Of a DNA stretch of 64,000 nucleotides, positions 1 to 64,000 are shown in pieces. A model generated the notes under the pieces. It had not been told where the DNA came from and searched no databases. It was given only the letters and a program-made list of their open reading frames with translations. The position numbers and the translations under genes are program-made. How positions within the stretch are numbered: the first letter of the stretch is position 1; the number at the start of each line of letters is the position of its first letter. Origin of the DNA: Pseudorhodobacter wandonensis (GTDB taxonomy: Bacteria; Pseudomonadota; Alphaproteobacteria; Rhodobacterales; Rhodobacteraceae); NCBI RefSeq assembly GCF_001202035.1, contig NZ_LGHT01000044.1, positions 372,001 to 436,000 on the forward strand, given 5' to 3'.

Positions 1-802
1 GGCCTTTGACGCAAAGACGGCCTTCATTCGCAGGGCCGTTGATACCCTCGACGAACTTTACCTTGCCGTCTTTGACCTTCAGGCTGACCTGACAGCCGAC
101 ACCGCAGAAGGGGCAGATGGATTTCACTTCCTTGTCAAAATCCTTGCTGTCGCCACGTTGCTGATCATCCAGCACGCTCGCGGGCATCAGTGCGCCAGTG
201 GGGCAGGCCTGTACACATTCACCGCAGGCGACACAGGTGCTGGCGCCCATCGGGTCTGCCATGTCAAAGGTTGGATAGCTGTCTTGGCCGCGCCCCGACA
301 TGCCGATCACGTCATTCACCTGCACCTCACGGCAGGCCCGCACGCACAGCCCGCAGGAAATGCAGGCATCCAGATTGACGCGCATTGCGACGTGGCTGTC
401 ATCCAGCAGCGGGATGTGTTGTTTTTCCAGTTTCGGCAAACGGTTGGCGCTGGCGCCTGTCGCTGCGACCATATCGGCCATGTGCGATGAGGCGTCATGC
501 GCAACTTCGGGCTGATCGGTGACCAGCATTTCCACAACCATCTTGCGGGCCGCAAGCGCACGCGCGCTTTGGGTATGCACAACCATACCGGCCACAGGTT
601 CGCGAATGCAGGACGCAGCGAGGGTCCGCTCGCCCTCGACTTCAACAACGCAGGCGCGGCAGTTGCCATCGGGGCGGTAACCGGGTGCCGGTTTGTGGCA
701 CAGATGCGGGAGAATCAGACCGCGGCCGTTGGCGACCTCCCAAATGGTCTGGCCGGTTTCGGCGGTCACTTCGCGGCCATCAAGGGTGAATGTAACCGAC
801 AT
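1..802 (-). CDS. fdsA: NAD-dependent formate dehydrogenase alpha subunit, 3' part cut by window edge
   Basis: Catalytic subunit of a cytoplasmic Fds-type formate dehydrogenase, which oxidises formate to CO2 at a molybdenum (bis-MGD) centre. Only the N-terminal 267 residues lie in the window. They hold the electron-relay part: a [2Fe-2S] ferredoxin-like domain (C35, C48, C51, C65), two 4Fe-4S clusters in a bacterial ferredoxin pair (C147/C150/C153/C157 and C190/C193/C196/C200), then the start of the molybdopterin domain with its own cluster ligands (C230, C233, C237, C264). The ATG at 802 overlaps the TAA of fdsB by one base (TAATG), so the two are translationally coupled. The catalytic Cys/Sec and active-site His-Arg lie beyond the edge, as would any fdsC and fdsD. 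Confidence 0.95.
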   Translation of the reverse strand, partial: MSVTFTLDGREVTAETGQTIWEVANGRGLILPHLCHKPAPGYRPDGNCRACVVEVEGERTLAASCIREPVAGMVVHTQSARALAARKMVVEMLVTDQPEVAHDASSHMADMVAATGASANRLPKLEKQHIPLLDDSHVAMRVNLDACISCGLCVRACREVQVNDVIGMSGRGQDSYPTFDMADPMGASTCVACGECVQACPTGALMPASVLDDQQRGDSKDFDKEVKSICPFCGVGCQVSLKVKDGKVKFVEGINGPANEGRLCVKG

Positions 803-2487
803 TAGATTTCCTCCGCAAAATGTTTCATCACCAGCTTGATCGGGTTGGGCGCAGCCTGGCCAAGCCCGCAGATCGAGGCGTCAACCATGACGGCAGACAG
901 CTCGGTCAGCAGTGCTTGGTCCCAACGGTCGGCCTGCATCAGTTTCACCGCTTTTTCACAGCCGACGCGGCAGGGGGTGCATTGACCGCAGGATTCGCTT
1001 TCAAAGAATTTCAGCATGTTAAGGGCCGCATCACGGGCGCGGTCTTGGTCGCCCAAAACCACCACAGCGGCCGAGCCGATAAAGGTGCCATGCGGTTGCA
1101 ATGTATCAAAGTCCAGCGGCACATCATGCATCGAGGCGGGCAAAAGGCCCGATGAGGGCCCACCCGGTTGGAACGCCTTGAAAGTATGGCCCGCCGCCAT
1201 GCCGCCCGCCGCTTTGATGACATCGGTGATGGTCGAACCGGCAGGCAACAAATAAACCCCCGGCTTTGCCACACGTCCCGAAACGGAATACGATCGCAAT
1301 CCCGTGCGGCCGTTATGGGTGGTATGACTAAGGATTTCGGGGCCTTCGCGCACAATCCGCGCCACCCATTTCAGCGTTTCGACGTTATGCACAAGGGTCG
1401 GGCGGTCGAAAATGCCCACTTGTGCCACAAAGGGCGGGCGGTGACGCGGGATGCCGCGTTTGCCCTCGATGCTTTCGATCATCGCCGATTCTTCGCCGCA
1501 GATATAGGCACCGGCACCGCGGCGCAGGTCGATATAGCCGGGTTGGACGATGCCGGCTGCCTCGAGCGCGGCGATTTCATGCGCCAGAATGTGCAGCACA
1601 GCAGGGTATTCATCGCGCATGTAGATAAAGCATTTTTCGGCCTCGACGGCCCAAGCTGCGATCAACATACCTTCGAGAAACAGATGTGGCGTGCGCTCAA
1701 GGTAATGGCGGTCCTTGAACGTGCCGGGTTCACCTTCGTCACCATTCACGGCCAGATAGCGTGGGCCGGGGTTGGCGCGCACAAAGCCCCATTTCTTGCC
1801 CGACGGAAAGCCCGCACCGCCAAGCCCGCGCAGGCCCGAGGCCATGATAAGGTCTTGCACCGCCTCCCAATTGCCATTGGTGCGCAGTTGGGTCAGGTGT
1901 TTATAACCGCCAGCCGCCGTATAGGCCGAGAACGGTTCATACAGTGGAATTTTCGGAGAAAATTCCTGGTTTGCAATGGCGGCATCAATTTTGGCAACGG
2001 TGGCATGGTCGATGTGGTTATGACCGATTTCCACTGTCGGGGCAGTATCGCAGCGGCCCATGCAAGGTGCGCGCAACACCCGAACTTTTGCCGGGTCGTG
2101 GCCGCGCGACAGCGCCTCAAACAGCGCCTCGGAACCCGCAAGTTCGCACGAGAGGCTTTCACAGACACGGATGGTTAAATCTGGTGGCGAGGCCTCGCCT
2201 TCGCGCACGGGATCAAAATGGGCATAAAAGGTCGCGACCTCCCACACCTCGGCCATGGAAAGGCGCATTTCTTCGGCCAAGGCACGCAAATGGGCGGCGG
2301 AAAGCTGGCCATATTCGTCTTGGATCAGGTGCAGAAACTCGATCAGCAGATCCCGGCGGCGCGGGCGGTTGCCAAGCAGGGCTTTGACCTGATCCCAAGC
2401 GGCATCATCAAGCTGGCGGCCCTTTGTGGCGCGCCGCCCTTTGCCCTTGCCCGATTTCCAGATGCCGTCTTGTGGGTCCGATGTCAT
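802..2487 (-). CDS. fdsB: NAD-dependent formate dehydrogenase, fused gamma-beta (NuoE-NuoF) diaphorase subunit
   Basis: Diaphorase subunit that passes electrons from FdsA to NAD+. About 561 residues. Residues 30-175 are a NuoE/FdsG-like helical bundle and thioredoxin fold with all four [2Fe-2S] cysteines (about 109, 114, 142, 146). Residues 190-561 are NuoF-like: FMN loop GLGGAGFPSGKKW near 221, NAD motif GDEGEPGTFKDR near 249, and 4Fe-4S ligands in SCGQCTPCR (500, 503, 506) plus C540. In Rhodobacter capsulatus FdsG and FdsB are separate proteins, so this is a fusion, and no separate fdsG lies upstream. I chose the ATG at 2487, with AAAGGA seven bases upstream, over a TTG six bases earlier. 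First gene of the operon. Confidence 0.93.
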   Translation of the reverse strand: MTSDPQDGIWKSGKGKGRRATKGRQLDDAAWDQVKALLGNRPRRRDLLIEFLHLIQDEYGQLSAAHLRALAEEMRLSMAEVWEVATFYAHFDPVREGEASPPDLTIRVCESLSCELAGSEALFEALSRGHDPAKVRVLRAPCMGRCDTAPTVEIGHNHIDHATVAKIDAAIANQEFSPKIPLYEPFSAYTAAGGYKHLTQLRTNGNWEAVQDLIMASGLRGLGGAGFPSGKKWGFVRANPGPRYLAVNGDEGEPGTFKDRHYLERTPHLFLEGMLIAAWAVEAEKCFIYMRDEYPAVLHILAHEIAALEAAGIVQPGYIDLRRGAGAYICGEESAMIESIEGKRGIPRHRPPFVAQVGIFDRPTLVHNVETLKWVARIVREGPEILSHTTHNGRTGLRSYSVSGRVAKPGVYLLPAGSTITDVIKAAGGMAAGHTFKAFQPGGPSSGLLPASMHDVPLDFDTLQPHGTFIGSAAVVVLGDQDRARDAALNMLKFFESESCGQCTPCRVGCEKAVKLMQADRWDQALLTELSAVMVDASICGLGQAAPNPIKLVMKHFAEEI

Positions 2488-2671
2488 TGCCAAGTCCTTT
2501 GCGTCCGGGTCTTTGCGCGGTGTATCAAGCCGCGTCGGGGTTTGGTCGATGTCAGAACTTTGTCTGGGGCAGTTTACACTCTCCCATACGCAGTGCCGTA
2601 AATGCTATGTTCTGTCACCTTGGCTCTCGAGGCAATGGACAGACTGCGGCATTTCACCTAAGGAAAGCGGC

Positions 2672-2905
2672 ATGGAATGGGATGAAGAATTAGATGCGCA
2701 GGGGCTGCTCTGCCCGCTGCCGGTGCTGAAAGCGCGCAAGCGCTTGAAGGCCATGAAAACCGGTGCCGTTTTGCGCGTTCTGGCGACAGATCCTGCTGCG
2801 GTTATCGACATCCCGCATTTCTGTGCCGAATCGGGCCATGAGCTGCTGGGATCGGGCGATATTGGGGCGTCGCAATTCTATCTGATCGGTCGCGGCAAGG
2901 TTTAA
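2672..2905 (+). CDS. TusA-family sulfur carrier protein (SirA/YedF-like)
   Basis: Small cytoplasmic protein of 77 residues. The TusA signature CPLP follows the first beta strand (C14, in LLCPLPVL), which in this family is the sulfur-carrying cysteine used in 2-thiouridine synthesis and other persulfide transfers. A second cysteine lies in the helix near residue 51. The ATG at 2672 has a good ribosome site (AAGGAAA, 2660-2666) and gives the usual family length; the open frame runs further upstream but is not needed. The gene is divergent from fdsB across a 184-base gap. A TusA-like protein next to a molybdenum formate dehydrogenase is suggestive, because maturation of such enzymes needs sulfur transfer, but that link is inference. 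Confidence 0.85.
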   Translation: MEWDEELDAQGLLCPLPVLKARKRLKAMKTGAVLRVLATDPAAVIDIPHFCAESGHELLGSGDIGASQFYLIGRGKV

Positions 2906-2951
2906 TGCCGCCGGTCCAAACCATGCATCACGCTTGCTGAGCCGTCGTTTT

Positions 2952-3413
2952 TCAAACCGAAAGGCGCTTTTGCATTTCTGCGCGGGCCAAGTGTTGCCCC
3001 GCCCGTTCGACCACGTCATGCCGCATTATGTCAAAGCCAACGGCGGTAAAGGCGGGTTGCGCCATCAGGCTGGCATCTACCCAAATCCTGTGCAGGCCTT
3101 GCGTGATGGCATGTCGTTCGATCTGTGCATAAAGGCTTTGAAACATATTTGCCCCGCGTGCGGCAGGCACAATATAGGCAAGGTCCAAATACCCATCAGG
3201 GTGCAGCGACATAAACCCTGCCGCTTTGCCCGCGTCAAACCCCACCACCACAAATTGCGCCGCAAGTTTGGCATGCCACGCGGGCCCCAAAGGCGGCGCG
3301 TCTATCCAAGCGGCGCGCTGTGCCTGGGTGTAGGCGCTGGGGCCGTGCCGAATGGCCTCATACATCACGCGGCCAAGCGCATCAAAATCGGCCTTTGTGG
3401 CAATACGGATCAT
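2952..3413 (-). CDS. GNAT-family N-acetyltransferase
   Basis: 153 residues. N-terminal IRIATKADFDALGRVMYEA is the typical first strand and helix of the GNAT fold, the central strands (GFMSLHPDGYLDLAYIVP) fit the acetyl-CoA core, and the C-terminal part AFTAVGFDIMR matches the usual YxxxGF end strand. The pyrophosphate loop (PAARGANMFQSL) is a degenerate form of Q/RxxGxG/A. Substrate cannot be told. Convergent with the TusA-like gene and divergent from the acidic 113-residue protein. Confidence 0.75.
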   Translation of the reverse strand: MIRIATKADFDALGRVMYEAIRHGPSAYTQAQRAAWIDAPPLGPAWHAKLAAQFVVVGFDAGKAAGFMSLHPDGYLDLAYIVPAARGANMFQSLYAQIERHAITQGLHRIWVDASLMAQPAFTAVGFDIMRHDVVERAGQHLARAEMQKRLSV

Positions 3414-3522
3414 GCTGTGCTTTCTTTCGCGGGTCTTGTGGCAAAGCGGGTTCCAAGCTCAGGCTTGACAAGTACGCAAGGCCAGTTCAGGCCGTGGCCA
3501 AGTTTGAAAAAGGGGCGTTGCA

Positions 3523-3864
3523 ATGTCGGATGACACAGAAAAAACCAAGAAACCGTCTCGCCAGCAAGTCTATACTTTGGTGATCGAGGTGGGGCGCAAC
3601 CCAGGCGATGGCCTGCCCGCCAAGGCCACGGGGGCGGCATTGATGGTCTATGCCAGCGGTGTGGATGAGGCCGAGGCCGTGCGCGAAACCGTGGCTATTT
3701 TGAAGCAGGCCGACATGGCGCCGCTGGACGTATCCGGCTATGGCACCCTCGAAGAGCGGCTGGAAGCGGGCGATGATATCGCCGAGGACGAACGTGAGTT
3801 GATGGACCGCGCCCTGTCGGAAAACTCGGTGATTGTCGCGCAGATGACGCCGTTTTTCGACTAG
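3523..3864 (+). CDS. Conserved hypothetical acidic protein
   Basis: 113 residues, strongly acidic in its second half, with no signal peptide, membrane segment or cysteine motif. The N-terminus (SDDTEKTKKPSRQQ) is probably disordered and is followed by an alpha-beta pattern (VYTLVIEVGRNPGD, then ALMVYASGVDEAEAVRETVAILKQ) that could be a small ferredoxin-like or ACT-like fold. I do not recognise a family. Start ATG at 3523 follows GGGGCG about seven bases upstream. It stands alone between a divergent acetyltransferase gene and dapE, 165 bases ahead of dapE. Confidence 0.7.
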   Translation: MSDDTEKTKKPSRQQVYTLVIEVGRNPGDGLPAKATGAALMVYASGVDEAEAVRETVAILKQADMAPLDVSGYGTLEERLEAGDDIAEDERELMDRALSENSVIVAQMTPFFD

Positions 3865-4029
3865 GTCGCAAAACGCGGCTGACCGTCGAAAGGGCCTTCA
3901 GCCGCCGCGCTACCTATGTTTCGCGCTGGGCAGCAGGCCGATCACCTGCAGCGAGAGTTGCACGGCTGCGCCTGAAACGGTATCGCTTGACCAACAGGTC
4001 TTTGGCCTAGTCGTACAAGGAAGCCATTT

Positions 4030-5187
4030 ATGCCCGATTCCGCCCTGCCCGTTGATCCTGCTGCCCTTACCGCCAGCCTGATCCGGTGCAATTCCGTTAC
4101 GCCTGCCGAAGGCGGTGCGTTGGTGTTGCTGGAAAAGCTGCTAACCGGGGCCGGTTTTACATGTACCCGCGTTGATCGCGGTGGCATTGCCAATCTTTTT
4201 GCCCGTTGGGGCCGCGCGGGGGCGAACCGCAGCTTTGGTTTTAACGGCCATACAGATGTGGTGCCTGTTGGCGATGTGGCGGCGTGGACGCATGACCCCT
4301 TTGGCGCCGGGGTGGTTGACGGCTGGATGTATGGCCGCGGGGCCACCGATATGAAATCGGGTGTTGCGGCCTTTGCTGCCGCTGCCATCGATTTTGTGCG
4401 CCAGACCCCGCCCGATGGGGCCATTATCCTTGCGATTACCGGCGATGAGGAAGACGTGGCCACCGATGGCACAGTGGCGCTGTTGGACTGGATGGCCGCC
4501 AATAACGAGCAAATGAGCGTTTGCCTTGTGGGCGAACCGACCTGCCCGAATGTGATGGGCGAGATGATGAAAGTTGGTCGCCGTGGGTCGCTGACCGCGC
4601 ATTTCGCGGCGCGTGGCGTTCAGGGCCATTCGGCCTATCCGCACCGCGCAAACAACCCGCTGAACGCAATGGTGCGCTTGATGGACAAGCTGGCAAATCA
4701 CCCGTTGGATAGCGGTACCGACCATTTTGACCCGTCAACCCTTGCCATCACCACGATTGATACCGGCAATCCTGCGACCAATGTGATCCCTGCCGCTTGC
4801 CGCGCCACTGTGAATATCCGGTTCAACGACAGCCACACCGGCGCGTCGATTTCCGATTGGCTGCGGGCCGAGGCTGCCGCCGTGCAGGCCGCAACCGATG
4901 TGCAGTTTGACGTGAAAATCAAAATCTCAGGTGAAAGTTTCCTGACCCCGCCCGGCGAATTTTCGGCTTTGATTGCCAGATCGGTGCAGGCCGAAACTGG
5001 CGTAACACCTGCCGCCTCGACCTCGGGGGGCACGTCGGACGCGCGGTTTGTGAAAAACCACTGCCCTGTGGTAGAATTCGGCCTTGTTGGCAAAACCATG
5101 CACCAAGTGGATGAGCGTGTCGAAGTCGCGCAAATCCATCAGCTTAAGGCCATCTATACCCGCATATTAACGGATTATTTCGCATGA
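4030..5187 (+). CDS. dapE: Succinyl-diaminopimelate desuccinylase
   Basis: Hydrolyses N-succinyl-LL-2,6-diaminopimelate to diaminopimelate and succinate in lysine and peptidoglycan synthesis. 385 residues, the normal family length (M20A di-zinc peptidase fold). Visible metal and catalytic elements: [12 protein letters not shown] (zinc His and following Asp), [10 protein letters not shown] (bridging Asp), ITGDEED (general base Glu pair), GEPT, and the C-terminal zinc His in [10 protein letters not shown]. The central dimerisation domain spans about 180-290. ATG at 4030 follows AAGGA (about 4017-4021). Its TGA overlaps the ATG of the next acetyltransferase by four bases, indicating an operon. 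Confidence 0.96.
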
Positions 5188-5606
5188 GCATCCGCATTGA
5201 GGTAACCCAAGATATCGCTGCCTGCCACGCCTTGCGCCGCGTTGTTTTCATCGAAGAACAAGGCGTGCCCGAGGCCGAAGAACTGGACGGCCGCGATGCC
5301 GAAGCCGTGCATCTGCTGGCTTGGGTTGATGACAAGCCAGTCGGCTCGGCGCGGTTGCTGGTGGCGGGCGATACGGGCAAAATTGGCCGTGTCTGTGTAT
5401 TGAAACCGCAGCGCGGCACCGGTCTTGGCGCAGCCATCATCGGCACCGCGATTGAAGAGTTTCGCCACATGCCTGGCATCAAACATGTCAAACTTGGCGC
5501 GCAAATCCATGCGCTCAGTTTCTATGAGAAACTGGGCTTTACCGCCTATGGCCCCGAATATGACGATGCCGGAATTGCGCACCGTGACATGATGCTTGAT
5601 CTTTAG
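5184..5606 (+). CDS. GNAT-family N-acetyltransferase (YjcF/ElaA-like)
   Basis: 140 residues. The start ([27 protein letters not shown]) is the hallmark of YjcF/ElaA-type GNAT proteins, followed by the acetyl-CoA loop in [20 protein letters not shown] and the terminal [27 protein letters not shown] motif. The physiological acceptor in this subfamily is unknown. It starts inside the dapE stop codon (ATGA overlap), so it is translationally coupled to dapE, and rnr follows 39 bases downstream; all three may be one transcript. Confidence 0.85.
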
Positions 5607-5645
5607 CAGCGTGACGCGGCGAATTGGCCGTGCTAGGGCTGGGGT

Positions 5646-7898
5646 ATGGAACAATTACCGTCAAAATCGCAAATCGTTCAGTGGCTCACTGATAACCCCA
5701 CGCTGACCTCCAAGCGCGATATCGCGCGGGCCTTTGGCATCAAAGGCGGCGATATGCGGATTGAGCTGAAGCGCATGCTCAAAGAGCTGGAGGCCGAGGG
5801 AACGCTGGTCAAAAAGCAGCGCCATTTCCGCGATCCTGACGCGTTGCCTCCGGTGTCGATTTTGAAGGTTGAGGCGCCCGATGCCGACGGTGACCTGTTC
5901 GCCAGCGCGGTGGAATGGAACGAGGATGCCGACGCGCCCCGCATTCTGATTATCACCAAGAAATCCGATCCGGCCTTGGGTCAGGGCGACCGCATTCTGG
6001 CGCGTCTGGAACCTGTTGGTGGCAAAGACCATGATTATGAGGCGCGACTGATTCGCAAACTCGGGTCGAACCCGCTGAAGCTGCTGGGCATTTTCCGCGC
6101 GGAATCCGAAGGCGGGCGCGTGGTGCCTGTTGATAAGAAAAACGACAAAGAATGGCGCGTGCTGCGTGACGGCACAATGGACGCCCGCGATGGCGAACTG
6201 GTCGAGGCTGAACAAACCGGCCCTAAACGCATGGGCCTGCCGCAAGCCCGCATCACCGCGCGTTTGGGCGACCCGTCCGGCCCCCGTGCGATTTCGCTGA
6301 TCGCCATTCACCAGCATGGCATCCCCGACCAATTCCCCGATAAGGTGATTGCCGAGGCCGATGCCGCCAACCCCGCCCCTATGGGCAAACGCGAAGATTT
6401 GCGTGACCTTGATCTGGTGACTATTGACCCCGTGGATGCCCGCGACCGCGACGATGCGGTGTTGGCGATGCCTGATCCCGATAAATCCAATCCCGGCGGG
6501 CATATTGTCTGGGTCGCGATTGCCGATGTCGCGCATTACGTCCGCCCCGGCTCGGCGCTGGACCGTGAGGCGAAAAAGCGCGGCAATTCCAGCTATTTCC
6601 CCGACCGCGTGGTGCCGATGCTGCCTGACACCTTGTCGGGCGATCTGTGTTCCTTGCATGAAAACGTTGACCGCGCCTGTTTGGCCGTGCGGATGGTGCT
6701 GGATGCGCATGGCCGCAAGCTTAGTCACCGTTTTACCCGCGGCATGATGCGCTCGGTGGCGTCGCTTAACTATGCCCAAGTGCAAAGCGCGATTGACGGC
6801 AACCCCGATGCGGTGACCGAGCCGCTGCTTGACCCTGTGCTGCGCCCGCTTTACGCGGCGTATGAGACGACCAAACATGCCAAAGCCGAGCGTCAGCCGC
6901 TGGATTTGGATCTGCCCGAACGCAAGATTGTTTTGTCGGACGAGGGCAAGGTGCTTTCGGTCGATTATTATGAACGGTTTGACGCGCATAAGGTGATTGA
7001 GGAATTCATGATCCTCGCCAATGTCGCGGCGGCTGAGGAGTTGATAAAGCTGAAAACCCCGCTGCTGTTTCGCGTGCACGAAGAACCCAGCCCCGAAAAG
7101 CTGGAGGCGCTGCGCGAGGTGGCCGAGGCCTCGGGCTTTACCCTTGCCAAGGGGCAGGTTCTGAAAACCGCACATCTGAACAAGCTGTTGTCGCAGTCGC
7201 AAAACACCGAGTTTGATGAGCTGATGAATATCACCATGCTGCGCTCGATGACCCAAGCCTATTACAATCCGCAAAACTTTGGCCACTTTGGGCTGGCCCT
7301 GCGCAACTATGCGCATTTCACCTCGCCCATTCGCCGCTATTCCGACCTGATCGTGCATCGCGCGCTGATCGCGGGCCACCGCTGGGGCGATGACGGGCTG
7401 ACCGCGCAGGATATTGAGGAACTGGCCGACACAGCCAAGCAGATCTCGGATACCGAGCGCCGCTCGATGATCGCCGAACGTGACACGACTGACCGCTATC
7501 TGGCCGCCTATCTATCCGACCGTGTGGGGGCTGCGTTCAAGGGGCGTGTTTCGGGCGTCCAGCGTTTCGGCCTGTTTGTAAAACTTGATGAGTCCGGCGC
7601 AGATGGGCTTATTCCGATCCGCTCTGTGGGGCGCGAGTTTTTCCATTTTGATCCCGATACGCAAACTCTGATGGGTGCCGATACCGGCCTGACCATTGGC
7701 ATCGGCCAGCGTGTGACTGTGCGCCTGACCGAGGCTGTGCCCGTTACCGGCGGTCTGATACTGGAACTGCTGGAAATCGAAGACCGCGCCTTGCCCAAAG
7801 GCGGCGCCCCCCGTGGCCGTGGCGGCCCGCGCAAACCCGGCAAAGCAGCGGCCAAGGCGAAAGCGATCAAACGCAAAGTGACGCGGCGGCGCAAATAA
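5646..7898 (+). CDS. rnr: Ribonuclease R
   Basis: 3'-5' exoribonuclease of the RNB family that degrades structured RNA. 750 residues. Order: N-terminal winged-helix region (about 1-70), two cold-shock OB folds, RNB catalytic domain (about 255-590) with the metal-binding aspartates in TIDPVDARDRDDAV and the typical AHYVRPGSALDREAKKRG and SYFPDRVVPMLP motifs, a C-terminal S1 domain (about 625-710) and a lysine/arginine-rich tail (from about 715) as in RNase R rather than RNase II. ATG at 5646. In the reverse direction a 572-codon open frame lies inside this gene; it is a codon-bias shadow. Confidence 0.96.
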   Translation: MEQLPSKSQIVQWLTDNPTLTSKRDIARAFGIKGGDMRIELKRMLKELEAEGTLVKKQRHFRDPDALPPVSILKVEAPDADGDLFASAVEWNEDADAPRILIITKKSDPALGQGDRILARLEPVGGKDHDYEARLIRKLGSNPLKLLGIFRAESEGGRVVPVDKKNDKEWRVLRDGTMDARDGELVEAEQTGPKRMGLPQARITARLGDPSGPRAISLIAIHQHGIPDQFPDKVIAEADAANPAPMGKREDLRDLDLVTIDPVDARDRDDAVLAMPDPDKSNPGGHIVWVAIADVAHYVRPGSALDREAKKRGNSSYFPDRVVPMLPDTLSGDLCSLHENVDRACLAVRMVLDAHGRKLSHRFTRGMMRSVASLNYAQVQSAIDGNPDAVTEPLLDPVLRPLYAAYETTKHAKAERQPLDLDLPERKIVLSDEGKVLSVDYYERFDAHKVIEEFMILANVAAAEELIKLKTPLLFRVHEEPSPEKLEALREVAEASGFTLAKGQVLKTAHLNKLLSQSQNTEFDELMNITMLRSMTQAYYNPQNFGHFGLALRNYAHFTSPIRRYSDLIVHRALIAGHRWGDDGLTAQDIEELADTAKQISDTERRSMIAERDTTDRYLAAYLSDRVGAAFKGRVSGVQRFGLFVKLDESGADGLIPIRSVGREFFHFDPDTQTLMGADTGLTIGIGQRVTVRLTEAVPVTGGLILELLEIEDRALPKGGAPRGRGGPRKPGKAAAKAKAIKRKVTRRRK

Positions 7899-7987
7899 TT
7901 GCCGATCTTGCCCGCATGGGGCCGTGGCCGTTGCCAAATATGGCAGCGGCGCTAGACTGTTGCCAAAATAGAATAAGAGGCAGCGGT

Positions 7988-9232
7988 ATGCGGATGTTAC
8001 AACCCTTTTTGGCGTGGTGCCTGGGCGCAGGGCTTGCAGCCGCCGGCCCGACCGCCATACCTGTTTCAGCCGAGAAAGAGACCTCTATGCCAAGCACAAT
8101 CGCTGTCGCCGATACCCAAGGGCTGCAAAACTGGCTGACGGCGTTTCGGGCGCGGGCGGCTGCGGCAGGGATATCCGATCAGGTCATGGATCAGGCGCTA
8201 ACCGGCCTTTCCTATGATGCGGATGTCATTCGCCGCGACCGCAATCAATCGGAGTTCACCAAAACCATTTGGGATTACCTCGATACCGCCACATCCGACG
8301 AACGGGTAAGAAACGGCAAAGCGGCGTTGGAAAAACATCGCGCTGTGCTAGACCAGATCGAGGCGAAGTACGGCGTTGATAAAGAGGTGGTTACGGCGAT
8401 TTGGGGGCTGGAAAGCGCTTACGGCACGTTTCGAGGCTCGTCTTCGACGATCCAATCCTTGGCAAGTTTGGCCTATGACGGCAGGCGCGCGGCGTTTTTT
8501 GAGGGCGAGCTGCTGGCCGCCCTGAAAATCTTGCAGGCAGGCGATACAGTGGCGGCAAACATGCAAGGCTCGTGGGCTGGTGCGATGGGGCATACGCAGT
8601 TCATGCCCTCATCCTTTCTGGCCTATGCGGTTGATTTCAACGGCGATGGCAAGCGCGACATTTGGGGCGATGACCCGACCGATGCGCTGGCCTCAACCGC
8701 TGCCTATCTTGCAGGCTTTGGCTGGACCAAAGACATGCCTTGGGGCGTAGAAATTACATTGCCCAACGCGTTTGATTATGACCAAACCAGCGAGCGCGTG
8801 AAAAAACCGGTGGCCGCGTGGCAGGCCTTAGGCGTGCGGCTTGTGAATGGTGGCGACTTGCCCGATTACGGTGCAGGATCGGTTTTGCTGCCAGGTGGTG
8901 CGCGTGGCGCGGCATTTCTGATTTTTTCCAATTTCCAGGTGATTGAGCGGTATAACACCGCCGATGCCTATGTGATCGCCGTAGGGCATCTGGCTGATAT
9001 GCTAAAGGGCGGGCCACGGCTTAAATCAGATTGGCCACGCGATTTGCGGGCGCTCACATTGGATGAACGGTTAGATCTGCAAACCCGCCTTACCCGCGCC
9101 GGCTTTGACACTTTGGGCGTGGATGGCAAGATGGGGCCGAACACGATTGCGGCTGTGAAAGGCTTTCAGAAATCCAAGGGCATTGTGCCTGATGGCTACC
9201 CCAGCCTAGACGTGTTAAACAGGCTGGAGTGA
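7988..9232 (+). CDS. MltB-type lytic murein transglycosylase with C-terminal peptidoglycan-binding domain
   Basis: Periplasmic enzyme (GH103/SLT_2 type) that cleaves the MurNAc-GlcNAc bond to leave 1,6-anhydro ends. 414 residues from the ATG at 7988, which has AAGAGG upstream and opens a signal peptide (MRMLQPFLAWCLGAGLAAAG); the frame extends 24 codons further but without a ribosome site. The catalytic glutamate is E142 in IWGLESAYGTFRG, with GSWAGAMGHTQFMPSSF downstream as in MltB. Residues about 355-414 form a PG_binding_1 domain (LQTRLTRAGF and VDGKMGPNTIAAVKGFQKS). No lipobox is seen, so it is probably soluble in the periplasm. Confidence 0.92.
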   Translation: MRMLQPFLAWCLGAGLAAAGPTAIPVSAEKETSMPSTIAVADTQGLQNWLTAFRARAAAAGISDQVMDQALTGLSYDADVIRRDRNQSEFTKTIWDYLDTATSDERVRNGKAALEKHRAVLDQIEAKYGVDKEVVTAIWGLESAYGTFRGSSSTIQSLASLAYDGRRAAFFEGELLAALKILQAGDTVAANMQGSWAGAMGHTQFMPSSFLAYAVDFNGDGKRDIWGDDPTDALASTAAYLAGFGWTKDMPWGVEITLPNAFDYDQTSERVKKPVAAWQALGVRLVNGGDLPDYGAGSVLLPGGARGAAFLIFSNFQVIERYNTADAYVIAVGHLADMLKGGPRLKSDWPRDLRALTLDERLDLQTRLTRAGFDTLGVDGKMGPNTIAAVKGFQKSKGIVPDGYPSLDVLNRLE

Positions 9233-9256
9233 TTGCATAATAACGGAGGGGGCGAG

Positions 9257-9655
9257 ATGAAACGTGCTTTTGTCCTTTTACTAACTGGCTTGGCAGGCTG
9301 CATCGCGCCGCAGGCCCAACGGGCAGACGTGGCAACGCTTGCGGGAAATTGGCGGGTGGTGACGCTTGGCGGTACAGCGCTGCCTGAAACGGCTAGTGTG
9401 ACAATCGATTTTGCAGCGCCTAGCGTGTCGGGCAGTTCAGGGTGCAATCGCTACACCGGCAGCTTTAGCCAAACAAATAACGATCTGGCGTTCGGCCCCA
9501 CCGCAATGACGCGCAAAGCCTGCCCACCTGCACGGATGGATCTGGAAACTGCGTTTACCCGCGCACTTGCGGCCATCACCCGCTATGAAATGGCCGAGAA
9601 TACGTTGCGGTTCTATGTTGGCGACACATTGATACTACAGGCGCAGCCGCGATAA
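9257..9655 (+). CDS. META-domain lipoprotein (HslJ-like)
   Basis: 132 residues from the ATG at 9257, preceded by GGAGGGGG. The N-terminus MKRAFVLLLTGLAGC is a lipoprotein signal with lipobox LAGC (lipidated Cys15). The rest is one META/HslJ domain: LAGNWRVVTLGG, SGSSGCNRYTGSF, and CPPARMDLETAFTRAL, a conserved GCNxYxGxY pattern with an invariant cysteine pair. Related proteins in other bacteria are linked to novobiocin resistance or heat stress, but function here is unknown. It follows the transglycosylase gene by 24 bases and may share its transcript. Convergent with the aldo/keto reductase gene. Confidence 0.85.
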   Translation: MKRAFVLLLTGLAGCIAPQAQRADVATLAGNWRVVTLGGTALPETASVTIDFAAPSVSGSSGCNRYTGSFSQTNNDLAFGPTAMTRKACPPARMDLETAFTRALAAITRYEMAENTLRFYVGDTLILQAQPR

Positions 9656-9674
9656 GCCGCCGCGCCCGTTTGCA

Positions 9675-10703
9675 TTATTCAGCCGAAGACTTTGCCCAAA
9701 GGTTAATGTCTTCTTCAGAAGAAATCTGGTCAATTTCGGCCAGCTCTGCTGCGGTAAATTCAAGGTTGCCAACGGCACCTGCGCAGTCAATCACCTGTTC
9801 AGGCTTTGACGCGCCGATCAGCGCCGTCGTGATGCCGCCTCCGCGCAACACCCAGGCAATCGCCATTTGCGCCAAGGTTTGCCCGCGCGCCTGTGCCATA
9901 GCATCCAAAGCCTTAACCGAGGCCAGGGCCCGCGCGGTGATCGTTTCGGGGTTGAGCGATTTACCCTGCGCCGCGCGGCTACCTTCGGGAATCCCGCCCA
10001 GGTATTTTTTGGTCAAAATTCCCTGTGCCAGTGGTGTAAAGGCAATCGACCCCACGCCCAGCTCGGCCAGCGTGTCCTTTAACCCGTCCTTTTCCACCCA
10101 GCGGTTCAGCAGGTTATAGCTCGGCTGATGAATCACACATGGCGTTCCTAGCTCTTTCAAAATCGCAACCGCCTCACGCGTCCGCTGCGAGTTATAGCTG
10201 GAAATCCCAACATATAGCGCGCGACCCGACCGCACGATATGGTCCAGCGCCCCCATGGTTTCCTCAAGCGGGGTGTCAGGGTCAAACCGGTGCGAATAAA
10301 AGATATCAACATAGTCCAACCCCATCCGCTTCAGCGATTGATCGCAAGAGGCGATCAAATACTTGCGGCTGCCCATCTCGCCATAGGGGCCGGGCCACAT
10401 GTTATAGCCGGCCTTGGACGAGATGATCAGTTCATCGCGATACCCTTTGAAATCGGTCGCTAGAATATCGCCAAAGGCCTCCTCGGCAGATCCGGGGGGC
10501 GGGCCATAGTTGTTGGCCAGATCGAAATGCGTGATGCCATGGTCAAACGCAGTCTGGCAAATCGCACGTTTGGTTTGATGCGGCGTGTCATAGCCGAAAT
10601 TATGCCAGAGCCCCAAAGACACCGCAGGCAGCTGCAACCCCGACTTGCCGCAGCGGCGATAGATCATGCGGGAATAGCGATCTTCTGCGGGTGAATACGG
10701 CAT
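9675..10703 (-). CDS. Aldo/keto reductase (YghZ / L-glyceraldehyde-3-phosphate reductase type)
   Basis: 342-residue NADPH-dependent reductase of the AKR superfamily (TIM barrel). The N-terminal YRRCGKSGLQLPAVSLGLWHNFG and the motif ITHFDLANNYGPPPGSAEEAFG are typical of the YghZ/MgrA group. Catalytic residues visible: Asp in FDLANNYG, Tyr in the same motif, Lys in IISSKAGYNMWPGPYG and His in DIFYSHRFDPDTP. The C-terminal GASKPEQV segment binds the NADP phosphate. AAAGGAG lies seven bases before the ATG. It is the last gene of the xylose operon, 110 bases after xylA, so a pentose-aldehyde or glyceraldehyde role is plausible but not shown. Confidence 0.88.
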   Translation of the reverse strand: MPYSPAEDRYSRMIYRRCGKSGLQLPAVSLGLWHNFGYDTPHQTKRAICQTAFDHGITHFDLANNYGPPPGSAEEAFGDILATDFKGYRDELIISSKAGYNMWPGPYGEMGSRKYLIASCDQSLKRMGLDYVDIFYSHRFDPDTPLEETMGALDHIVRSGRALYVGISSYNSQRTREAVAILKELGTPCVIHQPSYNLLNRWVEKDGLKDTLAELGVGSIAFTPLAQGILTKKYLGGIPEGSRAAQGKSLNPETITARALASVKALDAMAQARGQTLAQMAIAWVLRGGGITTALIGASKPEQVIDCAGAVGNLEFTAAELAEIDQISSEEDINLWAKSSAE

Positions 10704-10746
10704 CTTATGCTCCTTTGTCTGGTATGGAAGTTCTGGCCAATGTTTG

Positions 10747-10774
10747 GATGAAACGCAACCTCTTGCATTTCATC
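10747..10774 (-). terminator. Intercistronic hairpin downstream of xylA
   Basis: Inverted repeat GATGAAACGCAA / TTGCATTTCATC around a four-base loop, 12 positions with one C-A mismatch. It sits in the 110-base gap between the xylA stop and the aldo/keto reductase start, in the direction of transcription of both. There is no following U-run, so it looks more like an mRNA-processing or stability element or a weak terminator. It overlaps the repeated element at 10766-10791. Confidence 0.5.
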
Positions 10775-10791
10775 TTGGTCCAAATACCTAT
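10766..10791 (-). repeat. Intergenic 26-base repeat element, copy A
   Basis: Read on the minus strand: ATAGGTATTT, then GGA, then CCAAGATGAAATG. Copy B at 55151-55176 has the same two blocks with TTG in the middle, so 23 of 26 positions are the same or nearly so. Copy A lies between xylA and the aldo/keto reductase gene and points with transcription. No coding role is apparent. Confidence 0.7.
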
Positions 10792-10813
10792 CCGTCGCGG
10801 GCCACGAGGTGCC

Positions 10814-12115
10814 CTATACGAATTTATTCCAAAGGTTTTCCAGCCGCTCTTGTTTGCCTGACCGAGGTTGCGGGTTCACATCCCGCGCCAATACATCGGT
10901 GCAGATCGATGCGAGGTCAGACTTCAGCATCGCTTGCGCGGTGTCTGTCTCCCAACCTGCATAGCGTGTCTTGCGCAACGCCTCTAGGCTGCCATCCTCC
11001 AACAATGCCGCCGCCGATTTCAGCGCCCGCGCGCAGGTATCCATCCCGCCGACATGCGCCAAAATAAGGTCTTCGGCCTCAAGGCTTTGCCGCCGGATCT
11101 TGGCATCAAAATTGGTGCCGCCGGTGGTATAGCCACCCGCGCGCAGAATCTCATAAAACGCCAGTGCTTTTTCGGCATGGTTGTTGGGGAACTGGTCGGT
11201 ATCCCAACCTGATTGATAATCGTTGCGGTTCATATCAATCGACCCGAAAATCCCGAGACTCGCCGCTGTCGCGATCTCATGCTCAAAGCTGTGGCCCGCC
11301 AAAATCGCGTGGCCTTGCTCGATATTCACCTTCACTTCTTTTTCCAAACCATAGCGGCAGAGGAAACCGTACACAGTTGCCACGTCATAGTCATACTGGT
11401 GCTTCGATGGCTCTTGCGGCTTGGGCTCGATCAAAATCGCGCCCTTGAAGCCGATTTTGTACTTATACTCGACCACCATTTGCAAGAAACGCCCCATATG
11501 GTCAGCCTCAAGCCCCAAGTCGGTGTTCAGCAATGTCTCATAGCCTTCGCGCCCGCCCCAAAGCACATAGTTCTGCCCGCCCAGCCGTTGTGTCGTGTCC
11601 ATGCAGCCCTTTACGGTCGCTGCGGCATAGGCAAACACCTCGGGGTCAGGGTTTGTTGCGGCCCCTGACATCCAGCGCTTGTGGCTGAACATATTGGCGG
11701 TGCCCCACAGCAGCTTGGTTTTGGATGTCTCCATCTTGGCCGCAAAATAATCGGTGATCTCTTCCAGATTGCGCTGGCTTTCGGCAAAATTCGCGCCCTC
11801 GGGCCGCGCATCGGCATCGTGAAAGCAAAAGAACGGCATGTTCAGAATGTCGAACATTTCAAATGCAACGTCAGCCTTTAGCCGTGCCAAATCCATGGTG
11901 TCGCCAAACCATGGCCGGTCCAGTGTCTGGCCGCCAAACGGGTCACCGCCCGGCCATGCAAAACTATGCCAATAGGCCGCGGCAAAGCGCAGATGGTCCT
12001 CCATCCGCTTGCCCATGATTACCTCATCCGGGTTGTAATGGCGAAAGGCAAATTCGTTCTGGCTATCAACGCCTTCATAGGCGATCGCAGGGATGGATTT
12101 GAAAAAATCAGTCAT
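10814..12115 (-). CDS. xylA: Xylose isomerase
   Basis: Converts D-xylose to D-xylulose in the cytoplasm; a TIM barrel with two divalent metals. 433 residues, the normal length for the type II (long) enzyme. Visible signatures: [13 protein letters not shown] with active-site His and [12 protein letters not shown] (catalytic His), metal ligands in [18 protein letters not shown] (Glu) and [34 protein letters not shown] (Asp ligands) and [13 protein letters not shown]. It overlaps the end of xylB by four bases (start ATG within ATGA), so it is coupled to the kinase gene ahead of it. Confidence 0.97.
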
Positions 12116-13548
12116 TTCAGTGCCTTAATTGCAGATTGGGCGGCGGAATAACGGGCATAGCCCGCATCAAATGCCGATGTTAGGGATGGAATAGGGTCGA
12201 TTTGCCGTGCGATCGGGGGCAGGGTGGCAATCTCTGCCCCTGCGCCGGTCGCGGCCATTATTGCCAGTCGTGCTGCGCCAAAAGCGCCGCCAAGGTCACC
12301 CGCCTGTGGCACCAGAACCGGCACTTTCAGTGCTGTAGCAATCGCTGCAAGCCAATAGTCGGATCGAGAGCCACCACCAACAGCGATCAATTTCTCAAGG
12401 CGTGTTCCCGTACTGGCAAGGGCATCACGGCAGTCGCGCAAGGCAAAGGTCACGCCTTCCAGCACCGCGCGGGTTCCGGCGGCGGTATCGGTCGCATGCT
12501 CTAGCCCTAGAAACGCGCCACGAATATGGGCATCGTTCAGCGGCGTGCGCTCGCCCCCCAGATAGGGCAAAAACAAGGGCTTGCTGGGCGATTGCAGGGT
12601 GCCAAGCCCACCTGTCAGGGCCGCAGCTGTTTGGCCCACCAACCGCGCATACCAGTTCAGCGCATCGGTGGCAGACAATATAACCCCCATCTGATGCCAG
12701 GTCTCGGGCAGGGCGTGGCAAAACGTATGGACCGCCGAATCCGCGTTGGGGTGATAGCCGTCATTCGCGGCAAACAAAACGCCAGAGGTGCCAAGCGATA
12801 CAAATGCCTCGCCCGCGCGCACAACGCCCACACCGACGCCTGATGCTGCATTGTCGCCGCCGCCCCCTGCAATCACGACACCTGCAGGCAGGCCCCAGCG
12901 GGCCGCCAACGCCGGTCGCAACGTGCCGGAAGCTGCCGATCCTTCGACAAGCCGTGGCATGTTTTCGCGGCTAAGGCCGGTTGCCGCCAGCAGGTCATCT
13001 GACCAATCGCGCGCTTGCGTGTCCAACCAACTGGTGCCTGCGGCATCCGACATTTCGGCGACATATTCACCCGAAAGCCACAGGCGCAGGTAGTCCTTGG
13101 GCAGCAAAACCCGTGCCACGCGCGCCCAGTTCTGCGGCTCATGCGCGCGGATCCAGGCCAGTTTCGGCGCCGTAAATCCGGGAAAGACAATATTGCCCGT
13201 CACGCGCCGAAACATCGGATCGCCGTCTAACGCGGCGGCCTCGGCTGCGCTGCGGGTATCATTCCACAAAATGCACGGGCGGATTACCTCATCCGCTGCG
13301 TCAATCAGGGTGGCGCCGTGCATCTGGCCGGATAGCCCGATGCCGCGCACGGCATCTAACCCGTGCGGCGAAAGCTGGTCCATCACGGCTTCGGCCGCAG
13401 CAATCCAATCGGCAGGGTTTTGTTCCGACCACCCTTCATGCGGGCGTTGCACCATCAGCGGCGCCGATGCCTCGGCCAGAACATTTTGATCGACGTCAAT
13501 CAAGATGCCCTTCAGGCCGGAAGTCCCAAGGTCAAGGCCGATATACAT
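12112..13548 (-). CDS. xylB: Xylulokinase
   Basis: Phosphorylates D-xylulose to xylulose 5-phosphate for the pentose phosphate pathway. 478 residues, FGGY-family carbohydrate kinase. N-terminal phosphate loop [17 protein letters not shown], the substrate-site segment [13 protein letters not shown], the middle [12 protein letters not shown], and C-terminal ATP site [14 protein letters not shown] and [17 protein letters not shown] are all present. The ATG at 13548 overlaps the upstream ATPase gene stop by one base (TGATG). Part of the minus-strand xyl operon. Confidence 0.96.
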
Positions 13549-14306
13549 CAGGCGGCCTTTTCCGGTTTCTTCCCAAGGATGATCATCGACAGAATGTCTT
13601 CATCTGTCACTTTATCCACATCAACCGTTCCAACCAGTTGCCCGTTTTTCATTACAGACGCGCGGTCGCACAGCTTCATCACGTTATGGATGTCATGCTC
13701 GATCAGGAAAATGCCAAGCCCTTGTTTCTTCAGCTCTTGGATCAGTTCCGAAACCATTTCGGTTTCTTGCGGGCCAAGCGCTGCTGTGGGTTCATCCATG
13801 ATCAGAATGCGCGCGTTGAAATACACGGCGCGGGCGATGGCAACCGATTGCCGCTGGCCACCCGAAAGCGCCGAAACCGGCACGTTGAACTTTTTAAAGT
13901 TCGGGTTCAACCGCTGCATGATCTTGCGGGTTTCGGCCTCCATCTTGCTGTCATTTACGAAACCCATCGGGCTGATAATTTCGCGGCCCAAGAACAGGTT
14001 GGACGCCGCGTCAAGGTTATCGGCCAGCGCAAGAGTTTGATAAATCGTCTCAATATTCTGCGCACGGGCATCGCGTGGGTTGCCGATCGTCACTGGCTTG
14101 CCGTCGATCAAAATCTGGCCGGCATCGGCTTGATAAGCCCCCGACAGGCATTTGATCAGCGTCGACTTGCCCGCGCCGTTGTGGCCCAACAAGCCAACAA
14201 CCTCGCCCGGATGCAGATCGATGGTGACGTGATCAACGGCTTTGATGCCGCCGAAGGAAATCGAGATATCGCGCATCTCGACCAGTGGAGTTCCCTTATT
14301 GGTCAT
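13548..14306 (-). CDS. Sugar ABC transporter ATP-binding protein, single cassette (xylose import)
   Basis: Energises the xylose importer. 252 residues with one ABC domain only: Walker [17 protein letters not shown]-loop in [13 protein letters not shown], signature [15 protein letters not shown], Walker [14 protein letters not shown] and the switch His in [11 protein letters not shown]. coli XylG has two fused cassettes of about 500 residues, so this is the FrcA-like single-cassette form common in alphaproteobacteria, probably working as a homodimer. I chose the ATG at 14306, with AAGGGA upstream, over a GTG 15 bases earlier that overlaps the xylH stop. Confidence 0.92.
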
Positions 14307-14317
14307 GGCGTTTCCCT

Positions 14318-15631
14318 TCACTTCACTTTTTTGCGGTAGAGGTTGTCGAGATAGACAGCGAACACAAGCACCGAGCCAACGACGATTTGCTGGACTGATG
14401 TATCAAACCCGATCAGCACCATACCGGTTTGCAAGCTTTGCATCACCAGCGCACCCAGAATGGCACCGTAGATGGTGCCCAAGCCCCCCGCCAGCGACGT
14501 GCCGCCAATTACGGCTGCGGCAATTACATACAGCTCGTCAAAGACACCCAACGCATTGGTGGCCGAGTTCAGTCGGGCCGAAGCAACCACACCGGCAAGA
14601 CCTGCAAGCATACCCATCAGCGCGAAAATCTTAAGCGTCATCCACTTTACGTTAATACCTGCCAGCGCCGCAGCCTCGGGGTTGCCGCCAATCGCAAAGA
14701 CATAGCGGCCAAAGCGCGTGCGGGTCATCAGAATGGTCATGCAAATGCCAACCGCGACCAAAATCAGCACCGGAATGGCAAAGCCATGGCTGATAAACAG
14801 GCCTTCGGGTGGCACGGTGATATTATTCGCCTTGGCATAGGCATTCACAATACCGCGGGGCCAGGGGTAGGCGTTCACCAACAGCACCGCGCCAATGATC
14901 GCTCCGCAGCCGACCACGGCCAGGAATGCCTCGGCCCACATCGGGCGCAGCTTGAAATCATGCATAACGCGTTGTTTGCGGCCTGAATGCAGCATCCAGA
15001 TTACACCAGCACAGGCCAAAAGCCCGACAATCCAGCTGCCCGTCGCGCCTACTGCGCCATAGGGGCCACCGCCCAGCAGGGCAAAATTCTCATCCACGGG
15101 CGAAATCGTGCGGCCGCCTGCCGATAGGAACGCACAGCCGCGCCATACCAACAGACCACCCAAAGTTACAATAAACGCCGGAATGCCGCGATAGGCGATC
15201 AGCCAACCTTGGAACACCCCGATCAGGGCACCCGCCGCCATGCCGACGATCACTGCAATAATCCAGATAAACGGGTTGCCAAGACCGATCAGCGGCGGCA
15301 AGACGTTTACCTGCAACAGGCCCATGATCATCGCCGTCAGGCCCAGCACCGCGCCAACCGACAAGTCGATATTGCGGGTGACAATTACCAAAACCATACC
15401 CGTGGCCATAATGCCGATGGATGAGGTTTGCACTGACAGGTTCCACAGATTTCGTGGTGTCAGGAAAAACCCGCCATTGCCGAAAATCGCGCCATAAAAG
15501 TGAAAGCCAAACCAGATCAGCAAAAGCGCTCCGACCATGCCCAGCAATCGCGTGTCAATTTCTGTCGCGCGCAAAAAGCGGTTCAACAACGAGACGTTTT
15601 GGTCTGTTTTGGGGGTGGATGTATCGGTCAT
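14318..15631 (-). CDS. xylH: Xylose-type sugar ABC transporter permease
   Basis: Inner-membrane permease of the BPD_transp_2 (RbsC/XylH) family, about 437 residues from the ATG at 15631; the frame continues 25 codons upstream without need. Roughly ten hydrophobic segments are visible, beginning with [19 protein letters not shown]. Conserved family stretches include [38 protein letters not shown] and [15 protein letters not shown], followed by the loop [21 protein letters not shown] and [20 protein letters not shown]. An insertion in the middle (about 200-290) is typical of XylH-like permeases. It follows xylF after a strong intercistronic hairpin. Confidence 0.93.
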
Positions 15632-15736
15632 ATCCGGGTCCAACGATATAGATGGGATGGGTTGCAGGCCAACTGCCCAAGACGAGAGCCTCGAGGTGCC
15701 ATTCACAAACCATTCGCCATGTCAGGAAAGGGGGGA

Positions 15737-15764
15737 TTCCGGCACCAACGTATTGGTGCCGGAA
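15737..15764 (-). terminator. Strong intercistronic hairpin between xylF and xylH
   Basis: Perfect 12-bp inverted repeat TTCCGGCACCAA / TTGGTGCCGGAA with loop CGTA, starting 13 bases after the xylF stop codon. On the transcribed (minus) strand it is followed by TCCCCCC rather than a U-run. This is the position where binding-protein-dependent transporters often carry a stabilising or partially terminating stem-loop that keeps binding-protein mRNA more abundant than permease mRNA. Confidence 0.8.
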
Positions 15765-15777
15765 AGGGCCTATGCGA

Positions 15778-16803
15778 TTACTCGCAAGCAGCAACACCTG
15801 CCATTGCGCCTTCACAAGCCATCTCTTTAGTGATGTGGCCCGCGTCAATCGCAAGGTTCAGCGTATCTTTGGTGATCGGGGTTGGCTTCAGCAGGATCGC
15901 GTTCATCTCAACGCCTTTTTCGCCACCGTTAAACTTGGACGCGCCGTCGATTGCGCCCATTTCGGTGCCTTCAGCCAAAGCCGCAGCAATTTCGCCCGCA
16001 GCTTTACCCAGCTGACGCGAGTCTTTCCAAACCGAAACGGTCTGAGAGCCGCGTGCAACACGGTTGATCGCCGCCAAGTCACCGTCTTGACCGCCAACAG
16101 GGATAACAAGACCCTGCGCTGCCAAAGCTGCGATAACGCCGCCAGCCATACCATCGTTTTCGGCCAGAACCGCATCAACCGCGTTGTTATTCGCGGTCAG
16201 GATCTGTTCCATGTTCTTTTGCGCGTTTTCAGGCTTCCACCCGTCCGAGAATGCTTCGCCAACGATCTTGATCTTGCCGGCTTTAACATCCGCGCCGATC
16301 ACTTCCATCATGCCTTCCAGCAAGAAAGCCGCGTTCGGATCACCGGGGTCGCCCTTGATGATGGCATAGTTGCCTTCGGGCAGAACGCCTTTGATGGTTT
16401 CAGCGATGATCGAGCCAACGCCTTTGTTGTCGAATGTCAGGTAGAAGGTGCGGTCATCTTCGATCAGGCGGTCGTAGCCGATCATTGGAATACCTTCAGC
16501 CGCAGCTTTATCAATCGCCGGGCCAATAGCGTCTTTGTCCCATGCGTTGATGATCAGTGCGTTGGCGCCTTGGGCAATCAGCGCTTCAATATCGGTCAAC
16601 TGCTTGGCCGAGGATGATTGCGCGTCTGACGAGATGTAAGTGTCGCCAGCAGCTTCGATTGCAGCTTTCATTGCAGCTTCGTCAATCTTCCAGCGCTCTT
16701 CTTGAAAGCTCGCCCAAGATACGCCGATTTTCTTGCCTTCGGCCAGTGCAGCCGTCGAAAAGCCTACCGTAGCCATGACGGCCAGCAAAATTGCGTTACG
16801 CAT
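15778..16803 (-). CDS. xylF: D-xylose ABC transporter periplasmic substrate-binding protein
   Basis: 341 residues from the ATG at 16803, preceded by a strong ribosome site (GGAGGAAAC). Signal peptide MRNAILLAVMATVGFSTAALA, cleaved before EGKKIG. The rest is a type I periplasmic binding protein (Peripla_BP_4): IGVSWASFQEERWKIDEAA, QGANALIINAWDKDAIGPA, IPMIGYDRLIEDDRTFY with the DR pair used for sugar binding, VLAENDGMAGGVIAAL and VGGQDGDLAAINR. These match XylF more closely than RbsB or ChvE. First gene of the operon, under the promoter at 16868-16897. The C-terminus carries a cysteine pair (CEGAMAGVAACE). Confidence 0.94.
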   Translation of the reverse strand: MRNAILLAVMATVGFSTAALAEGKKIGVSWASFQEERWKIDEAAMKAAIEAAGDTYISSDAQSSSAKQLTDIEALIAQGANALIINAWDKDAIGPAIDKAAAEGIPMIGYDRLIEDDRTFYLTFDNKGVGSIIAETIKGVLPEGNYAIIKGDPGDPNAAFLLEGMMEVIGADVKAGKIKIVGEAFSDGWKPENAQKNMEQILTANNNAVDAVLAENDGMAGGVIAALAAQGLVIPVGGQDGDLAAINRVARGSQTVSVWKDSRQLGKAAGEIAAALAEGTEMGAIDGASKFNGGEKGVEMNAILLKPTPITKDTLNLAIDAGHITKEMACEGAMAGVAACE

Positions 16804-16867
16804 GTGTTTCCTCCCTGTGGAATCGACCCTTTGCGGATCGGCCCGACGGATTCGCCGGTACAAAATC

Positions 16868-16897
16868 TTTCTATCCCACAATAAATTCAGTTGTCAA
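16868..16897 (-). promoter_or_regulatory. Predicted sigma-70 type promoter of the xyl operon
   Basis: On the minus strand a consensus -35 TTGACA (16897-16892), an 18-base spacer and a -10-like TAGAAA (16873-16868, four of six matches) stand about 65 bases before the xylF start. The surrounding sequence (16880-16910) is markedly A+T-rich, unlike the rest of the window, and lies in the 217-base gap shared with the divergent xylR, so an XylR operator probably overlaps it. I could not define a convincing dyad for the repressor. Confidence 0.6.
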
Positions 16898-17020
16898 AAT
16901 AAAAATAGATGTCACTATGCGTGTTGTGCTGGATTTATAGTCGATTTTGCTGCGATGCGGCGACAATATCGCTCCATCTGGCAAAAGACTGCCTTTTTAA
17001 ATTCGAGGATTGAATAAATT

Positions 17021-18307
17021 ATGCCGCAACTGCACGATAGCTTTGCCCCAAACGCTGTGCCGGGTTGCGGTCCGCTCATTCCGGCTTTGTCTGATGCGTT
17101 GCGGCCGTTGCGCCAGCAAATCTTTGAACGCGTGCGCGCGGCGGGCCAGATTGCGCGCGTTCAGGTTGCCAAGGAATTGGGGGTCAGCCCCGCCTCGGTT
17201 ACAACCGGCGTTTCAGAGCTGATCGACGCGGGATTGCTGGAGGAAGTGATCGCGCCGCGCGAAGGTGAGGCAGGTCGTGGCCGGCCGGCCGTTGCCTTGG
17301 GTGTGCGGGCCTGCGCCCATTACGTGGCCGGCATGAAGCTGTCAGACCGCGAGCATACCGCCGTTATCGTCGACTTCGCTGGCAATGTAATCGCGAATGA
17401 GGTGGTGCAGCGCACCCCCAGTGCGATGGCCTTGCCGCAACTGCTAGCGGCAATGGAAACCTTGCTGGATAAAGTATGCGCCAAGGCGGGTATAAACCGT
17501 ACCGAGCTTACGGCCCTGGGCCTTGGGGTGCCGGGGTTTGTCGATAGCGGCGCGGGCCAGGTGATGTGGTCGTCAGTCATGGCCGAGCGGGGACTGAACC
17601 TTGCAGCCTTGGCGACTGCGCATTTAGGTCTTGCAGTGCATATTGATAACGATGCGAATTTGGTCACGCTGGCCGAGCTGTGGTTCGGTGCAGGGCGTGG
17701 GCTTTCGGATTTTGCGGTGGTCACGATTGAGCATGGCGTCGGCATGGGTGTCGTGGTGAACCATCGCATTTATCGTGGCGCACATGGCTTGGGCATGGAA
17801 CTGGGCCATACAAAGGTACAGCTGGACGGCGCATTGTGTCGCTGTGGCCAGCGCGGCTGCCTTGAGGCCTATGTCGCCGATTACGCGTTGGCGCGTGAAG
17901 CATCGACTGCGCTGAACTGGGTTGGCAAAGATGGCCAGTCGATCAATGTTTTGTTGGAAAGCCTGTATGACCATGCCAAAGCGGGCAATGCGGCGGCGCG
18001 GTCTATCTTTCGCCGCGCGGGCCGCTATCTGGCCGTGGGTTTGTCGAATGTCGTCAACCTGTTTGATCCATCCTTGATTATTCTAAGCGGCGAACGGATG
18101 CGCTATGACTATCTTTATGCGGCCGATACTTTAGCGGAAATGGAGAATCTTGCCATAGCTACGGGTCGCCCCCTTCCTCCGATAGAAATCCATGCCTGGG
18201 GCGATTTGCTGTGGGCGCAGGGTGCTGCGGCCCTGGCGCTTTCGGCGGTAACCGAAGGGTTGCTGGCAGGCAATCGTGATGGGCAACGTGAGGTGGCGGC
18301 GCAATGA
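17021..18307 (+). CDS. xylR: ROK-family transcriptional regulator of xylose use
   Basis: 428 residues. N-terminal winged helix-turn-helix (about 25-85: LRQQIFERVRAAGQIARVQVAKELGVSPASVTTGVSELIDAG), then a ROK sugar-kinase-like domain with the phosphate-loop-like GLGVPGFVDSG, VHIDNDANLVTLAE and the zinc site (GHTKVQ then CRCGQRGCLEAYV, residues about 265-290: His and three Cys). ROK repressors bind sugar and release DNA. Divergent from xylF, so it most likely represses the xylose operon in the absence of xylose and may control itself. ATG at 17021 follows GAGGA. Its stop overlaps the next start by four bases. Confidence 0.9.
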   Translation: MPQLHDSFAPNAVPGCGPLIPALSDALRPLRQQIFERVRAAGQIARVQVAKELGVSPASVTTGVSELIDAGLLEEVIAPREGEAGRGRPAVALGVRACAHYVAGMKLSDREHTAVIVDFAGNVIANEVVQRTPSAMALPQLLAAMETLLDKVCAKAGINRTELTALGLGVPGFVDSGAGQVMWSSVMAERGLNLAALATAHLGLAVHIDNDANLVTLAELWFGAGRGLSDFAVVTIEHGVGMGVVVNHRIYRGAHGLGMELGHTKVQLDGALCRCGQRGCLEAYVADYALAREASTALNWVGKDGQSINVLLESLYDHAKAGNAAARSIFRRAGRYLAVGLSNVVNLFDPSLIILSGERMRYDYLYAADTLAEMENLAIATGRPLPPIEIHAWGDLLWAQGAAALALSAVTEGLLAGNRDGQREVAAQ

Positions 18308-19818
18308 AAACCCTATTCATCCTTTCCTTGGCTTTGGCCACACCAGCATTGGCAGACCCCAGTTTTATCAACCGCGCGGGTGCTTTGCCTGCCCCTGTGA
18401 TTTACGCGGGCGAATGGGAGCATTTTGTCGGCGGTGGCGTGGCAATACTGGATTGCAACGCTGATGCGCGGCCCGATTTATTCGTGGCGGGGGGCACAGC
18501 GCCTGCTGCGCTGCTGGTCAATACCACAGCGCCCAAAGGCGACATAACCTTTGCCACAGGTGATATCAGCCCGATCACCGATGTAACGGGTGCCTATCCA
18601 TTGGATATAAACGGTGATGGCATGATGGATCTGGCGGTTATGCGTGTCGGGCCAGATGTGTTTTTGCAGGGCGAACCCGATTGTAAATTCCATGACGCCA
18701 CTGCCGAATGGCGCCTGCAAACCGGCGATCAATGGTCTACCGCATTTTCCGCCACTTGGGAAAAGGGGCAAAGCTGGCCTACGCTTGCCATTGGCCATTA
18801 CGTTGACCGCAGCCGTCCCGATGGCCCGTTTGAGGCATGTGATACCAACAGCCTCTATCGCCCCCAATCCGGCGGTTATGGTGCAGCGGAAATCCTGTCG
18901 CCCGGCTATTGCGCCTTGTCGATGCTCTTTTCGGATTGGAAACGCAATGGCACGCCCGATCTGCGCATCTCGAACGACCGCCATTATTACGTGCGTGGCG
19001 GGTATGAGGAAATGTGGCATCTGAACCCGCTTGCACCCTATGCGCAATCCGAATGGCCGCGCTTTTCACTATGGGGTATGGGCATTGCCAGCCGCGACAT
19101 TACGGGTGACGGCTTGCCCGAAGTGATGATGACCTCGATGGGCGACCAGTTGTTGCAGTACAACACCGGCAATGGCTTTGAAAATGTACCGTTTACCTTG
19201 GGCACCTATGCCCACCAACCCTATAGCGGCGATGATGGCCGCCCCAGCACCGGCTGGCATGCCGAGTTTGGCGATGTCGATAATGACGGGCGTGATGATC
19301 TGTTCATCGCCAAAGGCAATGTCGATCAGATGCCATCGAACGCGATTCACGACCCGAACAACCTGTTGATGCAAGGTGCAGATGGCGTGTTTGTCGAAAA
19401 AGGCGGCGTGGCAGGGATTGGCACGACTGACCGGTCACGCGGGGCTGGTTTGGCAGACCTGAACGCAGATGGGTTGCTGGATATTGTTGTCGTCAACCGC
19501 CGTGCGCCGATTGAGATTTGGCAAAATACCACAGCACAAACGGGCCATTGGCTGGGCGTGGCACTGCGCGGGCCAAGGGGCAACACCCAAGCCGTTGGCG
19601 CATGGGTTGAACTGCGGTACGGTGACAAGGTCCATGCGCGTGAGGTAACCGTGGGCGGCGGCCATGTCTCGGGCCAAGCGGGGCCGCAGCATTTCGGCCT
19701 TGGCGCGCATGACAGCGCCGAGGTTCGGGTGATCTGGCCAGATGGCACGGTGGGCGCATGGCTGCCTGTGGGGGCCGACCGCGTGGTGACGCTCGGCCCC
19801 GATGGCGTGATCGATTAG
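18304..19818 (+). CDS. Secreted FG-GAP/VCBS repeat protein with ASPIC/UnbV domain (CRTAC1-like)
   Basis: 504 residues with a clear signal peptide (MKTLFILSLALATPALA). A seven-bladed beta-propeller is suggested by repeated calcium-loop motifs of DxNxDG type: DCNADARPDLF, DINGDGMMDLAV, DITGDGLPEVMM, DVDNDGRDDLF and DLNADGLLDIVV. The last 95 residues (from GHWLGVALRGPRGN) are an ASPIC/UnbV domain. Related proteins are extracellular or periplasmic and of unknown role; animal CRTAC1 is a matrix protein. The start lies in the xylR stop (ATGA), so it is coupled to the regulator. It is convergent, with four bases of overlap, with a di-heme peroxidase gene. Function unknown. Confidence 0.88.
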   Translation: MKTLFILSLALATPALADPSFINRAGALPAPVIYAGEWEHFVGGGVAILDCNADARPDLFVAGGTAPAALLVNTTAPKGDITFATGDISPITDVTGAYPLDINGDGMMDLAVMRVGPDVFLQGEPDCKFHDATAEWRLQTGDQWSTAFSATWEKGQSWPTLAIGHYVDRSRPDGPFEACDTNSLYRPQSGGYGAAEILSPGYCALSMLFSDWKRNGTPDLRISNDRHYYVRGGYEEMWHLNPLAPYAQSEWPRFSLWGMGIASRDITGDGLPEVMMTSMGDQLLQYNTGNGFENVPFTLGTYAHQPYSGDDGRPSTGWHAEFGDVDNDGRDDLFIAKGNVDQMPSNAIHDPNNLLMQGADGVFVEKGGVAGIGTTDRSRGAGLADLNADGLLDIVVVNRRAPIEIWQNTTAQTGHWLGVALRGPRGNTQAVGAWVELRYGDKVHAREVTVGGGHVSGQAGPQHFGLGAHDSAEVRVIWPDGTVGAWLPVGADRVVTLGPDGVID

Positions 19819-21140
19819 CGGTCGATTGGCAAGCCGCTGGGCACGGTGGCCGGAATACCAAGGCGGCCTGCAAGCGCCGTTGAATCGGTCAAACTGTCCA
19901 GAAACGCCAAGATTGCGGTTGTCTCATCCGCAGTCAGTGGATGCGCGGGCTGGCGGATTGCGGCCTTGATTGCTTGGCGCTCTGCCGGGTCATTGGTTGC
20001 GGCCCAATCATCCTTGGCGGGGGTGAACGCGGGCAGAACGGCTTGGGGTTGATACGCGTCCAATCCCGTTGCCGGATCGGCGTGAAACATCACGAATGCG
20101 CGCAAATCGGCATGGCTGCCCGCGTGACCATAGGGCGCGGTTTTGGTGACATTGCGCAAAGAAGGCGTGCGAAATGCATAGGCATCCTCGGGGCGGTTCG
20201 TTACGCGAATACGGCCTAAATCGCGTTGGTTGGTTTCAAACCGTTCGGCTTTGCCCGGACCAAGCTGGGGGGTGCCCATCGCATGGAAACCTTGGTCAGT
20301 CAGCAACGGGCCCGTGTGGCACGCGCCACAACCTGCTGATCCATAAAACAAATCTGCCCCTTTAGCTGCCAGCGCGGGCAAGGGGGCCTGACCCCGCAAC
20401 CACGCATCAAAAGGCGCAGAATCCGACCGCCACTCTACGCTGATAAAAGCGGCGATCGCGTTGGAAATATCGGTAAAATCAATCGCCCGCCCTGCGCCGA
20501 TGTCGGGATATACTGCGGCAAACTGTTGCTGGTAGGCCGGAATGGCGGCCACGCGCGCCGCGATCTTGTGCCATGCGCCATTCGGGCCGGTCAACTGACC
20601 CGTGCGCACGGATTTCGAAATCTCGTTTTCCGAATAATGCCCCGCCATTTCATCGGGTGACAGTACCGGAAACATGCTCTGCGCTGATAATAGCGAGGCA
20701 AAACCGCTGACCATCTCATCCTCAAGCGGGGTACGAAAGCCGATCGGGCGGGTCGCATCTGCTTCTATGCGGCCGTCGTAGAACACGCTTTTCAAGTCCA
20801 GTATGCCCAGGTTGAACAGGGCGGGCGCGTTACGGGGGATGCGCTGCTCGGGCATGTCGTTCGGGTCGGGTTTGCGCTCGGGGCCAAGGCCTATGCCGCC
20901 TTCGCCCAGGGCCAGCGACACGCCATCACCTGTGCCAAAACGCGGGTGGTGGCATGTGCCACATGAAATGTTACGATTGCCTGAAAGCAGAGGGTCCCAA
21001 AACAGCAGTTGCCCCAAAGCCACCTCCTCCGCCGTATGCTGCCTGAAATCGGCATCATTCAGCGGTGCGGGGCGCATTTCAGCATGGGCAGGCAAACAAG
21101 TTGTCGCCAATAGCGCTAACAAGGATATATATTGGTACAT
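19815..21140 (-). CDS. Di-heme cytochrome c peroxidase / MauG-family protein
   Basis: 441 residues from the ATG at 21140, preceded by GAGGAGGG; the open frame extends upstream but has no such site. Signal peptide MYQYISLLALLATTCLPAHA sends it to the periplasm. Two heme c sites: CGTCH (about 60-64) and CGACH (271-275), as in bacterial CcpA and MauG. RNAPALFNLG and the late TPSLRNVTKTAPYGHAG fit the family. Peroxidases of this family reduce H2O2 with cytochrome electrons; MauG-like ones oxidise protein side chains instead. At 441 residues it is longer than classical CCP (about 330) and nearer the MauG-like branch. A methionine or tyrosine distal ligand cannot be assigned safely. Confidence 0.88.
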   Translation of the reverse strand: MYQYISLLALLATTCLPAHAEMRPAPLNDADFRQHTAEEVALGQLLFWDPLLSGNRNISCGTCHHPRFGTGDGVSLALGEGGIGLGPERKPDPNDMPEQRIPRNAPALFNLGILDLKSVFYDGRIEADATRPIGFRTPLEDEMVSGFASLLSAQSMFPVLSPDEMAGHYSENEISKSVRTGQLTGPNGAWHKIAARVAAIPAYQQQFAAVYPDIGAGRAIDFTDISNAIAAFISVEWRSDSAPFDAWLRGQAPLPALAAKGADLFYGSAGCGACHTGPLLTDQGFHAMGTPQLGPGKAERFETNQRDLGRIRVTNRPEDAYAFRTPSLRNVTKTAPYGHAGSHADLRAFVMFHADPATGLDAYQPQAVLPAFTPAKDDWAATNDPAERQAIKAAIRQPAHPLTADETTAILAFLDSLTDSTALAGRLGIPATVPSGLPIDR

Positions 21141-21308
21141 AGGGCCCTCCTCGGCGCAGCATATGCCTGAAATATCTGAAACAGAAACCCCAAAATCTGG
21201 CCCAAACTTGCCTATTTGGCAAAACGCCCTATTTGCTTGCGTTGTCTCGCTATGCGAAAAATGCAATATATGTGGTAAGAATGTTAATAAAGTCGAGCAG
21301 GAGACAGG

Positions 21309-23117
21309 ATGCAGTGGTTTCGGCACAAAGGGTTGGGCTTGGCGACGCTTTTGCTTGGCGCCACGCTTGCATTTCCTGATCCTGTCAAGGCATTGGATAA
21401 GCTGGATTTTAACGTCACTGGCGGCGACAAGGATGTTGAATCCGCATTGCGCGGCGCTTCGTTGCTGTTGGCGGCCCAAGAAGAAGGCACAGCAAACCCC
21501 CAAGACCTTTTGGCCTCGGCAAGGGCGGAATACGGGCGGCTGGTGGGCACGCTTTATGCTTTGGGCCGGTATTCTGCTGTGGTCAGCATTCGGGTCGATG
21601 GGCGTGAGGCGGCCGATATCCCGCCATTAGAGGCGCCGGGTTCGATTGGCACGATTGTCCTGACTATTGATCCTGGCCCTGTGTTCACGTTTTCAAAGGC
21701 AAATGTGGCCCCGCTTGCGGCAGATACCAAGCTGCCAGAGGAGTTTCGTATCGGAGGCGTTGCTGCCAGTGATACCATATCGGCTGCGGCATCGGCGGCG
21801 GTGGATGGCTGGCGCAATGCGGGGCATGCATTGGCTGATGTGACCGGCCAGGACCTGACGGCAGACCACAATGCCAATACTCTGGCGGCAAATCTCGCAG
21901 TAACCGCTGGTCCCAGGCTGCGCTTTGGCGAGCTGCGTGTCAGCGGGCAAGAGCGGATGCGTCTGAACCGGATCATCAAGATTGCGGGCCTGCCAAGCGG
22001 CGAACAATTCAGCCCCAAAGAGCTGGAAGATGCCGCCGAGCGTCTGCGCCGCACCGGTGTGTTCAGCTCGGTCGCGCTGGTCGAAGATGACAAAATCACC
22101 GCGCCCGATCTGTTGGGGGTTTCGCTTAAGGTGGCCGAAGAAAAGCCCCGCCGCTATAGTTTCGGGGCCGAAATTGGCAGCAGCGAGGGTGCAAAACTTA
22201 GCGGCTATTGGCTACATCGCAATCTGTTTGGCGGCGGCGAACGCTTTAAGGTCGAAGGTGAAATCGCGCAGATTGGTGCACAAAACAGCGGCGTTGATTA
22301 TGCGCTTGGCTTTAACATCGATCGCCCGGCAACCCTCAGCCCAGATACGACAGGCACCGCCTTTCTGAAATTCGGCCATGAGGATGAGACCGATTATGTT
22401 CAGGACTATGTGCAAACCGGCATTGGTTTTACCCATTATCTGTCGCGTGAAATCACGGCGCGGGTCGGGCTGGAATATGAAAAATCGCGGGTCAACTATA
22501 CCTCTGTCACCGAAGACTACAGCAACATTGCGCTGCCTGTCGGTGCGAACTGGGATAAGCGCAATTCTAAAACCGATGCCACCCAAGGGTTTTACATTGA
22601 TGCCGAGGTGTCGCCATTTCTGGGGTTCGGCACCACAGACTCGGGTGTCAAGCTAGAGGTGGATGCCCGCGCCTATCGTGGTTTTGGTGAAAATGATCGC
22701 GTTACATTTGCGGCACGGTTGCAGGCCAAAGGCGTGTTTGGCGCGTCGATCGACAATTTGTCGCCGGATTATCTGTATTATTCAGGCGGCGGTGGCACGG
22801 TGCGGGGACAAAAATATCAATCGCTTGGCTTTACCTCTGCCACAACAGGCGGCAGCACCGGTGGTACGGGCTTTTTGGGCGCCTCGTTTGAACTGCGGAC
22901 CAAGGTGACCAAGAATATAGGCGTTGTTGGCTTTGCCGATTTTGGCCAAATTGCCAGCGAAGGGATGTTCGGCGGCAGCACGCTAAGCCAAGCAGGCGCG
23001 GGGCTGGGGCTGCGTTATGCCACGGGCTTCGGGCCGATCCGGCTTGATGTCGGTGTGCCGGTTTCGGGTGGGGGCAGCGGCGCCCAAGTCTATGTTGGCA
23101 TAGGACAATCTTTTTAA
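21309..23117 (+). CDS. tamA: Translocation and assembly module outer-membrane protein TamA
   Basis: 602 residues. A signal peptide (MQWFRHKGLGLATLLLGATLAFPDPVKA) is followed by three POTRA-like domains (about 30-265, including GPVFTFSKANVAPL and RFGELRVSGQERMRLNRI) and an Omp85/BamA-type 16-strand barrel from about 285, with YYSGGGGTVRGQKYQSLG (the VRGY/F-type L6 motif, here VRGQ) and a terminal phenylalanine after a beta strand (VYVGIGQSF). TamA works with TamB to insert outer-membrane proteins and move phospholipid. GCAGGAGACAGG precedes the ATG. Its TAA overlaps the tamB ATG by one base. Confidence 0.95.
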   Translation: MQWFRHKGLGLATLLLGATLAFPDPVKALDKLDFNVTGGDKDVESALRGASLLLAAQEEGTANPQDLLASARAEYGRLVGTLYALGRYSAVVSIRVDGREAADIPPLEAPGSIGTIVLTIDPGPVFTFSKANVAPLAADTKLPEEFRIGGVAASDTISAAASAAVDGWRNAGHALADVTGQDLTADHNANTLAANLAVTAGPRLRFGELRVSGQERMRLNRIIKIAGLPSGEQFSPKELEDAAERLRRTGVFSSVALVEDDKITAPDLLGVSLKVAEEKPRRYSFGAEIGSSEGAKLSGYWLHRNLFGGGERFKVEGEIAQIGAQNSGVDYALGFNIDRPATLSPDTTGTAFLKFGHEDETDYVQDYVQTGIGFTHYLSREITARVGLEYEKSRVNYTSVTEDYSNIALPVGANWDKRNSKTDATQGFYIDAEVSPFLGFGTTDSGVKLEVDARAYRGFGENDRVTFAARLQAKGVFGASIDNLSPDYLYYSGGGGTVRGQKYQSLGFTSATTGGSTGGTGFLGASFELRTKVTKNIGVVGFADFGQIASEGMFGGSTLSQAGAGLGLRYATGFGPIRLDVGVPVSGGGSGAQVYVGIGQSF

Positions 23118-26100
23118 TGCGTAAGTTTCTGATTTCTTTACTAGTCCTGCTTTTGTTGCCCTTCGCGGCACTGGCCCAATCCGATGGTCGTGATACGCTG
23201 ACCGCGTTTCTAGAGGATAATCTGTCAAGCAGCGGTCGCAAGGTAACGGTTACCGGCTTTACGGGGGCGTTTTCATCACAGGCCCAGGTCGAAAGCCTTA
23301 CGATTGCCGACAGCGAAGGCGTTTGGCTGACCTTGAACAAGGTTGTGCTGGATTGGAGCCGCGCCTCGTTGCTACGCGGCGTGGTCAGTGTGAACGAACT
23401 GACCGCTGATGAGGTGATCGTCGCGCGCAAACCTTTGCCAGACCCGGATGCCATTCCCAGCCCCGAGGCAACGGGCTTTACCTTGCCCGAACTTCCAGTT
23501 TCGATAAGCGTCAAAAAGCTTTCGGCGCGGCGTATCCTTTTGGGGCCAACAGTGCTTGGCCAAGAAATAGAGGGCAGCCTTTCGGCGGCGTTGGAATTGA
23601 ACGGCGGCCAAGGTAGCACCGATTTGTCGCTAGTGCGCACCGGCGACGGGCCGGATGGCGCGCTTACCCTGAAAGCCAGCTATGCCAATACCGACAAACA
23701 GCTGAATATTGACCTGAACCTGACCGAAGGCGCCAACGGTATCGCCAGCAGTTTGCTTAATCTGCCGGGAAAGCCGTCACTTGTGCTGAAAGTCGCCGGT
23801 GCGGGCCCGTTGGATGATTTTGCCGCAACGCTGGATTTGCAAACCGATGGCCAGAAACGCCTGGCCGGCGAGGTGATGCTGAAGGGCCAGCAAGATGGCG
23901 CACAAAAGTTTACCGTTAGCCTGAACGGCGATGCCGCGCCGCTATTCGTGCCTGAATACGCAGAATTTTTCGGCCCCGAAGTCAGCCTGAAGGCCGAGGG
24001 TCAGCGCAGTACCATTGGTCAGCTTGACCTGACCGCTTTGTCGGTTGATGCGCGTGCGCTGCAACTGGATGGTGCCGCGGTGATCGCCACCGATGGCCTG
24101 CCGCAAAAGCTGACATTGGTGGGGCGTCTGGGTTTGCCCAGCGGCGAGCCGGTGCTTCTACCCTTTGGCGGTGCGGCCGAAACCCGCGTAGCGGCTGCCG
24201 ATTTGCGCCTGAACTTTGACGCAAGCAAAGGCGAAGGCTGGAGCGCGGCGGTAAACCTGACCGGCATGAACCGCAGCGACATTGTCATAGGCAACGCCAA
24301 GATTATCGGCTCGGGCCGGATCAACCGGCGTTCAGGCAGCGGTGGTACGATCGTTGGCGGTACCCTGAATTTTGACGCTAATGACGTGGAATTGGCAGAC
24401 GCGGCCCTTGCCCGTGCCTTGGGCCAGAATATCAAAGGCAAGCTGATCTTTGATTGGCAAAAGGGTGGGCTCGGCTTTCACATCGGCCGGCTAGAGCTGA
24501 ACGAGGACGGCTATAAAATCGCCACGTCGGCCCGCCTCGGCGTGTATGCAAACGGCTTTCGCTCGCGCGGTATTATCGATGCCGAGTATCAGGATCTGTC
24601 GCGCTTGTCAGAGCTTGCGGGCCGCCCGTTGGGGGGCAAGGGCGCGTTTCGCCTTAGTGGTCAGGTCGTGCCATTGGGCGGCGAATTTGACATAACCGCA
24701 GCCGTCAAAGGCACCGATATTGCCGTTGGCATTGATGAGGTTGATAACCTGTTGCGCGGTGGGTCGACGATTGATTTTGCGATTGCCCGCTCGAAAAAAG
24801 GGACATTCCTGCGCAGCCTGAATATCAAGGCACAGCAGTTGGTTGCCAGTGCCAAGGGCACATTGGCCACTGATAACAGCGATATAAAAGGCAGCCTGAA
24901 TTTTGCCGACCTTGCTGCGCTAGGGGCGCAATATGGCGGCAGCCTGAACGCCTCGGCAAGCTTTACCGGTACACCCGCCGATGGCCGCATCACATTGGAC
25001 GGCAAAGCGATTGATCTGCAAATCGGCCAGCAACAGGCCGATGCTTTGATCGCGGGCGAAAGCAACCTGTCGGTTGCAATAGGAATTGTCAACAAACGGC
25101 TAAATCTGGAGAAGGTGATCATCCAGAACCCGCAAATCAATGCCCGCGCAACCGGCTATCTGGATGCGGCGGGCAGTGACGTGTCGGCCAATCTGTCTTT
25201 GCCTGACCTGTCGCCTTTGGGTGCGGGCTATGGAGGCGCGCTGCAAGCGATGGTGACGGCCAAGGGCACGGTAAAAGATGGCCGTGTCACCCTGCAAGGG
25301 CAGGGCAATGATCTTGCCCTTGGTGTTGCGCAGGCGGACGGCATGCTGAAAGGCGCCAGCATTCTTGATACGGCCATCACCATCAAAGATGGCCACATCG
25401 AGATTGACAGGGCCACGCTTTCGAACCCCCAGATCAGCGCCAATATTGACGGTTTTTATGATCCAAAGGGCAGCGACCTGTCGGCCAATTTGTCTTTGCC
25501 AAGCCTTTCACCCATGGGCGCGGCCTATAGTGGCGCGTTGCAGGCGGTGGTTACGGCCAAAGGCACGCTTGACGCGGGGCGCGTTGAATTGTCGGGCCAG
25601 GGCGACAATCTTGCAATCGGCAACCCCGAGGCCGACAAGCTGTTGCGCGGCCAAAGCACGGTAAAGGCGGCGGTGAATTTCCGCGACCGCAAGCTGGAAA
25701 TTGAAACGGCTGCTCTGTCAAACCCGCAGCTTTCGGCCAGTGCCACCGGCACGGTGACCGAGACCGAGCGCAAAGTGCAGCTTGAGGCGCGGCTGGCCAA
25801 TCTGGCGCTGATCGTCGCTGATTTCCCCGGTGCTGTGACCGTTTCGGGCACGGCCAGCGAAAACGGCAACGGCGTTACGCTTGATCTGGCAGGCACGGGG
25901 CCGGGCGGCATTGATGCAAGGATAGCGGGTCGTATTGCCCCCGGCTTTCGCAGCGCGGATTTGGCGATCACGGGGTCGGCCCAAGCAGCCTTGGCCAACG
26001 CATTTCTTGGCGCACGTTCGATTTCCGGACAGGCCCAGTTCGATTTGCGGTTGAACGGGCCGTTCGCGCTGTCGTCGCTATCGGGGCGTGGCAGCCTGAG

Positions 26101-27250
26101 CGGCGGGCGGTTTTCGGCACCGAAATTGCCGTTCGGCCTGCAAGACATCGCATCGACAGTCACGCTTGGCGGCAATGCTGTGCAACTTAGCATGACATCT
26201 GCCCCCAGCACCGGCGGCAGTTTGACGGTTGATGGCAGCATTGGTCTGTCGGCCCCGAACACGGCTGATCTGCGCGTTGCGCTGCGCAATGCTGCGTTGA
26301 AAGACCCGAACCTTTACACCGTTTCTGTTGGCGGCGACTTGACTGTCAAAGGGCCACTGACAGGGGGCGCGGTGATCGGCGGAACGCTTCGTATTTCCGA
26401 GGCCGAACTGCAAGTGCCGACCACGGGGTTTTCGTCTATCGGGTCACTACCGGGCCTGAAGCACAAGAACGAACCTGCTAAGGTTAAGGGAACACGGTAT
26501 AAAGCGGGGCTTATTGACCTAGGACCAAGCGATGGGGCCAACAGCACTGCTCGGCCCTTTGGCCTGAACCTGACAATCGACGCCCCTCGCAGCATCTATC
26601 TGCGCGGGCGTGGTATTGATGCCGAGTTTGGTGGCAATGTGGTTTTGCGCGGCGATACCAACGCGCCCATTCCCAGCGGAGCCTTTGAGCTGATCCGCGG
26701 TCGGCTTGATATTCTGGGCAAGCGGTTGGAACTGACCGAGGCCCAAATGCTGCTGCAGGGCGATTTGATCCCGAGCCTGAACATCAACGCAACAAATGAA
26801 GGCAGTGATGTCACCACGTCGGTTGTAATCAAGGGCCGCGCAGATGACCCTGAAATTTCCTTCACCTCAAGCCCCGAACTGCCGCAAGAAGAAGTCTTGG
26901 CGCAGCTGCTATTTGGCCGCGATCTTTCGTCTATTTCGGCTTTGCAAGCGGCGCAGCTTGCATCAGCCGTTGCCAGCCTTGCCGGTAAAGGCGGTGACGG
27001 TATCGTCGGGAACCTGCGCAAGAGCTTTGGCTTGGATGATCTTGACCTCACAACCGACTCCAATGGGAATGTGTCGGTCAAGGCGGGTAAGTACCTGAGC
27101 AAACGGGTTTATACCGAAGTTGAGGTTGATCAGCAGGGACAGAGCAAGATCAACCTGAACCTTGATCTGAAAAAGAATGTGACCGTGCGCAGCTCGGTTA
27201 CGGCTTCGGGTGAAACCGGAATCGGGATATTCGTTCAAAAGGATTATTGA
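23117..27250 (+). CDS. tamB: Translocation and assembly module inner-membrane protein TamB
   Basis: 1377 residues, normal for TamB. N-terminal signal anchor (MRKFLISLLVLLLLPFAALAQ), then a long series of beta-rich AsmA/DUF490 repeats and the conserved C-terminal DUF490/TamB domain (about 1000-1377), ending in ISFTSSPELPQEEVLAQLLFGRD and a final strand RSSVTASGETGIGIFVQKDY. The middle has near-repeats of about 125 residues (for instance SDVSANLSLPDLSPLGAGYGGAL and SDLSANLSLPSLSPMGAAYS), seen also at DNA level around 25150-25560. TamB spans the periplasm as a hydrophobic groove. Translationally coupled to tamA. Confidence 0.95.
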   Translation: MRKFLISLLVLLLLPFAALAQSDGRDTLTAFLEDNLSSSGRKVTVTGFTGAFSSQAQVESLTIADSEGVWLTLNKVVLDWSRASLLRGVVSVNELTADEVIVARKPLPDPDAIPSPEATGFTLPELPVSISVKKLSARRILLGPTVLGQEIEGSLSAALELNGGQGSTDLSLVRTGDGPDGALTLKASYANTDKQLNIDLNLTEGANGIASSLLNLPGKPSLVLKVAGAGPLDDFAATLDLQTDGQKRLAGEVMLKGQQDGAQKFTVSLNGDAAPLFVPEYAEFFGPEVSLKAEGQRSTIGQLDLTALSVDARALQLDGAAVIATDGLPQKLTLVGRLGLPSGEPVLLPFGGAAETRVAAADLRLNFDASKGEGWSAAVNLTGMNRSDIVIGNAKIIGSGRINRRSGSGGTIVGGTLNFDANDVELADAALARALGQNIKGKLIFDWQKGGLGFHIGRLELNEDGYKIATSARLGVYANGFRSRGIIDAEYQDLSRLSELAGRPLGGKGAFRLSGQVVPLGGEFDITAAVKGTDIAVGIDEVDNLLRGGSTIDFAIARSKKGTFLRSLNIKAQQLVASAKGTLATDNSDIKGSLNFADLAALGAQYGGSLNASASFTGTPADGRITLDGKAIDLQIGQQQADALIAGESNLSVAIGIVNKRLNLEKVIIQNPQINARATGYLDAAGSDVSANLSLPDLSPLGAGYGGALQAMVTAKGTVKDGRVTLQGQGNDLALGVAQADGMLKGASILDTAITIKDGHIEIDRATLSNPQISANIDGFYDPKGSDLSANLSLPSLSPMGAAYSGALQAVVTAKGTLDAGRVELSGQGDNLAIGNPEADKLLRGQSTVKAAVNFRDRKLEIETAALSNPQLSASATGTVTETERKVQLEARLANLALIVADFPGAVTVSGTASENGNGVTLDLAGTGPGGIDARIAGRIAPGFRSADLAITGSAQAALANAFLGARSISGQAQFDLRLNGPFALSSLSGRGSLSGGRFSAPKLPFGLQDIASTVTLGGNAVQLSMTSAPSTGGSLTVDGSIGLSAPNTADLRVALRNAALKDPNLYTVSVGGDLTVKGPLTGGAVIGGTLRISEAELQVPTTGFSSIGSLPGLKHKNEPAKVKGTRYKAGLIDLGPSDGANSTARPFGLNLTIDAPRSIYLRGRGIDAEFGGNVVLRGDTNAPIPSGAFELIRGRLDILGKRLELTEAQMLLQGDLIPSLNINATNEGSDVTTSVVIKGRADDPEISFTSSPELPQEEVLAQLLFGRDLSSISALQAAQLASAVASLAGKGGDGIVGNLRKSFGLDDLDLTTDSNGNVSVKAGKYLSKRVYTEVEVDQQGQSKINLNLDLKKNVTVRSSVTASGETGIGIFVQKDY

Positions 27251-28077
27251 GGTGCCACGTGGCGCCTGTCTTCGATCTCGGCATCGACGGCGGCGCCCAG
27301 CAGCACGGCAAATGCCGACAAATAGAACCACATAAGCAAAGCAACAACTGCCCCGATTGACCCGTAAACTTGGTTATAATTGGTGAAGTTGCCAAGATAG
27401 AAAACCAAACCGCGCGAAACGGCGACCCAGAGGGCCAGCGCCAAAAATGCCCCGATGGTCAGAAACGGTGGCCTGCTTTCGCGCTGGGGGCGGTTTGGGC
27501 CAAGCCGGTAAGCAATTGCAATACTAAGCATTACCAACATGACGCCGACAAGAAAGTTTGTCGCCCGCAGGGTATTGGTTGCGGCGGCACCAAGCGGCAA
27601 ATAATCCATAACCAACGGCATAACCACGGCCAATGTCATGCCTGCAAGCACCAGACCAACCAGCACCAACGTGACGATGAATGCACGAAGCACGTGGTGC
27701 ACGCCGTTCCGGCTGGGCAGGCCGTGAATGGCATTAATGCCACTAATCAAGGCGCTTACGCCCGCGCGCGCAGACCACAAAGCAAAGAGCGTAGAAAATA
27801 TCGTCGCCAGCCCAAGGTTTCGAGAATTGGTGGCCAGAATGCGCTGCACTTGACCATACAACAGGTCAAACGCCTCGTCCGGCAGATAATTTGCCGCAAG
27901 GTCAAGTTGGGTTTGCACAACATTTGGATCAGCGACAAAGCCCCAAATCGTGATGACTGCCACCAAAGCCGGAAAAATGGCAAGAAAACCGAAAAACGCG
28001 ATGCCTGCAGCAATGAGTCCGATTTCGGCATTGGAAGCGCGGTTCCAGACCCCCAAGCAGTGTCGATAAAATGTCAT
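27244..28077 (-). CDS. YihY/virulence factor BrkB family membrane protein
   Basis: About 277 residues with six predicted membrane segments, including GLIAAGIAFFGFLAIFPALVAVITIWGF, the family's most conserved part, and ALWSARAGVSALISGINAIHG. The YihY/BrkB family (UPF0761) was once called ribonuclease BN in error; its function is unknown. The start is uncertain: ATG at 28077 has AAAAGG ten bases upstream, and the frame is open to 28176. The stop overlaps the end of tamB by seven bases (convergent). Confidence 0.88.
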   Translation of the reverse strand: MTFYRHCLGVWNRASNAEIGLIAAGIAFFGFLAIFPALVAVITIWGFVADPNVVQTQLDLAANYLPDEAFDLLYGQVQRILATNSRNLGLATIFSTLFALWSARAGVSALISGINAIHGLPSRNGVHHVLRAFIVTLVLVGLVLAGMTLAVVMPLVMDYLPLGAAATNTLRATNFLVGVMLVMLSIAIAYRLGPNRPQRESRPPFLTIGAFLALALWVAVSRGLVFYLGNFTNYNQVYGSIGAVVALLMWFYLSAFAVLLGAAVDAEIEDRRHVAPQ

Positions 28078-28726
28078 GCTTACATGGGCCTTTTGCTTTA
28101 GTCGGGCAGGAATAGCATTGTAAGCCAACCATATCAAACCAAAATGACCCTCCCAAAACGGAGGCAATCCAGTCACCTTGGCGCAATTTTCATTTATGTG
28201 TCATGTGCGCAGGTCGCATGTGTTCGAAATCGCAGGTACTTTGCAGAAAAGTTTTGGATTTCGCGATGTTCCTTATCCTTGTTCTGCCACAGTGTTCATT
28301 GTGGGCAAGCTGCCATTTGGCTTGCGCCCGAAGCTTGTAAGCCGGGTTCATTATCGCCCCCGAACGCTGAGAATGGACCGACGCTTAGGCTCTGTTCGTA
28401 AATTTTGCGGCAAACAGTAATTTGTAGCCAAATCCGCATGTGCCTGAATCTCCCTTTGGCGCGCAGTAGGCGTCAATTTTCTTTAAAACGACCAGGTCTT
28501 AACACACCCGTCCGTCTGCCTTGACCCAAGCTTTGCCGAAAATGGGTCTCGGGCTACAGCTTTGTCGAACTGCGTACCGGGCCTACGGCTGGGTAACTGC
28601 GCCTCACAAACCGGCACCGGAAACGCGGGCGAGAATTGTACTATGTCCTACTCTCGCTCGGCGGATTGTCGTTGTGCGAAAACGGTCAAGTTGTCTTGAA
28701 CCGCCCGCCGACCCAGGAGGGCAATC
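28078..28726 (-). other. Gene-free stretch of about 650 bases between yihY-like gene and capD-like gene
   Basis: Short open frames exist on both strands but none has a ribosome site, family resemblance or the codon pattern of its neighbours. The first hundred bases include the upstream region of the YihY-family gene. The string GGCTCTGTTCGTAAA near 28388 recalls the ends of some insertion sequences, but I find no matching inverted end, no target duplication and no transposase remnant. I see no strong hairpin or promoter either. Confidence 0.5.
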
Positions 28727-30628
28727 TTACTGTGCGGCGGAAAGTCGTTCTTCGCTGTGATAGCCATCGGCATAGGCCACAACGACATTTCGCGCAGCCT
28801 CGGCATCCCCAACCGAGACGGCCGCCCGCAATGCCCGCAGGGCCGAAGCCATCTGCAGTTCTGTCAGGCTTTGTTCGTGAGCGCGCAAAATCTTCGGGTG
28901 TGGCGTTGTTATCAGCTTTGCTCCGATCAACAGCTCTTCATGCAGCTTTTCACCCGGGCGCAGACCCGTCACCAAAATGGAGATGTCGCCTTCAGGGTGC
29001 TCTGCATCACGCACTGTTAGTCCGGCCGCTTCGATCATTTGCCGCGCCAGATCACGAATTTTAACAGGCGCGCCCATATCAAGCACGAAAACATCGCCAC
29101 CTCCCATGTTGCCATCAGAAAAAGCTCCTGCCAGCAGAACAAGCCTCGCCGCTTCGGGTATCGTCATGAAAAAGCGGGTCACGTCTTCATGTGTCAGTGT
29201 GACCGGTTCGCCATTCGCAATCTGTTCCTTGAATAGCGGAATCACCGACCCCGAAGAGCCCAAGACGTTGCCAAACCTGACGATCGAGAAAACCGTAGAC
29301 TTCGGTCGTTTGGCAAGATCCTGGATAACCAGTTCGGCAAGACGCTTGGACGCCCCCATTATGTTGGTTGGGCGCACAGCCTTATCTGTCGAAATCAGGA
29401 CAAATTTTTCGACACTTGCTGCGTTCGCTGCATCTGCAAGCGTGCGGGTGCCCAAGACATTGTTGGCCAGTCCGGCAATCGGGTTCGCCTCGACCAAAGG
29501 AACGTGTTTATATGCCGCGGCGTGAAAGACGATGTCGACGTTATACTTTGACATTATCGCTCGCGCCAAACGGCCATCACCAACCGAGCCCAACACCGGA
29601 ATGATGCGCACGTCAGTGCCATTTGCAAGTTTGGCCAAGGCGCGTTCAACCGTATAAAGCGCAATCTCGCTTATTTCAAAGAGCACAATACAGGCGGGTT
29701 TATGGGCCAAAAGCTGCTGGCACAGTGCCGTCCCAACAGATCCGCCGGCCCCCGAAATCAGAATTGTCTTGCCTTGATAGGTTTCCTCCGCGGCAGGGAT
29801 CGACTTTTCAATTTGCGCCCGGCCCAAAAACTTGTCCGGATCTATCGGGGCCAATGTATCAACCAGCTTTTCGACCCCAACCAGCTGCGCAAACGAAGGA
29901 ACAGACATCGCTGTCATGCCCATCGCCTGAAGCTTGCGCGCGATCTGAGCCAGCTTCATTGCCGGGACGGATGGCATTGCAAGCAAAACCCGACGGGCCT
30001 CATAGCGTTGTGCCAGTTCGGCAATGCGATCAGAGTGGCAAACGGGCAGCCCGCCAACCGACATCGACCGCAATTCCGGATTGTCATCTATGAATGCAAC
30101 AGGCCTGATACTGCGATGGTTGCGCAATGCTGCAAGCAACTGCATCCCAGTGCGGCCCGCACCATAGATAATAACGCGCTGGCGTTGCTTGCCCGCGCCT
30201 AGAATCCATAACAGCACGTGCAACAAAGCAAAGCGCGCGCCAACAGCCAGAGGAAAAAAGATCAAGCCGAACAGGATGATGCCCAATCGCGGAAAAACCA
30301 AAGTTGATGCCCCGACAAAGGCGGCAAAGGCCAGCGTGACCAATAGAGCCATGAAGCCCGTTCGTAAAATACCCCATATTTCATAGCTATTCAGCCTTAT
30401 ATTCGGCAATTTCAAAGCAACAGTCGCCGCCCCTGCCAGCGCCTGCAAAGCAATCGCCGCAGGCCAGAATTGTTGAAAAAACGCAGAGTTTGGCAATGCC
30501 TCGTAAAGCAACATCCAAGAGGCCAGAAACGCAATCGGCGCAAGCAGGATGTCAATCAAAGCAAAGAGCAGCTTTTTTTCCTGTCTGGAAAGCTTGTCCA
30601 CAAAAAGAAAGAGGTGTTGCCTGATCAC
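28727..30628 (-). CDS. CapD/FlaA1-type polysaccharide biosynthesis protein (nucleotide-sugar dehydratase/epimerase)
   Basis: 633 residues, membrane-bound extended SDR. Residues 15-135 hold four membrane segments; 145-270 is a CoA-binding-like Rossmann domain (VIIYGAGRTGMQLLAALRNH); about 285-600 is the catalytic UDP-GlcNAc 4,6-dehydratase/epimerase domain with GAGGSVGTALCQQLL (NAD site), FHAAAYKHVPLVE, and ISTDKAVRPTNIMGASKRLAE, in which the canonical YxxxK tyrosine is replaced by methionine as is normal for this family. It normally acts in capsule, O-antigen or exopolysaccharide synthesis, but no other such gene is in the window. The start is GTG at 30628 with AAGGAG about ten bases upstream. 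Confidence 0.9.
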   Translation of the reverse strand: MIRQHLFLFVDKLSRQEKKLLFALIDILLAPIAFLASWMLLYEALPNSAFFQQFWPAAIALQALAGAATVALKLPNIRLNSYEIWGILRTGFMALLVTLAFAAFVGASTLVFPRLGIILFGLIFFPLAVGARFALLHVLLWILGAGKQRQRVIIYGAGRTGMQLLAALRNHRSIRPVAFIDDNPELRSMSVGGLPVCHSDRIAELAQRYEARRVLLAMPSVPAMKLAQIARKLQAMGMTAMSVPSFAQLVGVEKLVDTLAPIDPDKFLGRAQIEKSIPAAEETYQGKTILISGAGGSVGTALCQQLLAHKPACIVLFEISEIALYTVERALAKLANGTDVRIIPVLGSVGDGRLARAIMSKYNVDIVFHAAAYKHVPLVEANPIAGLANNVLGTRTLADAANAASVEKFVLISTDKAVRPTNIMGASKRLAELVIQDLAKRPKSTVFSIVRFGNVLGSSGSVIPLFKEQIANGEPVTLTHEDVTRFFMTIPEAARLVLLAGAFSDGNMGGGDVFVLDMGAPVKIRDLARQMIEAAGLTVRDAEHPEGDISILVTGLRPGEKLHEELLIGAKLITTPHPKILRAHEQSLTELQMASALRALRAAVSVGDAEAARNVVVAYADGYHSEERLSAAQ

Positions 30629-30715
30629 GGAAACGAATCTCCTTACACGGTAGAAAATTACGATTGGCGCACGGGCGCGACATCTTGGTGTACCCTTTCA
30701 CCTTGCGGTTGATTA

Positions 30716-30723
30716 ATGGTTAA
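30716..30723 (-). promoter_or_regulatory. CtrA-type half site (TTAACCAT) upstream of capD-like gene
   Basis: ATGGTTAA on the plus strand reads TTAACCAT on the minus strand, the preferred half of the alphaproteobacterial CtrA motif, about 88 bases before the GTG start at 30628. Flanking bases are TTA-rich but no second half-site at seven-base spacing is present. An eight-base match is weak by itself. Confidence 0.3.
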
Positions 30724-30804
30724 CGGCTGAGCTGGGCTTGGTACAAAGTCGAACACGGTTTGAATGGCGTAAAGCTGCCTTTTTTGACCATACCTAAGTC
30801 GGCA

Positions 30805-30832
30805 TTGGCATTAGGTGCTTGCTTGTTATAGT
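30805..30832 (+). promoter_or_regulatory. Predicted sigma-70 type promoter of the 2-hydroxyacid dehydrogenase gene
   Basis: TTGGCA (30805-30810, five of six matches to the -35 consensus), a 16-base spacer and TATAGT (30827-30832, five of six matches to the -10). The start codon is at 30912, giving a leader of about 70 bases that ends in AAGGAG. Confidence 0.55.
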
Positions 30833-30911
30833 GGCGTAGCCCTTTGTAGGGCGTGGAGCGCTGCGATGCATACGGGCCAAAATCTGCGCCAAATTTTAAG
30901 GAGAATCTGCG

Positions 30912-31859
30912 ATGGCTTTGCCAGTCATTCTTGTCGTTGGAAACTATGGCGATGGCGAAATTACTGCCTTATTGCCCGGTTTTGATCTGATCGCGCTGGC
31001 AAGTATTGCGGACATCAGCAGTATCGAACCATCCCGCCGGGCGGCGATTGCTGCGGTGGCTTATCGTGGGCATCACCCCTTTGGCAGCGCTGAAATGGAC
31101 GCGCTACCGGGTTTGAAAATCATTGCAAATTATGGTGTTGGCTATGATGCGATTGATGTCGCGGCGGCCAGTGCGCGCGGCGTGCGTGTGACCAATACGC
31201 CTGATGTTTTGAACGAAGATGTAGCAGACCTAGCCATTGGAATGTTGCTTTCGTTGAACCGCAACATGGCGGCAAATGCCGAATGGCTGGCGCGGGGTGA
31301 CTGGACAACCAAAGGCGATCCGCCGCTGGCCCGCAAGTTCAGCGGGGGGCGCGCGGGCATTATGGGCCTCGGCCGCATCGGCCGCGAAATTGCTGACCGG
31401 TTGGTCGCGTTCAAGATGGAAATCCATTATCACAGCCGCAGCCCCAAAGACACGCCCGAGGGCTGGGTTTGGCACGCCACCCCGCAAGGCTTGGCTGCCC
31501 ATTGCGACTATTTGATTGTCGCACTTGTCGGCGGGGCAGAAACCCGGAACTATGTTTCGCGCGACGTGATTGCCGCGCTCGGCGCGGATTCGGTCATCGC
31601 AAATATTTCGCGTGGGTCGACTATAGACGAAATGGCAATGTTGGAAGCACTTGAATCAGGCCGCATTCGCGGCGCGGCGCTGGATGTTTTTGAATGCGAG
31701 CCGCAGCTTAATCCGCGTTTTCTGGCATTGCCCAACGTGGTGCTTCAACCGCATCAGGGCTCGGCCACGATTGAGACCCGCAAAGATATGGCTGCCCTTC
31801 AATGCGCCAATGTTCGTGCGTATTTCGCGGGTGGGGCGTTGCTTTCCCCTGTTAATTAG
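30912..31859 (+). CDS. D-isomer-specific 2-hydroxyacid dehydrogenase (glyoxylate/hydroxypyruvate reductase-like)
   Basis: 315 residues. N-terminal catalytic-domain half, then the nucleotide-binding domain with RAGIMGLGRIGREIADRLVAFKMEIHYHSRSP (GxGxxG), and catalytic residues Arg in NISRGSTIDEMAM, Glu in ALDVFECEPQLNP and His in VVLQPHQGSAT. HSR after the NAD loop (Ser-Arg rather than Asp) suggests preference for NADPH, as in GhrA/GhrB. Likely substrates are glyoxylate or hydroxypyruvate; an alternative is a D-3-phosphoglycerate-like dehydrogenase, but the ACT domain is missing. ATG follows AAGGAGAATCTGCG. Confidence 0.88.
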   Translation: MALPVILVVGNYGDGEITALLPGFDLIALASIADISSIEPSRRAAIAAVAYRGHHPFGSAEMDALPGLKIIANYGVGYDAIDVAAASARGVRVTNTPDVLNEDVADLAIGMLLSLNRNMAANAEWLARGDWTTKGDPPLARKFSGGRAGIMGLGRIGREIADRLVAFKMEIHYHSRSPKDTPEGWVWHATPQGLAAHCDYLIVALVGGAETRNYVSRDVIAALGADSVIANISRGSTIDEMAMLEALESGRIRGAALDVFECEPQLNPRFLALPNVVLQPHQGSATIETRKDMAALQCANVRAYFAGGALLSPVN

Positions 31860-31871
31860 GGCGCGACGCCC
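31859..31871 (+). terminator. Short hairpin after the 2-hydroxyacid dehydrogenase gene
   Basis: GGGCG-CGA-CGCCC followed by TTGTTTC, overlapping the last base of the stop codon. A second small dyad GTTTCA/TGAAAC follows at once. It may be a weak Rho-independent terminator; the U-run is interrupted. Confidence 0.45.
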
Positions 31872-32000
31872 TTGTTTCATATCGTGAAACAGCGGTTTGC
31901 CGGGCCGGTTTGCGCGGCCTACTTGCTTGAATTAATGATTGTTGTCGTCGAAAAGCACTTGCCCCTGTTGCGAATACCGATTAGACGACGCGAACGGAGT

Positions 32001-32075
32001 GCGGGCGTAGCTCAGGGGTAGAGCATAACCTTGCCAAGGTTAGGGTCGGGCGTTCGAATCGCCTCGCCCGCTCCA
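32001..32075 (+). tRNA. tRNA-Gly (anticodon GCC)
   Basis: 75 bases including an encoded CCA. Acceptor stem GCGGGCG pairs with CGCCCGC, with discriminator U. The D arm carries AGCTCAGGGGTAGAGC, the anticodon arm is TAACC-TTGCCAA-GGTTA with GCC in positions 3-5 of the loop, and the T arm contains GGGCGTTCGAATCGCC-type sequence with TTCGAAT. All stems are intact. A terminator hairpin follows at 32108. Confidence 0.97.
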
Positions 32076-32105
32076 GATTTCTTAGCCTTGCCAAAGGCTT
32101 ACAAG

Positions 32106-32130
32106 AGGCCGCCTTCGGGCGGCTTTTTTG
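32106..32130 (+). terminator. Rho-independent terminator after tRNA-Gly
   Basis: GCCGCC-TTCG-GGCGGC stem-loop (32108-32123) followed by six T residues. It has the UUCG-type tetraloop and U-run of an intrinsic terminator, 30 bases after the tRNA 3' end. Confidence 0.9.
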
Positions 32131-32215
32131 TTTTGCAGCCGTTCCAAACACATATTCCCCCTATCCAAGATACCTGATCACTCCCCGCGTTGTGCCTGAC
32201 TGGTGGCAAGGCGCC

Positions 32216-33100
32216 CTACCGCCAATCGACATGTTTGGCGCGTGATGTCAGCCACGTCATCACAGCGTCAATCGCTGCATTGGGTGTCGATCTTCGCAAA
32301 GTCAGAAGGTAAAAATCTTGTGCTGCGATGTTTGGTGCAGCGATGACTTCTACAAGGCGGCCTGCTGCGATTTCACCAGCGACGAGAAAACGGCTGACCA
32401 AGGCGACGCCTTGTCCGGAAAGAGCCGCATCCACAGCCAACGCGGATTGGCTAAGCCGCAGCCCCCGCTTGCCTTGATCTGTTAAATGCAATTCGGCCAG
32501 AAGCTTTGGCCACAGATTGTGGCTGTCATGGATTTTCGGCATGCGCGAAAGCATTTCGCCACTGATTGGCCACTGCTCGCCTTCGATCAGTTTCGGCGCG
32601 GCTACGGCGATCACGTCTTGTTTGAACAGCAAAGAGGCGTGCAACGTCGCGCCAAATGGCGGTTCGCCCTGACGAACAGCCAGATCAATGCCATCGCTGT
32701 GAAAGCTGGATACTTTCTCGGTGGCCAGAATGCGCAGGTCTATTTCGGGGAACTTCTCGGCAAAATCGGGCAGGTTTGGGATGAGCCACTTCGATGCAAA
32801 GGTCGGCGTGACGCTGATTGTCACAGTGCCAACCTCGGGCTTTAGCTGCGCCGTTGCCGCGTGCAAATCGGAAAACGCGCTTGCGATCCTCTTGTGATAC
32901 CCGCGCCCAACGGTCGTCAGCGCCAGGCCTTTGGGCAATCGATCAAAAAGCGCGATCCCCAGGTCGGCCTCTAGTTGGCGCACCTGCTGGGCCACCGCCC
33001 CTTGCGTCACCCCCATCTCGTCCGCGGCCGCGCGAAAGCTGAGCCTGCGGCCGGCAACGTCAAAGGCGCGAAGCCCGTTAAGAGAAGGTAGCTTTGTCAT
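32216..33100 (-). CDS. LysR-family transcriptional regulator (GcvA-like)
   Basis: 294 residues. The N-terminal helix-turn-helix (LPSLNGLRAFDVAGRRLSFRAAADEMGVTQGAVAQQVRQLEADLG) is close to GcvA and related glycine-cleavage type regulators. The effector domain begins near residue 90 (VTISVTPTFASKWLIPNLPDFAEKFPEIDLRI). It is divergent from the SDR gene with 97 bases between starts, the classic layout for a LysR protein that controls its neighbour. An inverted repeat starts five bases ahead of its ATG. The effector is unknown. Confidence 0.9.
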   Translation of the reverse strand: MTKLPSLNGLRAFDVAGRRLSFRAAADEMGVTQGAVAQQVRQLEADLGIALFDRLPKGLALTTVGRGYHKRIASAFSDLHAATAQLKPEVGTVTISVTPTFASKWLIPNLPDFAEKFPEIDLRILATEKVSSFHSDGIDLAVRQGEPPFGATLHASLLFKQDVIAVAAPKLIEGEQWPISGEMLSRMPKIHDSHNLWPKLLAELHLTDQGKRGLRLSQSALAVDAALSGQGVALVSRFLVAGEIAAGRLVEVIAAPNIAAQDFYLLTLRRSTPNAAIDAVMTWLTSRAKHVDWR

Positions 33101-33104
33101 ACCT

Positions 33105-33121
33105 CGATAGTATTTCTATCG
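33105..33121. promoter_or_regulatory. Inverted repeat CGATAG-N5-CTATCG between LysR and SDR genes
   Basis: A perfect six-base dyad with a five-base centre in the divergent intergenic gap, immediately in front of the lysR-type start codon. It is a good candidate for the regulator's autoregulatory site, although it does not show the textbook T-N11-A spacing. Toward the SDR gene a TATAAA (33151-33156) could serve as a -10 but has no good -35, as expected for an activated promoter. Confidence 0.5.
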
Positions 33122-33197
33122 TCACAAAACATCAAACCTTATTCGTATGCTATAAAAATGCCTGATATACGGAAAGTGGGAATTTTTGGAGATCATA

Positions 33198-33902
33198 ATG
33201 TCAGTAGAAAAAGTGGCACTAATTACAGCAGGGGGCAGCGGGATGGGGGCTGATGCGGCCCGTCGGTTGGCGGCAGACGGATTCAAGGTCGGTATTCTGT
33301 CCTCTTCGGGGAAGGGTGAGGCGCTCGGCGCCGAGCTTGGTGGGTTTGGCGTGACAGGATCAAACCTGAACGCCAAAGATCTGACCGCACTTGTTCAAGG
33401 CGCGCAGGACCGTTGGGGGCGCGTCGATGTTTTGGTCAATTCCGCGGGTCATGGCCCCAAAGGCCCGGTGTTGGAAATCAGCGACGACGATTGGCATCAG
33501 GGTATGGAAGTCTATCTGATGAACGTGATCCGCCCGACCCGTCTCGTCACCCCTTTGATGCAGGCGCAAGGCGGCGGGGCCATCATCAACATCTCGACCT
33601 TTGCCGCATTCGAGCCCGACCCGCTTTTTCCAACATCCGGTGTATTTCGCGCAGGGCTTGCAGCTTTCACCAAGCTGTTTTCCGACAAATATGCACGCGA
33701 CAACATCCGCATGAACAACGTCTTGCCGGGGTTCATCGACAGCCTGCCAGAAAGCGAAGATCGCAAGGCGCGGATTCCCATGGGTCGCTATGGACGCGCC
33801 GAAGAAGTGTCGTCCTTCATCTCATTTCTGGCGTCTGCGGGCGGCGGCTATATGACTGGCCAAAACATTCGCCTTGATGGAGGGCTTACCCGTGCGGTCT
33901 GA
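33198..33902 (+). CDS. SDR-family protein lacking the canonical YxxxK catalytic pair
   Basis: 234 residues with a Rossmann fold: nucleotide site ITAGGSGMGADAARRLA, VDVLVNSAGHGPKG (the NAG-like motif) and INISTF with the catalytic-position Ser. The expected Tyr-x3-Lys is absent: the aligned segment is TSGVFRAGLAAF, with Ser and Arg in those places. The rest (DNIRMNNVLPGFIDSL, and GYMTGQNIRLDGGLTRAV) is ordinary FabG-like SDR sequence. Thus reductase chemistry is uncertain; it may be a divergent dehydrogenase or a non-catalytic NAD(P)-binding protein. ATG 33198 chosen because GGAG lies six bases upstream. Probably controlled by the divergent LysR regulator. Confidence 0.85.
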   Translation: MSVEKVALITAGGSGMGADAARRLAADGFKVGILSSSGKGEALGAELGGFGVTGSNLNAKDLTALVQGAQDRWGRVDVLVNSAGHGPKGPVLEISDDDWHQGMEVYLMNVIRPTRLVTPLMQAQGGGAIINISTFAAFEPDPLFPTSGVFRAGLAAFTKLFSDKYARDNIRMNNVLPGFIDSLPESEDRKARIPMGRYGRAEEVSSFISFLASAGGGYMTGQNIRLDGGLTRAV

Positions 33903-34146
33903 GGCCACGTTGCAAGCTGCATCACGCGAACGTCTGGTCTTTGCAGTCAAATGGGGTGCCTCGGCGATTCAGATCATGGGGTATACAGCGACCGGTTTCG
34001 GCTGGACGCCATGGAACCTCTATCTGTTTCTGGTTGGCGTTCTGGGCTGGTTTGCCGTTGGTGTTTTGTGGAATGACAGGGCCTTGATGCTTATTCATCT
34101 TGTTGCCCTTGGCGCCATGATTGCAGGCATGACCAACAGCCAATAG
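33892..34146 (+). CDS. Small conserved inner-membrane protein
   Basis: 84 residues with two or three membrane segments (AVKWGASAIQIMGYTATGFG, WNLYLFLVGVLGWFAVGVLW, ALMLIHLVALGAMIAGM). I assign no function; similar small proteins of this pattern occur in marine alphaproteobacteria as far as I recall. The frame overlaps the end of the SDR gene. I chose the GTG at 33892, with GGAGGG upstream, over an ATG at 33877. It is probably coupled to the SDR gene. Confidence 0.65.
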   Translation: MRSEATLQAASRERLVFAVKWGASAIQIMGYTATGFGWTPWNLYLFLVGVLGWFAVGVLWNDRALMLIHLVALGAMIAGMTNSQ

Positions 34147-34273
34147 CCCGATTACTGCGCGTGGCAGTGGCAGGCACGGCACGATTGTAGGGCATTGCGC
34201 TATGCCCGATCTGTGGTTGGCCGGTTGCCAAAGGGTGCATCCGGCCGCCCCATCAAAGCAATGAAACCGCCGC

Positions 34274-34858
34274 CTACCGATTGGCAATGCAAAGCTTGAT
34301 GGTTTTGTCCGTGCTATAGGTCAGCCTGATCTCCAACACCGCATCGCCATCCCCCAGCACAAGTGCCGCCGCTGATTGCTGCATGAATGCGGTATCACCC
34401 CCAGTCAGGCGGGTCGCATTTATCACCGGCTCACCTGCCAAAACATGAAAGGCAAGCAGGCCGTGTTCTGGCCGATTTATCACGTGTTCCAAGGTGCCTT
34501 GACGCGTCCGAACCTCTCCATCACAACACAATGGGTCAAACATCAAGTTCAGGTCGGTCAATGGCCCGCCCGTCAGGTGCGACTGGATTTTCAGGCCACC
34601 GTCAAAGCGCACGGGCTGCCATAGGTTAGCGGTTAGCTGTTCAGTCGGGGTTTCCAAGGTCATTGACCCGCCCGAAACCACGGTCAACACGCGCATAAAC
34701 CCCGCAAAATCTGAAAAAGGACCATCTTGCGCCACATCGGCGCGGCTGATCGTCCAGACCACCCGCTCTGCCAACATACCGCTGGCAATCTTGCGCGTCA
34801 CCCCGCCGCCGTTTTTCCACGGGGTCTCGATTAGCTCGGATTGCTTTAAAATATCCAT
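34274..34858 (-). CDS. HutD/Ves-family cupin protein
   Basis: 194 residues. The start ILKQSELIETPWKNGGGVTRKIA is the family hallmark (PWKNGGGxTR), followed by WTISRADVAQDGPFSDFAGFMRVLTVVSGGSM. HutD proteins are bicupins found with histidine-use genes in pseudomonads, where they are thought to limit pathway flux or urocanate levels; Ves in E. coli is cold-inducible. Here it lies 46 bases downstream of an FAD amine oxidase and a glutamine-synthetase-like gene, with no hut gene in the window. Confidence 0.85.
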   Translation of the reverse strand: MDILKQSELIETPWKNGGGVTRKIASGMLAERVVWTISRADVAQDGPFSDFAGFMRVLTVVSGGSMTLETPTEQLTANLWQPVRFDGGLKIQSHLTGGPLTDLNLMFDPLCCDGEVRTRQGTLEHVINRPEHGLLAFHVLAGEPVINATRLTGGDTAFMQQSAAALVLGDGDAVLEIRLTYSTDKTIKLCIANR

Positions 34859-34904
34859 TGCTCAACTTTCCGGCGGGGGCATCTGACCCTTTGAAATCCG
34901 CGGC

Positions 34905-36215
34905 TCAGACACCCAACCTGTCACGCAGCGCATAATACCACGACCCGATCATGGAATAGGGAACCCGCAGCATCCGCCCACCGGGGAATGGGTACCACGG
35001 CACCGCTGCAAACACGTCAAAGCGGGTTTTGTCGCCATCAATCGCTTGGGCAAGTATTTTCCCAAAAGTATGCGAGCCAGTGACACCATGGCCCGAATAG
35101 CCATGCGCGAAATAGGTATTCGCGCCAAGACGCCCCATTTGCGGAACACGGCTAAAGGACAGTGCGAAATTCCCGCTCCACGCAAAGTCTATCTTGACGC
35201 CTTTCAGGCTGGGATAAACCTTTTCCATCGCGGGCCGCAGCTTTGCCTCGACATCTGCCGGGTCTGTGCCGCCATAAACCGTGCCACCGCCAAATATCAA
35301 CCGTTTGTCAGCGGTAAGGCGAAAGTAATCAAGGATATAGCGCACATCTTCGACGCATTTATCGGTGGGCAACAGGGCATTGGCACGGTCGTCCCCCAAA
35401 GGCACGGTCGCCATCATCTGGGTCGAAACCGGCATGACACGCGCCGTCAACGCAGGCACAACATGGCCAAGATATGCGTTGCCACACAGTACCAACGTGT
35501 CGCAAGTCATTGTGCCGCCTGCGGTTTTCACCACGGGTCTGGCTGCCGCCGTGTCGGTATGGATGACCGGCGATTGTTCATAAATCACCCCGCCCAGCTT
35601 TTCGAACGCCGCGGCCTCACCCAGACACAGGTTCAGCGGGTGCATATGGCCGCCACTGTGGTCAATCATCCCACCTGCATAGACATCCGACCCGATGTGT
35701 TCACGCAATTGCGCCTTGTCCAGCATCTCTTGGTTATTGATGCCATAGCTTGCCCAAAGCGCGCGCCGCGCCTCTAGCTCTTTCATATGGGTGGACGTCA
35801 GGCCGGTAAAAATGTTGCCCGGTTTCAGATCGCATTGGATGCCATAGGTTTTCACCCGTTCTCGGATGATTTCACCGCCTTCTTGGACCAGCCCGGCCAC
35901 GAAATTCGCGGTGTCCTGCCCATAGCGGCCTTTGATCGTCTGCAAGCTGGCGTTCAGCCCGTTAACGATTTGCCCGCCATTGCGGCCCGACGCGCCCCAA
36001 CCGACGCGCGCGCCCTCAATAATCGCGACCTTATAGCCCTTTTCGACCAGATGCAGCCCCGTTGACAGGCCCGAATACCCCGCCCCGACAATGCAAATAT
36101 CAATCTGGTTATCGCCAGTCAGCGCGGGGCGTTCGGGTGAAGGGTTGGCACTGGCGGCGTAATAGCTGCCGGTATGTTTGGTCTGGCCGGTGCTGGCAAA
36201 GGTTTCAATGGCCAT
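34905..36215 (-). CDS. FAD-dependent amine oxidoreductase (gamma-glutamylputrescine oxidase / PuuB-like)
   Basis: 436 residues of the DAO family. The FAD-binding site is DICIVGAGYSGLSTGLHLVEKGYKVAIIE, then ARVGWGASGRNGGQIVNGLNAS, which is typical of PuuB/OrdL. The C-terminal FAD contact FAHGYSGHGVTGSHTFGKILAQ also matches. In the Puu pathway PuuB oxidises gamma-glutamylputrescine to its aldehyde; here the partner is the upstream glutamine-synthetase-like ligase, so an amine-gamma-glutamylation route is likely. The ATG at 36215 overlaps the ligase stop by one base (TGATG); a GTG three bases upstream is the alternative. Confidence 0.88.
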   Translation of the reverse strand: MAIETFASTGQTKHTGSYYAASANPSPERPALTGDNQIDICIVGAGYSGLSTGLHLVEKGYKVAIIEGARVGWGASGRNGGQIVNGLNASLQTIKGRYGQDTANFVAGLVQEGGEIIRERVKTYGIQCDLKPGNIFTGLTSTHMKELEARRALWASYGINNQEMLDKAQLREHIGSDVYAGGMIDHSGGHMHPLNLCLGEAAAFEKLGGVIYEQSPVIHTDTAAARPVVKTAGGTMTCDTLVLCGNAYLGHVVPALTARVMPVSTQMMATVPLGDDRANALLPTDKCVEDVRYILDYFRLTADKRLIFGGGTVYGGTDPADVEAKLRPAMEKVYPSLKGVKIDFAWSGNFALSFSRVPQMGRLGANTYFAHGYSGHGVTGSHTFGKILAQAIDGDKTRFDVFAAVPWYPFPGGRMLRVPYSMIGSWYYALRDRLGV

Positions 36216-37564
36216 CACACCGTCTCCAGATAGCTGTCATATTCGAAATCGGTCACATAGCGCGAAAACCGCTTTAGTTCCTGCATCTTGCATTCGACCA
36301 GCATTGTCTGCAGGCGCTTGGAAAATACGTCCTGCACATGTTGGCCGCGACGAAACGCCTGAATGGCAGTCGCCCAATCCAGCGGCAAATGGTCAAGCTT
36401 TTGGCTATAAGCATCGCCGACAATGGGCGCGGCCGGTTCCATTTTGCCCTCAATTCCGACCAAGGCGCCGCCCAAAATACTGCCAAGCACCAGATAGGGG
36501 TTCGCATCTGCCCCTGCCACGCGATGTTCGATGCGCCGCGCCTTGTGGCTGCCGCCTGGAATACGGATCGCGGCGGTGCGGTTTTCATAGCCCCAAGCCA
36601 CGCTTGTCGGCGCATGGGCGCCTGGCAACAGGCGGCGATAGGAATTTTGGTGCGGAGCAAAAGTCAGCGTGTTTTCCTGCATTGTTTCCAGCAGTCCGGC
36701 CACGGCATTCATCATCAAAGGCGTGCCTTCTTCGCCGCCATTGTCAAACATGTTGACGCCGTTTTCGTCAATCAGGCTGAAATGCACATGAAATCCACTG
36801 CCCGACCGGTCGCCATAGGGTTTGGCCATAAAGGTCGCAGCCATACCGTGTTTGCGCGCGATACCATGCACCAGCCGCTTAAAGAGCACCGCATCATCAG
36901 CCGCTTGCAACGGATCGGCGACATGCACCATGTTAATTTCAAACTGACCCGCGCCGTTCTCGGAAATTGCTGCATCTGCTGGAATGCCCTGCTCATGGCA
37001 GGCATCATAGACATCGTTCAAAAACTCGTCAAAATGCTGCAATTCGTCCAGCGATAGGGCGCCATCGGAATCCAGCCTTTTGCCGGTTACAGGCGAGCAG
37101 GGGGGTTGCGGCTGCGCCTCAGAAGGGTCGCACAAATAGAACTCCAGCTCGGTGGCGACGACAGGTGTCAACCCCAGCGCCTTGTAGCGATCTACAATAC
37201 TTGCCAACGCACGGCGCGGATCGCCGGGAAACGGCTCGCCATTTTCGGTGTCCATCCAGAACATCACAAGCGCCGACGGCCTGCTCGTCCAATTAACCAT
37301 AACAATCGGCCGCCCAGTGTACTCGCAAATGCCATCGGCATCACCCGTTTCAAACACCAGTTCGTTGTTTTCGATGTCTTCGCCCCAAATATCCACGCTC
37401 AGCACAGAAAGCGGCATGCGTAGCCCGCCATCCATGATTTCCTTGGCCTTTTCAATGGGAAGGCGCTTGCCGCGCATCGCGCCGTTCAGGTCGCAGACAC
37501 AGGCAAAAACGGATTCAATTTCAGGGCGATCCTGAAGCCATTTTCTAATGTTGGTTGCGGGCAT
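36215..37564 (-). CDS. Glutamine-synthetase family ligase (gamma-glutamylputrescine synthetase / PuuA-like)
   Basis: 449 residues from the ATG at 37564, which has GGAAGA upstream. N-terminal beta-grasp (about 1-110), then the catalytic domain: TELEFYLCDP (metal Glu), SENGAGQFEIN (Glu/Asn metal site), GSGFHVHFSL (His), HQNSYRRLLPGAHAP and ENRTAAIRIP. Length and the lack of an adenylylation-site loop place it in the GlnA3/PuuA-like group, which attaches glutamate to amines such as putrescine or ethanolamine, rather than the housekeeping enzyme. It is co-transcribed with the FAD oxidase and HutD-like genes. Substrate cannot be told from sequence. Confidence 0.9.
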   Translation of the reverse strand: MPATNIRKWLQDRPEIESVFACVCDLNGAMRGKRLPIEKAKEIMDGGLRMPLSVLSVDIWGEDIENNELVFETGDADGICEYTGRPIVMVNWTSRPSALVMFWMDTENGEPFPGDPRRALASIVDRYKALGLTPVVATELEFYLCDPSEAQPQPPCSPVTGKRLDSDGALSLDELQHFDEFLNDVYDACHEQGIPADAAISENGAGQFEINMVHVADPLQAADDAVLFKRLVHGIARKHGMAATFMAKPYGDRSGSGFHVHFSLIDENGVNMFDNGGEEGTPLMMNAVAGLLETMQENTLTFAPHQNSYRRLLPGAHAPTSVAWGYENRTAAIRIPGGSHKARRIEHRVAGADANPYLVLGSILGGALVGIEGKMEPAAPIVGDAYSQKLDHLPLDWATAIQAFRRGQHVQDVFSKRLQTMLVECKMQELKRFSRYVTDFEYDSYLETV

Positions 37565-37964
37565 CAAGGGTCTTCCTTTTTGGAACAATGTGGGTAGCGA
37601 ATTTTGGAGTGGGCGTGTTCTGATCGAAATGGGCCACGGATAGTGATTTGGTAATCTGATTTGGCCAAGAAAGAAACAAGCTTCCGTGCCTGTGCTGTGA
37701 AAGATGAGAACCCGGAGGCTGAAACTGTTTACCAATCTTGCAATTAGCGGTTTTTGGGCTGTGGCGACTTTGCGCGCAGTCCTGGAACGCGCGACATTGC
37801 GGCAATTGCTAACGGTCTGTGTTTACTACAATTGTACCAGTCATCAGAGTCAATTCTGATGCCTTGCACAAGGGCTGTGCTATGGGCGACCGTCGAGAAC
37901 AGCACTTCACTGGCCTTGGGGCAAGGACGTCCTGCAGTTTTGAGCCGCCGACAAGGCCATAAAG
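37565..37964. other. Gene-free 400-base region between glutamine-synthetase-like gene and flagellar operon
   Basis: Holds no supportable gene. It contains the predicted promoter and dyads at 37825-37861 directed toward the glutamine-synthetase-like gene, and presumably the end of the minus-strand flagellar transcript. At about 37661 there is ATTTGGCCAAGA followed by AAGAAA, possibly a degenerate relative of the repeated element at 10766 and 55151. Confidence 0.6.
37825..37861 (-). promoter_or_regulatory. Predicted promoter overlapped by two operator-like dyads
   Basis: Minus strand: -35 TTGACT (37853-37848, five of six), 17-base spacer, -10 TGTAGT (37830-37825, four of six). The dyad CATCAGA-N6-TCTGATG (37842-37861) encloses the -35 and the perfect palindrome TACAATTGTA (37827-37836) overlaps the -10. 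The geometry suits repressor control. The nearest gene in that direction is the glutamine-synthetase-like gene, about 260 bases on, so a long leader is implied. Confidence 0.5.
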
Positions 37965-40190
37965 CTATTGCGTTTTGAGTTTTGCCAAAGACTGTGATGC
38001 CAAAAGTTGATTCAAAACCGCACGTGCAGCTTCGCTTTCTTTCAATGTGTCGCGCGTTCTGGCCAGTGGACCTTTGGTGTCAATACTCCCCTCTTTCACG
38101 GCCTGTCCCGAGGCTTGCTTGTCGGTAACACCCTGAAAGGTATTTGTTAGTGCCGCGGCCTCTTGCCAGATTCCGCTCTTGTCAAATTGCATCAGCTCAG
38201 GCCAGTCGCGCTTTTGCCGCGCGGCTATGCCCGCCTCATTTTCTTGGCCAGACTGGATAAGCTTGTCCACCGCGTCACCTGTCTGCAATTTTGCCAAGGC
38301 GCGCGCCCTAAGTTTGTCGCTGTCTGGGGTTTTCAAATTTTCAAGCAGATTTAGAACTTCCAAATCATTGTTAAGCATTAGCTGTGCCCGTGCTGCTAGG
38401 ATCAAGCCTGTTTCGTCTTGTTCTGAACTTGGTTCCAACCAAAGAACAGCTTTGTCCGGGAAACCCAAGTCCAGCAAATGCCGGGCAATTTTTTGGCGTG
38501 TTTCCACCGCAACATCGGGCCTATCGTCCCGCGTTTCCAAGGTCGCCATAGTCAGAACTGCATCATCCGAGCCACGGCTGCCTAAAACATCCCAGATTTT
38601 TTTGGCTTTCAGGTCGTACCTGTCAACCTGTTCGAACGCTTCTCTGAAACGATTTTGTGAAGCATAGGCAAGCGCAAGGGCTTCACGCAGATTGCCCTCA
38701 CTGGTTCCGCCTTGCGCCTCCTGAAGTTGGGCTTCTGCGGTGGTCGTCAAGTTCGGGGATACTTCCTGTCCACTTTCAACTTGTGTTTGGATTAGTGTGA
38801 TTGTTGCAATGATGCCGGTCGGATTCGATGTTCCTGCCAACTGAGAAAGCTGGTTTTCGGCAGAGGCTATATCTCCATTTGTCAATTGCAAACGAGCATC
38901 CAGCATCGCTTGGGCTGGGTCTTGCTCTTGCGATGTACGGTTTATGGCATCGCGAACGGAAGCAGCAGTTGAATAGTCTTCAGCTGCTAAAAACCGTTCT
39001 GCCAAGCCCGGCCCAAGTTGGCGCCGCAGATGGATCGGAAGTGCCGAAAAAGCCCGCAGAACTGCGGGGATTGCAATGTGACCAAGTTGCTTTACCTCTT
39101 GTTTTTCAAGGACGGCCCACATGGCAGCATTGGTGTCACAATTCTCCATCCCAGCGAACGCTGAACCTGGGGGAAGCTCAAGGTCCACAATATAAGAAAG
39201 CGTTTCGAGCGTTGCACGATCGGCGGGGGAAGTCTTGAACGCGCTGGTCAATTGGCGCGCTTCTGCGCCAAATCCAAGAGCTAGAAAATAACGCATCGCC
39301 CGTTCAATCGCACCAACCTCCGGGTGGTCAAACTCTCCCACAAGATCGGTTGTGTTGTTTGCAAATTCAGATACCACTTGTGTCGGGTCGGCCCAGTCTT
39401 CAACATTCAGGTGTTCGTTTGGAATGCAATCATAGCCTGCCGCAGTCATCTCATCTTGGTTTGGCCTAAGGGTTCCGGCGACGACGCCCATTTCGCGTTG
39501 AATTCTTATATTGCTATTCGATGCTTTCCCCGTGTTGGGTTTCGTTGCATCGGGCATTTTTACAACCGTCTCTACGACTCCTGCCGCGGCTCCCTTACTC
39601 AACTGCATTTGCAACTCGTTCCTTACACCCGCCAAAGAAGGGGCAGTCATGAAAGAATTGGGGGCAGCAATACTAGGGGAAAGGCGCGAGGCTTGGGCGA
39701 TTGCGCCGATGGCTTCAAACGGCAGCTGTGGTCTTGCAGTGTCTGCGTTCGTGATAATTTGATGCGGCGCTTCCGGCCTGCGGGTCTGTTTCTCTATTGA
39801 TCGACCGTCTTGGTCCAGTTCAAATACCGAACCTGTTGGGGCCGCGCCATCCTTGATATCCAGGACCAAAACACCTGCTTGCAAAGCAAATGGGGCCGCG
39901 AAGCATTCGCAGGAAAGGACTAGCTGGAGTGTGTCATCCTTTGCGACCATGTCTGCGATGCGCTGGTTCGATATGCGCCTAAAGGCATCGGTCAAATCAA
40001 ATCGTACATCCTTGCCATCCACGACAAGATCATAACCTTCAGGGGTTCGATACAAACGCCACGGTTCACTATTCGGCCAAGAAACAACCAGTCTGGTAAA
40101 CCCTTCGTGTTCGCCAGAGCGCACAACAACGGTTTGCGCATTGGATGCGGTTGAAAACCACACAAGCAATAAGAACAGAACAGCTTTCAT
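37965..40190 (-). CDS. Periplasmic TPR-containing protein of the flagellar motor operon
   Basis: 741 residues from the ATG at 40190, which overlaps the motA stop (ATGA). Signal peptide MKAVLFLLLVWFSTASNA. Residues about 20-130 form a beta-rich domain with an AMIN-like pattern (GEHEGFTRLVVSW, GYDLVVDGKDV, LQLVLSCECFAAPFALQAGVLVLDI). A low-complexity linker follows, then from about 300 an alpha-helical solenoid with TPR-like repeats (for example FLAAEDYSTAASVRDAINRTSQEQDPAQAMLDARLQL is one such unit, read in pieces). A CxC pair lies near 94-96. Function is unknown; the position in a motA-motE operon suggests a motor-associated role like rhizobial MotC, but no sequence relation to MotC is visible to me. 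Confidence 0.8.
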   Translation of the reverse strand: MKAVLFLLLVWFSTASNAQTVVVRSGEHEGFTRLVVSWPNSEPWRLYRTPEGYDLVVDGKDVRFDLTDAFRRISNQRIADMVAKDDTLQLVLSCECFAAPFALQAGVLVLDIKDGAAPTGSVFELDQDGRSIEKQTRRPEAPHQIITNADTARPQLPFEAIGAIAQASRLSPSIAAPNSFMTAPSLAGVRNELQMQLSKGAAAGVVETVVKMPDATKPNTGKASNSNIRIQREMGVVAGTLRPNQDEMTAAGYDCIPNEHLNVEDWADPTQVVSEFANNTTDLVGEFDHPEVGAIERAMRYFLALGFGAEARQLTSAFKTSPADRATLETLSYIVDLELPPGSAFAGMENCDTNAAMWAVLEKQEVKQLGHIAIPAVLRAFSALPIHLRRQLGPGLAERFLAAEDYSTAASVRDAINRTSQEQDPAQAMLDARLQLTNGDIASAENQLSQLAGTSNPTGIIATITLIQTQVESGQEVSPNLTTTAEAQLQEAQGGTSEGNLREALALAYASQNRFREAFEQVDRYDLKAKKIWDVLGSRGSDDAVLTMATLETRDDRPDVAVETRQKIARHLLDLGFPDKAVLWLEPSSEQDETGLILAARAQLMLNNDLEVLNLLENLKTPDSDKLRARALAKLQTGDAVDKLIQSGQENEAGIAARQKRDWPELMQFDKSGIWQEAAALTNTFQGVTDKQASGQAVKEGSIDTKGPLARTRDTLKESEAARAVLNQLLASQSLAKLKTQ

Positions 40191-41056
40191 GCCGCGTCTT
40201 GCTTCAAAGCACGCATCGCTTCTTCGAGATCGCTGAACGTGGGCCGCACGTGATGTGGCGTGTTTTGACGCCCTACCTCTATGCATATATTCGGGGCGTG
40301 ACTGTATAGGTTTGCGATCAGTACCTCGCGAATCAAGAGATAAAAGTGATTGTCTTCTTCGGTCACAGTTTTCACACGTGTCGCGAACGGGCCGACAATT
40401 CCGTAAGCAAGAAAAACGCCCAAAAACGTTCCGACCAAAGCGCCACCGATCATTTTTCCAAGAATTTCCGGTGGTTGATCCAAGGCGCCCATGGTTTTGA
40501 TAATTCCAAGAACGGCCGCCACGATCCCCAGCGCGGGCAAGGCATCGGCAACACTCTGGAGCGCATGGCTTGAATGCATTGCGTGATGTTGATTTGTTTC
40601 CATCCTTTTATCCAAGACCTCCTCCACTTGGTGTGGGTCGTCATAGTTCATTGATGCTGCGCGCAGCGTGTCACAGATCAGTTCAACAGATTCGTGGTCG
40701 TGTTGAATCCTCGGGTAGCGACCGAAGACTGCAGACTCTGAAGGGTTTTCGATATGTTCTTCCAGAGCAACCGGGTTGGTTCTGGCGATGCGCACCAGCT
40801 CAAAAAGCAAACAAAGCAGGTCTCTGTAATCCGCAGGTTTCCACTTGGGGCCTTTGAAAACTTTGCCAATATCCTTGGCAGTTTGTTTTACCGATACCAG
40901 ATCATTCGAAAGCAAGAATGTTCCGAGCGCGGCCCCGCCGATCATCACCATCTCGAATGGCATAGCCTTTAAAATGATCCCCAGCTTACCGCCGGCTAGC
41001 ATATACCCGCCAAAAACCATCACGAATATGACAACGAGTCCGATAACGCCAAACAT
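40187..41056 (-). CDS. motA: Flagellar motor stator protein MotA
   Basis: 289 residues, four membrane segments (1-24, 33-52, about 168-190 and 200-225) with the large cytoplasmic loop between the second and third. Family motifs: GYMLAGGKLGIILKAMPFEMVMIGGAALGTFL and ALPALGIVAAVLGIIKTMGALDQPPEILGKMIGGALVGTFLGVFLAYGIVGP, with the prolines and glycine-rich turns used in proton coupling. MotA forms the stator with MotB, which is not in this window. It lies 66 bases after motE and overlaps the TPR gene. Confidence 0.96.
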   Translation of the reverse strand: MFGVIGLVVIFVMVFGGYMLAGGKLGIILKAMPFEMVMIGGAALGTFLLSNDLVSVKQTAKDIGKVFKGPKWKPADYRDLLCLLFELVRIARTNPVALEEHIENPSESAVFGRYPRIQHDHESVELICDTLRAASMNYDDPHQVEEVLDKRMETNQHHAMHSSHALQSVADALPALGIVAAVLGIIKTMGALDQPPEILGKMIGGALVGTFLGVFLAYGIVGPFATRVKTVTEEDNHFYLLIREVLIANLYSHAPNICIEVGRQNTPHHVRPTFSDLEEAMRALKQDAA

Positions 41057-41122
41057 TGCACGCTCCTGTTTTCAATCTGCAATTAGGGTGACAGAGTCGG
41101 GTTAACAAAGACTGATGATGCG

Positions 41123-41710
41123 CTAGTTCTTCGGCACATTTGCGTTTCGGCCTGCAAGAATGACGCTGATCGCATAGGCGTCTTCAGGCGTCATTCCTGA
41201 CATGATTGCGGCCGAGGCTTCTGGCCGCATCCTGCCTAAAAAGCCGGCAGCAAACTCCGGTGCCATTGCTGAAAACAGGGCTGCGGCATCTTTCGGTTTC
41301 ATCGATTGGTACACGTCTGTAAGTCGGGTCAGATCCGCCTCAGACGCCCCGTCAGCGCGGGCCAGGGTTTCGTTTAACTGATCTTCGGCTGTGGCAAGCG
41401 CTTTCATCCTGATATCAATGGCTTGGTCTGCCAAAGCAAGCGCCGCCAATCGATCTTCCAAAGCCGTTTCCTTGGCTGAAACACGTGCTTCCCGCTCGGA
41501 AAGGGCTTCGGCCAGCGCGGCCGGTGGCTTGGGGCAATCCAATGCAGGCAGAGAATGCGCGTCGTTTTCAGGGGTGGTTGCCCGTGCAATAGCTATGCCA
41601 AGCCCGTCACCCAGACGCAGGGCCCCCGAAAAAGCCAGCAACATCGCAAGGATTACAAGTGTACCCCGCCCACCGCGACGCGCAGTTTTAGGATTTGCCT
41701 GCGGGGTCAT
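41123..41710 (-). CDS. motE: MotE-family flagellar protein
   Basis: 195 residues. A signal anchor (GTLVILAMLLAFSGALRLGDGLG), then a coiled coil of about 75 residues (ALAEALSEREARVSAKETALEDRLAALALADQAI) and a C-terminal MgtE-N-like domain (LTRLTDVYQSMKPKDAAALFSAMAPEFAAGFLGRMRPEASAAIMSGM). In Sinorhizobium meliloti MotE is a periplasmic chaperone for the motor protein MotC. Overlaps the upstream 128-residue protein gene by four bases. Confidence 0.88.
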   Translation of the reverse strand: MTPQANPKTARRGGRGTLVILAMLLAFSGALRLGDGLGIAIARATTPENDAHSLPALDCPKPPAALAEALSEREARVSAKETALEDRLAALALADQAIDIRMKALATAEDQLNETLARADGASEADLTRLTDVYQSMKPKDAAALFSAMAPEFAAGFLGRMRPEASAAIMSGMTPEDAYAISVILAGRNANVPKN

Positions 41711-42093
41711 TCTGCCGCCTCCAGGGTATCACTCGCTGCTTTCCTGCGCACAAAACGCAAGCGTTTTTCAGGCTCGGCCTGCGGTGGAGGAGGGGGGGAT
41801 TTTTGCTCTTCGGGCAGGTCGTGCATTGACGCCAGCAACAGTTCCAGCCGTCCGGCGACATCTTCGCCTCGCTGCGTCAAGGTTTCCAGCGATTTGACCT
41901 GCCGGTCGGCGGCCTCGCGCGCAGTTTCAAGCGCGCGCGTCATGTCATCCACTTGGGCAGATAACACGGCGATGGCACCGCCCATACCGGTTTCAAGTGT
42001 TTGAAGTTTCTTAAGCCGTTGCGCCAGAACGTAGCAGTAGATAGCGGCCCCAAAGGCACCTGATGCCAACAGAATATCTGCGATAAGTTGCAT
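41707..42093 (-). CDS. Small membrane-anchored flagellar-operon protein (DUF6468-like)
   Basis: 128 residues: one N-terminal membrane segment (IADILLASGAFGAAIYCYVLAQRL), a coiled coil of about 70 residues (KLQTLETGMGGAIAVLSAQVDDMTRALETAREAADRQ, read as heptads), then a proline-rich linker (SPPPPPQAEPEKRLRFVRRK) and a short basic-acidic tail. Its layout and its place between fliL and motE match the DUF6468 proteins of alphaproteobacterial flagellar clusters as I recall them. Function unknown. It begins 13 bases after fliL. Confidence 0.75.
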   Translation of the reverse strand: MQLIADILLASGAFGAAIYCYVLAQRLKKLQTLETGMGGAIAVLSAQVDDMTRALETAREAADRQVKSLETLTQRGEDVAGRLELLLASMHDLPEEQKSPPPPPQAEPEKRLRFVRRKAASDTLEAAE

Positions 42094-42106
42094 GGTCTTC
42101 CCTAAA

Positions 42107-42589
42107 CTAGTTCAAAACGAATTCGGTGATCAGAATATCGCGAACCCGGCCTTCGCCGGTTACGATTTGAATGCGGCGCAACATATGCGCGCGAATGCGA
42201 ATCAAGGCGGAGGGGTCTTCTAATTGGGCCACGTCTATGGCCCTGAGATACCCGTTCAATACGTCTAAAATCCGCGGCATAAGAAGTGAAACTTCCTCGC
42301 TGGCAGGTTTATTTACCTCAAGTTGAGACGTGAACCGAAGGTGTTTTGCGCTTGCCTTGGGGCCAAGTGAAATCACGATCGGATCAACCGGAACAAAGGC
42401 AATATTGGGCAGCGGGCCCGCGATTTCGACCTCTGGCGCGGCATGCGACCCGCCAAGGATCATACCAGACCAGGTCGCATAGAATCCGCCGCCGCCAAGA
42501 ACAAGCGCCAATACCAAACCGACCAGTATCGGCAGTTTTGACGCCTTTTTAGGGGGTTCATCTTCATTCGGGGTTTCGGCCTCTGCCAT
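42107..42589 (-). CDS. fliL: Flagellar basal body-associated protein FliL
   Basis: About 160 residues with a single membrane anchor (LPILVGLVLALVLGGGGFYATWSGMIL) and the periplasmic FliL domain (AFVPVDPIVISLGPKASAKHLRFTSQLEVN, IDVAQLEDPSALIRIRAHMLRRIQIVTGEGRVRDILITEFVLN). FliL surrounds the stator and supports torque. The ATG at 42589 has GGAG six bases upstream; another ATG at 42604 lacks a site. It is the first gene of the minus-strand operon fliL-DUF-motE-motA-TPR, divergent from fliF. Confidence 0.92.
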   Translation of the reverse strand: MAEAETPNEDEPPKKASKLPILVGLVLALVLGGGGFYATWSGMILGGSHAAPEVEIAGPLPNIAFVPVDPIVISLGPKASAKHLRFTSQLEVNKPASEEVSLLMPRILDVLNGYLRAIDVAQLEDPSALIRIRAHMLRRIQIVTGEGRVRDILITEFVLN

Positions 42590-42636
42590 CGGGCGCTCCG
42601 TCATTTAAATCTAAATTCCATATAAACCGATGTTCA

Positions 42637-42651
42637 CTAACCGATTGTTAA
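42637..42651. promoter_or_regulatory. CtrA-like box between fliL and fliF
   Basis: CTAA-CCGATTG-TTAA (TTAACAATCGGTTAG on the other strand) differs from the CtrA consensus TTAA-N7-TTAA at one base. It lies midway in the 106-121 base gap between the divergent fliL and fliF starts, where a master flagellar regulator would be expected to act on both operons. Confidence 0.6.
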
Positions 42652-42710
42652 GACCAATCCGCGAAACCTGAATGCGAGAGGGGCAGAAGCCCTGAAAGGA
42701 AATAACTCGT

Positions 42711-44333
42711 ATGCAAAACCTGATTTCGCTTTGGTCATCCCTCAATCTGCGGCGCCGTATCATTATTGTCGGGGCCACCGTCGCGATGTTTCTGGCCGTT
42801 TTTGGCCTTTCCCGTATGGCTGCGACGCCGGGAATGGCGTTGCTTTATGCGGGTTTGGATAGCAGCGCTGCCGGCGAGGTTATTCGTGCGCTGGATCAGC
42901 GCGGCGTTGTCTATGAAGTCGTTGGCGATACGATTCGGGTTGATGCCACCCAAAGGGATTCATTGCGCATGGTTTTGGCCGCCGAAGGCCTGCCCGCAAC
43001 AGGTGCCGCGGGGTATGAGTTGCTGGATGGGCTGACGGGGTTCGGGACAACGTCCCAGATGTTTGACGCGGCCTATTGGCGCGCCAAAGAAGGTGAGCTG
43101 GCGCGGACTATCGTTGCAGCCCCTGCGATTCGCGCCGCGCGGGTTCATATTGCGCAGGTGCAATCTCAACCCTTTCAGCGCGACCGCCATCCGACGGCAA
43201 GTGTGACGGTTACATCTGCCTCTGGCACCCTTTCCGAAACGCAGGCCAATGCGGTTCGTCATCTGGTTGCAGCCGCAGTTTCCGGGATGCAACCCGCTGA
43301 TGTGTCAGTAATTGATAGCGTTGCGGGGTTTATCCCTTCTGGTGAAGGTGCGGCCAGCCCAGGTTTTGGCGCGGATTCGCGCGCCGAAGATTTGAAGCGC
43401 AATATCGAACGGCTTTTGGTTGCCCGGGTAGGCCCCGGCAAGGCTGTGGTTGAGGTCTCGATCGAGGTAGAGACGGATCGCGAGCAAATAACCGAGCGCA
43501 AGTTTGATCCTCAGGGGCGGGTCGCAATATCGTCCGATTCGGAACAGCGCAGCAACTCTGCAAGCCAGCCCGCCGGAGATGTTACTGTCGCCTCCAACCT
43601 GCCGACCGGTGATGCAGCGAATAACGGCCAAGGCAAAAGCAACTCTACCGAGACGCGCGAAAGGGTGAATTTTGAAGTTTCGGAAACCCAACGGGAAATC
43701 TTGAAAAGTCCGGGTGCCCTGCGGCGGATTTCGGTGGCTGTCTTGGTTGACGGTGCACAGGTAACTGCGGCGGATGGCACGGTTTCATGGCAGCCACGCA
43801 GCGAAGCAGAACTTGCTGATTTGCGCGAGTTGGTGAAAACGGCAGCGGGACTGGATGAGGCAAGGGGTGATGCACTGGTCTTGAAATCGCTGGAATTTGA
43901 GCCCCTTTCCGACGCCGGGACTGTTGCCGAGGCCAGTATGTTGTCTATTTTTGGCCCGCTTGACCTGTTGTCGATCATTCAGGTGGCAATTCTGGCGCTT
44001 GTCGCGCTGATCTTGGGGCTGTTCGTCTTGCGCCCTCTGCTTACGGCGACCGCCAGACCAGCCAGCGCCAACATTGGTAACGATCGTGCTTTGGCCTTGC
44101 CTGCAAACGAAGATGTGGCCGAGCCGCGGCAAGCCAGTGTTCCGCGTGTTTTGACCGGTGAAATAGATGACCATGATTTGCCAGATCTGCCGATCGTGTC
44201 CAAAGACTTTGATGCAGATGCCAAGCTGTCAGATCCGATGGATCGCCTGCGCCGTCTGATCGATGAACGGCAGAGCGAGACGGTCGAGATTCTGCGCGGC
44301 TGGATGGAGACCGAAGAAGAGGAGCAAGTCTAA
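42711..44333 (+). CDS. fliF: Flagellar MS-ring protein FliF
   Basis: 540 residues. Two membrane segments (about 16-36 and 419-441, LLSIIQVAILALVALILGLFVL) flank the periplasmic ring-building domains: the YscJ/FliF lipoprotein-like part (MALLYAGLDSSAAGEVIRALDQRGVVYEV, LARTIVAAPAIRAARVHIAQ) and the FliF C domain with a low-complexity linker (about 265-310, rich in Ser/Asn/Gly). The C-terminal tail (MDRLRRLIDERQSETVEILRGWMETEE) is the FliG-binding helix pair. AAAGGAAAT precedes the ATG. It overlaps fliH by one base. Confidence 0.96.
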   Translation: MQNLISLWSSLNLRRRIIIVGATVAMFLAVFGLSRMAATPGMALLYAGLDSSAAGEVIRALDQRGVVYEVVGDTIRVDATQRDSLRMVLAAEGLPATGAAGYELLDGLTGFGTTSQMFDAAYWRAKEGELARTIVAAPAIRAARVHIAQVQSQPFQRDRHPTASVTVTSASGTLSETQANAVRHLVAAAVSGMQPADVSVIDSVAGFIPSGEGAASPGFGADSRAEDLKRNIERLLVARVGPGKAVVEVSIEVETDREQITERKFDPQGRVAISSDSEQRSNSASQPAGDVTVASNLPTGDAANNGQGKSNSTETRERVNFEVSETQREILKSPGALRRISVAVLVDGAQVTAADGTVSWQPRSEAELADLRELVKTAAGLDEARGDALVLKSLEFEPLSDAGTVAEASMLSIFGPLDLLSIIQVAILALVALILGLFVLRPLLTATARPASANIGNDRALALPANEDVAEPRQASVPRVLTGEIDDHDLPDLPIVSKDFDADAKLSDPMDRLRRLIDERQSETVEILRGWMETEEEEQV

Positions 44334-44929
44334 TGCCCCCGTTGCAGCTGGAAGTTTTCGTGGCCGCAGGTGACCCCAAGGTTGCGGCAGAGCCCGCCGA
44401 TCTGGACGCAATCGACGAAGCCAGGCTTGCGTCATACGAACAGGGTTATGCGGCCGGATGGGACGACGCGGTTTCGGCGCAAGGCGAAGAGAAAAACCAG
44501 CTAGCGGCCGATCTAGCGCATAATTTGCAATCGCTCGGGTTTACCTACCATGAGGCACGCGTACATGTTCTGCGCGCGCTTGAACCGCTATTGGCTGAAC
44601 TCGTTGGCCAGTTTTTACCAGAAGTCGCGAAATCTGCCCTTGGGGCTACGGTCCTGCAAACATTGCTGCCGCTGGCCAAAAACACTGCCGATTTGCCGAT
44701 CAAAATTCTGTTCAATCCTGCAAGCCGCGGCGCGATCGAGCCATTCTTACAACAGGCAAATGGCCCTCCTCTTACGCTTGTCGAAGAGCCGACACTTGGC
44801 GAAGGGCAAGTGTTCTTGCTGCTCGGCGAAACCGAAATCCGGATCGACCTTGATGGCGCCATTGCTGAAACCAAAGCGGCCCTAAAGGATTTTTTCGATC
44901 TAATGACAAAGGACAAAAAGAATGGATGA
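44333..44929 (+). CDS. fliH: FliH-like flagellar export protein
   Basis: 198 residues, highly divergent from enterobacterial FliH. The N-terminal part holds a helix with YEQGYAAGWDDAVSAQ (the typical FliH Y/GxxxG-type repeat), then a coiled coil, and the C-terminal V-ATPase-E-like domain (about 85-190). FliH regulates the FliI ATPase, which is not in the window. Assignment rests on length, the N-terminal motif and position between fliF and fliN; starts in the fliF stop (TAATG). Confidence 0.78.
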   Translation: MPPLQLEVFVAAGDPKVAAEPADLDAIDEARLASYEQGYAAGWDDAVSAQGEEKNQLAADLAHNLQSLGFTYHEARVHVLRALEPLLAELVGQFLPEVAKSALGATVLQTLLPLAKNTADLPIKILFNPASRGAIEPFLQQANGPPLTLVEEPTLGEGQVFLLLGETEIRIDLDGAIAETKAALKDFFDLMTKDKKNG

Positions 44930-45194
44930 TCTTTCAGAGACAAACCCGTTTAGCCAAGTACCTATAGAAATTACCATTTCGGTTGGTCGGGCCCGCCCAC
45001 AAGTGCGAGAGTTGTTGAAGCTTCAAAAAGATGCGGTTTTGGCCCTCGATCGCCGCGTTGATGACCCGGTAGAGCTTTGGGTTGGTGACCGCCTGATCGC
45101 CCGTGGCGAGCTTGAGGAAATGGAAGGCGAAAATGCTGGCCGTCTGGCTGTTCGCCTGACCGAGGTGGCAAACCTGCGCGGAGGTTTGTCATGA
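44922..45194 (+). CDS. fliN: Flagellar motor switch protein FliN
   Basis: 90 residues, made of the SpoA/SpoA-like C-ring fold: VPIEITISVGRARPQVRELLKLQKDAVLALDRRVDDPVELWVGDRLIARGELEEME is the canonical FliN sequence. It forms the C ring with FliG and FliM, both absent here. It overlaps fliH by eight bases and its stop overlaps the start of fliP by four. Confidence 0.94.
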   Translation: MDDLSETNPFSQVPIEITISVGRARPQVRELLKLQKDAVLALDRRVDDPVELWVGDRLIARGELEEMEGENAGRLAVRLTEVANLRGGLS

Positions 45195-45910
45195 CAAAGG
45201 CGTTGGGCTTGGCGCTGACGCTATTGCTGTTCGCCTCTCCGGCGTTGGCCCAGCAATTCACTTTAGATCTTGGCGAAGGGCCGACCCTGTCTGGGCGTGT
45301 GATACAACTTTTCTCACTGGTCACTGTTCTCAGCCTTGTGCCGGGCATTGCTGTGATGGTGACGTGTTTTCCTTTCATCGTGACGGTCCTGTCGATCTTG
45401 CGGCAAGCGATCGGCCTGCAACAATCGCCGCCGAACATGATGATCATCAGCCTTGCTTTGTTTCTGACCTGGTTTGTAATGGAGCCGGTGTTCACCGAGG
45501 CTTGGGTAAAGGGCATTCAACCGCTCACCGAAAACAAGCTTCCTGTTGAAGAGGCTATGACGTCAACAATTGCCCCATTCCGCGTCTTTATGGCGGCGAG
45601 AATGGACCCCGATACCTTTGCCACCATGCAGGCGATGCGACCGGGGCAAGTGTCGACGCCGGTCGATGCATCGCTTTCGCTTTTGGTGCCATCCTTCCTG
45701 CTGTCAGAAATTCAAAGGGCGTTTGAAATCGGCTTTCTGATCTATTTGCCCTTTTTGATCATCGATCTCGTTGTCGCGGCCGTCCTTATGTCGATGGGGA
45801 TGATGATGGTTCCGCCAGCGGTTGTCTCGATGCCGTTCAAGCTTGCGTTCTTTGTGGTCGCCGATGGCTGGGCTTTGGTTTCCAGCGCCTTGGTCAGGAG
45901 CTTTTCTTGA
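45191..45910 (+). CDS. fliP: Flagellar export gate protein FliP
   Basis: 239 residues. A cleavable signal peptide (KALGLALTLLLFASPALAQQ), then four membrane segments. FliP family stretches are clear: VTVLSLVPGIAVMVTCFPFIVTVLSILRQAIGLQQSPPNMMIISLALFLTWFVM, SLLVPSFLLSEIQRAFEIGFLIYLPFLIIDLVVA and VLMSMGMMMVPPAVVSMPFKLAFFVVADGW. FliP builds the export gate with FliQ and FliR. Last gene of the plus-strand operon. Confidence 0.96.
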   Translation: MTKALGLALTLLLFASPALAQQFTLDLGEGPTLSGRVIQLFSLVTVLSLVPGIAVMVTCFPFIVTVLSILRQAIGLQQSPPNMMIISLALFLTWFVMEPVFTEAWVKGIQPLTENKLPVEEAMTSTIAPFRVFMAARMDPDTFATMQAMRPGQVSTPVDASLSLLVPSFLLSEIQRAFEIGFLIYLPFLIIDLVVAAVLMSMGMMMVPPAVVSMPFKLAFFVVADGWALVSSALVRSFS

Positions 45911-46162
45911 ACATTTTTGCCCAATACAGCAATCCGCCGACAGGGTCGCGAAACGCCTGTCCTCATAATAGAAAACGGTTTTGGCGCGCGGTATTTTCGG
46001 GTACGCATTACTTCGGTCACCCCAAGGCTCAGCCTCAATTGCCTGTTCAATCAGAAAATCTTGTTTCCAGAACAGATTGTTCCGGCCAGCCATCGCGCAA
46101 CGCGACCGTCTGTTTCTGGGCAACCGGATTGAAAGCGTTGCCAAAAGAATTACGGCGGGGCT
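45911..46162. other. Gap of about 250 bases between fliP and ompA-family gene
   Basis: Convergent junction with no supportable gene. Open frames cross it on both strands; on the minus strand 46090-45905 reads like plausible protein (NLFWKQDFLIEQAIEAEPWG, then RAKTVFYYEDRRF) but continues as antisense of fliP with unnatural composition and has no ribosome site. I see no clear terminator. Confidence 0.4.
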
Positions 46163-47191
46163 TTACTGGACCGAGGTCAAAACGGCTTCGACCCTTCGGT
46201 TTATCCGTCGGCCTTCCTCGGTTTGGTTGGTTGCGATCGGCGACAGGTAGCCCACGCCCTGCGCCTCAATTTGCGCGGGCGGAATGCCATAAGATTCAAT
46301 CAACCTTTGGCGAACCGAGGCCGCGCGGCGTTTTGAAATCAACAGATTGCTATCCAAGCCACCAGAGGCATCGGTATGGCCGACAAGAGCCACCGTCTTA
46401 TCCGGATTTTCTTTCAACCATTCGGCCAAGGCAGCCAGTGATTCATAGCGCCCTTCGGTCAGATCGGCGGCGCCGCTGCCGAAATCCAACCCTTTCAGCA
46501 CCATGGCCCCTTTCGTCATCAACAGCGATTGGTCCGACATCGCTTCTGCCTCGGGCAACAGCGGGGGTTGGTTCGGCGCAGCAAGTATCAAACTATTGCC
46601 TGTCAAAGGACCAAGGTTTTCGCCCACGCCATTCGTCGCAGCAAAAAGCGGGGGGCCAGCATCGGCCAGCGCCCGCGTGATCTGCACAAAGCCTTTGCTG
46701 GCTGACCGGCTGACCATCAAACCAACGGCCTCGGTATCATTCGCCACTTTGCGTTTGGCTGACAGAAATCTGAAATCGCCCAGATCGACATGCATCTGCG
46801 GTTCGGGCAACACGTCGATTGCAAAGCGAAAATCAAACCCGCCACAGGCCATCGTTTCACATTCGAAAACCGGCTCAAAGCCGGCTGCTATCAACTGGGC
46901 GCGCAAAGGTTGCATAAGGTCCAGACTGCTCAGGCCGGGTGTATCAACCTGCCAAGCTGCCCGCTCGACCATCCCATCGATGATTTGCGTTGGAAAACCC
47001 TCGGGGCGCCATGCCCCTGTTGGCATTGCATAGCTGTCACGCGTCAGGGTCGGTCCTGCGGTTGGCGTGGCGGGGCCGGGAAATTCCAGCGTAAAGGCCG
47101 CAGCGACAGAACTGCCAAGCAGCCAGCAGGTGACTGCTCGGCACAGCCATCGGGGCGCAAATCCGTTCGATAGGGCCTTATGGCGCGTCAC
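46163..47191 (-). CDS. OmpA-family protein
   Basis: 342 residues. N-terminal signal segment (WLCRAVTCWLLGSSVAAAF), an unfamiliar domain (40-225), and a C-terminal OmpA/MotB peptidoglycan-binding domain (230-342): LKGLDFGSGAADLTEGRYESLAALAEWLKENPDKTVALVGHTDASGG, NLLISKRRAASVRQRLIESYGIPPAQIEAQGVGY and NRRVEAVL. The lack of the short MotB anchor and plug means it is not MotB. It may be a cell-envelope anchor. Start is GTG at 47191, overlapping the GNAT gene stop (GTGA). Confidence 0.85.
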   Translation of the reverse strand: MTRHKALSNGFAPRWLCRAVTCWLLGSSVAAAFTLEFPGPATPTAGPTLTRDSYAMPTGAWRPEGFPTQIIDGMVERAAWQVDTPGLSSLDLMQPLRAQLIAAGFEPVFECETMACGGFDFRFAIDVLPEPQMHVDLGDFRFLSAKRKVANDTEAVGLMVSRSASKGFVQITRALADAGPPLFAATNGVGENLGPLTGNSLILAAPNQPPLLPEAEAMSDQSLLMTKGAMVLKGLDFGSGAADLTEGRYESLAALAEWLKENPDKTVALVGHTDASGGLDSNLLISKRRAASVRQRLIESYGIPPAQIEAQGVGYLSPIATNQTEEGRRINRRVEAVLTSVQ

Positions 47192-47916
47192 TGCTCCGGC
47201 ACCTCATGGGTTGGTTTTTTCCGGTAGTGATACTGTCCCACAACTTCCATTCCAAGGGAAGCGTAGAGCGCACGCGCCCCCGCATTCGCCTGCGTTACCG
47301 CAAGGCACAGCGTCCCAGCCCCTTGATCTTGTGCCCATGAGGCTGCCATCCGCATGATGTTGTTGGCCGCGCCTTGTCTGCGTTGGCTCGGGCAAACCTC
47401 TAGCGCGTGCAACATCGCGATTTTGCCAACGCAGGCCACAAAGGCCACCCCCGAGGCGCGGTCATTCACCCGCCCCAATATTGTGGTTTTGGCCCCTTTG
47501 GCGCGGTCCATCACGGCCAGCCTGCCGGGGCCAATACCTGCATCGGCCCAAATCTGGGCCGCAATGCCAAGCGGTGGCCACGTGGCAAAGGCCGACATCG
47601 GCGCGGGCTGGGCCAAAGCCGCGACAGGGGTCGCATAAACCACCACCGGGTCGTGCCGCAGATAGCCGCGCATTTCTAACAACTTGTCCAATTCAGCATC
47701 GCTATGCCGTACCATGAACAGCGGCTCTTGCCCTAGGGCCTGCATGGCGGCCTCGGCCATCGCAATATCGGCATCTGTTACCTCGGCCTCGGCCGTTGCT
47801 GCCGAAACGCGCTGCCCACCGCCCAGACCTTTGCGGATCATCCATGGCCCTTTGCGCAGCAATTCCGCTGCAGGCCAACTATGCTCTAGCACATCGTAAA
47901 TTTGCGCGGGCGTCAT
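47188..47916 (-). CDS. GNAT-family N-acetyltransferase
   Basis: 242 residues. The N-terminal half (about 1-120) is a degenerate GNAT-like domain and the C-terminal half (about 130-235) is a full one, with the acetyl-CoA site in ALEVCPSQRRQGAANNIMRMAASWAQDQG and ANAGARALYASLGMEVVGQYHYR at the end. The substrate is unknown. It is coupled on both sides by ATGA/GTGA overlaps to the CinA-like gene before it and the OmpA gene after it. Confidence 0.85.
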   Translation of the reverse strand: MTPAQIYDVLEHSWPAAELLRKGPWMIRKGLGGGQRVSAATAEAEVTDADIAMAEAAMQALGQEPLFMVRHSDAELDKLLEMRGYLRHDPVVVYATPVAALAQPAPMSAFATWPPLGIAAQIWADAGIGPGRLAVMDRAKGAKTTILGRVNDRASGVAFVACVGKIAMLHALEVCPSQRRQGAANNIMRMAASWAQDQGAGTLCLAVTQANAGARALYASLGMEVVGQYHYRKKPTHEVPEQ

Positions 47917-48635
47917 GCGGGGAACAGCGCAGCTAGACGTGTCATCGCGGCATCAATCTGGCCGGCGTCAGTGCCACGGATCACCAAATTTGTACCATGC
48001 GCGCCGTTTTGGGTAAAAGGATACGACCCCATCGACAGATCAGGATATTCGGCCGCAAGCGCGCCAAACGGTTCGGCCACCTCGCCCTCGCCGCGATTGA
48101 CGCGCAGGGATTGGCTAAGCAATGGCGCCCCCCCTGTCAGATTTGGCAAAACGCTGGCAACCATGGCCTGAAAAATATTCGGCACCCCCGCCATCACATG
48201 CACATTGCCCAGTGTAAAACCGGGCGCGATAGAGATCGGGTTGTCGATCAGTGTAGCACCATCAGGAATACGTGCCATACGCTGTCGCGCGTCATTAAAT
48301 GGCATCCCTGCGCGCTCATAATGCGCGGCCAACAGCGCCATCGCATCGGCCCGCTTGCTGATCGGCACGCCAAAGGCTGCCGCAATTGCTTCGGCCGTAA
48401 TATCATCATGTGTCGGCCCAATACCGCCCGAGGTGAACACATGGTCCACCCCCGCCCGCAGCGCATTTACCGCGGCAATAATCGCATCCCGATCATCCGA
48501 TACCACCCGCACTTCGGCCAGGGGAATCCCGTGGCGCGTCAGCTCGCCCGCCAAAAAATGCATGTTGCTGTCGCGGGTTCGCCCTGACAAAATCTCGTCA
48601 CCAATGACCAGCATCGCAGCAGTCGGGTTGGGCAT
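47913..48635 (-). CDS. CinA N-terminal / molybdopterin-binding domain protein
   Basis: 240 residues. A MoCF_biosynth (MoeA/MogA-like) fold: AAMLVIGDEILSGRTRDSNMHFLAGELTRHG, VFTSGGIGPTHDDITAEAIAAAFG and NPISIAPGFTLGNVHVMAGVPNIFQAM. This is the N-terminal half of CinA without the C-terminal nicotinamide-mononucleotide deamidase domain, as in the YfaY-like proteins. The role is probably nucleotide or cofactor pyrophosphatase (ADP-ribose pyrophosphatase in COG1058 relatives). First gene of the CinA-GNAT-OmpA unit. Confidence 0.88.
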   Translation of the reverse strand: MPNPTAAMLVIGDEILSGRTRDSNMHFLAGELTRHGIPLAEVRVVSDDRDAIIAAVNALRAGVDHVFTSGGIGPTHDDITAEAIAAAFGVPISKRADAMALLAAHYERAGMPFNDARQRMARIPDGATLIDNPISIAPGFTLGNVHVMAGVPNIFQAMVASVLPNLTGGAPLLSQSLRVNRGEGEVAEPFGALAAEYPDLSMGSYPFTQNGAHGTNLVIRGTDAGQIDAAMTRLAALFPA

Positions 48636-48773
48636 TTGTGGCTCCTTCAGCGTTGTTCCCTTATCGGTATAGGGCGCGGGCAGGGTGGTTTCAAACTCAG
48701 TTTGTCGCAGCCTCTGGCCATTTTGCCTTGATAAGCCTATTTTGGCGCAAAGAGATCAGGATGAGGCCAGGTT

Positions 48774-49658
48774 TTGGACGATACACGCGGACGGATGACA
48801 AAAGACGGCATTCGCATCTATGAAGATGCCGATTTCGCAGGCATGCGCGCGGCAGGTCAGGTGGCTGCCGAGATTTTGGATCTGGTCGGCCCCTTGGTCG
48901 TACCCGGTGCGACCACCGGCGCATTGGATGCCTTTATCACCGCCGAGGTCGAACGCCGCGGCGTTACGTCAGCCACAATTGACTATCGCGGCTATAAACA
49001 TGCTTCGTGCATTTCGGTAAACCATGTCGTCTGCCACGGCATTCCGGGTGCAAAAATTCCAAAGCGGGCCAATGATGTGCTGCGCGATGGCGATATTTTG
49101 AATGTCGATGTTACAGTTATCAAAGATGGTTGGTTTGGCGATACCAGCCGGATGTATGTTGCAGGCACTGCCAAACCCTTTGCCCAACGGCTGATGAAGG
49201 TGACGCATGACAGTCTGATGCTGGGGATTGAGGCGGTAAAGCCGGGCGCAACCTTTGGCGATATCGGCTATGCAATCCAATCCTATGCCGAAAAGAACGG
49301 GCTTTCCGTGGTGCGCGATTTCTGCGGCCACGGCCTTGGCCGCGTGTTCCATGCCCCGCCAAATGTGCTGCATTACGCCAATTTCCGCAAAGACGCGCAG
49401 GGCAACAAAGTCTCGGCTCTGCGCCGCTCGATCGAGGATCGGACAGCCGTGCTGGAAGAGGGCATGTTTTTCACCATCGAGCCGATGATAAACATGGGCC
49501 GCCCCGAAACCGAAGTTCTGTCGGATGAGTGGACAGCGGTCACACGCGATGGAAAGCTTAGTGCCCAGTATGAACATTCGATTGGCGTTACCGCCACAGG
49601 GGCCGATATTTTCACCCTGTCACCGGGCGGCGTGTATAAATCCGCGTTTGAGGGGTGA
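48774..49658 (+). CDS. map: Type I methionine aminopeptidase
   Basis: Removes N-terminal methionine from nascent proteins. 294 residues with the pita-bread fold and its metal residues: CISVNHVVCHGIP, ILNVDVTVIKDGWFGDTSRM (Asp pair), GHGLGRVFHAPP (His), FFTIEPMINMG (Glu) and TAVTRDGKLSAQYEHSIGVT (Glu). I keep a TTG start at 48774 because the ensuing DDTRGRMTKDGIRIYE matches the usual Rhodobacterales N-terminus; an ATG at 48795 would be seven residues shorter and has no better site. Confidence 0.93.
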   Translation: MDDTRGRMTKDGIRIYEDADFAGMRAAGQVAAEILDLVGPLVVPGATTGALDAFITAEVERRGVTSATIDYRGYKHASCISVNHVVCHGIPGAKIPKRANDVLRDGDILNVDVTVIKDGWFGDTSRMYVAGTAKPFAQRLMKVTHDSLMLGIEAVKPGATFGDIGYAIQSYAEKNGLSVVRDFCGHGLGRVFHAPPNVLHYANFRKDAQGNKVSALRRSIEDRTAVLEEGMFFTIEPMINMGRPETEVLSDEWTAVTRDGKLSAQYEHSIGVTATGADIFTLSPGGVYKSAFEG

Positions 49659-49816
49659 TTTCGCAGCCTTGCGCAGCCCATAAACTGGCAAATCCAGTGC
49701 TATATTAGGCACTTTGGGCCTGTTTGCAGCAAAAACCCTGCGCCGACTCTTGTTTCAAATCACGCTGTATGAGATTGTTATCGCATAAAAAGAATAACAT
49801 CTTGAGGCGCGTAAAA

Positions 49817-50719
49817 ATGAAGAGCATCTTAATCTCTGCCGTCGTTCTGGCGGCGGCCCTCCCTGCAGTGGTCGCGGCGCAAACGCTGGATGGTTCAGCG
49901 ACTGTCGGCTACGGCTATAGCAATGTCATGGGTGGGTCGAACATCCATACCCCCAGTATCGACGGGCGGTTCGACTATGATACCGGAACCGGCTTGCATT
50001 ACGGGGTCGATATTTCCGGCTTTCGGGGCACCGTCAACGGTCTGAACGGCAAAGTCAGCGCCTTTATGGGTGGTCTGAATGCCGGCTACAAGTTTTCCAA
50101 CGGTCTCAATGTCGGCGCTTATGGCGAAAGCGCCAGCGTCGATGTGACTGGCCTCGGGGGGGATCGTACGGCCCATTCTATCGGCCTGACGGGTGGCTAC
50201 GACGTTGAAACCGCCAAGATTTCGGGCTTTATCGGCAGAACCAAAACCAACCCCTCTTTGCCTGCCGGGACTGATGTAAAGGATTACGGCATCTCGGGCC
50301 GTGTCAGCGCGTCTGACCAGGTCACCATTGGCGGCAGCTTGGTGCGCAGCACCGTTTCGAATGGCGGTGCCTCGGCCGATCTGGATTTTGTCGGCCTTGG
50401 TGGCGCCTTCAAGGTTGACCCGAGCTGGACGCTGTTCGGCGGTCTGACCGATAGCAACCTCAGTTCGCTGGGCAGCGTTACGACCTTTGGTCTCGGCGCC
50501 AGCTTTGATCTGTCGAACGCCATGCGCGAAGGCACCAATGTATCGGTTGAGATTGCGCGCAGCAATGTCACAGGCACAGGCCACATGAACACATTGCGGA
50601 TTGGCCTTAGCGTGCCAATCGGCGTCGGCTCTAACCCGGTGCCGTTGAACAGCGTTGCCGATGCAGCGATCAGCCCGCGGCATAACGCGCTCAGCTCGGC
50701 CGTTTTGTCGGGTTTCTAA
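49817..50719 (+). CDS. Outer-membrane beta-barrel protein (porin-like)
   Basis: 300 residues from the ATG at 49817 (GAGG nine bases upstream). Signal peptide MKSILISAVVLAAALPAVVAAQ, then repeated amphipathic beta strands with alternating hydrophobic residues and aromatic girdle (GSATVGYGYSNVMGG, GVDISGFRGTVNG, GGLNAGYKFSNGLNVGAYGES, RIGLSVPIGVG). Glycine-rich throughout. It resembles small alphaproteobacterial porins or OmpW/OmpA-like barrels but I cannot name the family. The C-terminus ends in phenylalanine, as in proteins handled by BamA. Convergent with the HAD gene across a hairpin. Confidence 0.75.
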   Translation: MKSILISAVVLAAALPAVVAAQTLDGSATVGYGYSNVMGGSNIHTPSIDGRFDYDTGTGLHYGVDISGFRGTVNGLNGKVSAFMGGLNAGYKFSNGLNVGAYGESASVDVTGLGGDRTAHSIGLTGGYDVETAKISGFIGRTKTNPSLPAGTDVKDYGISGRVSASDQVTIGGSLVRSTVSNGGASADLDFVGLGGAFKVDPSWTLFGGLTDSNLSSLGSVTTFGLGASFDLSNAMREGTNVSVEIARSNVTGTGHMNTLRIGLSVPIGVGSNPVPLNSVADAAISPRHNALSSAVLSGF

Positions 50720-50731
50720 GGGTTGGTCAGG

Positions 50732-50754
50732 CCCGAGGGCTTTGTGCTCTCGGG
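50732..50754. terminator. Bidirectional hairpin between outer-membrane protein and HAD genes
   Basis: CCCGAGGGC-TTTGT-GCTCTCGGG: a nine-pair stem with one G-U pair and a five-base loop, 12 bases after the barrel gene stop and 10 bases before the HAD gene stop. No U-run follows on either strand, so it may work by Rho or as a 3' stabiliser. Confidence 0.5.
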
Positions 50755-50763
50755 TCCGGCACC

Positions 50764-51414
50764 TTACACCAATCCGATCTTGGCGGGAATGTCGCGCAAA
50801 GACCTGATCACCTCGGCCCCGGTGGCGGCCAGCCGCGCACCGTCATCATGCTCGGCCAAACCAAGGCAGCGCATTCCGGCGCGGGCCGCCCCGGTACAGC
50901 CGGTCGGGCTGTCATCAACCACCACACAATCGGCGGGTGCCACACCCAAGGCGCGGGCGGCATGAAGCCAAAGCCCCGGATCGGGTTTCGGGCAGCCCAG
51001 GCTCTGGCCCGAATACAAATGCCCGCCCAGCCGTGCCATAACCGCAGGGTGCTGGCCCAATGTGATCTGCATCTTTTGGTCCGACCCGTTTGACCCGACG
51101 GCATAGGTAATCCCCGCCGCGTCCAAGGCATCCAGCACCTCAGCCACGCCATCGATCAGCGCCGTCCCTTGCGCCAGCCGCGCATACATCCGCGCGTAAA
51201 AATCATCGACCCAGGTATCGGGCAAATCGGCCCCAAGCCCGCGCGCCACCGTAAACAGCCCGCCAATCGTGCCGCCAAGGAACTTTTGCTCCATTTCGGC
51301 ACGTGTCAATTGCAGCCCATGCGCGGCCAGATCCTCGGCCAACAGGTCAAAGGCTGTGGCCTCGCTGTCAACCAGCACGCCGTCGCAATCGAAAAGTATG
51401 GCTTTGGGGGTCAT
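50764..51414 (-). CDS. HAD-superfamily phosphatase (beta-phosphoglucomutase / GPH-like)
   Basis: 216 residues from the ATG at 51414. HAD motif I is AILFDCDGVLVDSE (nucleophile Asp and acid Asp), motif II YAVGSNGSDQK (Ser), Lys in GCPKPDPGLW, and motif III CVVVDDSPTGCTGA (Asp-Asp). The alpha-helical cap follows motif I. The family dephosphorylates sugar phosphates or phosphoglycolate; the substrate is unresolved. The frame extends upstream without a start site. It follows rsmD by 17 bases. Confidence 0.87.
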   Translation of the reverse strand: MTPKAILFDCDGVLVDSEATAFDLLAEDLAAHGLQLTRAEMEQKFLGGTIGGLFTVARGLGADLPDTWVDDFYARMYARLAQGTALIDGVAEVLDALDAAGITYAVGSNGSDQKMQITLGQHPAVMARLGGHLYSGQSLGCPKPDPGLWLHAARALGVAPADCVVVDDSPTGCTGAARAGMRCLGLAEHDDGARLAATGAEVIRSLRDIPAKIGLV

Positions 51415-51431
51415 AATGCGGCCTTTCGGGC

Positions 51432-52001
51432 TCAGGATTGGGGGGCGCGTAAAATGGTGATCGTGGTGTCGCCATATTTGCGCGCGTCCAGTTTGGCAAA
51501 TTCGGGTGGCACCGTAATGGCGGCGCTTTCTTCCCACACCACAACGGCGCCGGCGGCGATCCAGTTGCCACGGGATGCCGCGGCCAAGGCAGCCTCGCCC
51601 AGCTGCTTGCCATAGGGTGGGTCAAGGAAAACCAGCGTAAAGGGCGCTGCGGTATTGGGGGGCAACTGCACGGCATTCTGGTGCAAAACCGTTGCAGTAA
51701 GGCGGGTGATTTCAAGGTTGCGCTTTATCAAGGCCAGTGCCGCCTTGCCGTCATCCACCAATGTCGCATGCGCTGCCCCCCGGCTCAGCGCCTCCAGCGC
51801 AAGCGCACCGGTGCCTGCAAACAAATCCAGCACCCGCGCGCCGGTAACCGGATTCGGCCCGCCATCCAGCCGCCCGTTGATCAGCAGGTTAAACACCGCC
51901 TCGCGCACGCGGTCGGACGTAGGGCGCAAATGCGCCGCCATGTCCCCTTTGCCAATATCGGCCAAATGGGTGCCGCGATTGCTGCCACCGATAATCCGCA
52001 T
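51432..52001 (-). CDS. rsmD: 16S rRNA (guanine-966-N2)-methyltransferase
   Basis: 189 residues. MRIIGGSNRGTHLADIGKGDMAAHLRPTSDRVREAVFNLL is the RsmD start, followed by the SAM-binding site VLDLFAGTGALALEALSRGA and the catalytic motif FLDPPYGKQLGE (DPPY). Methylates G966 of 16S rRNA. The ATG overlaps the preceding reductase stop by one base (TAATG). Confidence 0.94.
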   Translation of the reverse strand: MRIIGGSNRGTHLADIGKGDMAAHLRPTSDRVREAVFNLLINGRLDGGPNPVTGARVLDLFAGTGALALEALSRGAAHATLVDDGKAALALIKRNLEITRLTATVLHQNAVQLPPNTAAPFTLVFLDPPYGKQLGEAALAAASRGNWIAAGAVVVWEESAAITVPPEFAKLDARKYGDTTITILRAPQS

Positions 52002-53203
52002 TACTTCAACAGCGCCTTCAACTCGGTTTCAGGGTTGGCAACCAGCGCTGGTTCCGGCGATTTTCCCATCGCCAGCAAGCGCTTGGCCACCATAAACGCA
52101 CGCGGGTCATTCATCGCATCCACAGCCAGCAATTGCGGGCCTTTGTAATACCAGAACGACACCGCGCCCTCAGTCCGCCGCGTGGCAATATGGTCATAGC
52201 CCGTATTCAAACCCGCAATTTGCAGCTTGATATCGTATTGGTCCGACCAGAACCACGGCTCGGGCACATAATCCTTATTCGCGCCCAACAAGTTGGCGGC
52301 GACACATTCGGCCTGATCAATCGCATTGGGCACCGATTCCAGCCGCATCCGCCCCGCAGGCGTCGGAAAGCTGGCGCAATCGCCTGCCGCCCAGACATGC
52401 GGCGCGCTGGTGCGGCCCAAAGCATCGGTCGCAATGCCGTTATCCAGCGCAATGCCAGAGGCCTGCGCCAGATCGGTGGCAGGCGTAATCCCCACGCCGA
52501 CAATCACAAAATCGGCAGGCAATTCGCGGCCATCAGTCAGGCGCGCAGCAGTCACATGGTCGCCGCCGATCAGGCGCTCCAGCCCCGTAGCCTCAATTAT
52601 CTTGACACCATGCGCGCGGTGCAAATCACGGAAAAAATCCGAGGTTTCAGCCGAGGCAACTCGCTGCAAAATCCTCGGTGCCATTTCGACAACTGTTACA
52701 TCCAGCCCCAGTTTGGCCGCAACAGCCGCACCTTCCAGCCCGATATAGCCGCCGCCAACAATCACCACACGCTTGCCCGCCACAAAATAGGGCTGCATCG
52801 CATCGACATCCGCCAGATCGCGCAGCGTGAACACACCGGTCAAAGCGCCGCCAATGCTTGCGGGCAGGCGGCGTGGCACCGACCCCGTGGTCAGCACCAA
52901 ATCGGTATAGGCCAACACCTCATCGCCCAGCCGAACCGTCTTGGCCGCCGTGTCAACCGCATCAACCGTTTGGCCCATGCGCAGCGCTATGTTTTGCTCG
53001 GCATAAAACGCCTCGGGGCGCAGGAACAGCCGCTCTAACGGCATTTCGCCCAGCAGATAGGCCTTGGACAAAGGCGGACGCTGATAAGGGGGCAAGCGTT
53101 CCGCACCGATCAACGTAATTGCGCCCGTATCGCCCAAAGCCCGCAGCTTTGCGACCAATGACGCGCCGGACTGACCGGCCCCGATAACAATAGTGTGCTT
53201 CAT
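52001..53203 (-). CDS. FAD-dependent ferredoxin/rubredoxin reductase family protein
   Basis: 400 residues from the ATG at 53203. FAD site TIVIGAGQSGASLVAKLRALG, the AMP-recognition LPPYQRPPLSK, NAD site VVIVGGGYIGLEGAAVAAKLGLDVTVVE, the second FAD motif VWAAGDCASFP and a C-terminal reductase_C domain (DQYDIKLQIAGL). It resembles ferredoxin reductases of dioxygenase and P450 systems (PdR, BphA4), which pass NADH electrons to a [2Fe-2S] ferredoxin. No ferredoxin or oxygenase is near, so the partner is unknown. Confidence 0.9.
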   Translation of the reverse strand: MKHTIVIGAGQSGASLVAKLRALGDTGAITLIGAERLPPYQRPPLSKAYLLGEMPLERLFLRPEAFYAEQNIALRMGQTVDAVDTAAKTVRLGDEVLAYTDLVLTTGSVPRRLPASIGGALTGVFTLRDLADVDAMQPYFVAGKRVVIVGGGYIGLEGAAVAAKLGLDVTVVEMAPRILQRVASAETSDFFRDLHRAHGVKIIEATGLERLIGGDHVTAARLTDGRELPADFVIVGVGITPATDLAQASGIALDNGIATDALGRTSAPHVWAAGDCASFPTPAGRMRLESVPNAIDQAECVAANLLGANKDYVPEPWFWSDQYDIKLQIAGLNTGYDHIATRRTEGAVSFWYYKGPQLLAVDAMNDPRAFMVAKRLLAMGKSPEPALVANPETELKALLK

Positions 53204-53307
53204 TTCTGGCCCTTTACACCTCGCACGACCATATACACACTGGTCGGGCAACCGATGGCAGCCTATATCTGCCAGTGATAGAAACACAACGCATGAGGGT
53301 GAACAAC

Positions 53308-53796
53308 GTGACAATTTCTGTAGGCGATACACTGCCAGAAGTGAATTTGCAGCGTCTGGGCGAAGCTGGGCCAGAACAGGTTAGCGTGGCTGACCTGACC
53401 AAAGGCCGTAAAGTGGTGATTTTCGCGGTGCCGGGCGCCTATACCCCCACCTGCCATTCCGCCCATGTTCCCAGCTTTATCCGCACCAAAGACGCCTTTG
53501 CCGCCAAAGGCGTGGATGAGGTGATCTGTGTGTCGGTTAACGACCCCTTTGTGATGAAAGCATGGGGCGAAACGACAGGTGCCGCCAACGCAGGCATCAA
53601 CATGTTGGCTGACGGAACCGGCGCCTTTACTGCCGCGCTGAACATGGCGTTTGACGCGCCGCCCGCTGGTTTGATGGCCCGCTCAAAGCGCTATGCGCTG
53701 CTGGCTGAAAATGGCGTGGTCAAGGTTCTGCACCTCGAAGAAAGCCCTGGCGCCTGCGAAATCTCGGGTGGTGAGGCGTTGTTGGCCGCGATCTGA
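53308..53796 (+). CDS. Peroxiredoxin (Prx5 / atypical two-cysteine type)
   Basis: 162 residues from the GTG at 53308. AGGG lies seven bases before it, and the TISVGDTLPE beginning fits this family better than the ATG at 53293. The peroxidatic cysteine is C49 in VPGAYTPTCHSAHVPSF; a later cysteine near 152 (SPGACEIS) is a candidate resolving residue. It reduces hydroperoxides using thioredoxin or glutaredoxin. Divergent from the reductase gene, with 104 bases between starts. Confidence 0.92.
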   Translation: MTISVGDTLPEVNLQRLGEAGPEQVSVADLTKGRKVVIFAVPGAYTPTCHSAHVPSFIRTKDAFAAKGVDEVICVSVNDPFVMKAWGETTGAANAGINMLADGTGAFTAALNMAFDAPPAGLMARSKRYALLAENGVVKVLHLEESPGACEISGGEALLAAI

Positions 53797-53824
53797 GGCT
53801 AAAACACCAAAATGAGTCCGGTAT

Positions 53825-53854
53825 AGACCTGCAACTTTGCGTTGCAGGTCTTTC
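53825..53854 (+). terminator. Rho-independent terminator after peroxiredoxin gene
   Basis: Perfect 11-bp stem AGACCTGCAAC / GTTGCAGGTCT around TTTGC, starting 29 bases after the stop and followed by TTC-ATTT. The stem is strong, the U-run short. Confidence 0.75.
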
Positions 53855-53925
53855 ATTTACCGCATTGCACCCCTATAGCGACGCTGCGGGATGACCCCGT
53901 GCCAATAGCTTTCAGCAGGAAACCG

Positions 53926-55083
53926 ATGCGCACTATTACCACCACAGACGACCTGGCCGCCTTTTGTGAGGCCGCCAAACGTGAACCCTATGTGACAATC
54001 GACACCGAGTTTTTGCGCGAACGCACTTATTGGTCCAAGCTTTGTTTGATACAAATGGCGCTGCCCGGCGAAAAGGGCGATGCCGTCCTGATCGACCCGA
54101 TCGAAGGGCCGGATATGTCAATGGAACCGCTCTATGACCTGTTCCGGCATGAGGCAACGGTCAAAGTATTCCACGCCGCGCGGCAAGATCTGGAAATCTT
54201 TTTCGTCGAGGGCAACTGCTTTCCCAAACCACTGTTCGATACCCAAGTTGCCGCGATGGTTTGTGGCTTTGGTGAACAAGTCGGCTATGAAACCCTGGTT
54301 CGCAAAATCGCGCATCAACCCTTGGATAAAACCAGCCGCTTTACCGATTGGTCGCGCCGCCCGCTGACCGAGGCGCAAAAGACCTATGCGCTGGCCGATG
54401 TGACGCATTTGCGGGTGATCTATGAATTTCTGGCCAAGCAACTTGCCGAAAGCGGTCGCCAGATTTGGGTCGAAGAAGAGTTGGGCGTTCTGACCGACCC
54501 CGAAACCTATACCATTCGCCCGCATGAGGCATGGCAGCGGATCAAAACCCGCACCAACTCGGGCCGCTTTCTGGCTATTGTCAAAGAACTGGCGAAGTTT
54601 CGCGAAGAATACGCCCAAGGCAACAACGTGCCGCGCAGCCGGGTTATCAAAGATGACGCGCTGTTGGAACTGGCCTCGACCAAGCCGACCAATGTCGAGG
54701 AATTGGGCCGTTCGCGCCTGCTGTTGCGTGAGGCGCGGCGCGGAGAAATTGCTGATGGTCTGTTGGCCGCAGTAAAGGCCGGGGTTGAGGCCAAGCCCGA
54801 AGACCAGCCCAAACCGGATACCAAGAAAGACCAAGTGCAGGTAAACCCCGCTTTGGCCGATTTGCTGCGCGTATTGTTGAAAGCAAAGTCCGAGGAATTG
54901 GGCGTCGCGGCGAAACTGATCGCCTCGGCCTCGGATCTTGATCTGATTGCCGCCGGGCAGCGCAAGGTCCCGGCGCTGGCAGGCTGGCGGAATCAGGCCT
55001 TTGGCGAAGATGCCTTGCGTTTGTGTCGGGGGGAAATCGCGCTCTCGGCCAAAGGGAATTCCATCAAGGTCGTGCGGCTTTAA
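53926..55083 (+). CDS. rnd: Ribonuclease D
   Basis: 385 residues from the ATG at 53926 (AGGA six bases upstream). DEDD-type 3'-5' exonuclease domain with YVTIDTEFLRERTYW (first Asp and Glu), FHAARQDLEIFF (Asp), and QKTYALADVTHLRVIY (YxxxD). An HRDC domain follows at about 205-290 (RNSGRFLAIVKELAKFREEYAQ region). RNase D processes tRNA and other small RNA 3' ends. The C-terminal 85 residues end in the VKPALADLLRVLLKAKSEELG-like HRDC-related part read here in segments. Confidence 0.94.
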   Translation: MRTITTTDDLAAFCEAAKREPYVTIDTEFLRERTYWSKLCLIQMALPGEKGDAVLIDPIEGPDMSMEPLYDLFRHEATVKVFHAARQDLEIFFVEGNCFPKPLFDTQVAAMVCGFGEQVGYETLVRKIAHQPLDKTSRFTDWSRRPLTEAQKTYALADVTHLRVIYEFLAKQLAESGRQIWVEEELGVLTDPETYTIRPHEAWQRIKTRTNSGRFLAIVKELAKFREEYAQGNNVPRSRVIKDDALLELASTKPTNVEELGRSRLLLREARRGEIADGLLAAVKAGVEAKPEDQPKPDTKKDQVQVNPALADLLRVLLKAKSEELGVAAKLIASASDLDLIAAGQRKVPALAGWRNQAFGEDALRLCRGEIALSAKGNSIKVVRL

Positions 55084-55150
55084 AGGCTCGATTTTACCGC
55101 GCACTTCAGGAATAGGCGGTTGGGCGTTGCGCGTGATGTCGGGCGGCAGA

Positions 55151-55176
55151 ATAGGTATTTTTGCCAAGATGAAATG
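55151..55176 (+). repeat. Intergenic 26-base repeat element, copy B
   Basis: ATAGGTATTT, then TTG, then CCAAGATGAAATG, matching copy A at 10766-10791 in both flanking blocks. It lies in the convergent gap between rnd and the carbinolamine dehydratase gene, oriented with rnd. The dehydratase stop codon is six bases beyond. Confidence 0.7.
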
Positions 55177-55181
55177 GGGCG

Positions 55182-55496
55182 CTAGCCCTGTGCAAGACTG
55201 TCCATCTTGGTTGCAAGTTTGATATCCAATTCGGTCAGCCCGTCCACGTCATGCGTGACAAGTGTAACCACCACGGTTTTATAGACATTGGACCATTCGG
55301 GGTGGTGGTTCCATTTTTCCGCCCAAAGCGCTGCCCGCGTCATAAAGCCAAACGCCTCGATAAAGTTGCGAAACTGGTATGTTTTGGTGATCGCGTCACG
55401 GTTGGGCAATTGCGCCCAGCCATTTGCCAGTAACGGCGCAAGCGTATTGCGATCTTGCAACCTTTCGGCGGGTTTCTTGTTTGGGGTCAGGGTCAT
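55182..55496 (-). CDS. phhB: Pterin-4a-carbinolamine dehydratase
   Basis: 104 residues with the family motif [22 protein letters not shown] (the HHPEW segment carries the active-site histidines) after [17 protein letters not shown]. Dehydrates 4a-hydroxytetrahydrobiopterin to recycle the phenylalanine-hydroxylase cofactor. No phenylalanine hydroxylase is in the window, which is common for these bacteria. It lies 15 bases downstream of the FemAB-like gene and probably shares its transcript. Confidence 0.93.
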
Positions 55497-55511
55497 CGTG
55501 GCCTCTTGCGG

Positions 55512-56687
55512 TTATGGATGTTCGGATTGTACATGCCGAAAGGGGCCGTAACTGGTCAGCACCTCGATATCTTCTGTGACCGCGTTACGCTCGGCCGTAA
55601 GAAATTCTGCCACGGCGCGGGCAAAACCATCATTCGCCACCCAATGCAAAGAATGCACGGGCACTGGCAAATAGCCGCGGGCGAGTTTGTGGTCGCCCTG
55701 GGCGCCCGCCTCGACCCGTTCCAGCCCATGGGCGATGGCCCAATCGATGGCGCGGTAATAGCACAGCTCAAAATGCAGGCAGGGATAGTCTGCGGTGCAC
55801 CCCCAATACCGGCCATAAAGCGTTTTACGCCCGATGAAATTCAGCGCGCCGGCAATGGGCGTGTCTTGGTCATAGGCCAGCACCAGCAAGATATCATCGC
55901 GCATGCTGTCGTGGAACGCGTCAAAGGCCGCACGGGTCAGATAGGGCGTGCCCCATTTGCGCGCGCCCGTGTCTTGGTAAAACTGCCAAAACGCTTGCCA
56001 ATGCGCGGGCTGAATTTCGTCACCCGTCAGGCATTTGATCGCAAGCCCTGCGCCATTTGCGGTTTGGCGTTCCTTGCGAATGGCTTTGCGTTTGCGAGAT
56101 GACAGATCCGCCAGGAATTCGTCAAAATCGGCATAGCCGTTGTTATGCCAGTGATATTGCTGCGTGATGCGGTGCATCAAGCCCAACTCTTCGCCGCGCG
56201 TAGCCTCGTCTTGGGTGCAAAACGTGATGTGCAGTGACGACAGCCCATGTTGCTTGGCCACTTGGGTCGCGCCCGAAATCAATGCGGCGGTACCTTCGGT
56301 CTCATGCCCGTCCAACACAAGAAAGCGGCGGCCCGTTGCGGGGGTAAAAGGCACCGCAACCTGAAGTTTGGGGTAGTAGTCGCCGCCTGCACGTTCAAAC
56401 GCCTGTGCCCAGCCGTGATCAAAAATATACTCGCCTTGCGAGTGCGATTTGACGAACATCGGCATAGCAGCAATAGATTTTCCGTTTTTGCGCACCATCA
56501 TTGGCCGCGCTTGCCACCCCGAACGCCCGCCGATCGACCCAGAGCTTTCCAGCGCCGCCAAGAACCGATGCGTGGTAAACGGGTCGGCCGGCCGGCCGTT
56601 TGCAGCCTCGGGGCAGGCCAGCGCATCCCATTCTTGCGCCGGGATTTCCGAAAAGGCGCTGTGCAAAGTTATTTCAATCTCGGCCAT
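55512..56687 (-). CDS. FemAB/GNAT-like acyltransferase (DUF482 family)
   Basis: 391 residues. Two GNAT-like halves: N-terminal (ITLHSAFSEIPAQEWDALA, ATHRFLAALESSGSIG-type region, AAMPMFVKSHSQGEYIFDHGWAQAFERAGGDYYPKL) and C-terminal with YKHSP-like FQDTGARKWGTPYLTRAAFDAFH and GLERVEAGAQGDHKLARGYLP. Proteins of this family (COG3146) are annotated as peptidoglycan or lipid acyltransferases without a shown substrate. It is third in the RidA-GDPD-FemAB-PhhB run. Confidence 0.82.
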   Translation of the reverse strand: MAEIEITLHSAFSEIPAQEWDALACPEAANGRPADPFTTHRFLAALESSGSIGGRSGWQARPMMVRKNGKSIAAMPMFVKSHSQGEYIFDHGWAQAFERAGGDYYPKLQVAVPFTPATGRRFLVLDGHETEGTAALISGATQVAKQHGLSSLHITFCTQDEATRGEELGLMHRITQQYHWHNNGYADFDEFLADLSSRKRKAIRKERQTANGAGLAIKCLTGDEIQPAHWQAFWQFYQDTGARKWGTPYLTRAAFDAFHDSMRDDILLVLAYDQDTPIAGALNFIGRKTLYGRYWGCTADYPCLHFELCYYRAIDWAIAHGLERVEAGAQGDHKLARGYLPVPVHSLHWVANDGFARAVAEFLTAERNAVTEDIEVLTSYGPFRHVQSEHP

Positions 56688-56743
56688 GGAATATCCTGAA
56701 CAGGCATTGCGTTGAAATCAAGCTATGGCCCTGGGTTCAGGTT

Positions 56744-57514
56744 TCAAGTCGGAAAGGGGGCGAGGTACTGCTCAAAGGTAATGTTATGCGCATGCTCGCG
56801 GGCTTTGGCCTCGGCGTCGGGCGAAGTGATTGTCCAGCACAGAATCGAGGCGCCTTGATTGCGCAAGTCAGCCACGCGCGGGCGCATCAAATCCTGCGCC
56901 TCATGCGAAATGAAGCAGGCTTTGGCGTGGTCATAATCGGGTATTTCGCGCAAACGGTCACAAACTGCAGGGGCGATGGGTTGCCATTCTGCCGGATCAA
57001 AAGACGAAGTGGTGATGCCGCGTGGTACGTTTGGCAGCAGCCGCGCCATCACAATCACCGAATTGGGGTTGAATGACATGAGCGCAACCGGCCCGTCATA
57101 ATCGGCCAAAGCTTGTGCGGTTGCCTGTTCAAGCTTGCCATCGGTCGGGCCAAGCTCTCCTTGCTGATCCTTCAGTTCGATGAGCAAAGGTACCTTGCCT
57201 GCAACCAGTTTCAGCACTTGCTTCAGGCTGGGAATGTTCTCGCGTCCGCCGCGCAAAGGGATGTGGGACAATTCGGTTGACGAGCGCTGGTTGATCGGGC
57301 CGGTCTCCATTGTCAAACGGTCCAGCGTTTCATCGTGAAACACCATAGCTTGGCCGTCGCGCGAAAGTTGCAGATCAATCTCTATCGCATAGCCCGCTGC
57401 AATCGCGGCCTTGATTGCGGCACGCGAGTTTTCGGGGCGGCCGTCGGTGACATCGTGCAAAGCGCGGTGCGCGATTGGCTTGATTAGAAAGTCAGGGTGC
57501 AGAGAGTTTGACAT
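56744..57514 (-). CDS. Glycerophosphodiester phosphodiesterase
   Basis: 256 residues, TIM-barrel GDPD: PIAHRALHD and ENSRAAIKAAIAAGYAIEIDLQLSRDGQAMVFHDETLDRLT carry the metal-binding Glu and Asp and the catalytic His pair. VPLLIELKD follows. No signal peptide is seen, so it is a cytoplasmic UgpQ/GlpQ-like enzyme that frees glycerol 3-phosphate from deacylated phospholipids. 56 bases separate it from the FemAB-like gene. Confidence 0.92.
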   Translation of the reverse strand: MSNSLHPDFLIKPIAHRALHDVTDGRPENSRAAIKAAIAAGYAIEIDLQLSRDGQAMVFHDETLDRLTMETGPINQRSSTELSHIPLRGGRENIPSLKQVLKLVAGKVPLLIELKDQQGELGPTDGKLEQATAQALADYDGPVALMSFNPNSVIVMARLLPNVPRGITTSSFDPAEWQPIAPAVCDRLREIPDYDHAKACFISHEAQDLMRPRVADLRNQGASILCWTITSPDAEAKAREHAHNITFEQYLAPFPT

Positions 57515-57542
57515 GATGTTTCACTATTTGGCCGGCAGGGGC

Positions 57543-57622
57543 GGGGGGCTGTCTGCCCCCCAATCCGGTTTTGGCGTTGCCAAAACCTTCCCCCCCCGAG
57601 GATATTTTTAGATAGATGATAT
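57543..57622 (+). repeat. Two adjacent hairpins and a degenerate copy (C) of the repeat element
   Basis: GGGGGGC-TGTCT-GCCCCCC (57543-57561), then GGTTTTGGC-GTT-GCCAAAACC (57567-57587), then a C-run and GAGGATATTTTTAGATAGAT (57597 on), a looser copy of the element at 55151. All lie in the 115-base gap between the GDPD start and the RidA stop, the element being antisense to both genes. The first hairpin sits in the leader of the GDPD gene and could affect its translation. Confidence 0.6.
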
Positions 57623-57629
57623 TGGGGGC

Positions 57630-58091
57630 TCAGACTGAGATCTCAAAGATACCTTCGATTTCGACAGCAACACCCAAAGGCAAAGAAACCGCCGAAACGG
57701 CAGATCTGGCGTGCCGCCCAGCATCACCCAAAATATCCACAAGGAAATCTGAGGCGCCATTGATGACCTTTGGCTGATCGGTGAAGTCGGCGGTGGAATT
57801 GACAAAGCCGGTTAGTTTTACAACCCGCTTGAGCCGCGAAAGATCGCCGTCACAGGCGGCGTTTACCTGAGCCAGCAACGAGATTGCGCAGCGCTGCGCG
57901 GCGGCGGCGCCCTCTTCGGCGGACATTGTGTCGCCCAGCTTGCCTTTGATCAGACCCTCGGCATTCTGGCTGATTTGGCCCGAGACATAGAGCGTGTTGC
58001 CGGTCAAAACATAAGGCACGTAATTCGCGGCAGGGGCCGGAGCGTTTGGCAAGGTGATGCCGCGTTCGGCGAGGCGGGACGAGATATTCAT
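57630..58091 (-). CDS. RidA-family reactive intermediate deaminase
   Basis: 153 residues, YjgF/YER057c/UK114 fold. YVPYVLTGNTLYVSGQISQNAEG and GAAAAQRCAISLLAQVNAACDGDLSRLKRVVKLTGFVNSTADFTDQPKVINGAS match the group, and GRHARSAVSAVSLPLGVAVEIEGIFEI holds the conserved active-site Arg (in ARSAV). RidA removes reactive enamine/imine intermediates. It is long for RidA (usual about 130), as in the RutC/TdcF-like COG0251 branch. Start is the ATG at 58091 (AAAGGACT upstream). Confidence 0.9.
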   Translation of the reverse strand: MNISSRLAERGITLPNAPAPAANYVPYVLTGNTLYVSGQISQNAEGLIKGKLGDTMSAEEGAAAAQRCAISLLAQVNAACDGDLSRLKRVVKLTGFVNSTADFTDQPKVINGASDFLVDILGDAGRHARSAVSAVSLPLGVAVEIEGIFEISV

Positions 58092-58266
58092 GCAGAGTCC
58101 TTTCGGTGTTTGTGCATACCTAGCTGTTTTTTTCTACTTGGTGAAATGTAAAATGCGGCAAGCGTGGTGTGTGCTGCGGGTTCCACAGGCATTTGGCTTG
58201 GGTTCTAGAGATTTCGCCGCCTGACGGAATTATGAACATCCGCGCTGGACAAGACATTTTCGCTCG

Positions 58267-59601
58267 TCAGCTTTCGCGAAAGGCGCGTGAGAAATAGTCG
58301 CTGAATGGTTTGAAAAGATAGGCCAGAGGCGTGCGCATATCGGTATGAATAAACGCCTCGACCGGCATGCCGGGAAGCAGGGTCAGGCCGCCAAGTTTGC
58401 TCAACTCATCCTTTTCAGGCACAATTTCGGCGCGATAATAGGGCATCTGGGTGTATTGATCAGTTAGCACATCGGCCGAGATCACGGAAATATGGCCAAT
58501 AATCTCGGGGGTTGTGCGGGCCGGAAATGCCGAGAACCTTAGTTGTGCCGGCTGGCCGATTCGGATTTGGTCAATCTGGAACGGTTTGATCTGCACCGAA
58601 ATGACCAAGGGCCGGTCTTGTGGTATCACGTAAAGCACGGTGTCTGCGGCGCGCAAAACCGCACGCGGAGTTGTGACCTGCAGGCCAAACACGATGCCCG
58701 ATACCGGTGCCACAATGTCCAACCTTGCCACGCGTTCGTTTAGCGCGCGGCGCCGTTCGGCAAGCTCTAGCGCGCGAAAGCCGATGTCGCGCAACTGGGT
58801 GTTCGCCTCTTCCCGCCGAGCGGTACCGAGCCTTAGACTCTCAATCTCGATCTCGGTCATGCGGCCTAGTGATTGTGCGCGATTGGCTGCCAATTCGCCC
58901 ATCTGGCCTTCGATCTGTGCCGTTTCGCGTTGCAGTGCCAGCACGCGGGCGGCTTGCGTCAGACCTTTGGATTGCAACTGTTTTTGCGAAGTAAGCTCTT
59001 GCTTTATCAATGAAAGCTGCAAAGTCAGCGCCTTGGCTTGTGCGTCAATTCCGGTAATTTGGCTAACGATTTGGGTGCGGCGTTTGGATTGCTGATCGAT
59101 TTGCCGCGCGAAATTCTCTTGTCGCGCATGAAAGAGCCTGCGCTGCCCGTCGATAAACCCTGCAACTTCGGCGCTGTGATTTGCGGCTGCAAGCAGTTCC
59201 GGCATGAATGTCACTTGGGGCCTGTCGTCGCGCTCGGCCTCTAACCGGGCACGTTGCGCCAGAGCTTCAAAAAATTGCCCCTCAACGATGGCCAACTCGG
59301 ACTTTACGGCGGCACCATCCAGCCGCAGCAGCAAATCGCCGGCTTTTACGGCTTGCCCCTCAACCACATGGATCGAGGCCACGACGCCGCCATCGGGGTG
59401 TTGTACAACTTGGCGGTTTTGTTCCACCTCGATCTTGCCTGTGGCAATGATTGCCCCCGAAATAGTTGTGGCCGCGCCCCAGCCGCCAAAGCAAACCACA
59501 AGCAAAAACAATGTGATAAACCCCACGATTATCGGGTTTCGGGCCGAGAAGTCAGGTGCCGGATTTGGTGCCTCCTTGGGTTTTTGCGGGCCTTTCACCA
59601 T
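58267..59601 (-). CDS. Type I secretion membrane fusion protein (HlyD/PrtE family)
   Basis: About 444 residues. One N-terminal membrane helix (IIVGFITLFLLVVCFGGWGAATTISG), a lipoyl/barrel-sandwich half (VEQNRQVVQHPDGGVVASIHVVEGQAVKAGDLLLRLDG), a long coiled coil (about 115-275), the second lipoyl half (RLDIVAPVSGIVFGLQVTTPRAVL) and a beta-barrel domain. It links an inner-membrane ABC protein with TolC. An ATG at 59601 is chosen; a TTG at 59628 would overlap the ABC gene. It is coupled to the PrtD-type ABC gene upstream; neither a substrate nor TolC is in the window. Confidence 0.9.
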   Translation of the reverse strand: MVKGPQKPKEAPNPAPDFSARNPIIVGFITLFLLVVCFGGWGAATTISGAIIATGKIEVEQNRQVVQHPDGGVVASIHVVEGQAVKAGDLLLRLDGAAVKSELAIVEGQFFEALAQRARLEAERDDRPQVTFMPELLAAANHSAEVAGFIDGQRRLFHARQENFARQIDQQSKRRTQIVSQITGIDAQAKALTLQLSLIKQELTSQKQLQSKGLTQAARVLALQRETAQIEGQMGELAANRAQSLGRMTEIEIESLRLGTARREEANTQLRDIGFRALELAERRRALNERVARLDIVAPVSGIVFGLQVTTPRAVLRAADTVLYVIPQDRPLVISVQIKPFQIDQIRIGQPAQLRFSAFPARTTPEIIGHISVISADVLTDQYTQMPYYRAEIVPEKDELSKLGGLTLLPGMPVEAFIHTDMRTPLAYLFKPFSDYFSRAFRES

Positions 59602-59611
59602 GGTGTCTTGG

Positions 59612-61348
59612 TCATGCGACCCCTCCAAGCGGCGAAGCGCGCATAAGGTCGCCGTGGTTTTTCACCACCTCTCGCAGCACTTGATTGCGTGGGCCAAAGG
59701 CCCTGCGCATCCCATTCTCCAGCACCAAAAGCATATCACATTCCTGAATGGCGGGGGGGCGATGCGCCATTATCAGCACCGCATTGCCAGCGGCCTTCAT
59801 CGATTTGATCGCGTGGTTCAGCGCGACCGAGCCTTCATTGTCGAGATTTGAATTTGGCTCATCCAGCACCAGCAGAATCGGATCGCCAAACAAGGCGCGT
59901 GCAAGTCCGATGCGCTGAATTTGCCCACCAGACATCCGCCCGCCAATTGCTGCGACGCGCGTGTCATAGCCTTCTGGCAGTTGCAAAATCATATCATGGG
60001 CTGCGGCGCGCCGTGCCGCATCAATGATTTGGGTGGGGTCAGGGTTCGGCGCCAGTCGGGCAATATTCTCGGCGATTGTGCCGTCAAACAGCGATACATT
60101 CTGGGGCAAATAGCCGATAAAGCTGCCCAATGTGTCGGGGTCATATTGATCGAGCGTTGCCCCATCAAGCCTGATCTTTCCAGCCGCAGCAGGCCAAATA
60201 CCCGTCAGCGCCCGTGCGAGGCTTGACTTGCCCGCGCCGGAAGGCCCGATGACACCCAATGCCTGGCCCGGCAGCACCGTGAAAGCCACCGCGCGCAAGA
60301 CAGGTTGACTGCCTTCGGGGGGCAGCACGGTAAGCGCCGATATGTCCAGAATGGCGCGGGGGCGTGGCAGGCTGGTTTTTGTGCGCAGGGCCGGCTGTTG
60401 CGCCAGTAATCCTGCCAGCCTGTCCCAGCCCTCTTGCGATCGCTGCACCAGCGCCCATTGGCCAACCACCATTTCAATGGGGGCCAAAGCACGCCCCATC
60501 AGGATCGAGCTTGCAATCATAGCGCCGGCCCCCAGCTCTCCTTTCAGCACCAGAAAGGCGCCAGTTCCCAGCATTGCCGATTGCAAGAACAGCCGAAACG
60601 TTCTGGATGTAACCGTAAATGCGCCGCCAATGTCACTGGCCTTGATGCTGGCTGCCAAAGCGGCCCCGCGGGCTGCATCCCATCTGCCGATTGTCGCACC
60701 TGCCATGCCAAGCGCCTGCACCGTCTCAGACTGTGCTTTCAGGTTCTCGCTCAATCGCTCGGCATGGCCAAGCGTCGCATTGGCAAGCATCAGGGGCGCT
60801 CGTGCAATGCTTTTGTTCAGGAAGGTTGCGCCGATCAGGCACGCACCGCCCAACAGCGCAAGCCAGCCCAAAACCGGATGAAAGATAAAAATCGCGCCAA
60901 AGAACAGCGGCGACCACGGAATATCAAAGAATGCCAGATGCACAGGCGAAGACAAAAACCGCTGCACAGCTTCCAGATCGCGCTGTGCCGCCAGCGCATT
61001 CGGGTCACTTGGCGTCAGCGCAAGGCGGCGCATTGCGGCCTGAAAAACCCGCCGGTCCAGCGCGTTTTGCACCCGCGCACCCAGCCGCGCCGTGATCCGG
61101 TTACGGGCATGGTCCAAAACCCCCATCGCAACAAACATCAACACAACCAATAGCGAAAGCGCCAGCAGGGTTTCTTCGGACCGGCTGGTCAAAACCCTGT
61201 CATAGACTTGCAGCATATACAGCGGCCCCGTCAGCATCAGCATGTTCACAAAAAAGCTGAACAGGAAAATAACCCCATAGAGCGCACGTCCGGTACGCCT
61301 GGCCTCGGACAGCTCTTGTTGGCCTGCGCGGTTGTCTTTGGGCGTCAT
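59612..61348 (-). CDS. Type I secretion ABC transporter (PrtD family)
   Basis: 578 residues. Six membrane segments in the first 310 residues (for example YGVIFLFSFFVNMLMLTGPLYMLQVYDRVLTS), then an ATPase: Walker A VIGPSGAGKSSLARAL, signature RMSGGQIQRIGLARAL, Walker B ILLVLDEPNSNLDNEG and His in IMAHRPPAI. No peptidase C39 or CLD domain at the N-terminus, so it belongs to the PrtD group that exports RTX-type or similar proteins with C-terminal signals. First gene of the pair with HlyD. Confidence 0.92.
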   Translation of the reverse strand: MTPKDNRAGQQELSEARRTGRALYGVIFLFSFFVNMLMLTGPLYMLQVYDRVLTSRSEETLLALSLLVVLMFVAMGVLDHARNRITARLGARVQNALDRRVFQAAMRRLALTPSDPNALAAQRDLEAVQRFLSSPVHLAFFDIPWSPLFFGAIFIFHPVLGWLALLGGACLIGATFLNKSIARAPLMLANATLGHAERLSENLKAQSETVQALGMAGATIGRWDAARGAALAASIKASDIGGAFTVTSRTFRLFLQSAMLGTGAFLVLKGELGAGAMIASSILMGRALAPIEMVVGQWALVQRSQEGWDRLAGLLAQQPALRTKTSLPRPRAILDISALTVLPPEGSQPVLRAVAFTVLPGQALGVIGPSGAGKSSLARALTGIWPAAAGKIRLDGATLDQYDPDTLGSFIGYLPQNVSLFDGTIAENIARLAPNPDPTQIIDAARRAAAHDMILQLPEGYDTRVAAIGGRMSGGQIQRIGLARALFGDPILLVLDEPNSNLDNEGSVALNHAIKSMKAAGNAVLIMAHRPPAIQECDMLLVLENGMRRAFGPRNQVLREVVKNHGDLMRASPLGGVA

Positions 61349-61421
61349 GGCGTTCCGGTTCCGCTGGGCACGCGTGGTGCCGTTGATGGTCCAGTTCTGA
61401 AAATAGCGCTAAAGGCTTTCC

Positions 61422-61448
61422 AAAGACCTAACGCCGCAAGGTCTTTGC
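61422..61448. repeat. Inverted repeat in the gap between T1SS and PBP1A genes
   Basis: CAAAGACC / GGTCTTTG with an 11-base centre. A second hairpin GCGGCA/TGCCGC lies just before the PBP1A stop (about 61465-61482) and could end its transcript. No U-run follows either. Confidence 0.4.
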
Positions 61449-61488
61449 AAGGCAATGGCCAGCGGCGGCATACTACTGCCGCGGCCGC

Positions 61489-63678
61489 CTAGTTTCCGTT
61501 GAAAATGCCCAAAACCTCTTGCAAAATGCGATCGGCAAGCGGGTCGCCCTGTGGTGCTTGCGCGGCTGGTGCTTGCTGCTGATAGGTGGGTTCAGGCGCC
61601 TGCGATGGCGTGCCGGGGGGCAAGCGCGGCTCGGGGATCAGCATCGGCAAGGGACGCTCGGGCAGGCCTTCATGAACCCGCAGCATCACCTCATGCCAGA
61701 TCTCGGCAGGCAAACCGCCCCCCGTTACACCTGCCAAGGGCGTGTTATCATCATAGCCCATCCATACACCGGCCACATAGTCGGCGGTAAATCCGATGAA
61801 CCACGCATCCCGCGCGGCCGAGGTCGTACCGGTTTTGCCCGCAGCTTGGCGGGTGCCCAGCTTGGCCCGCCCACCCGTGCCTTCTTGTACCACCATATAC
61901 ATCATATAGGTCAGGTATTCCGCCGCCTGCTGCGAAATCACCCGTTCCCCGATCCCGCCATCCTGACCCAGCAGCGGCGTATCTTCGCCCTTCAGCCGCA
62001 GATCAACCAGCCCGTAAGGCCGCACCGAAGACCCGCCGTTCAAAATGCCGGCATAGGCGCCGGTCATCTCTAGCAAGCTCGATTCCGACGCGCCCAGGGC
62101 AAGGGCAGGGCCTGCCGCCAAGTCGCTTTCAATCCCGAACTCTGACGCCACTTTGCGCACCACATCGCGGCCCATGGCCTCGGATATCCGCACGGCGGCT
62201 GTGTTGACTGATTCCTCAAGCGCTTTGGTCAGCGTAATCAGGCCCAAGTATTTCTTGGTATAGTTTTGCGGCGAATACGGGCCGGAGCCTTTGATATTGA
62301 TCGTCAAAGGCGAGTCTTCGACGTAATCGGCAGGGCTATAGCCCATGTCCATTGCTGCGGCATAGACAAACGGTTTGAACGCCGAGCCGGTCTGCCGCTT
62401 TGCCATTGTCGCGCGGTTAAAGCTGCCGGGGGGGGCCGCATGGCGCCCGCCAACCATCGCCCGCACCGCCCCATCCGCCGACATCACAATCACAGCCGCT
62501 TCGGTTTTCGACCCTTCGCGCAGCTTGGTGTCCAGCACCGCATGCAGCGCCGATTCCGCGGCCTCTTGCAGCTTTTGGTCCAGCGTGGTGCGCATGATCA
62601 CGTCTTCGGTGGTGTCTTTGGTCAGGAAATCCGGGCCTTCGCCCATCACCCAATCGGCAAAATACCCGCCCGTGCGGGCCTCGGCGGCCTTTGACAGGGT
62701 CGCGGGGTGGCGCAGCGCGGCCTCATGCTCGGCCATCGTCAGATAGCCTTGCTCTTGCATCAAATCCAACACCACGGCCGCCCGATCCTGCGCGCGTTTC
62801 AGGTTGTTGGTCGGCGCATAGGTGGACGGCGCTTTCAAAAGCCCCGCCAGCATCGCGGCCTCGGCGGCATCAACCGATTTGGCGGATTTGCCGAAATAGC
62901 GCTGGGCTGCGGCCTCAAACCCGCGCGCGCCCGCACCCAGATAGGCGCGGTTAAAGTAGATCGTCAAAATTTCTTCCTTGGTATATTTCGTCTCTAACGC
63001 CAGCGCGAAGGGCACTTCGCGGATCTTGCGCACGATGCCCCCTTGGCGGCAGTCAGATTCGTAATCGCCTTCGGTTTTCCACTTGGTCGGGTCATATGGC
63101 ACACCAAGGCACAGCAATTTGGCCACCTGCTGCGTAATGGTAGAGCCGCCGTTCCCCGACAAAGGCCCGCGCCCTTCGCGCATGTTGATGCGTATGGCCG
63201 AGGCAATACCGCGCGGCGAGATACCGTAGTGATAATAGAACCGCTTGTCCTCGGTCGCGACAACCGCGTCATGCAGGTATTTCGACACGGTTCCGGCCGA
63301 GCTCGACCCGCCAAAGGTTTCACCGCGCCAAGCAAACACCTTTTCATTGCGGTCCAGCAGCGTCACCGAGCCGCGCGCCCGCGCATCCAGCAAATCATTC
63401 ACCGGTGGCAGTTGCGCATAGAAATAAAACACGACCAAGCCAAGGATCAGCGCACCAACCGCGCCAATCCGCCAGGCAAAGCCCCAGACAATGCGCCAGA
63501 TCAGCCCGACGAATGCCGCGATCAGCCCCGAAAACCCGCGGCGCACCGGTTTCTTGCGCGGTGTGGGCTTGCGTGCAGCTTTTTCTTTCGGCGGAGGTGG
63601 CGTTTTCTTGCCCCCGGCAGGGGTCTTGTAACGCCGATCTGCCACCAAAGGAGGGGGCCTGTTGCCTGAATTGCTCAT
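61489..63678 (-). CDS. Bifunctional penicillin-binding protein 1A-type transglycosylase/transpeptidase
   Basis: About 729 residues. A proline/lysine-rich cytoplasmic tail (about 1-50), one membrane anchor (about 68-90), a GT51 glycosyltransferase (about 110-290) with catalytic Glu in VVATEDKRFYYHYG and GGSTITQQVAK, then the transpeptidase with SxxK at S432 (TGSAFKPF), SVN (490-492) and KTGT (615-618). An insert around 190-215 carries a cysteine pair (C190 and C210) with PYDPTKWKTEG between. C-terminal tail is proline- and glutamine-rich. I chose ATG 63678 over a GTG six bases earlier. Confidence 0.93.
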   Translation of the reverse strand: MSNSGNRPPPLVADRRYKTPAGGKKTPPPPKEKAARKPTPRKKPVRRGFSGLIAAFVGLIWRIVWGFAWRIGAVGALILGLVVFYFYAQLPPVNDLLDARARGSVTLLDRNEKVFAWRGETFGGSSSAGTVSKYLHDAVVATEDKRFYYHYGISPRGIASAIRINMREGRGPLSGNGGSTITQQVAKLLCLGVPYDPTKWKTEGDYESDCRQGGIVRKIREVPFALALETKYTKEEILTIYFNRAYLGAGARGFEAAAQRYFGKSAKSVDAAEAAMLAGLLKAPSTYAPTNNLKRAQDRAAVVLDLMQEQGYLTMAEHEAALRHPATLSKAAEARTGGYFADWVMGEGPDFLTKDTTEDVIMRTTLDQKLQEAAESALHAVLDTKLREGSKTEAAVIVMSADGAVRAMVGGRHAAPPGSFNRATMAKRQTGSAFKPFVYAAAMDMGYSPADYVEDSPLTINIKGSGPYSPQNYTKKYLGLITLTKALEESVNTAAVRISEAMGRDVVRKVASEFGIESDLAAGPALALGASESSLLEMTGAYAGILNGGSSVRPYGLVDLRLKGEDTPLLGQDGGIGERVISQQAAEYLTYMMYMVVQEGTGGRAKLGTRQAAGKTGTTSAARDAWFIGFTADYVAGVWMGYDDNTPLAGVTGGGLPAEIWHEVMLRVHEGLPERPLPMLIPEPRLPPGTPSQAPEPTYQQQAPAAQAPQGDPLADRILQEVLGIFNGN

Positions 63679-63715
63679 CTGCACTGCTTCCGCGTTTTCA
63701 CGTTTTATTGGCGCT

Positions 63716-63744
63716 AGAATAACCTGCCCGAGTCTGTTTGTGAA
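63716..63744 (-). promoter_or_regulatory. Predicted sigma-70 type promoter of the PBP1A gene
   Basis: Minus strand: -35 TTCACA (63744-63739, five of six), 17-base spacer, -10 TATTCT (63721-63716, four of six), about 35 bases upstream of the start codon. The ribosome-binding sequence GGAAGC lies between. Confidence 0.5.
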
Positions 63745-63941
63745 AGCCTTAACGCCCTGCTAATCGACTCCTTTTGTGCCTAATTATTATGCGCGCGCGG
63801 CAAAAAGTGCAAAAATTGTGCAACAATAGGGATTCCGCCCCGTGAAAGGCCGTCCCGAACCTTGTGCGGCACCGGCAAACCAATGCCCTTGGAACCAGAG
63901 AGCCGGGCGCTAGCCGGGTAGGACAAGAAAAGGGGAAACGC

Positions 63942-64000
63942 GTGAAACTGATTATCGCAGCAATCAAACCGTTCAAGCTTGAGGAGGTCCGCGAGGCGCT
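63942..64000 (+). CDS. glnB: Nitrogen regulatory protein PII, 5' end only
   Basis: Only 19 codons and two bases are in the window. KLIIAAIKPFKLEEVREA is the invariant PII N-terminus, so the family is certain, but GlnB and GlnK cannot be told apart from this stretch. It starts with GTG at 63942, AGGGG seven bases upstream. In this order glnB is usually followed by glnA. About 200 bases of upstream sequence hold GTGCAA twice (around 63809 and 63821) without a recognised NtrC site. Confidence 0.9.
   Translation, partial: MKLIIAAIKPFKLEEVREA

Follow-up and report, generated by a model that had tools for sequence, protein, structure and literature searches.

Rickettsia palindromic elements each form, over their whole length, one long palindrome of 100-150 nt, and some of their hairpin units lie in frame in protein-coding genes. 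REP elements, in the part of Nunvar et al. 2010 (PMC2817692) considered here, are extragenic palindromes with a GTAG-type head. DNA uptake sequences of the Neisseriaceae exist in lineage-specific spellings called dialects; in the sections of Frye et al. 2013 (PMC3630211) used for comparison, about 1900 copies are reported in genomes of 2.2-2.3 Mb, with ratios of perfect to one-mismatch copies of 1:1.15 to 1:1.45. The element described here is one of about eighty near-identical tags found across the genome of Pseudorhodobacter wandonensis, mostly at gene ends. Two of these tags lie in the window, the 64,000-nucleotide stretch C44:372001-436000 of an assembly of 3.89 Mb in 45 contigs. No description of the element was found in the open-licence literature, which does not establish its absence from print.

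The earlier note had pointed to two near-identical 26-base strings in the window, each placed after a stop codon. Both are present, ATAGGTATTTGGACCAAGATGAAATG on the minus strand at 10766-10791 and ATAGGTATTTTTGCCAAGATGAAATG on the plus strand at 55151-55176, and they differ in three spacer bases only. The window holds two exact matches to the core GGTATTTnnnCCAAGATGAA. The first, AGGTATTT-GGA-CCAAGATGAA at 10769..10789 on the minus strand, is bare (no GC-run hairpin) and points with xylA (xylose isomerase; 10814..12115, minus strand), the stop codon of which lies 25 nt ahead; an aldo/keto reductase gene (9675..10703, minus strand) lies downstream. The second, AGGTATTT-TTG-CCAAGATGAA at 55153..55173 on the plus strand, is also bare and resides in a convergent gap, about 70 nt past the stop codon of rnd (ribonuclease D; 53842..55083, plus strand) and 8 nt from that of a pterin-4a-carbinolamine dehydratase gene (55182..55496, minus strand). 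The names given to the two upstream genes, xylA and rnd, agree with NCBIfam.

The core AGGTATTTnnnCCAAGATGAA measures 21 bp and is made of AGGTATTT, three spacer bases and CCAAGATGAA; it is bipartite, polar and non-palindromic. The pair of the window is not alone, as a search of the whole genome identified 78 exact copies, 3 with one mismatch, none with two and 9 with three. All three one-mismatch copies are altered at the last base, and carry GAT for the last GAA. The base preceding the core is A in 81/81 aligned copies. The three-base spacer is constrained, C being found at 5 of 243 positions, and TT and GG being favoured at the first two positions; within these limits spacers are diverse, the core invariant. 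The earlier claim that the string is too long for chance is borne out: at up to 2 mismatches the reversed pattern has 0 matches genome-wide versus 81 for the core, and 100 shuffles of the window gave a mean of 0.05 matches at up to 3 mismatches, no shuffle reaching 2. Chance or base composition as the origin of the copies is ruled out by genome counts, shuffles and reversed control. Copies L012 and L013, 3 kb apart on contig C3, have identical flanks, and one of the 78 exact copies may for this reason be an assembly repeat.

Placement is not random. With genes called by a custom codon model, which may miss small genes, 64 of the 77 non-coding copies of this genome have a gene 3' end within 110 nt, in support of the dispersed 3' element proposed before. 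Of the two outcomes by which the earlier note would have been refuted, a genome with two copies only and a random placement, neither was obtained. Orientation was analyzed in a pooled set of 340 copies from nine site sets (among them this genome, named records of several genera including Pseudorhodobacter, E13, P. ferrugineus, G049, G013 and G018), in which 4 duplicates were removed and orthologous copies are not independent. Coding sequence contains 14 of the 340. Bare copies (n=141) are 59 with the gene, 22 against, 43 convergent, 12 divergent and 4 in coding sequence, one being without neighbours. Copies with a CCTCCGGCGG-type hairpin (n=61) are 27 with, 10 against, 22 convergent, none divergent and 1 coding, one being without a gene on one side. 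Copies with a GC-run hairpin (n=138) are 39 with, 38 against, 43 convergent, 9 divergent and 9 in coding sequence. In same-direction gaps the first two classes together prefer the direction of the gene 86:32 (p = 7e-7; 5e-5 for bare and 0.008 for CCTCCGGCGG-type copies taken apart), the GC-run copies having no preference; the difference in orientation between the latter and the other two classes has p = 0.002. Orientation varies also by site set, and in G013, made mostly of hairpin copies, 7 are with and 13 against.

A run of T residues precedes many of the copies devoid of a GC-run hairpin. Among bare copies, in counts that cover the sets of this genome, P. ferrugineus and G049 only, the T-run is found just ahead of 22/47 with-gene, 16/27 convergent and 1/13 against-gene copies (38/74 for the first two versus 1/13, Fisher p = 0.005). 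It precedes also 7/10 bare copies in divergent gaps (for example L026, L029, L040 and L052 in this genome), which may mark the ends of unannotated, small transcripts. TATTT lies within 3 nt of the end of a hairpin arm in 45 of the 81 copies of this genome, and CCTCCGGCGG-type hairpins stand directly ahead of TATTT. With-gene polarity and the T-run ahead point to transcript ends. The reading that we favour, with a probability of roughly 0.4, is that a putative co-evolving factor recognises the core as a polar site at transcript ends, and that the site probably helps to stop RNA polymerase.

The same polarity, T-runs and CCTCCGGCGG-type hairpins directly ahead of TATTT would fit a signal acting at the RNA level in mRNA 3' ends, such as a variant intrinsic terminator, a processing or stability site, or a small-RNA target. 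Yet in same-direction gaps 32 of the 118 bare or short-hairpin copies lie antisense to the genes on both sides, which makes a purely RNA-level role less likely. In a few copies of this genome, L054 and at a greater distance L064, a hairpin with a T-run precedes the core, so that the core would fall outside the transcript, and two linked half-sites at a fixed gap with a lineage-specific spelling are unusual for a terminator. At gathering score the sole match of the window to Rfam 15 is a tRNA at 32001-32072, none being found at the core, and seven element loci had no match; a known structured RNA family is thus discarded for window and loci, and an RNA-level signal is considered improbable. If the core were bound by a nucleoid protein, or by one that structures the chromosome, and were tolerated beside gene ends only, this would account for roughly 80 dispersed copies on both strands and for the presence of both orientations at gene ends; the polarity of bare copies with genes, their T-runs and the loss of the element in two congeners (see below) speak against it, and we give it little credence.

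That hairpins are a general feature of the copies is supported by neither hairpin counts nor folding. By one script, 13 G-C-C and 7 CCTCCGGCGG-type hairpins occur among the 81 first-family copies of this genome; most copies are made by the 21 bp only, with no hairpin unit. The median folding z of these copies is -0.38, and bare copies have no consistent hairpin. GC-run copies are differently built, and feature one G run followed by two C runs. All three runs have equal length in 81 of 119 such copies (5,5,5 in 46; 6,6,6 in 28; 4,4,4 in 6; 7,7,7 in 1); in G013 alone the run lengths are uncorrelated. Copies such as L074, L078 and L443 feature one G run and two C runs of the same length. Given equal run lengths, the G run may pair with either C run, an arrangement that would allow two alternative hairpins.

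Some hairpin-plus-core units reside in genes. The linkers encoded by xdhB of this genome and by an nnrD-like gene contain whole units in frame; in xdhA, and in putA of a Paracoccus plasmid, the units are antisense. The xdhB gene of an uncultured relative carries a unit with a shorter hairpin in a different reading frame. In a motif test the xdhB linker holds a recognisable unit in 17 of 29 genomes, spellings and frames differing among them; the unit belongs to the first family in this genome, and to a second family, described below, in E13. The G013 xdhB linker holds another palindrome. The spelling of G049 occurs in frame at L394 2976, minus strand, in a gene resembling by eye that of glucose-6-phosphate dehydrogenase, an occurrence which may be due to chance. 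In viral contigs at least 120 matching stretches were found, most of them by eye chance matches in AT-rich phages; among the matches listed, about a dozen GC-rich ones look real. In L203 (1743-1760) and L268 (1752-1769), both 14-kb contigs listed as viral, a copy precedes a GC-rich inverted repeat that has a T-run. Genes for terminase, portal, head and tail proteins are present on L203, which looks like a gene transfer agent cluster; its GC-run copy lies just after the terminase gene.

GC-run copies thus look like insertable units bearing the same core. The main rival to the favoured reading is a mobile repeat, selfish and non-autonomous (MITE-, REP- or RPE-like), of which hairpin-plus-core units insert by stop codons and in linkers. 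It explains the GC-run class well, as these copies have no preferred orientation (39:38) and reach coding sequence in sense and antisense, and it explains the bare class badly: most copies of this genome consist of 21 bp alone, which is short of what a known transposable element would need. Further points against it are the diversity of spacers despite the invariant core and the outcome of a PF01797 search, by which no Y1 (RAYT-type) transposase was found in this genome. As an account of the element as a whole it is rather unlikely. The small mobile repeat suggested in the earlier note fits the GC-run-hairpin class, members of which lie in either orientation and at times in frame in linkers, and not for the other copies.

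The occurrence in other Rhodobacterales, stated in the earlier note, is correct, as both relatives and named records carry the core. Among 121 genomes searched at up to 2 mismatches, at least 10 copies are present in 29 of the 72 relatives from the family to which the window belongs; none of 48 genomes outside the family has more than two. In the matches listed, the exact spelling was found in Pseudorhodobacter, Nioella, Donghicola, Frigidibacter, Szabonella, Thioclava, Roseivivax and Limimaricola, as in two records labelled Taibaiella and Mycoplasmatota. Other members of the family have spellings of their own, AGTATTTnnnGCAAGATGAA in G049, GATATTTnnnCCAAGATGAA in G030, GAGTATTT..AAGAGATGAA in G013, and G018 carries two. 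In spelling searches no spelling was recognised in G009, G012, G022, G046 and G048, by which absence is not proven.

A second family, GATATTTnnnCCGAAAAGAAA, coexists with the first in this genome, in 59 copies at up to 2 mismatches, for a total of 140 copies of the two. At the same threshold it counts 76 copies in G001, 56 in G006 (P. ferrugineus), 37 in G005, 5 in G004, and 0 or 1 in G002, G003, G007 and G008. It is less uniform in G006, where, among the matches listed, one-mismatch copies are numerous and their mismatches mostly recur at a few positions. The families vary independently within one genus, as the first is present in G003 and G008, which lack the second. Weak matches to the first family number 3 in G002 and 4 in G007; the second family has 0 and 1, respectively. 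A de novo motif search of 200 kb of G007, a span that would hold about four copies at the density of this genome, was empty. Absence is better supported by the whole-genome counts and by gene ends that are empty: seven sites of this genome could be placed in G007 and four in G051, and none has a core in the 150 nt viewed there; absence in G002, G007 and G051 is judged with these motif families and says nothing on a different, unrelated motif. Lineage spellings, a second co-resident family and a switch of spelling at the same gene ends were not foreseen in the earlier note.

The switch emerges from orthologous gene ends. Between this genome and named records, 24 orthologous pairs selected for the core in both members show a retained core, different flanks and often different spacers; the module ahead of the core can change from bare to hairpin between orthologous sites. 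That the core stays invariant at orthologous places where its flanks have diverged means that either selection or renewal preserves it. P. ferrugineus was compared over 399 kb and E13 over about 390 kb, in stretches picked around the copies of the former and the family II copies of the latter, so that the numbers show polarity and spelling, not retention rate. Nineteen sites of this genome could be placed in P. ferrugineus; 18 have an element, in all 18 with the same polarity, which counts against a mobile repeat, and one has none. Where this genome has AGG..CC, P. ferrugineus has GAG..CA: the spelling at the 18 shared ends is GAGTATTTnnnCAAAGATGA in 16, AGG..CC alone in one, and mixed in one. 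Of the 13 sites that could be placed in E13, 8 agree with this genome in spelling and polarity, 1 has a reversed family II element, and 4 have no element. Base pairing between the half-sites as the reason for the linked changes was considered and dropped on inspection, because the changes do not restore pairs.

Two of the 19 ends, own44 and own77, hold GAGTATTTnnnCAAAGATGA and AGG..CC in tandem in P. ferrugineus, and further tandems occur among its listed copies. Among the matches listed, the G006 copies preceded by T are 38 TGAG..CA and 11 TAGG..CC, none being mixed; eight mixed forms (five AGG..CA, three AG..CC) are found among the remaining ones, and three of them, viewed in context, have GC-rich hairpins or C runs ahead. 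Tandems and mixed forms favour the mobile repeat, according to which new families would insert beside old ones and deletion between direct repeats would remove one copy; with displacement by insertion and deletion, copies would look young. Such an insertion and subsequent deletion would explain tandem pairs and mixed forms, and may be the route by which sites are re-spelled.

Both genes of the window illustrate switch and loss. At the end of rnd the spelling of this genome is found also in G001, G008 and E13, and the other spelling in P. ferrugineus. Of 28 readable rnd ends, 4 have a clear element (this genome, listed as G000, G001, G006 and G008), G005 has a degenerate element, and G043 a reversed element in another spelling; G002 and G007 have no element there. 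At the end of xylA the spelling of this genome is shared by G008 and replaced by the other in P. ferrugineus; among 16 such ends a clear element is present in 3 (G000, G006 and G008), and other spellings in G026 and G029. At the element-less rnd 3' ends of G007, G002 and G004 (L460, L461, L464) the gap between the convergent stop codons seems to be a few bases only, and whole stretches, rather than point changes, therefore seem to differ. In a tree of the rnd protein, which represents a single gene, G002 and G007 are sisters (100/100) nested inside the genus (100/98), and this genome groups with P. ferrugineus (94/83). The simplest reading is that G002 and G007 lost the element and that P. ferrugineus switched recently; G005 nonetheless has traces of the second spelling.

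Copies occur also as inverted pairs. Between the two copies of the L038 pair, at positions 137903 and 138073 of contig C26, lies a stretch of about 110 nt (L038, about 1525-1670), upstream of a glutathione S-transferase-like gene. This stretch is near-identical in three species (also L099 and L119) within surroundings which differ, has no Rfam match, and could be a small RNA. The orthologous E13 site (L099) carries the first family.

A change of spelling at many sites and at linked positions is easiest read as that of a factor reading the core with altered specificity, and lineage spellings at the same gene ends, together with loss in two sister species, point in the same direction. From these sequence patterns we infer that a trans-acting factor exists, binds DNA and acts on transcription. 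In the recognition-site reading, this candidate factor would read the core at the ends of transcription units, most likely as DNA, and the bound core would help to stop RNA polymerase just past the gene end, either by raising termination at the T-run or hairpin ahead of it, or by acting as a roadblock. In convergent gaps, as that of rnd, it would keep transcription of one gene out of the other. Several observations count against a role in stopping polymerase. The 32 bare or CCTCCGGCGG-type copies which oppose the gene in same-direction gaps, and the GC-run class without preference, do not fit; the T-runs of divergent-gap bare copies need unannotated transcripts; bare copies have no consistent hairpin, and some copies lie in coding sequence. 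A strong terminator would be harmful after the terminase gene of the apparent gene transfer agent operon, and no element is found at 4/13 sites in E13 and 1/19 in P. ferrugineus.

The reading can be widened, in a form that we hold to be somewhat doubtful, to a transcript-end system of the Rhodobacteraceae, in which one or more DNA-binding factors would each have a polar site of about 21 bp at dozens of gene ends. A shift in the specificity of the factor would lead to a coordinated re-spelling of its sites, with gene ends and direction unchanged, and loss of the factor to that of the sites. Factor-site pairs such as AGG..CC, GAG..CA and GA..CCGAAAAGAAA would coexist in one cell, and the mobile hairpin unit would spread new sites. 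If true, a sequence-specific signal at gene ends has gone unrecognised in a bacterial family that is both large and well studied, and two questions become testable: by what means other than hairpins and Rho these bacteria end their transcripts, and how the re-spelling of dozens of sites is coordinated across a genome. Natural experiments would be at hand in sister species that spell the same ends in two ways, in species that combine two or three families, and in the pair with loss. Even if the element is a mobile repeat, it forms a family with a mobiliser yet to be named.

Among the described systems, DNA uptake sequences share with the element, in the sections of PMC3630211 used, a short non-palindromic motif, lineage spellings and an intergenic location tolerated beside gene ends. 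A tag for DNA uptake or transfer, kept by biased exchange, would likewise account for lineage-specific spellings and for copies in permissive places. Uptake sequences occur about once per kb, in contrast to 81 copies in 3.89 Mb here, or 140 including family II; one-mismatch copies, there about as common as perfect ones in the cited sections, are almost absent here (3 versus 78 perfect). The element has with-gene polarity in most classes, two or three families per genome, and is present in several congeners and absent from two. ComEC (PF03772), missed in two incomplete genomes, was found in 15 of 17, seven of which (G002, G007, G009, G012, G046, G048 and G051) have no recognisable elements. Copy number and mutation spectrum thus disfavour an uptake sequence, which has a slim chance of being the right explanation.

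REP elements, as far as described in the part of PMC2817692 considered, resemble the element in being extragenic, in numbering tens to hundreds of copies, in forming several families per genome and in having some GC hairpins. They differ in being palindromes with a GTAG-type head, whereas the core is non-palindromic and no such head is found in the aligned copies of this genome, most of which have no hairpin. Matches to PF01797 (Y1 transposase) are 0 in this genome, and 1 of 15 genomes has any (G006, weak); a RAYT-driven REP is rejected because no Y1 transposase is found in this genome. The in-frame copies in xdhB and in the nnrD-like gene, as the antisense units in xdhA and putA, recall Rickettsia palindromic elements; here only a small minority of copies is coding, and what is conserved is a non-palindromic core of 21 bp, to which the hairpin is optional. 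We know of no bacterial roadblock terminator of this kind. Unlike intrinsic terminators, the element has an invariant bipartite sequence beyond the T-run, spelled in a lineage-specific manner, and a stable hairpin directly before the T-run is not featured by every copy. With intrinsic and roadblock terminators it shares the T-run or short hairpin that many copies have ahead of them and, in copies devoid of a GC-run hairpin (86:32, versus 39:38 in those with one), a polar placement after genes.
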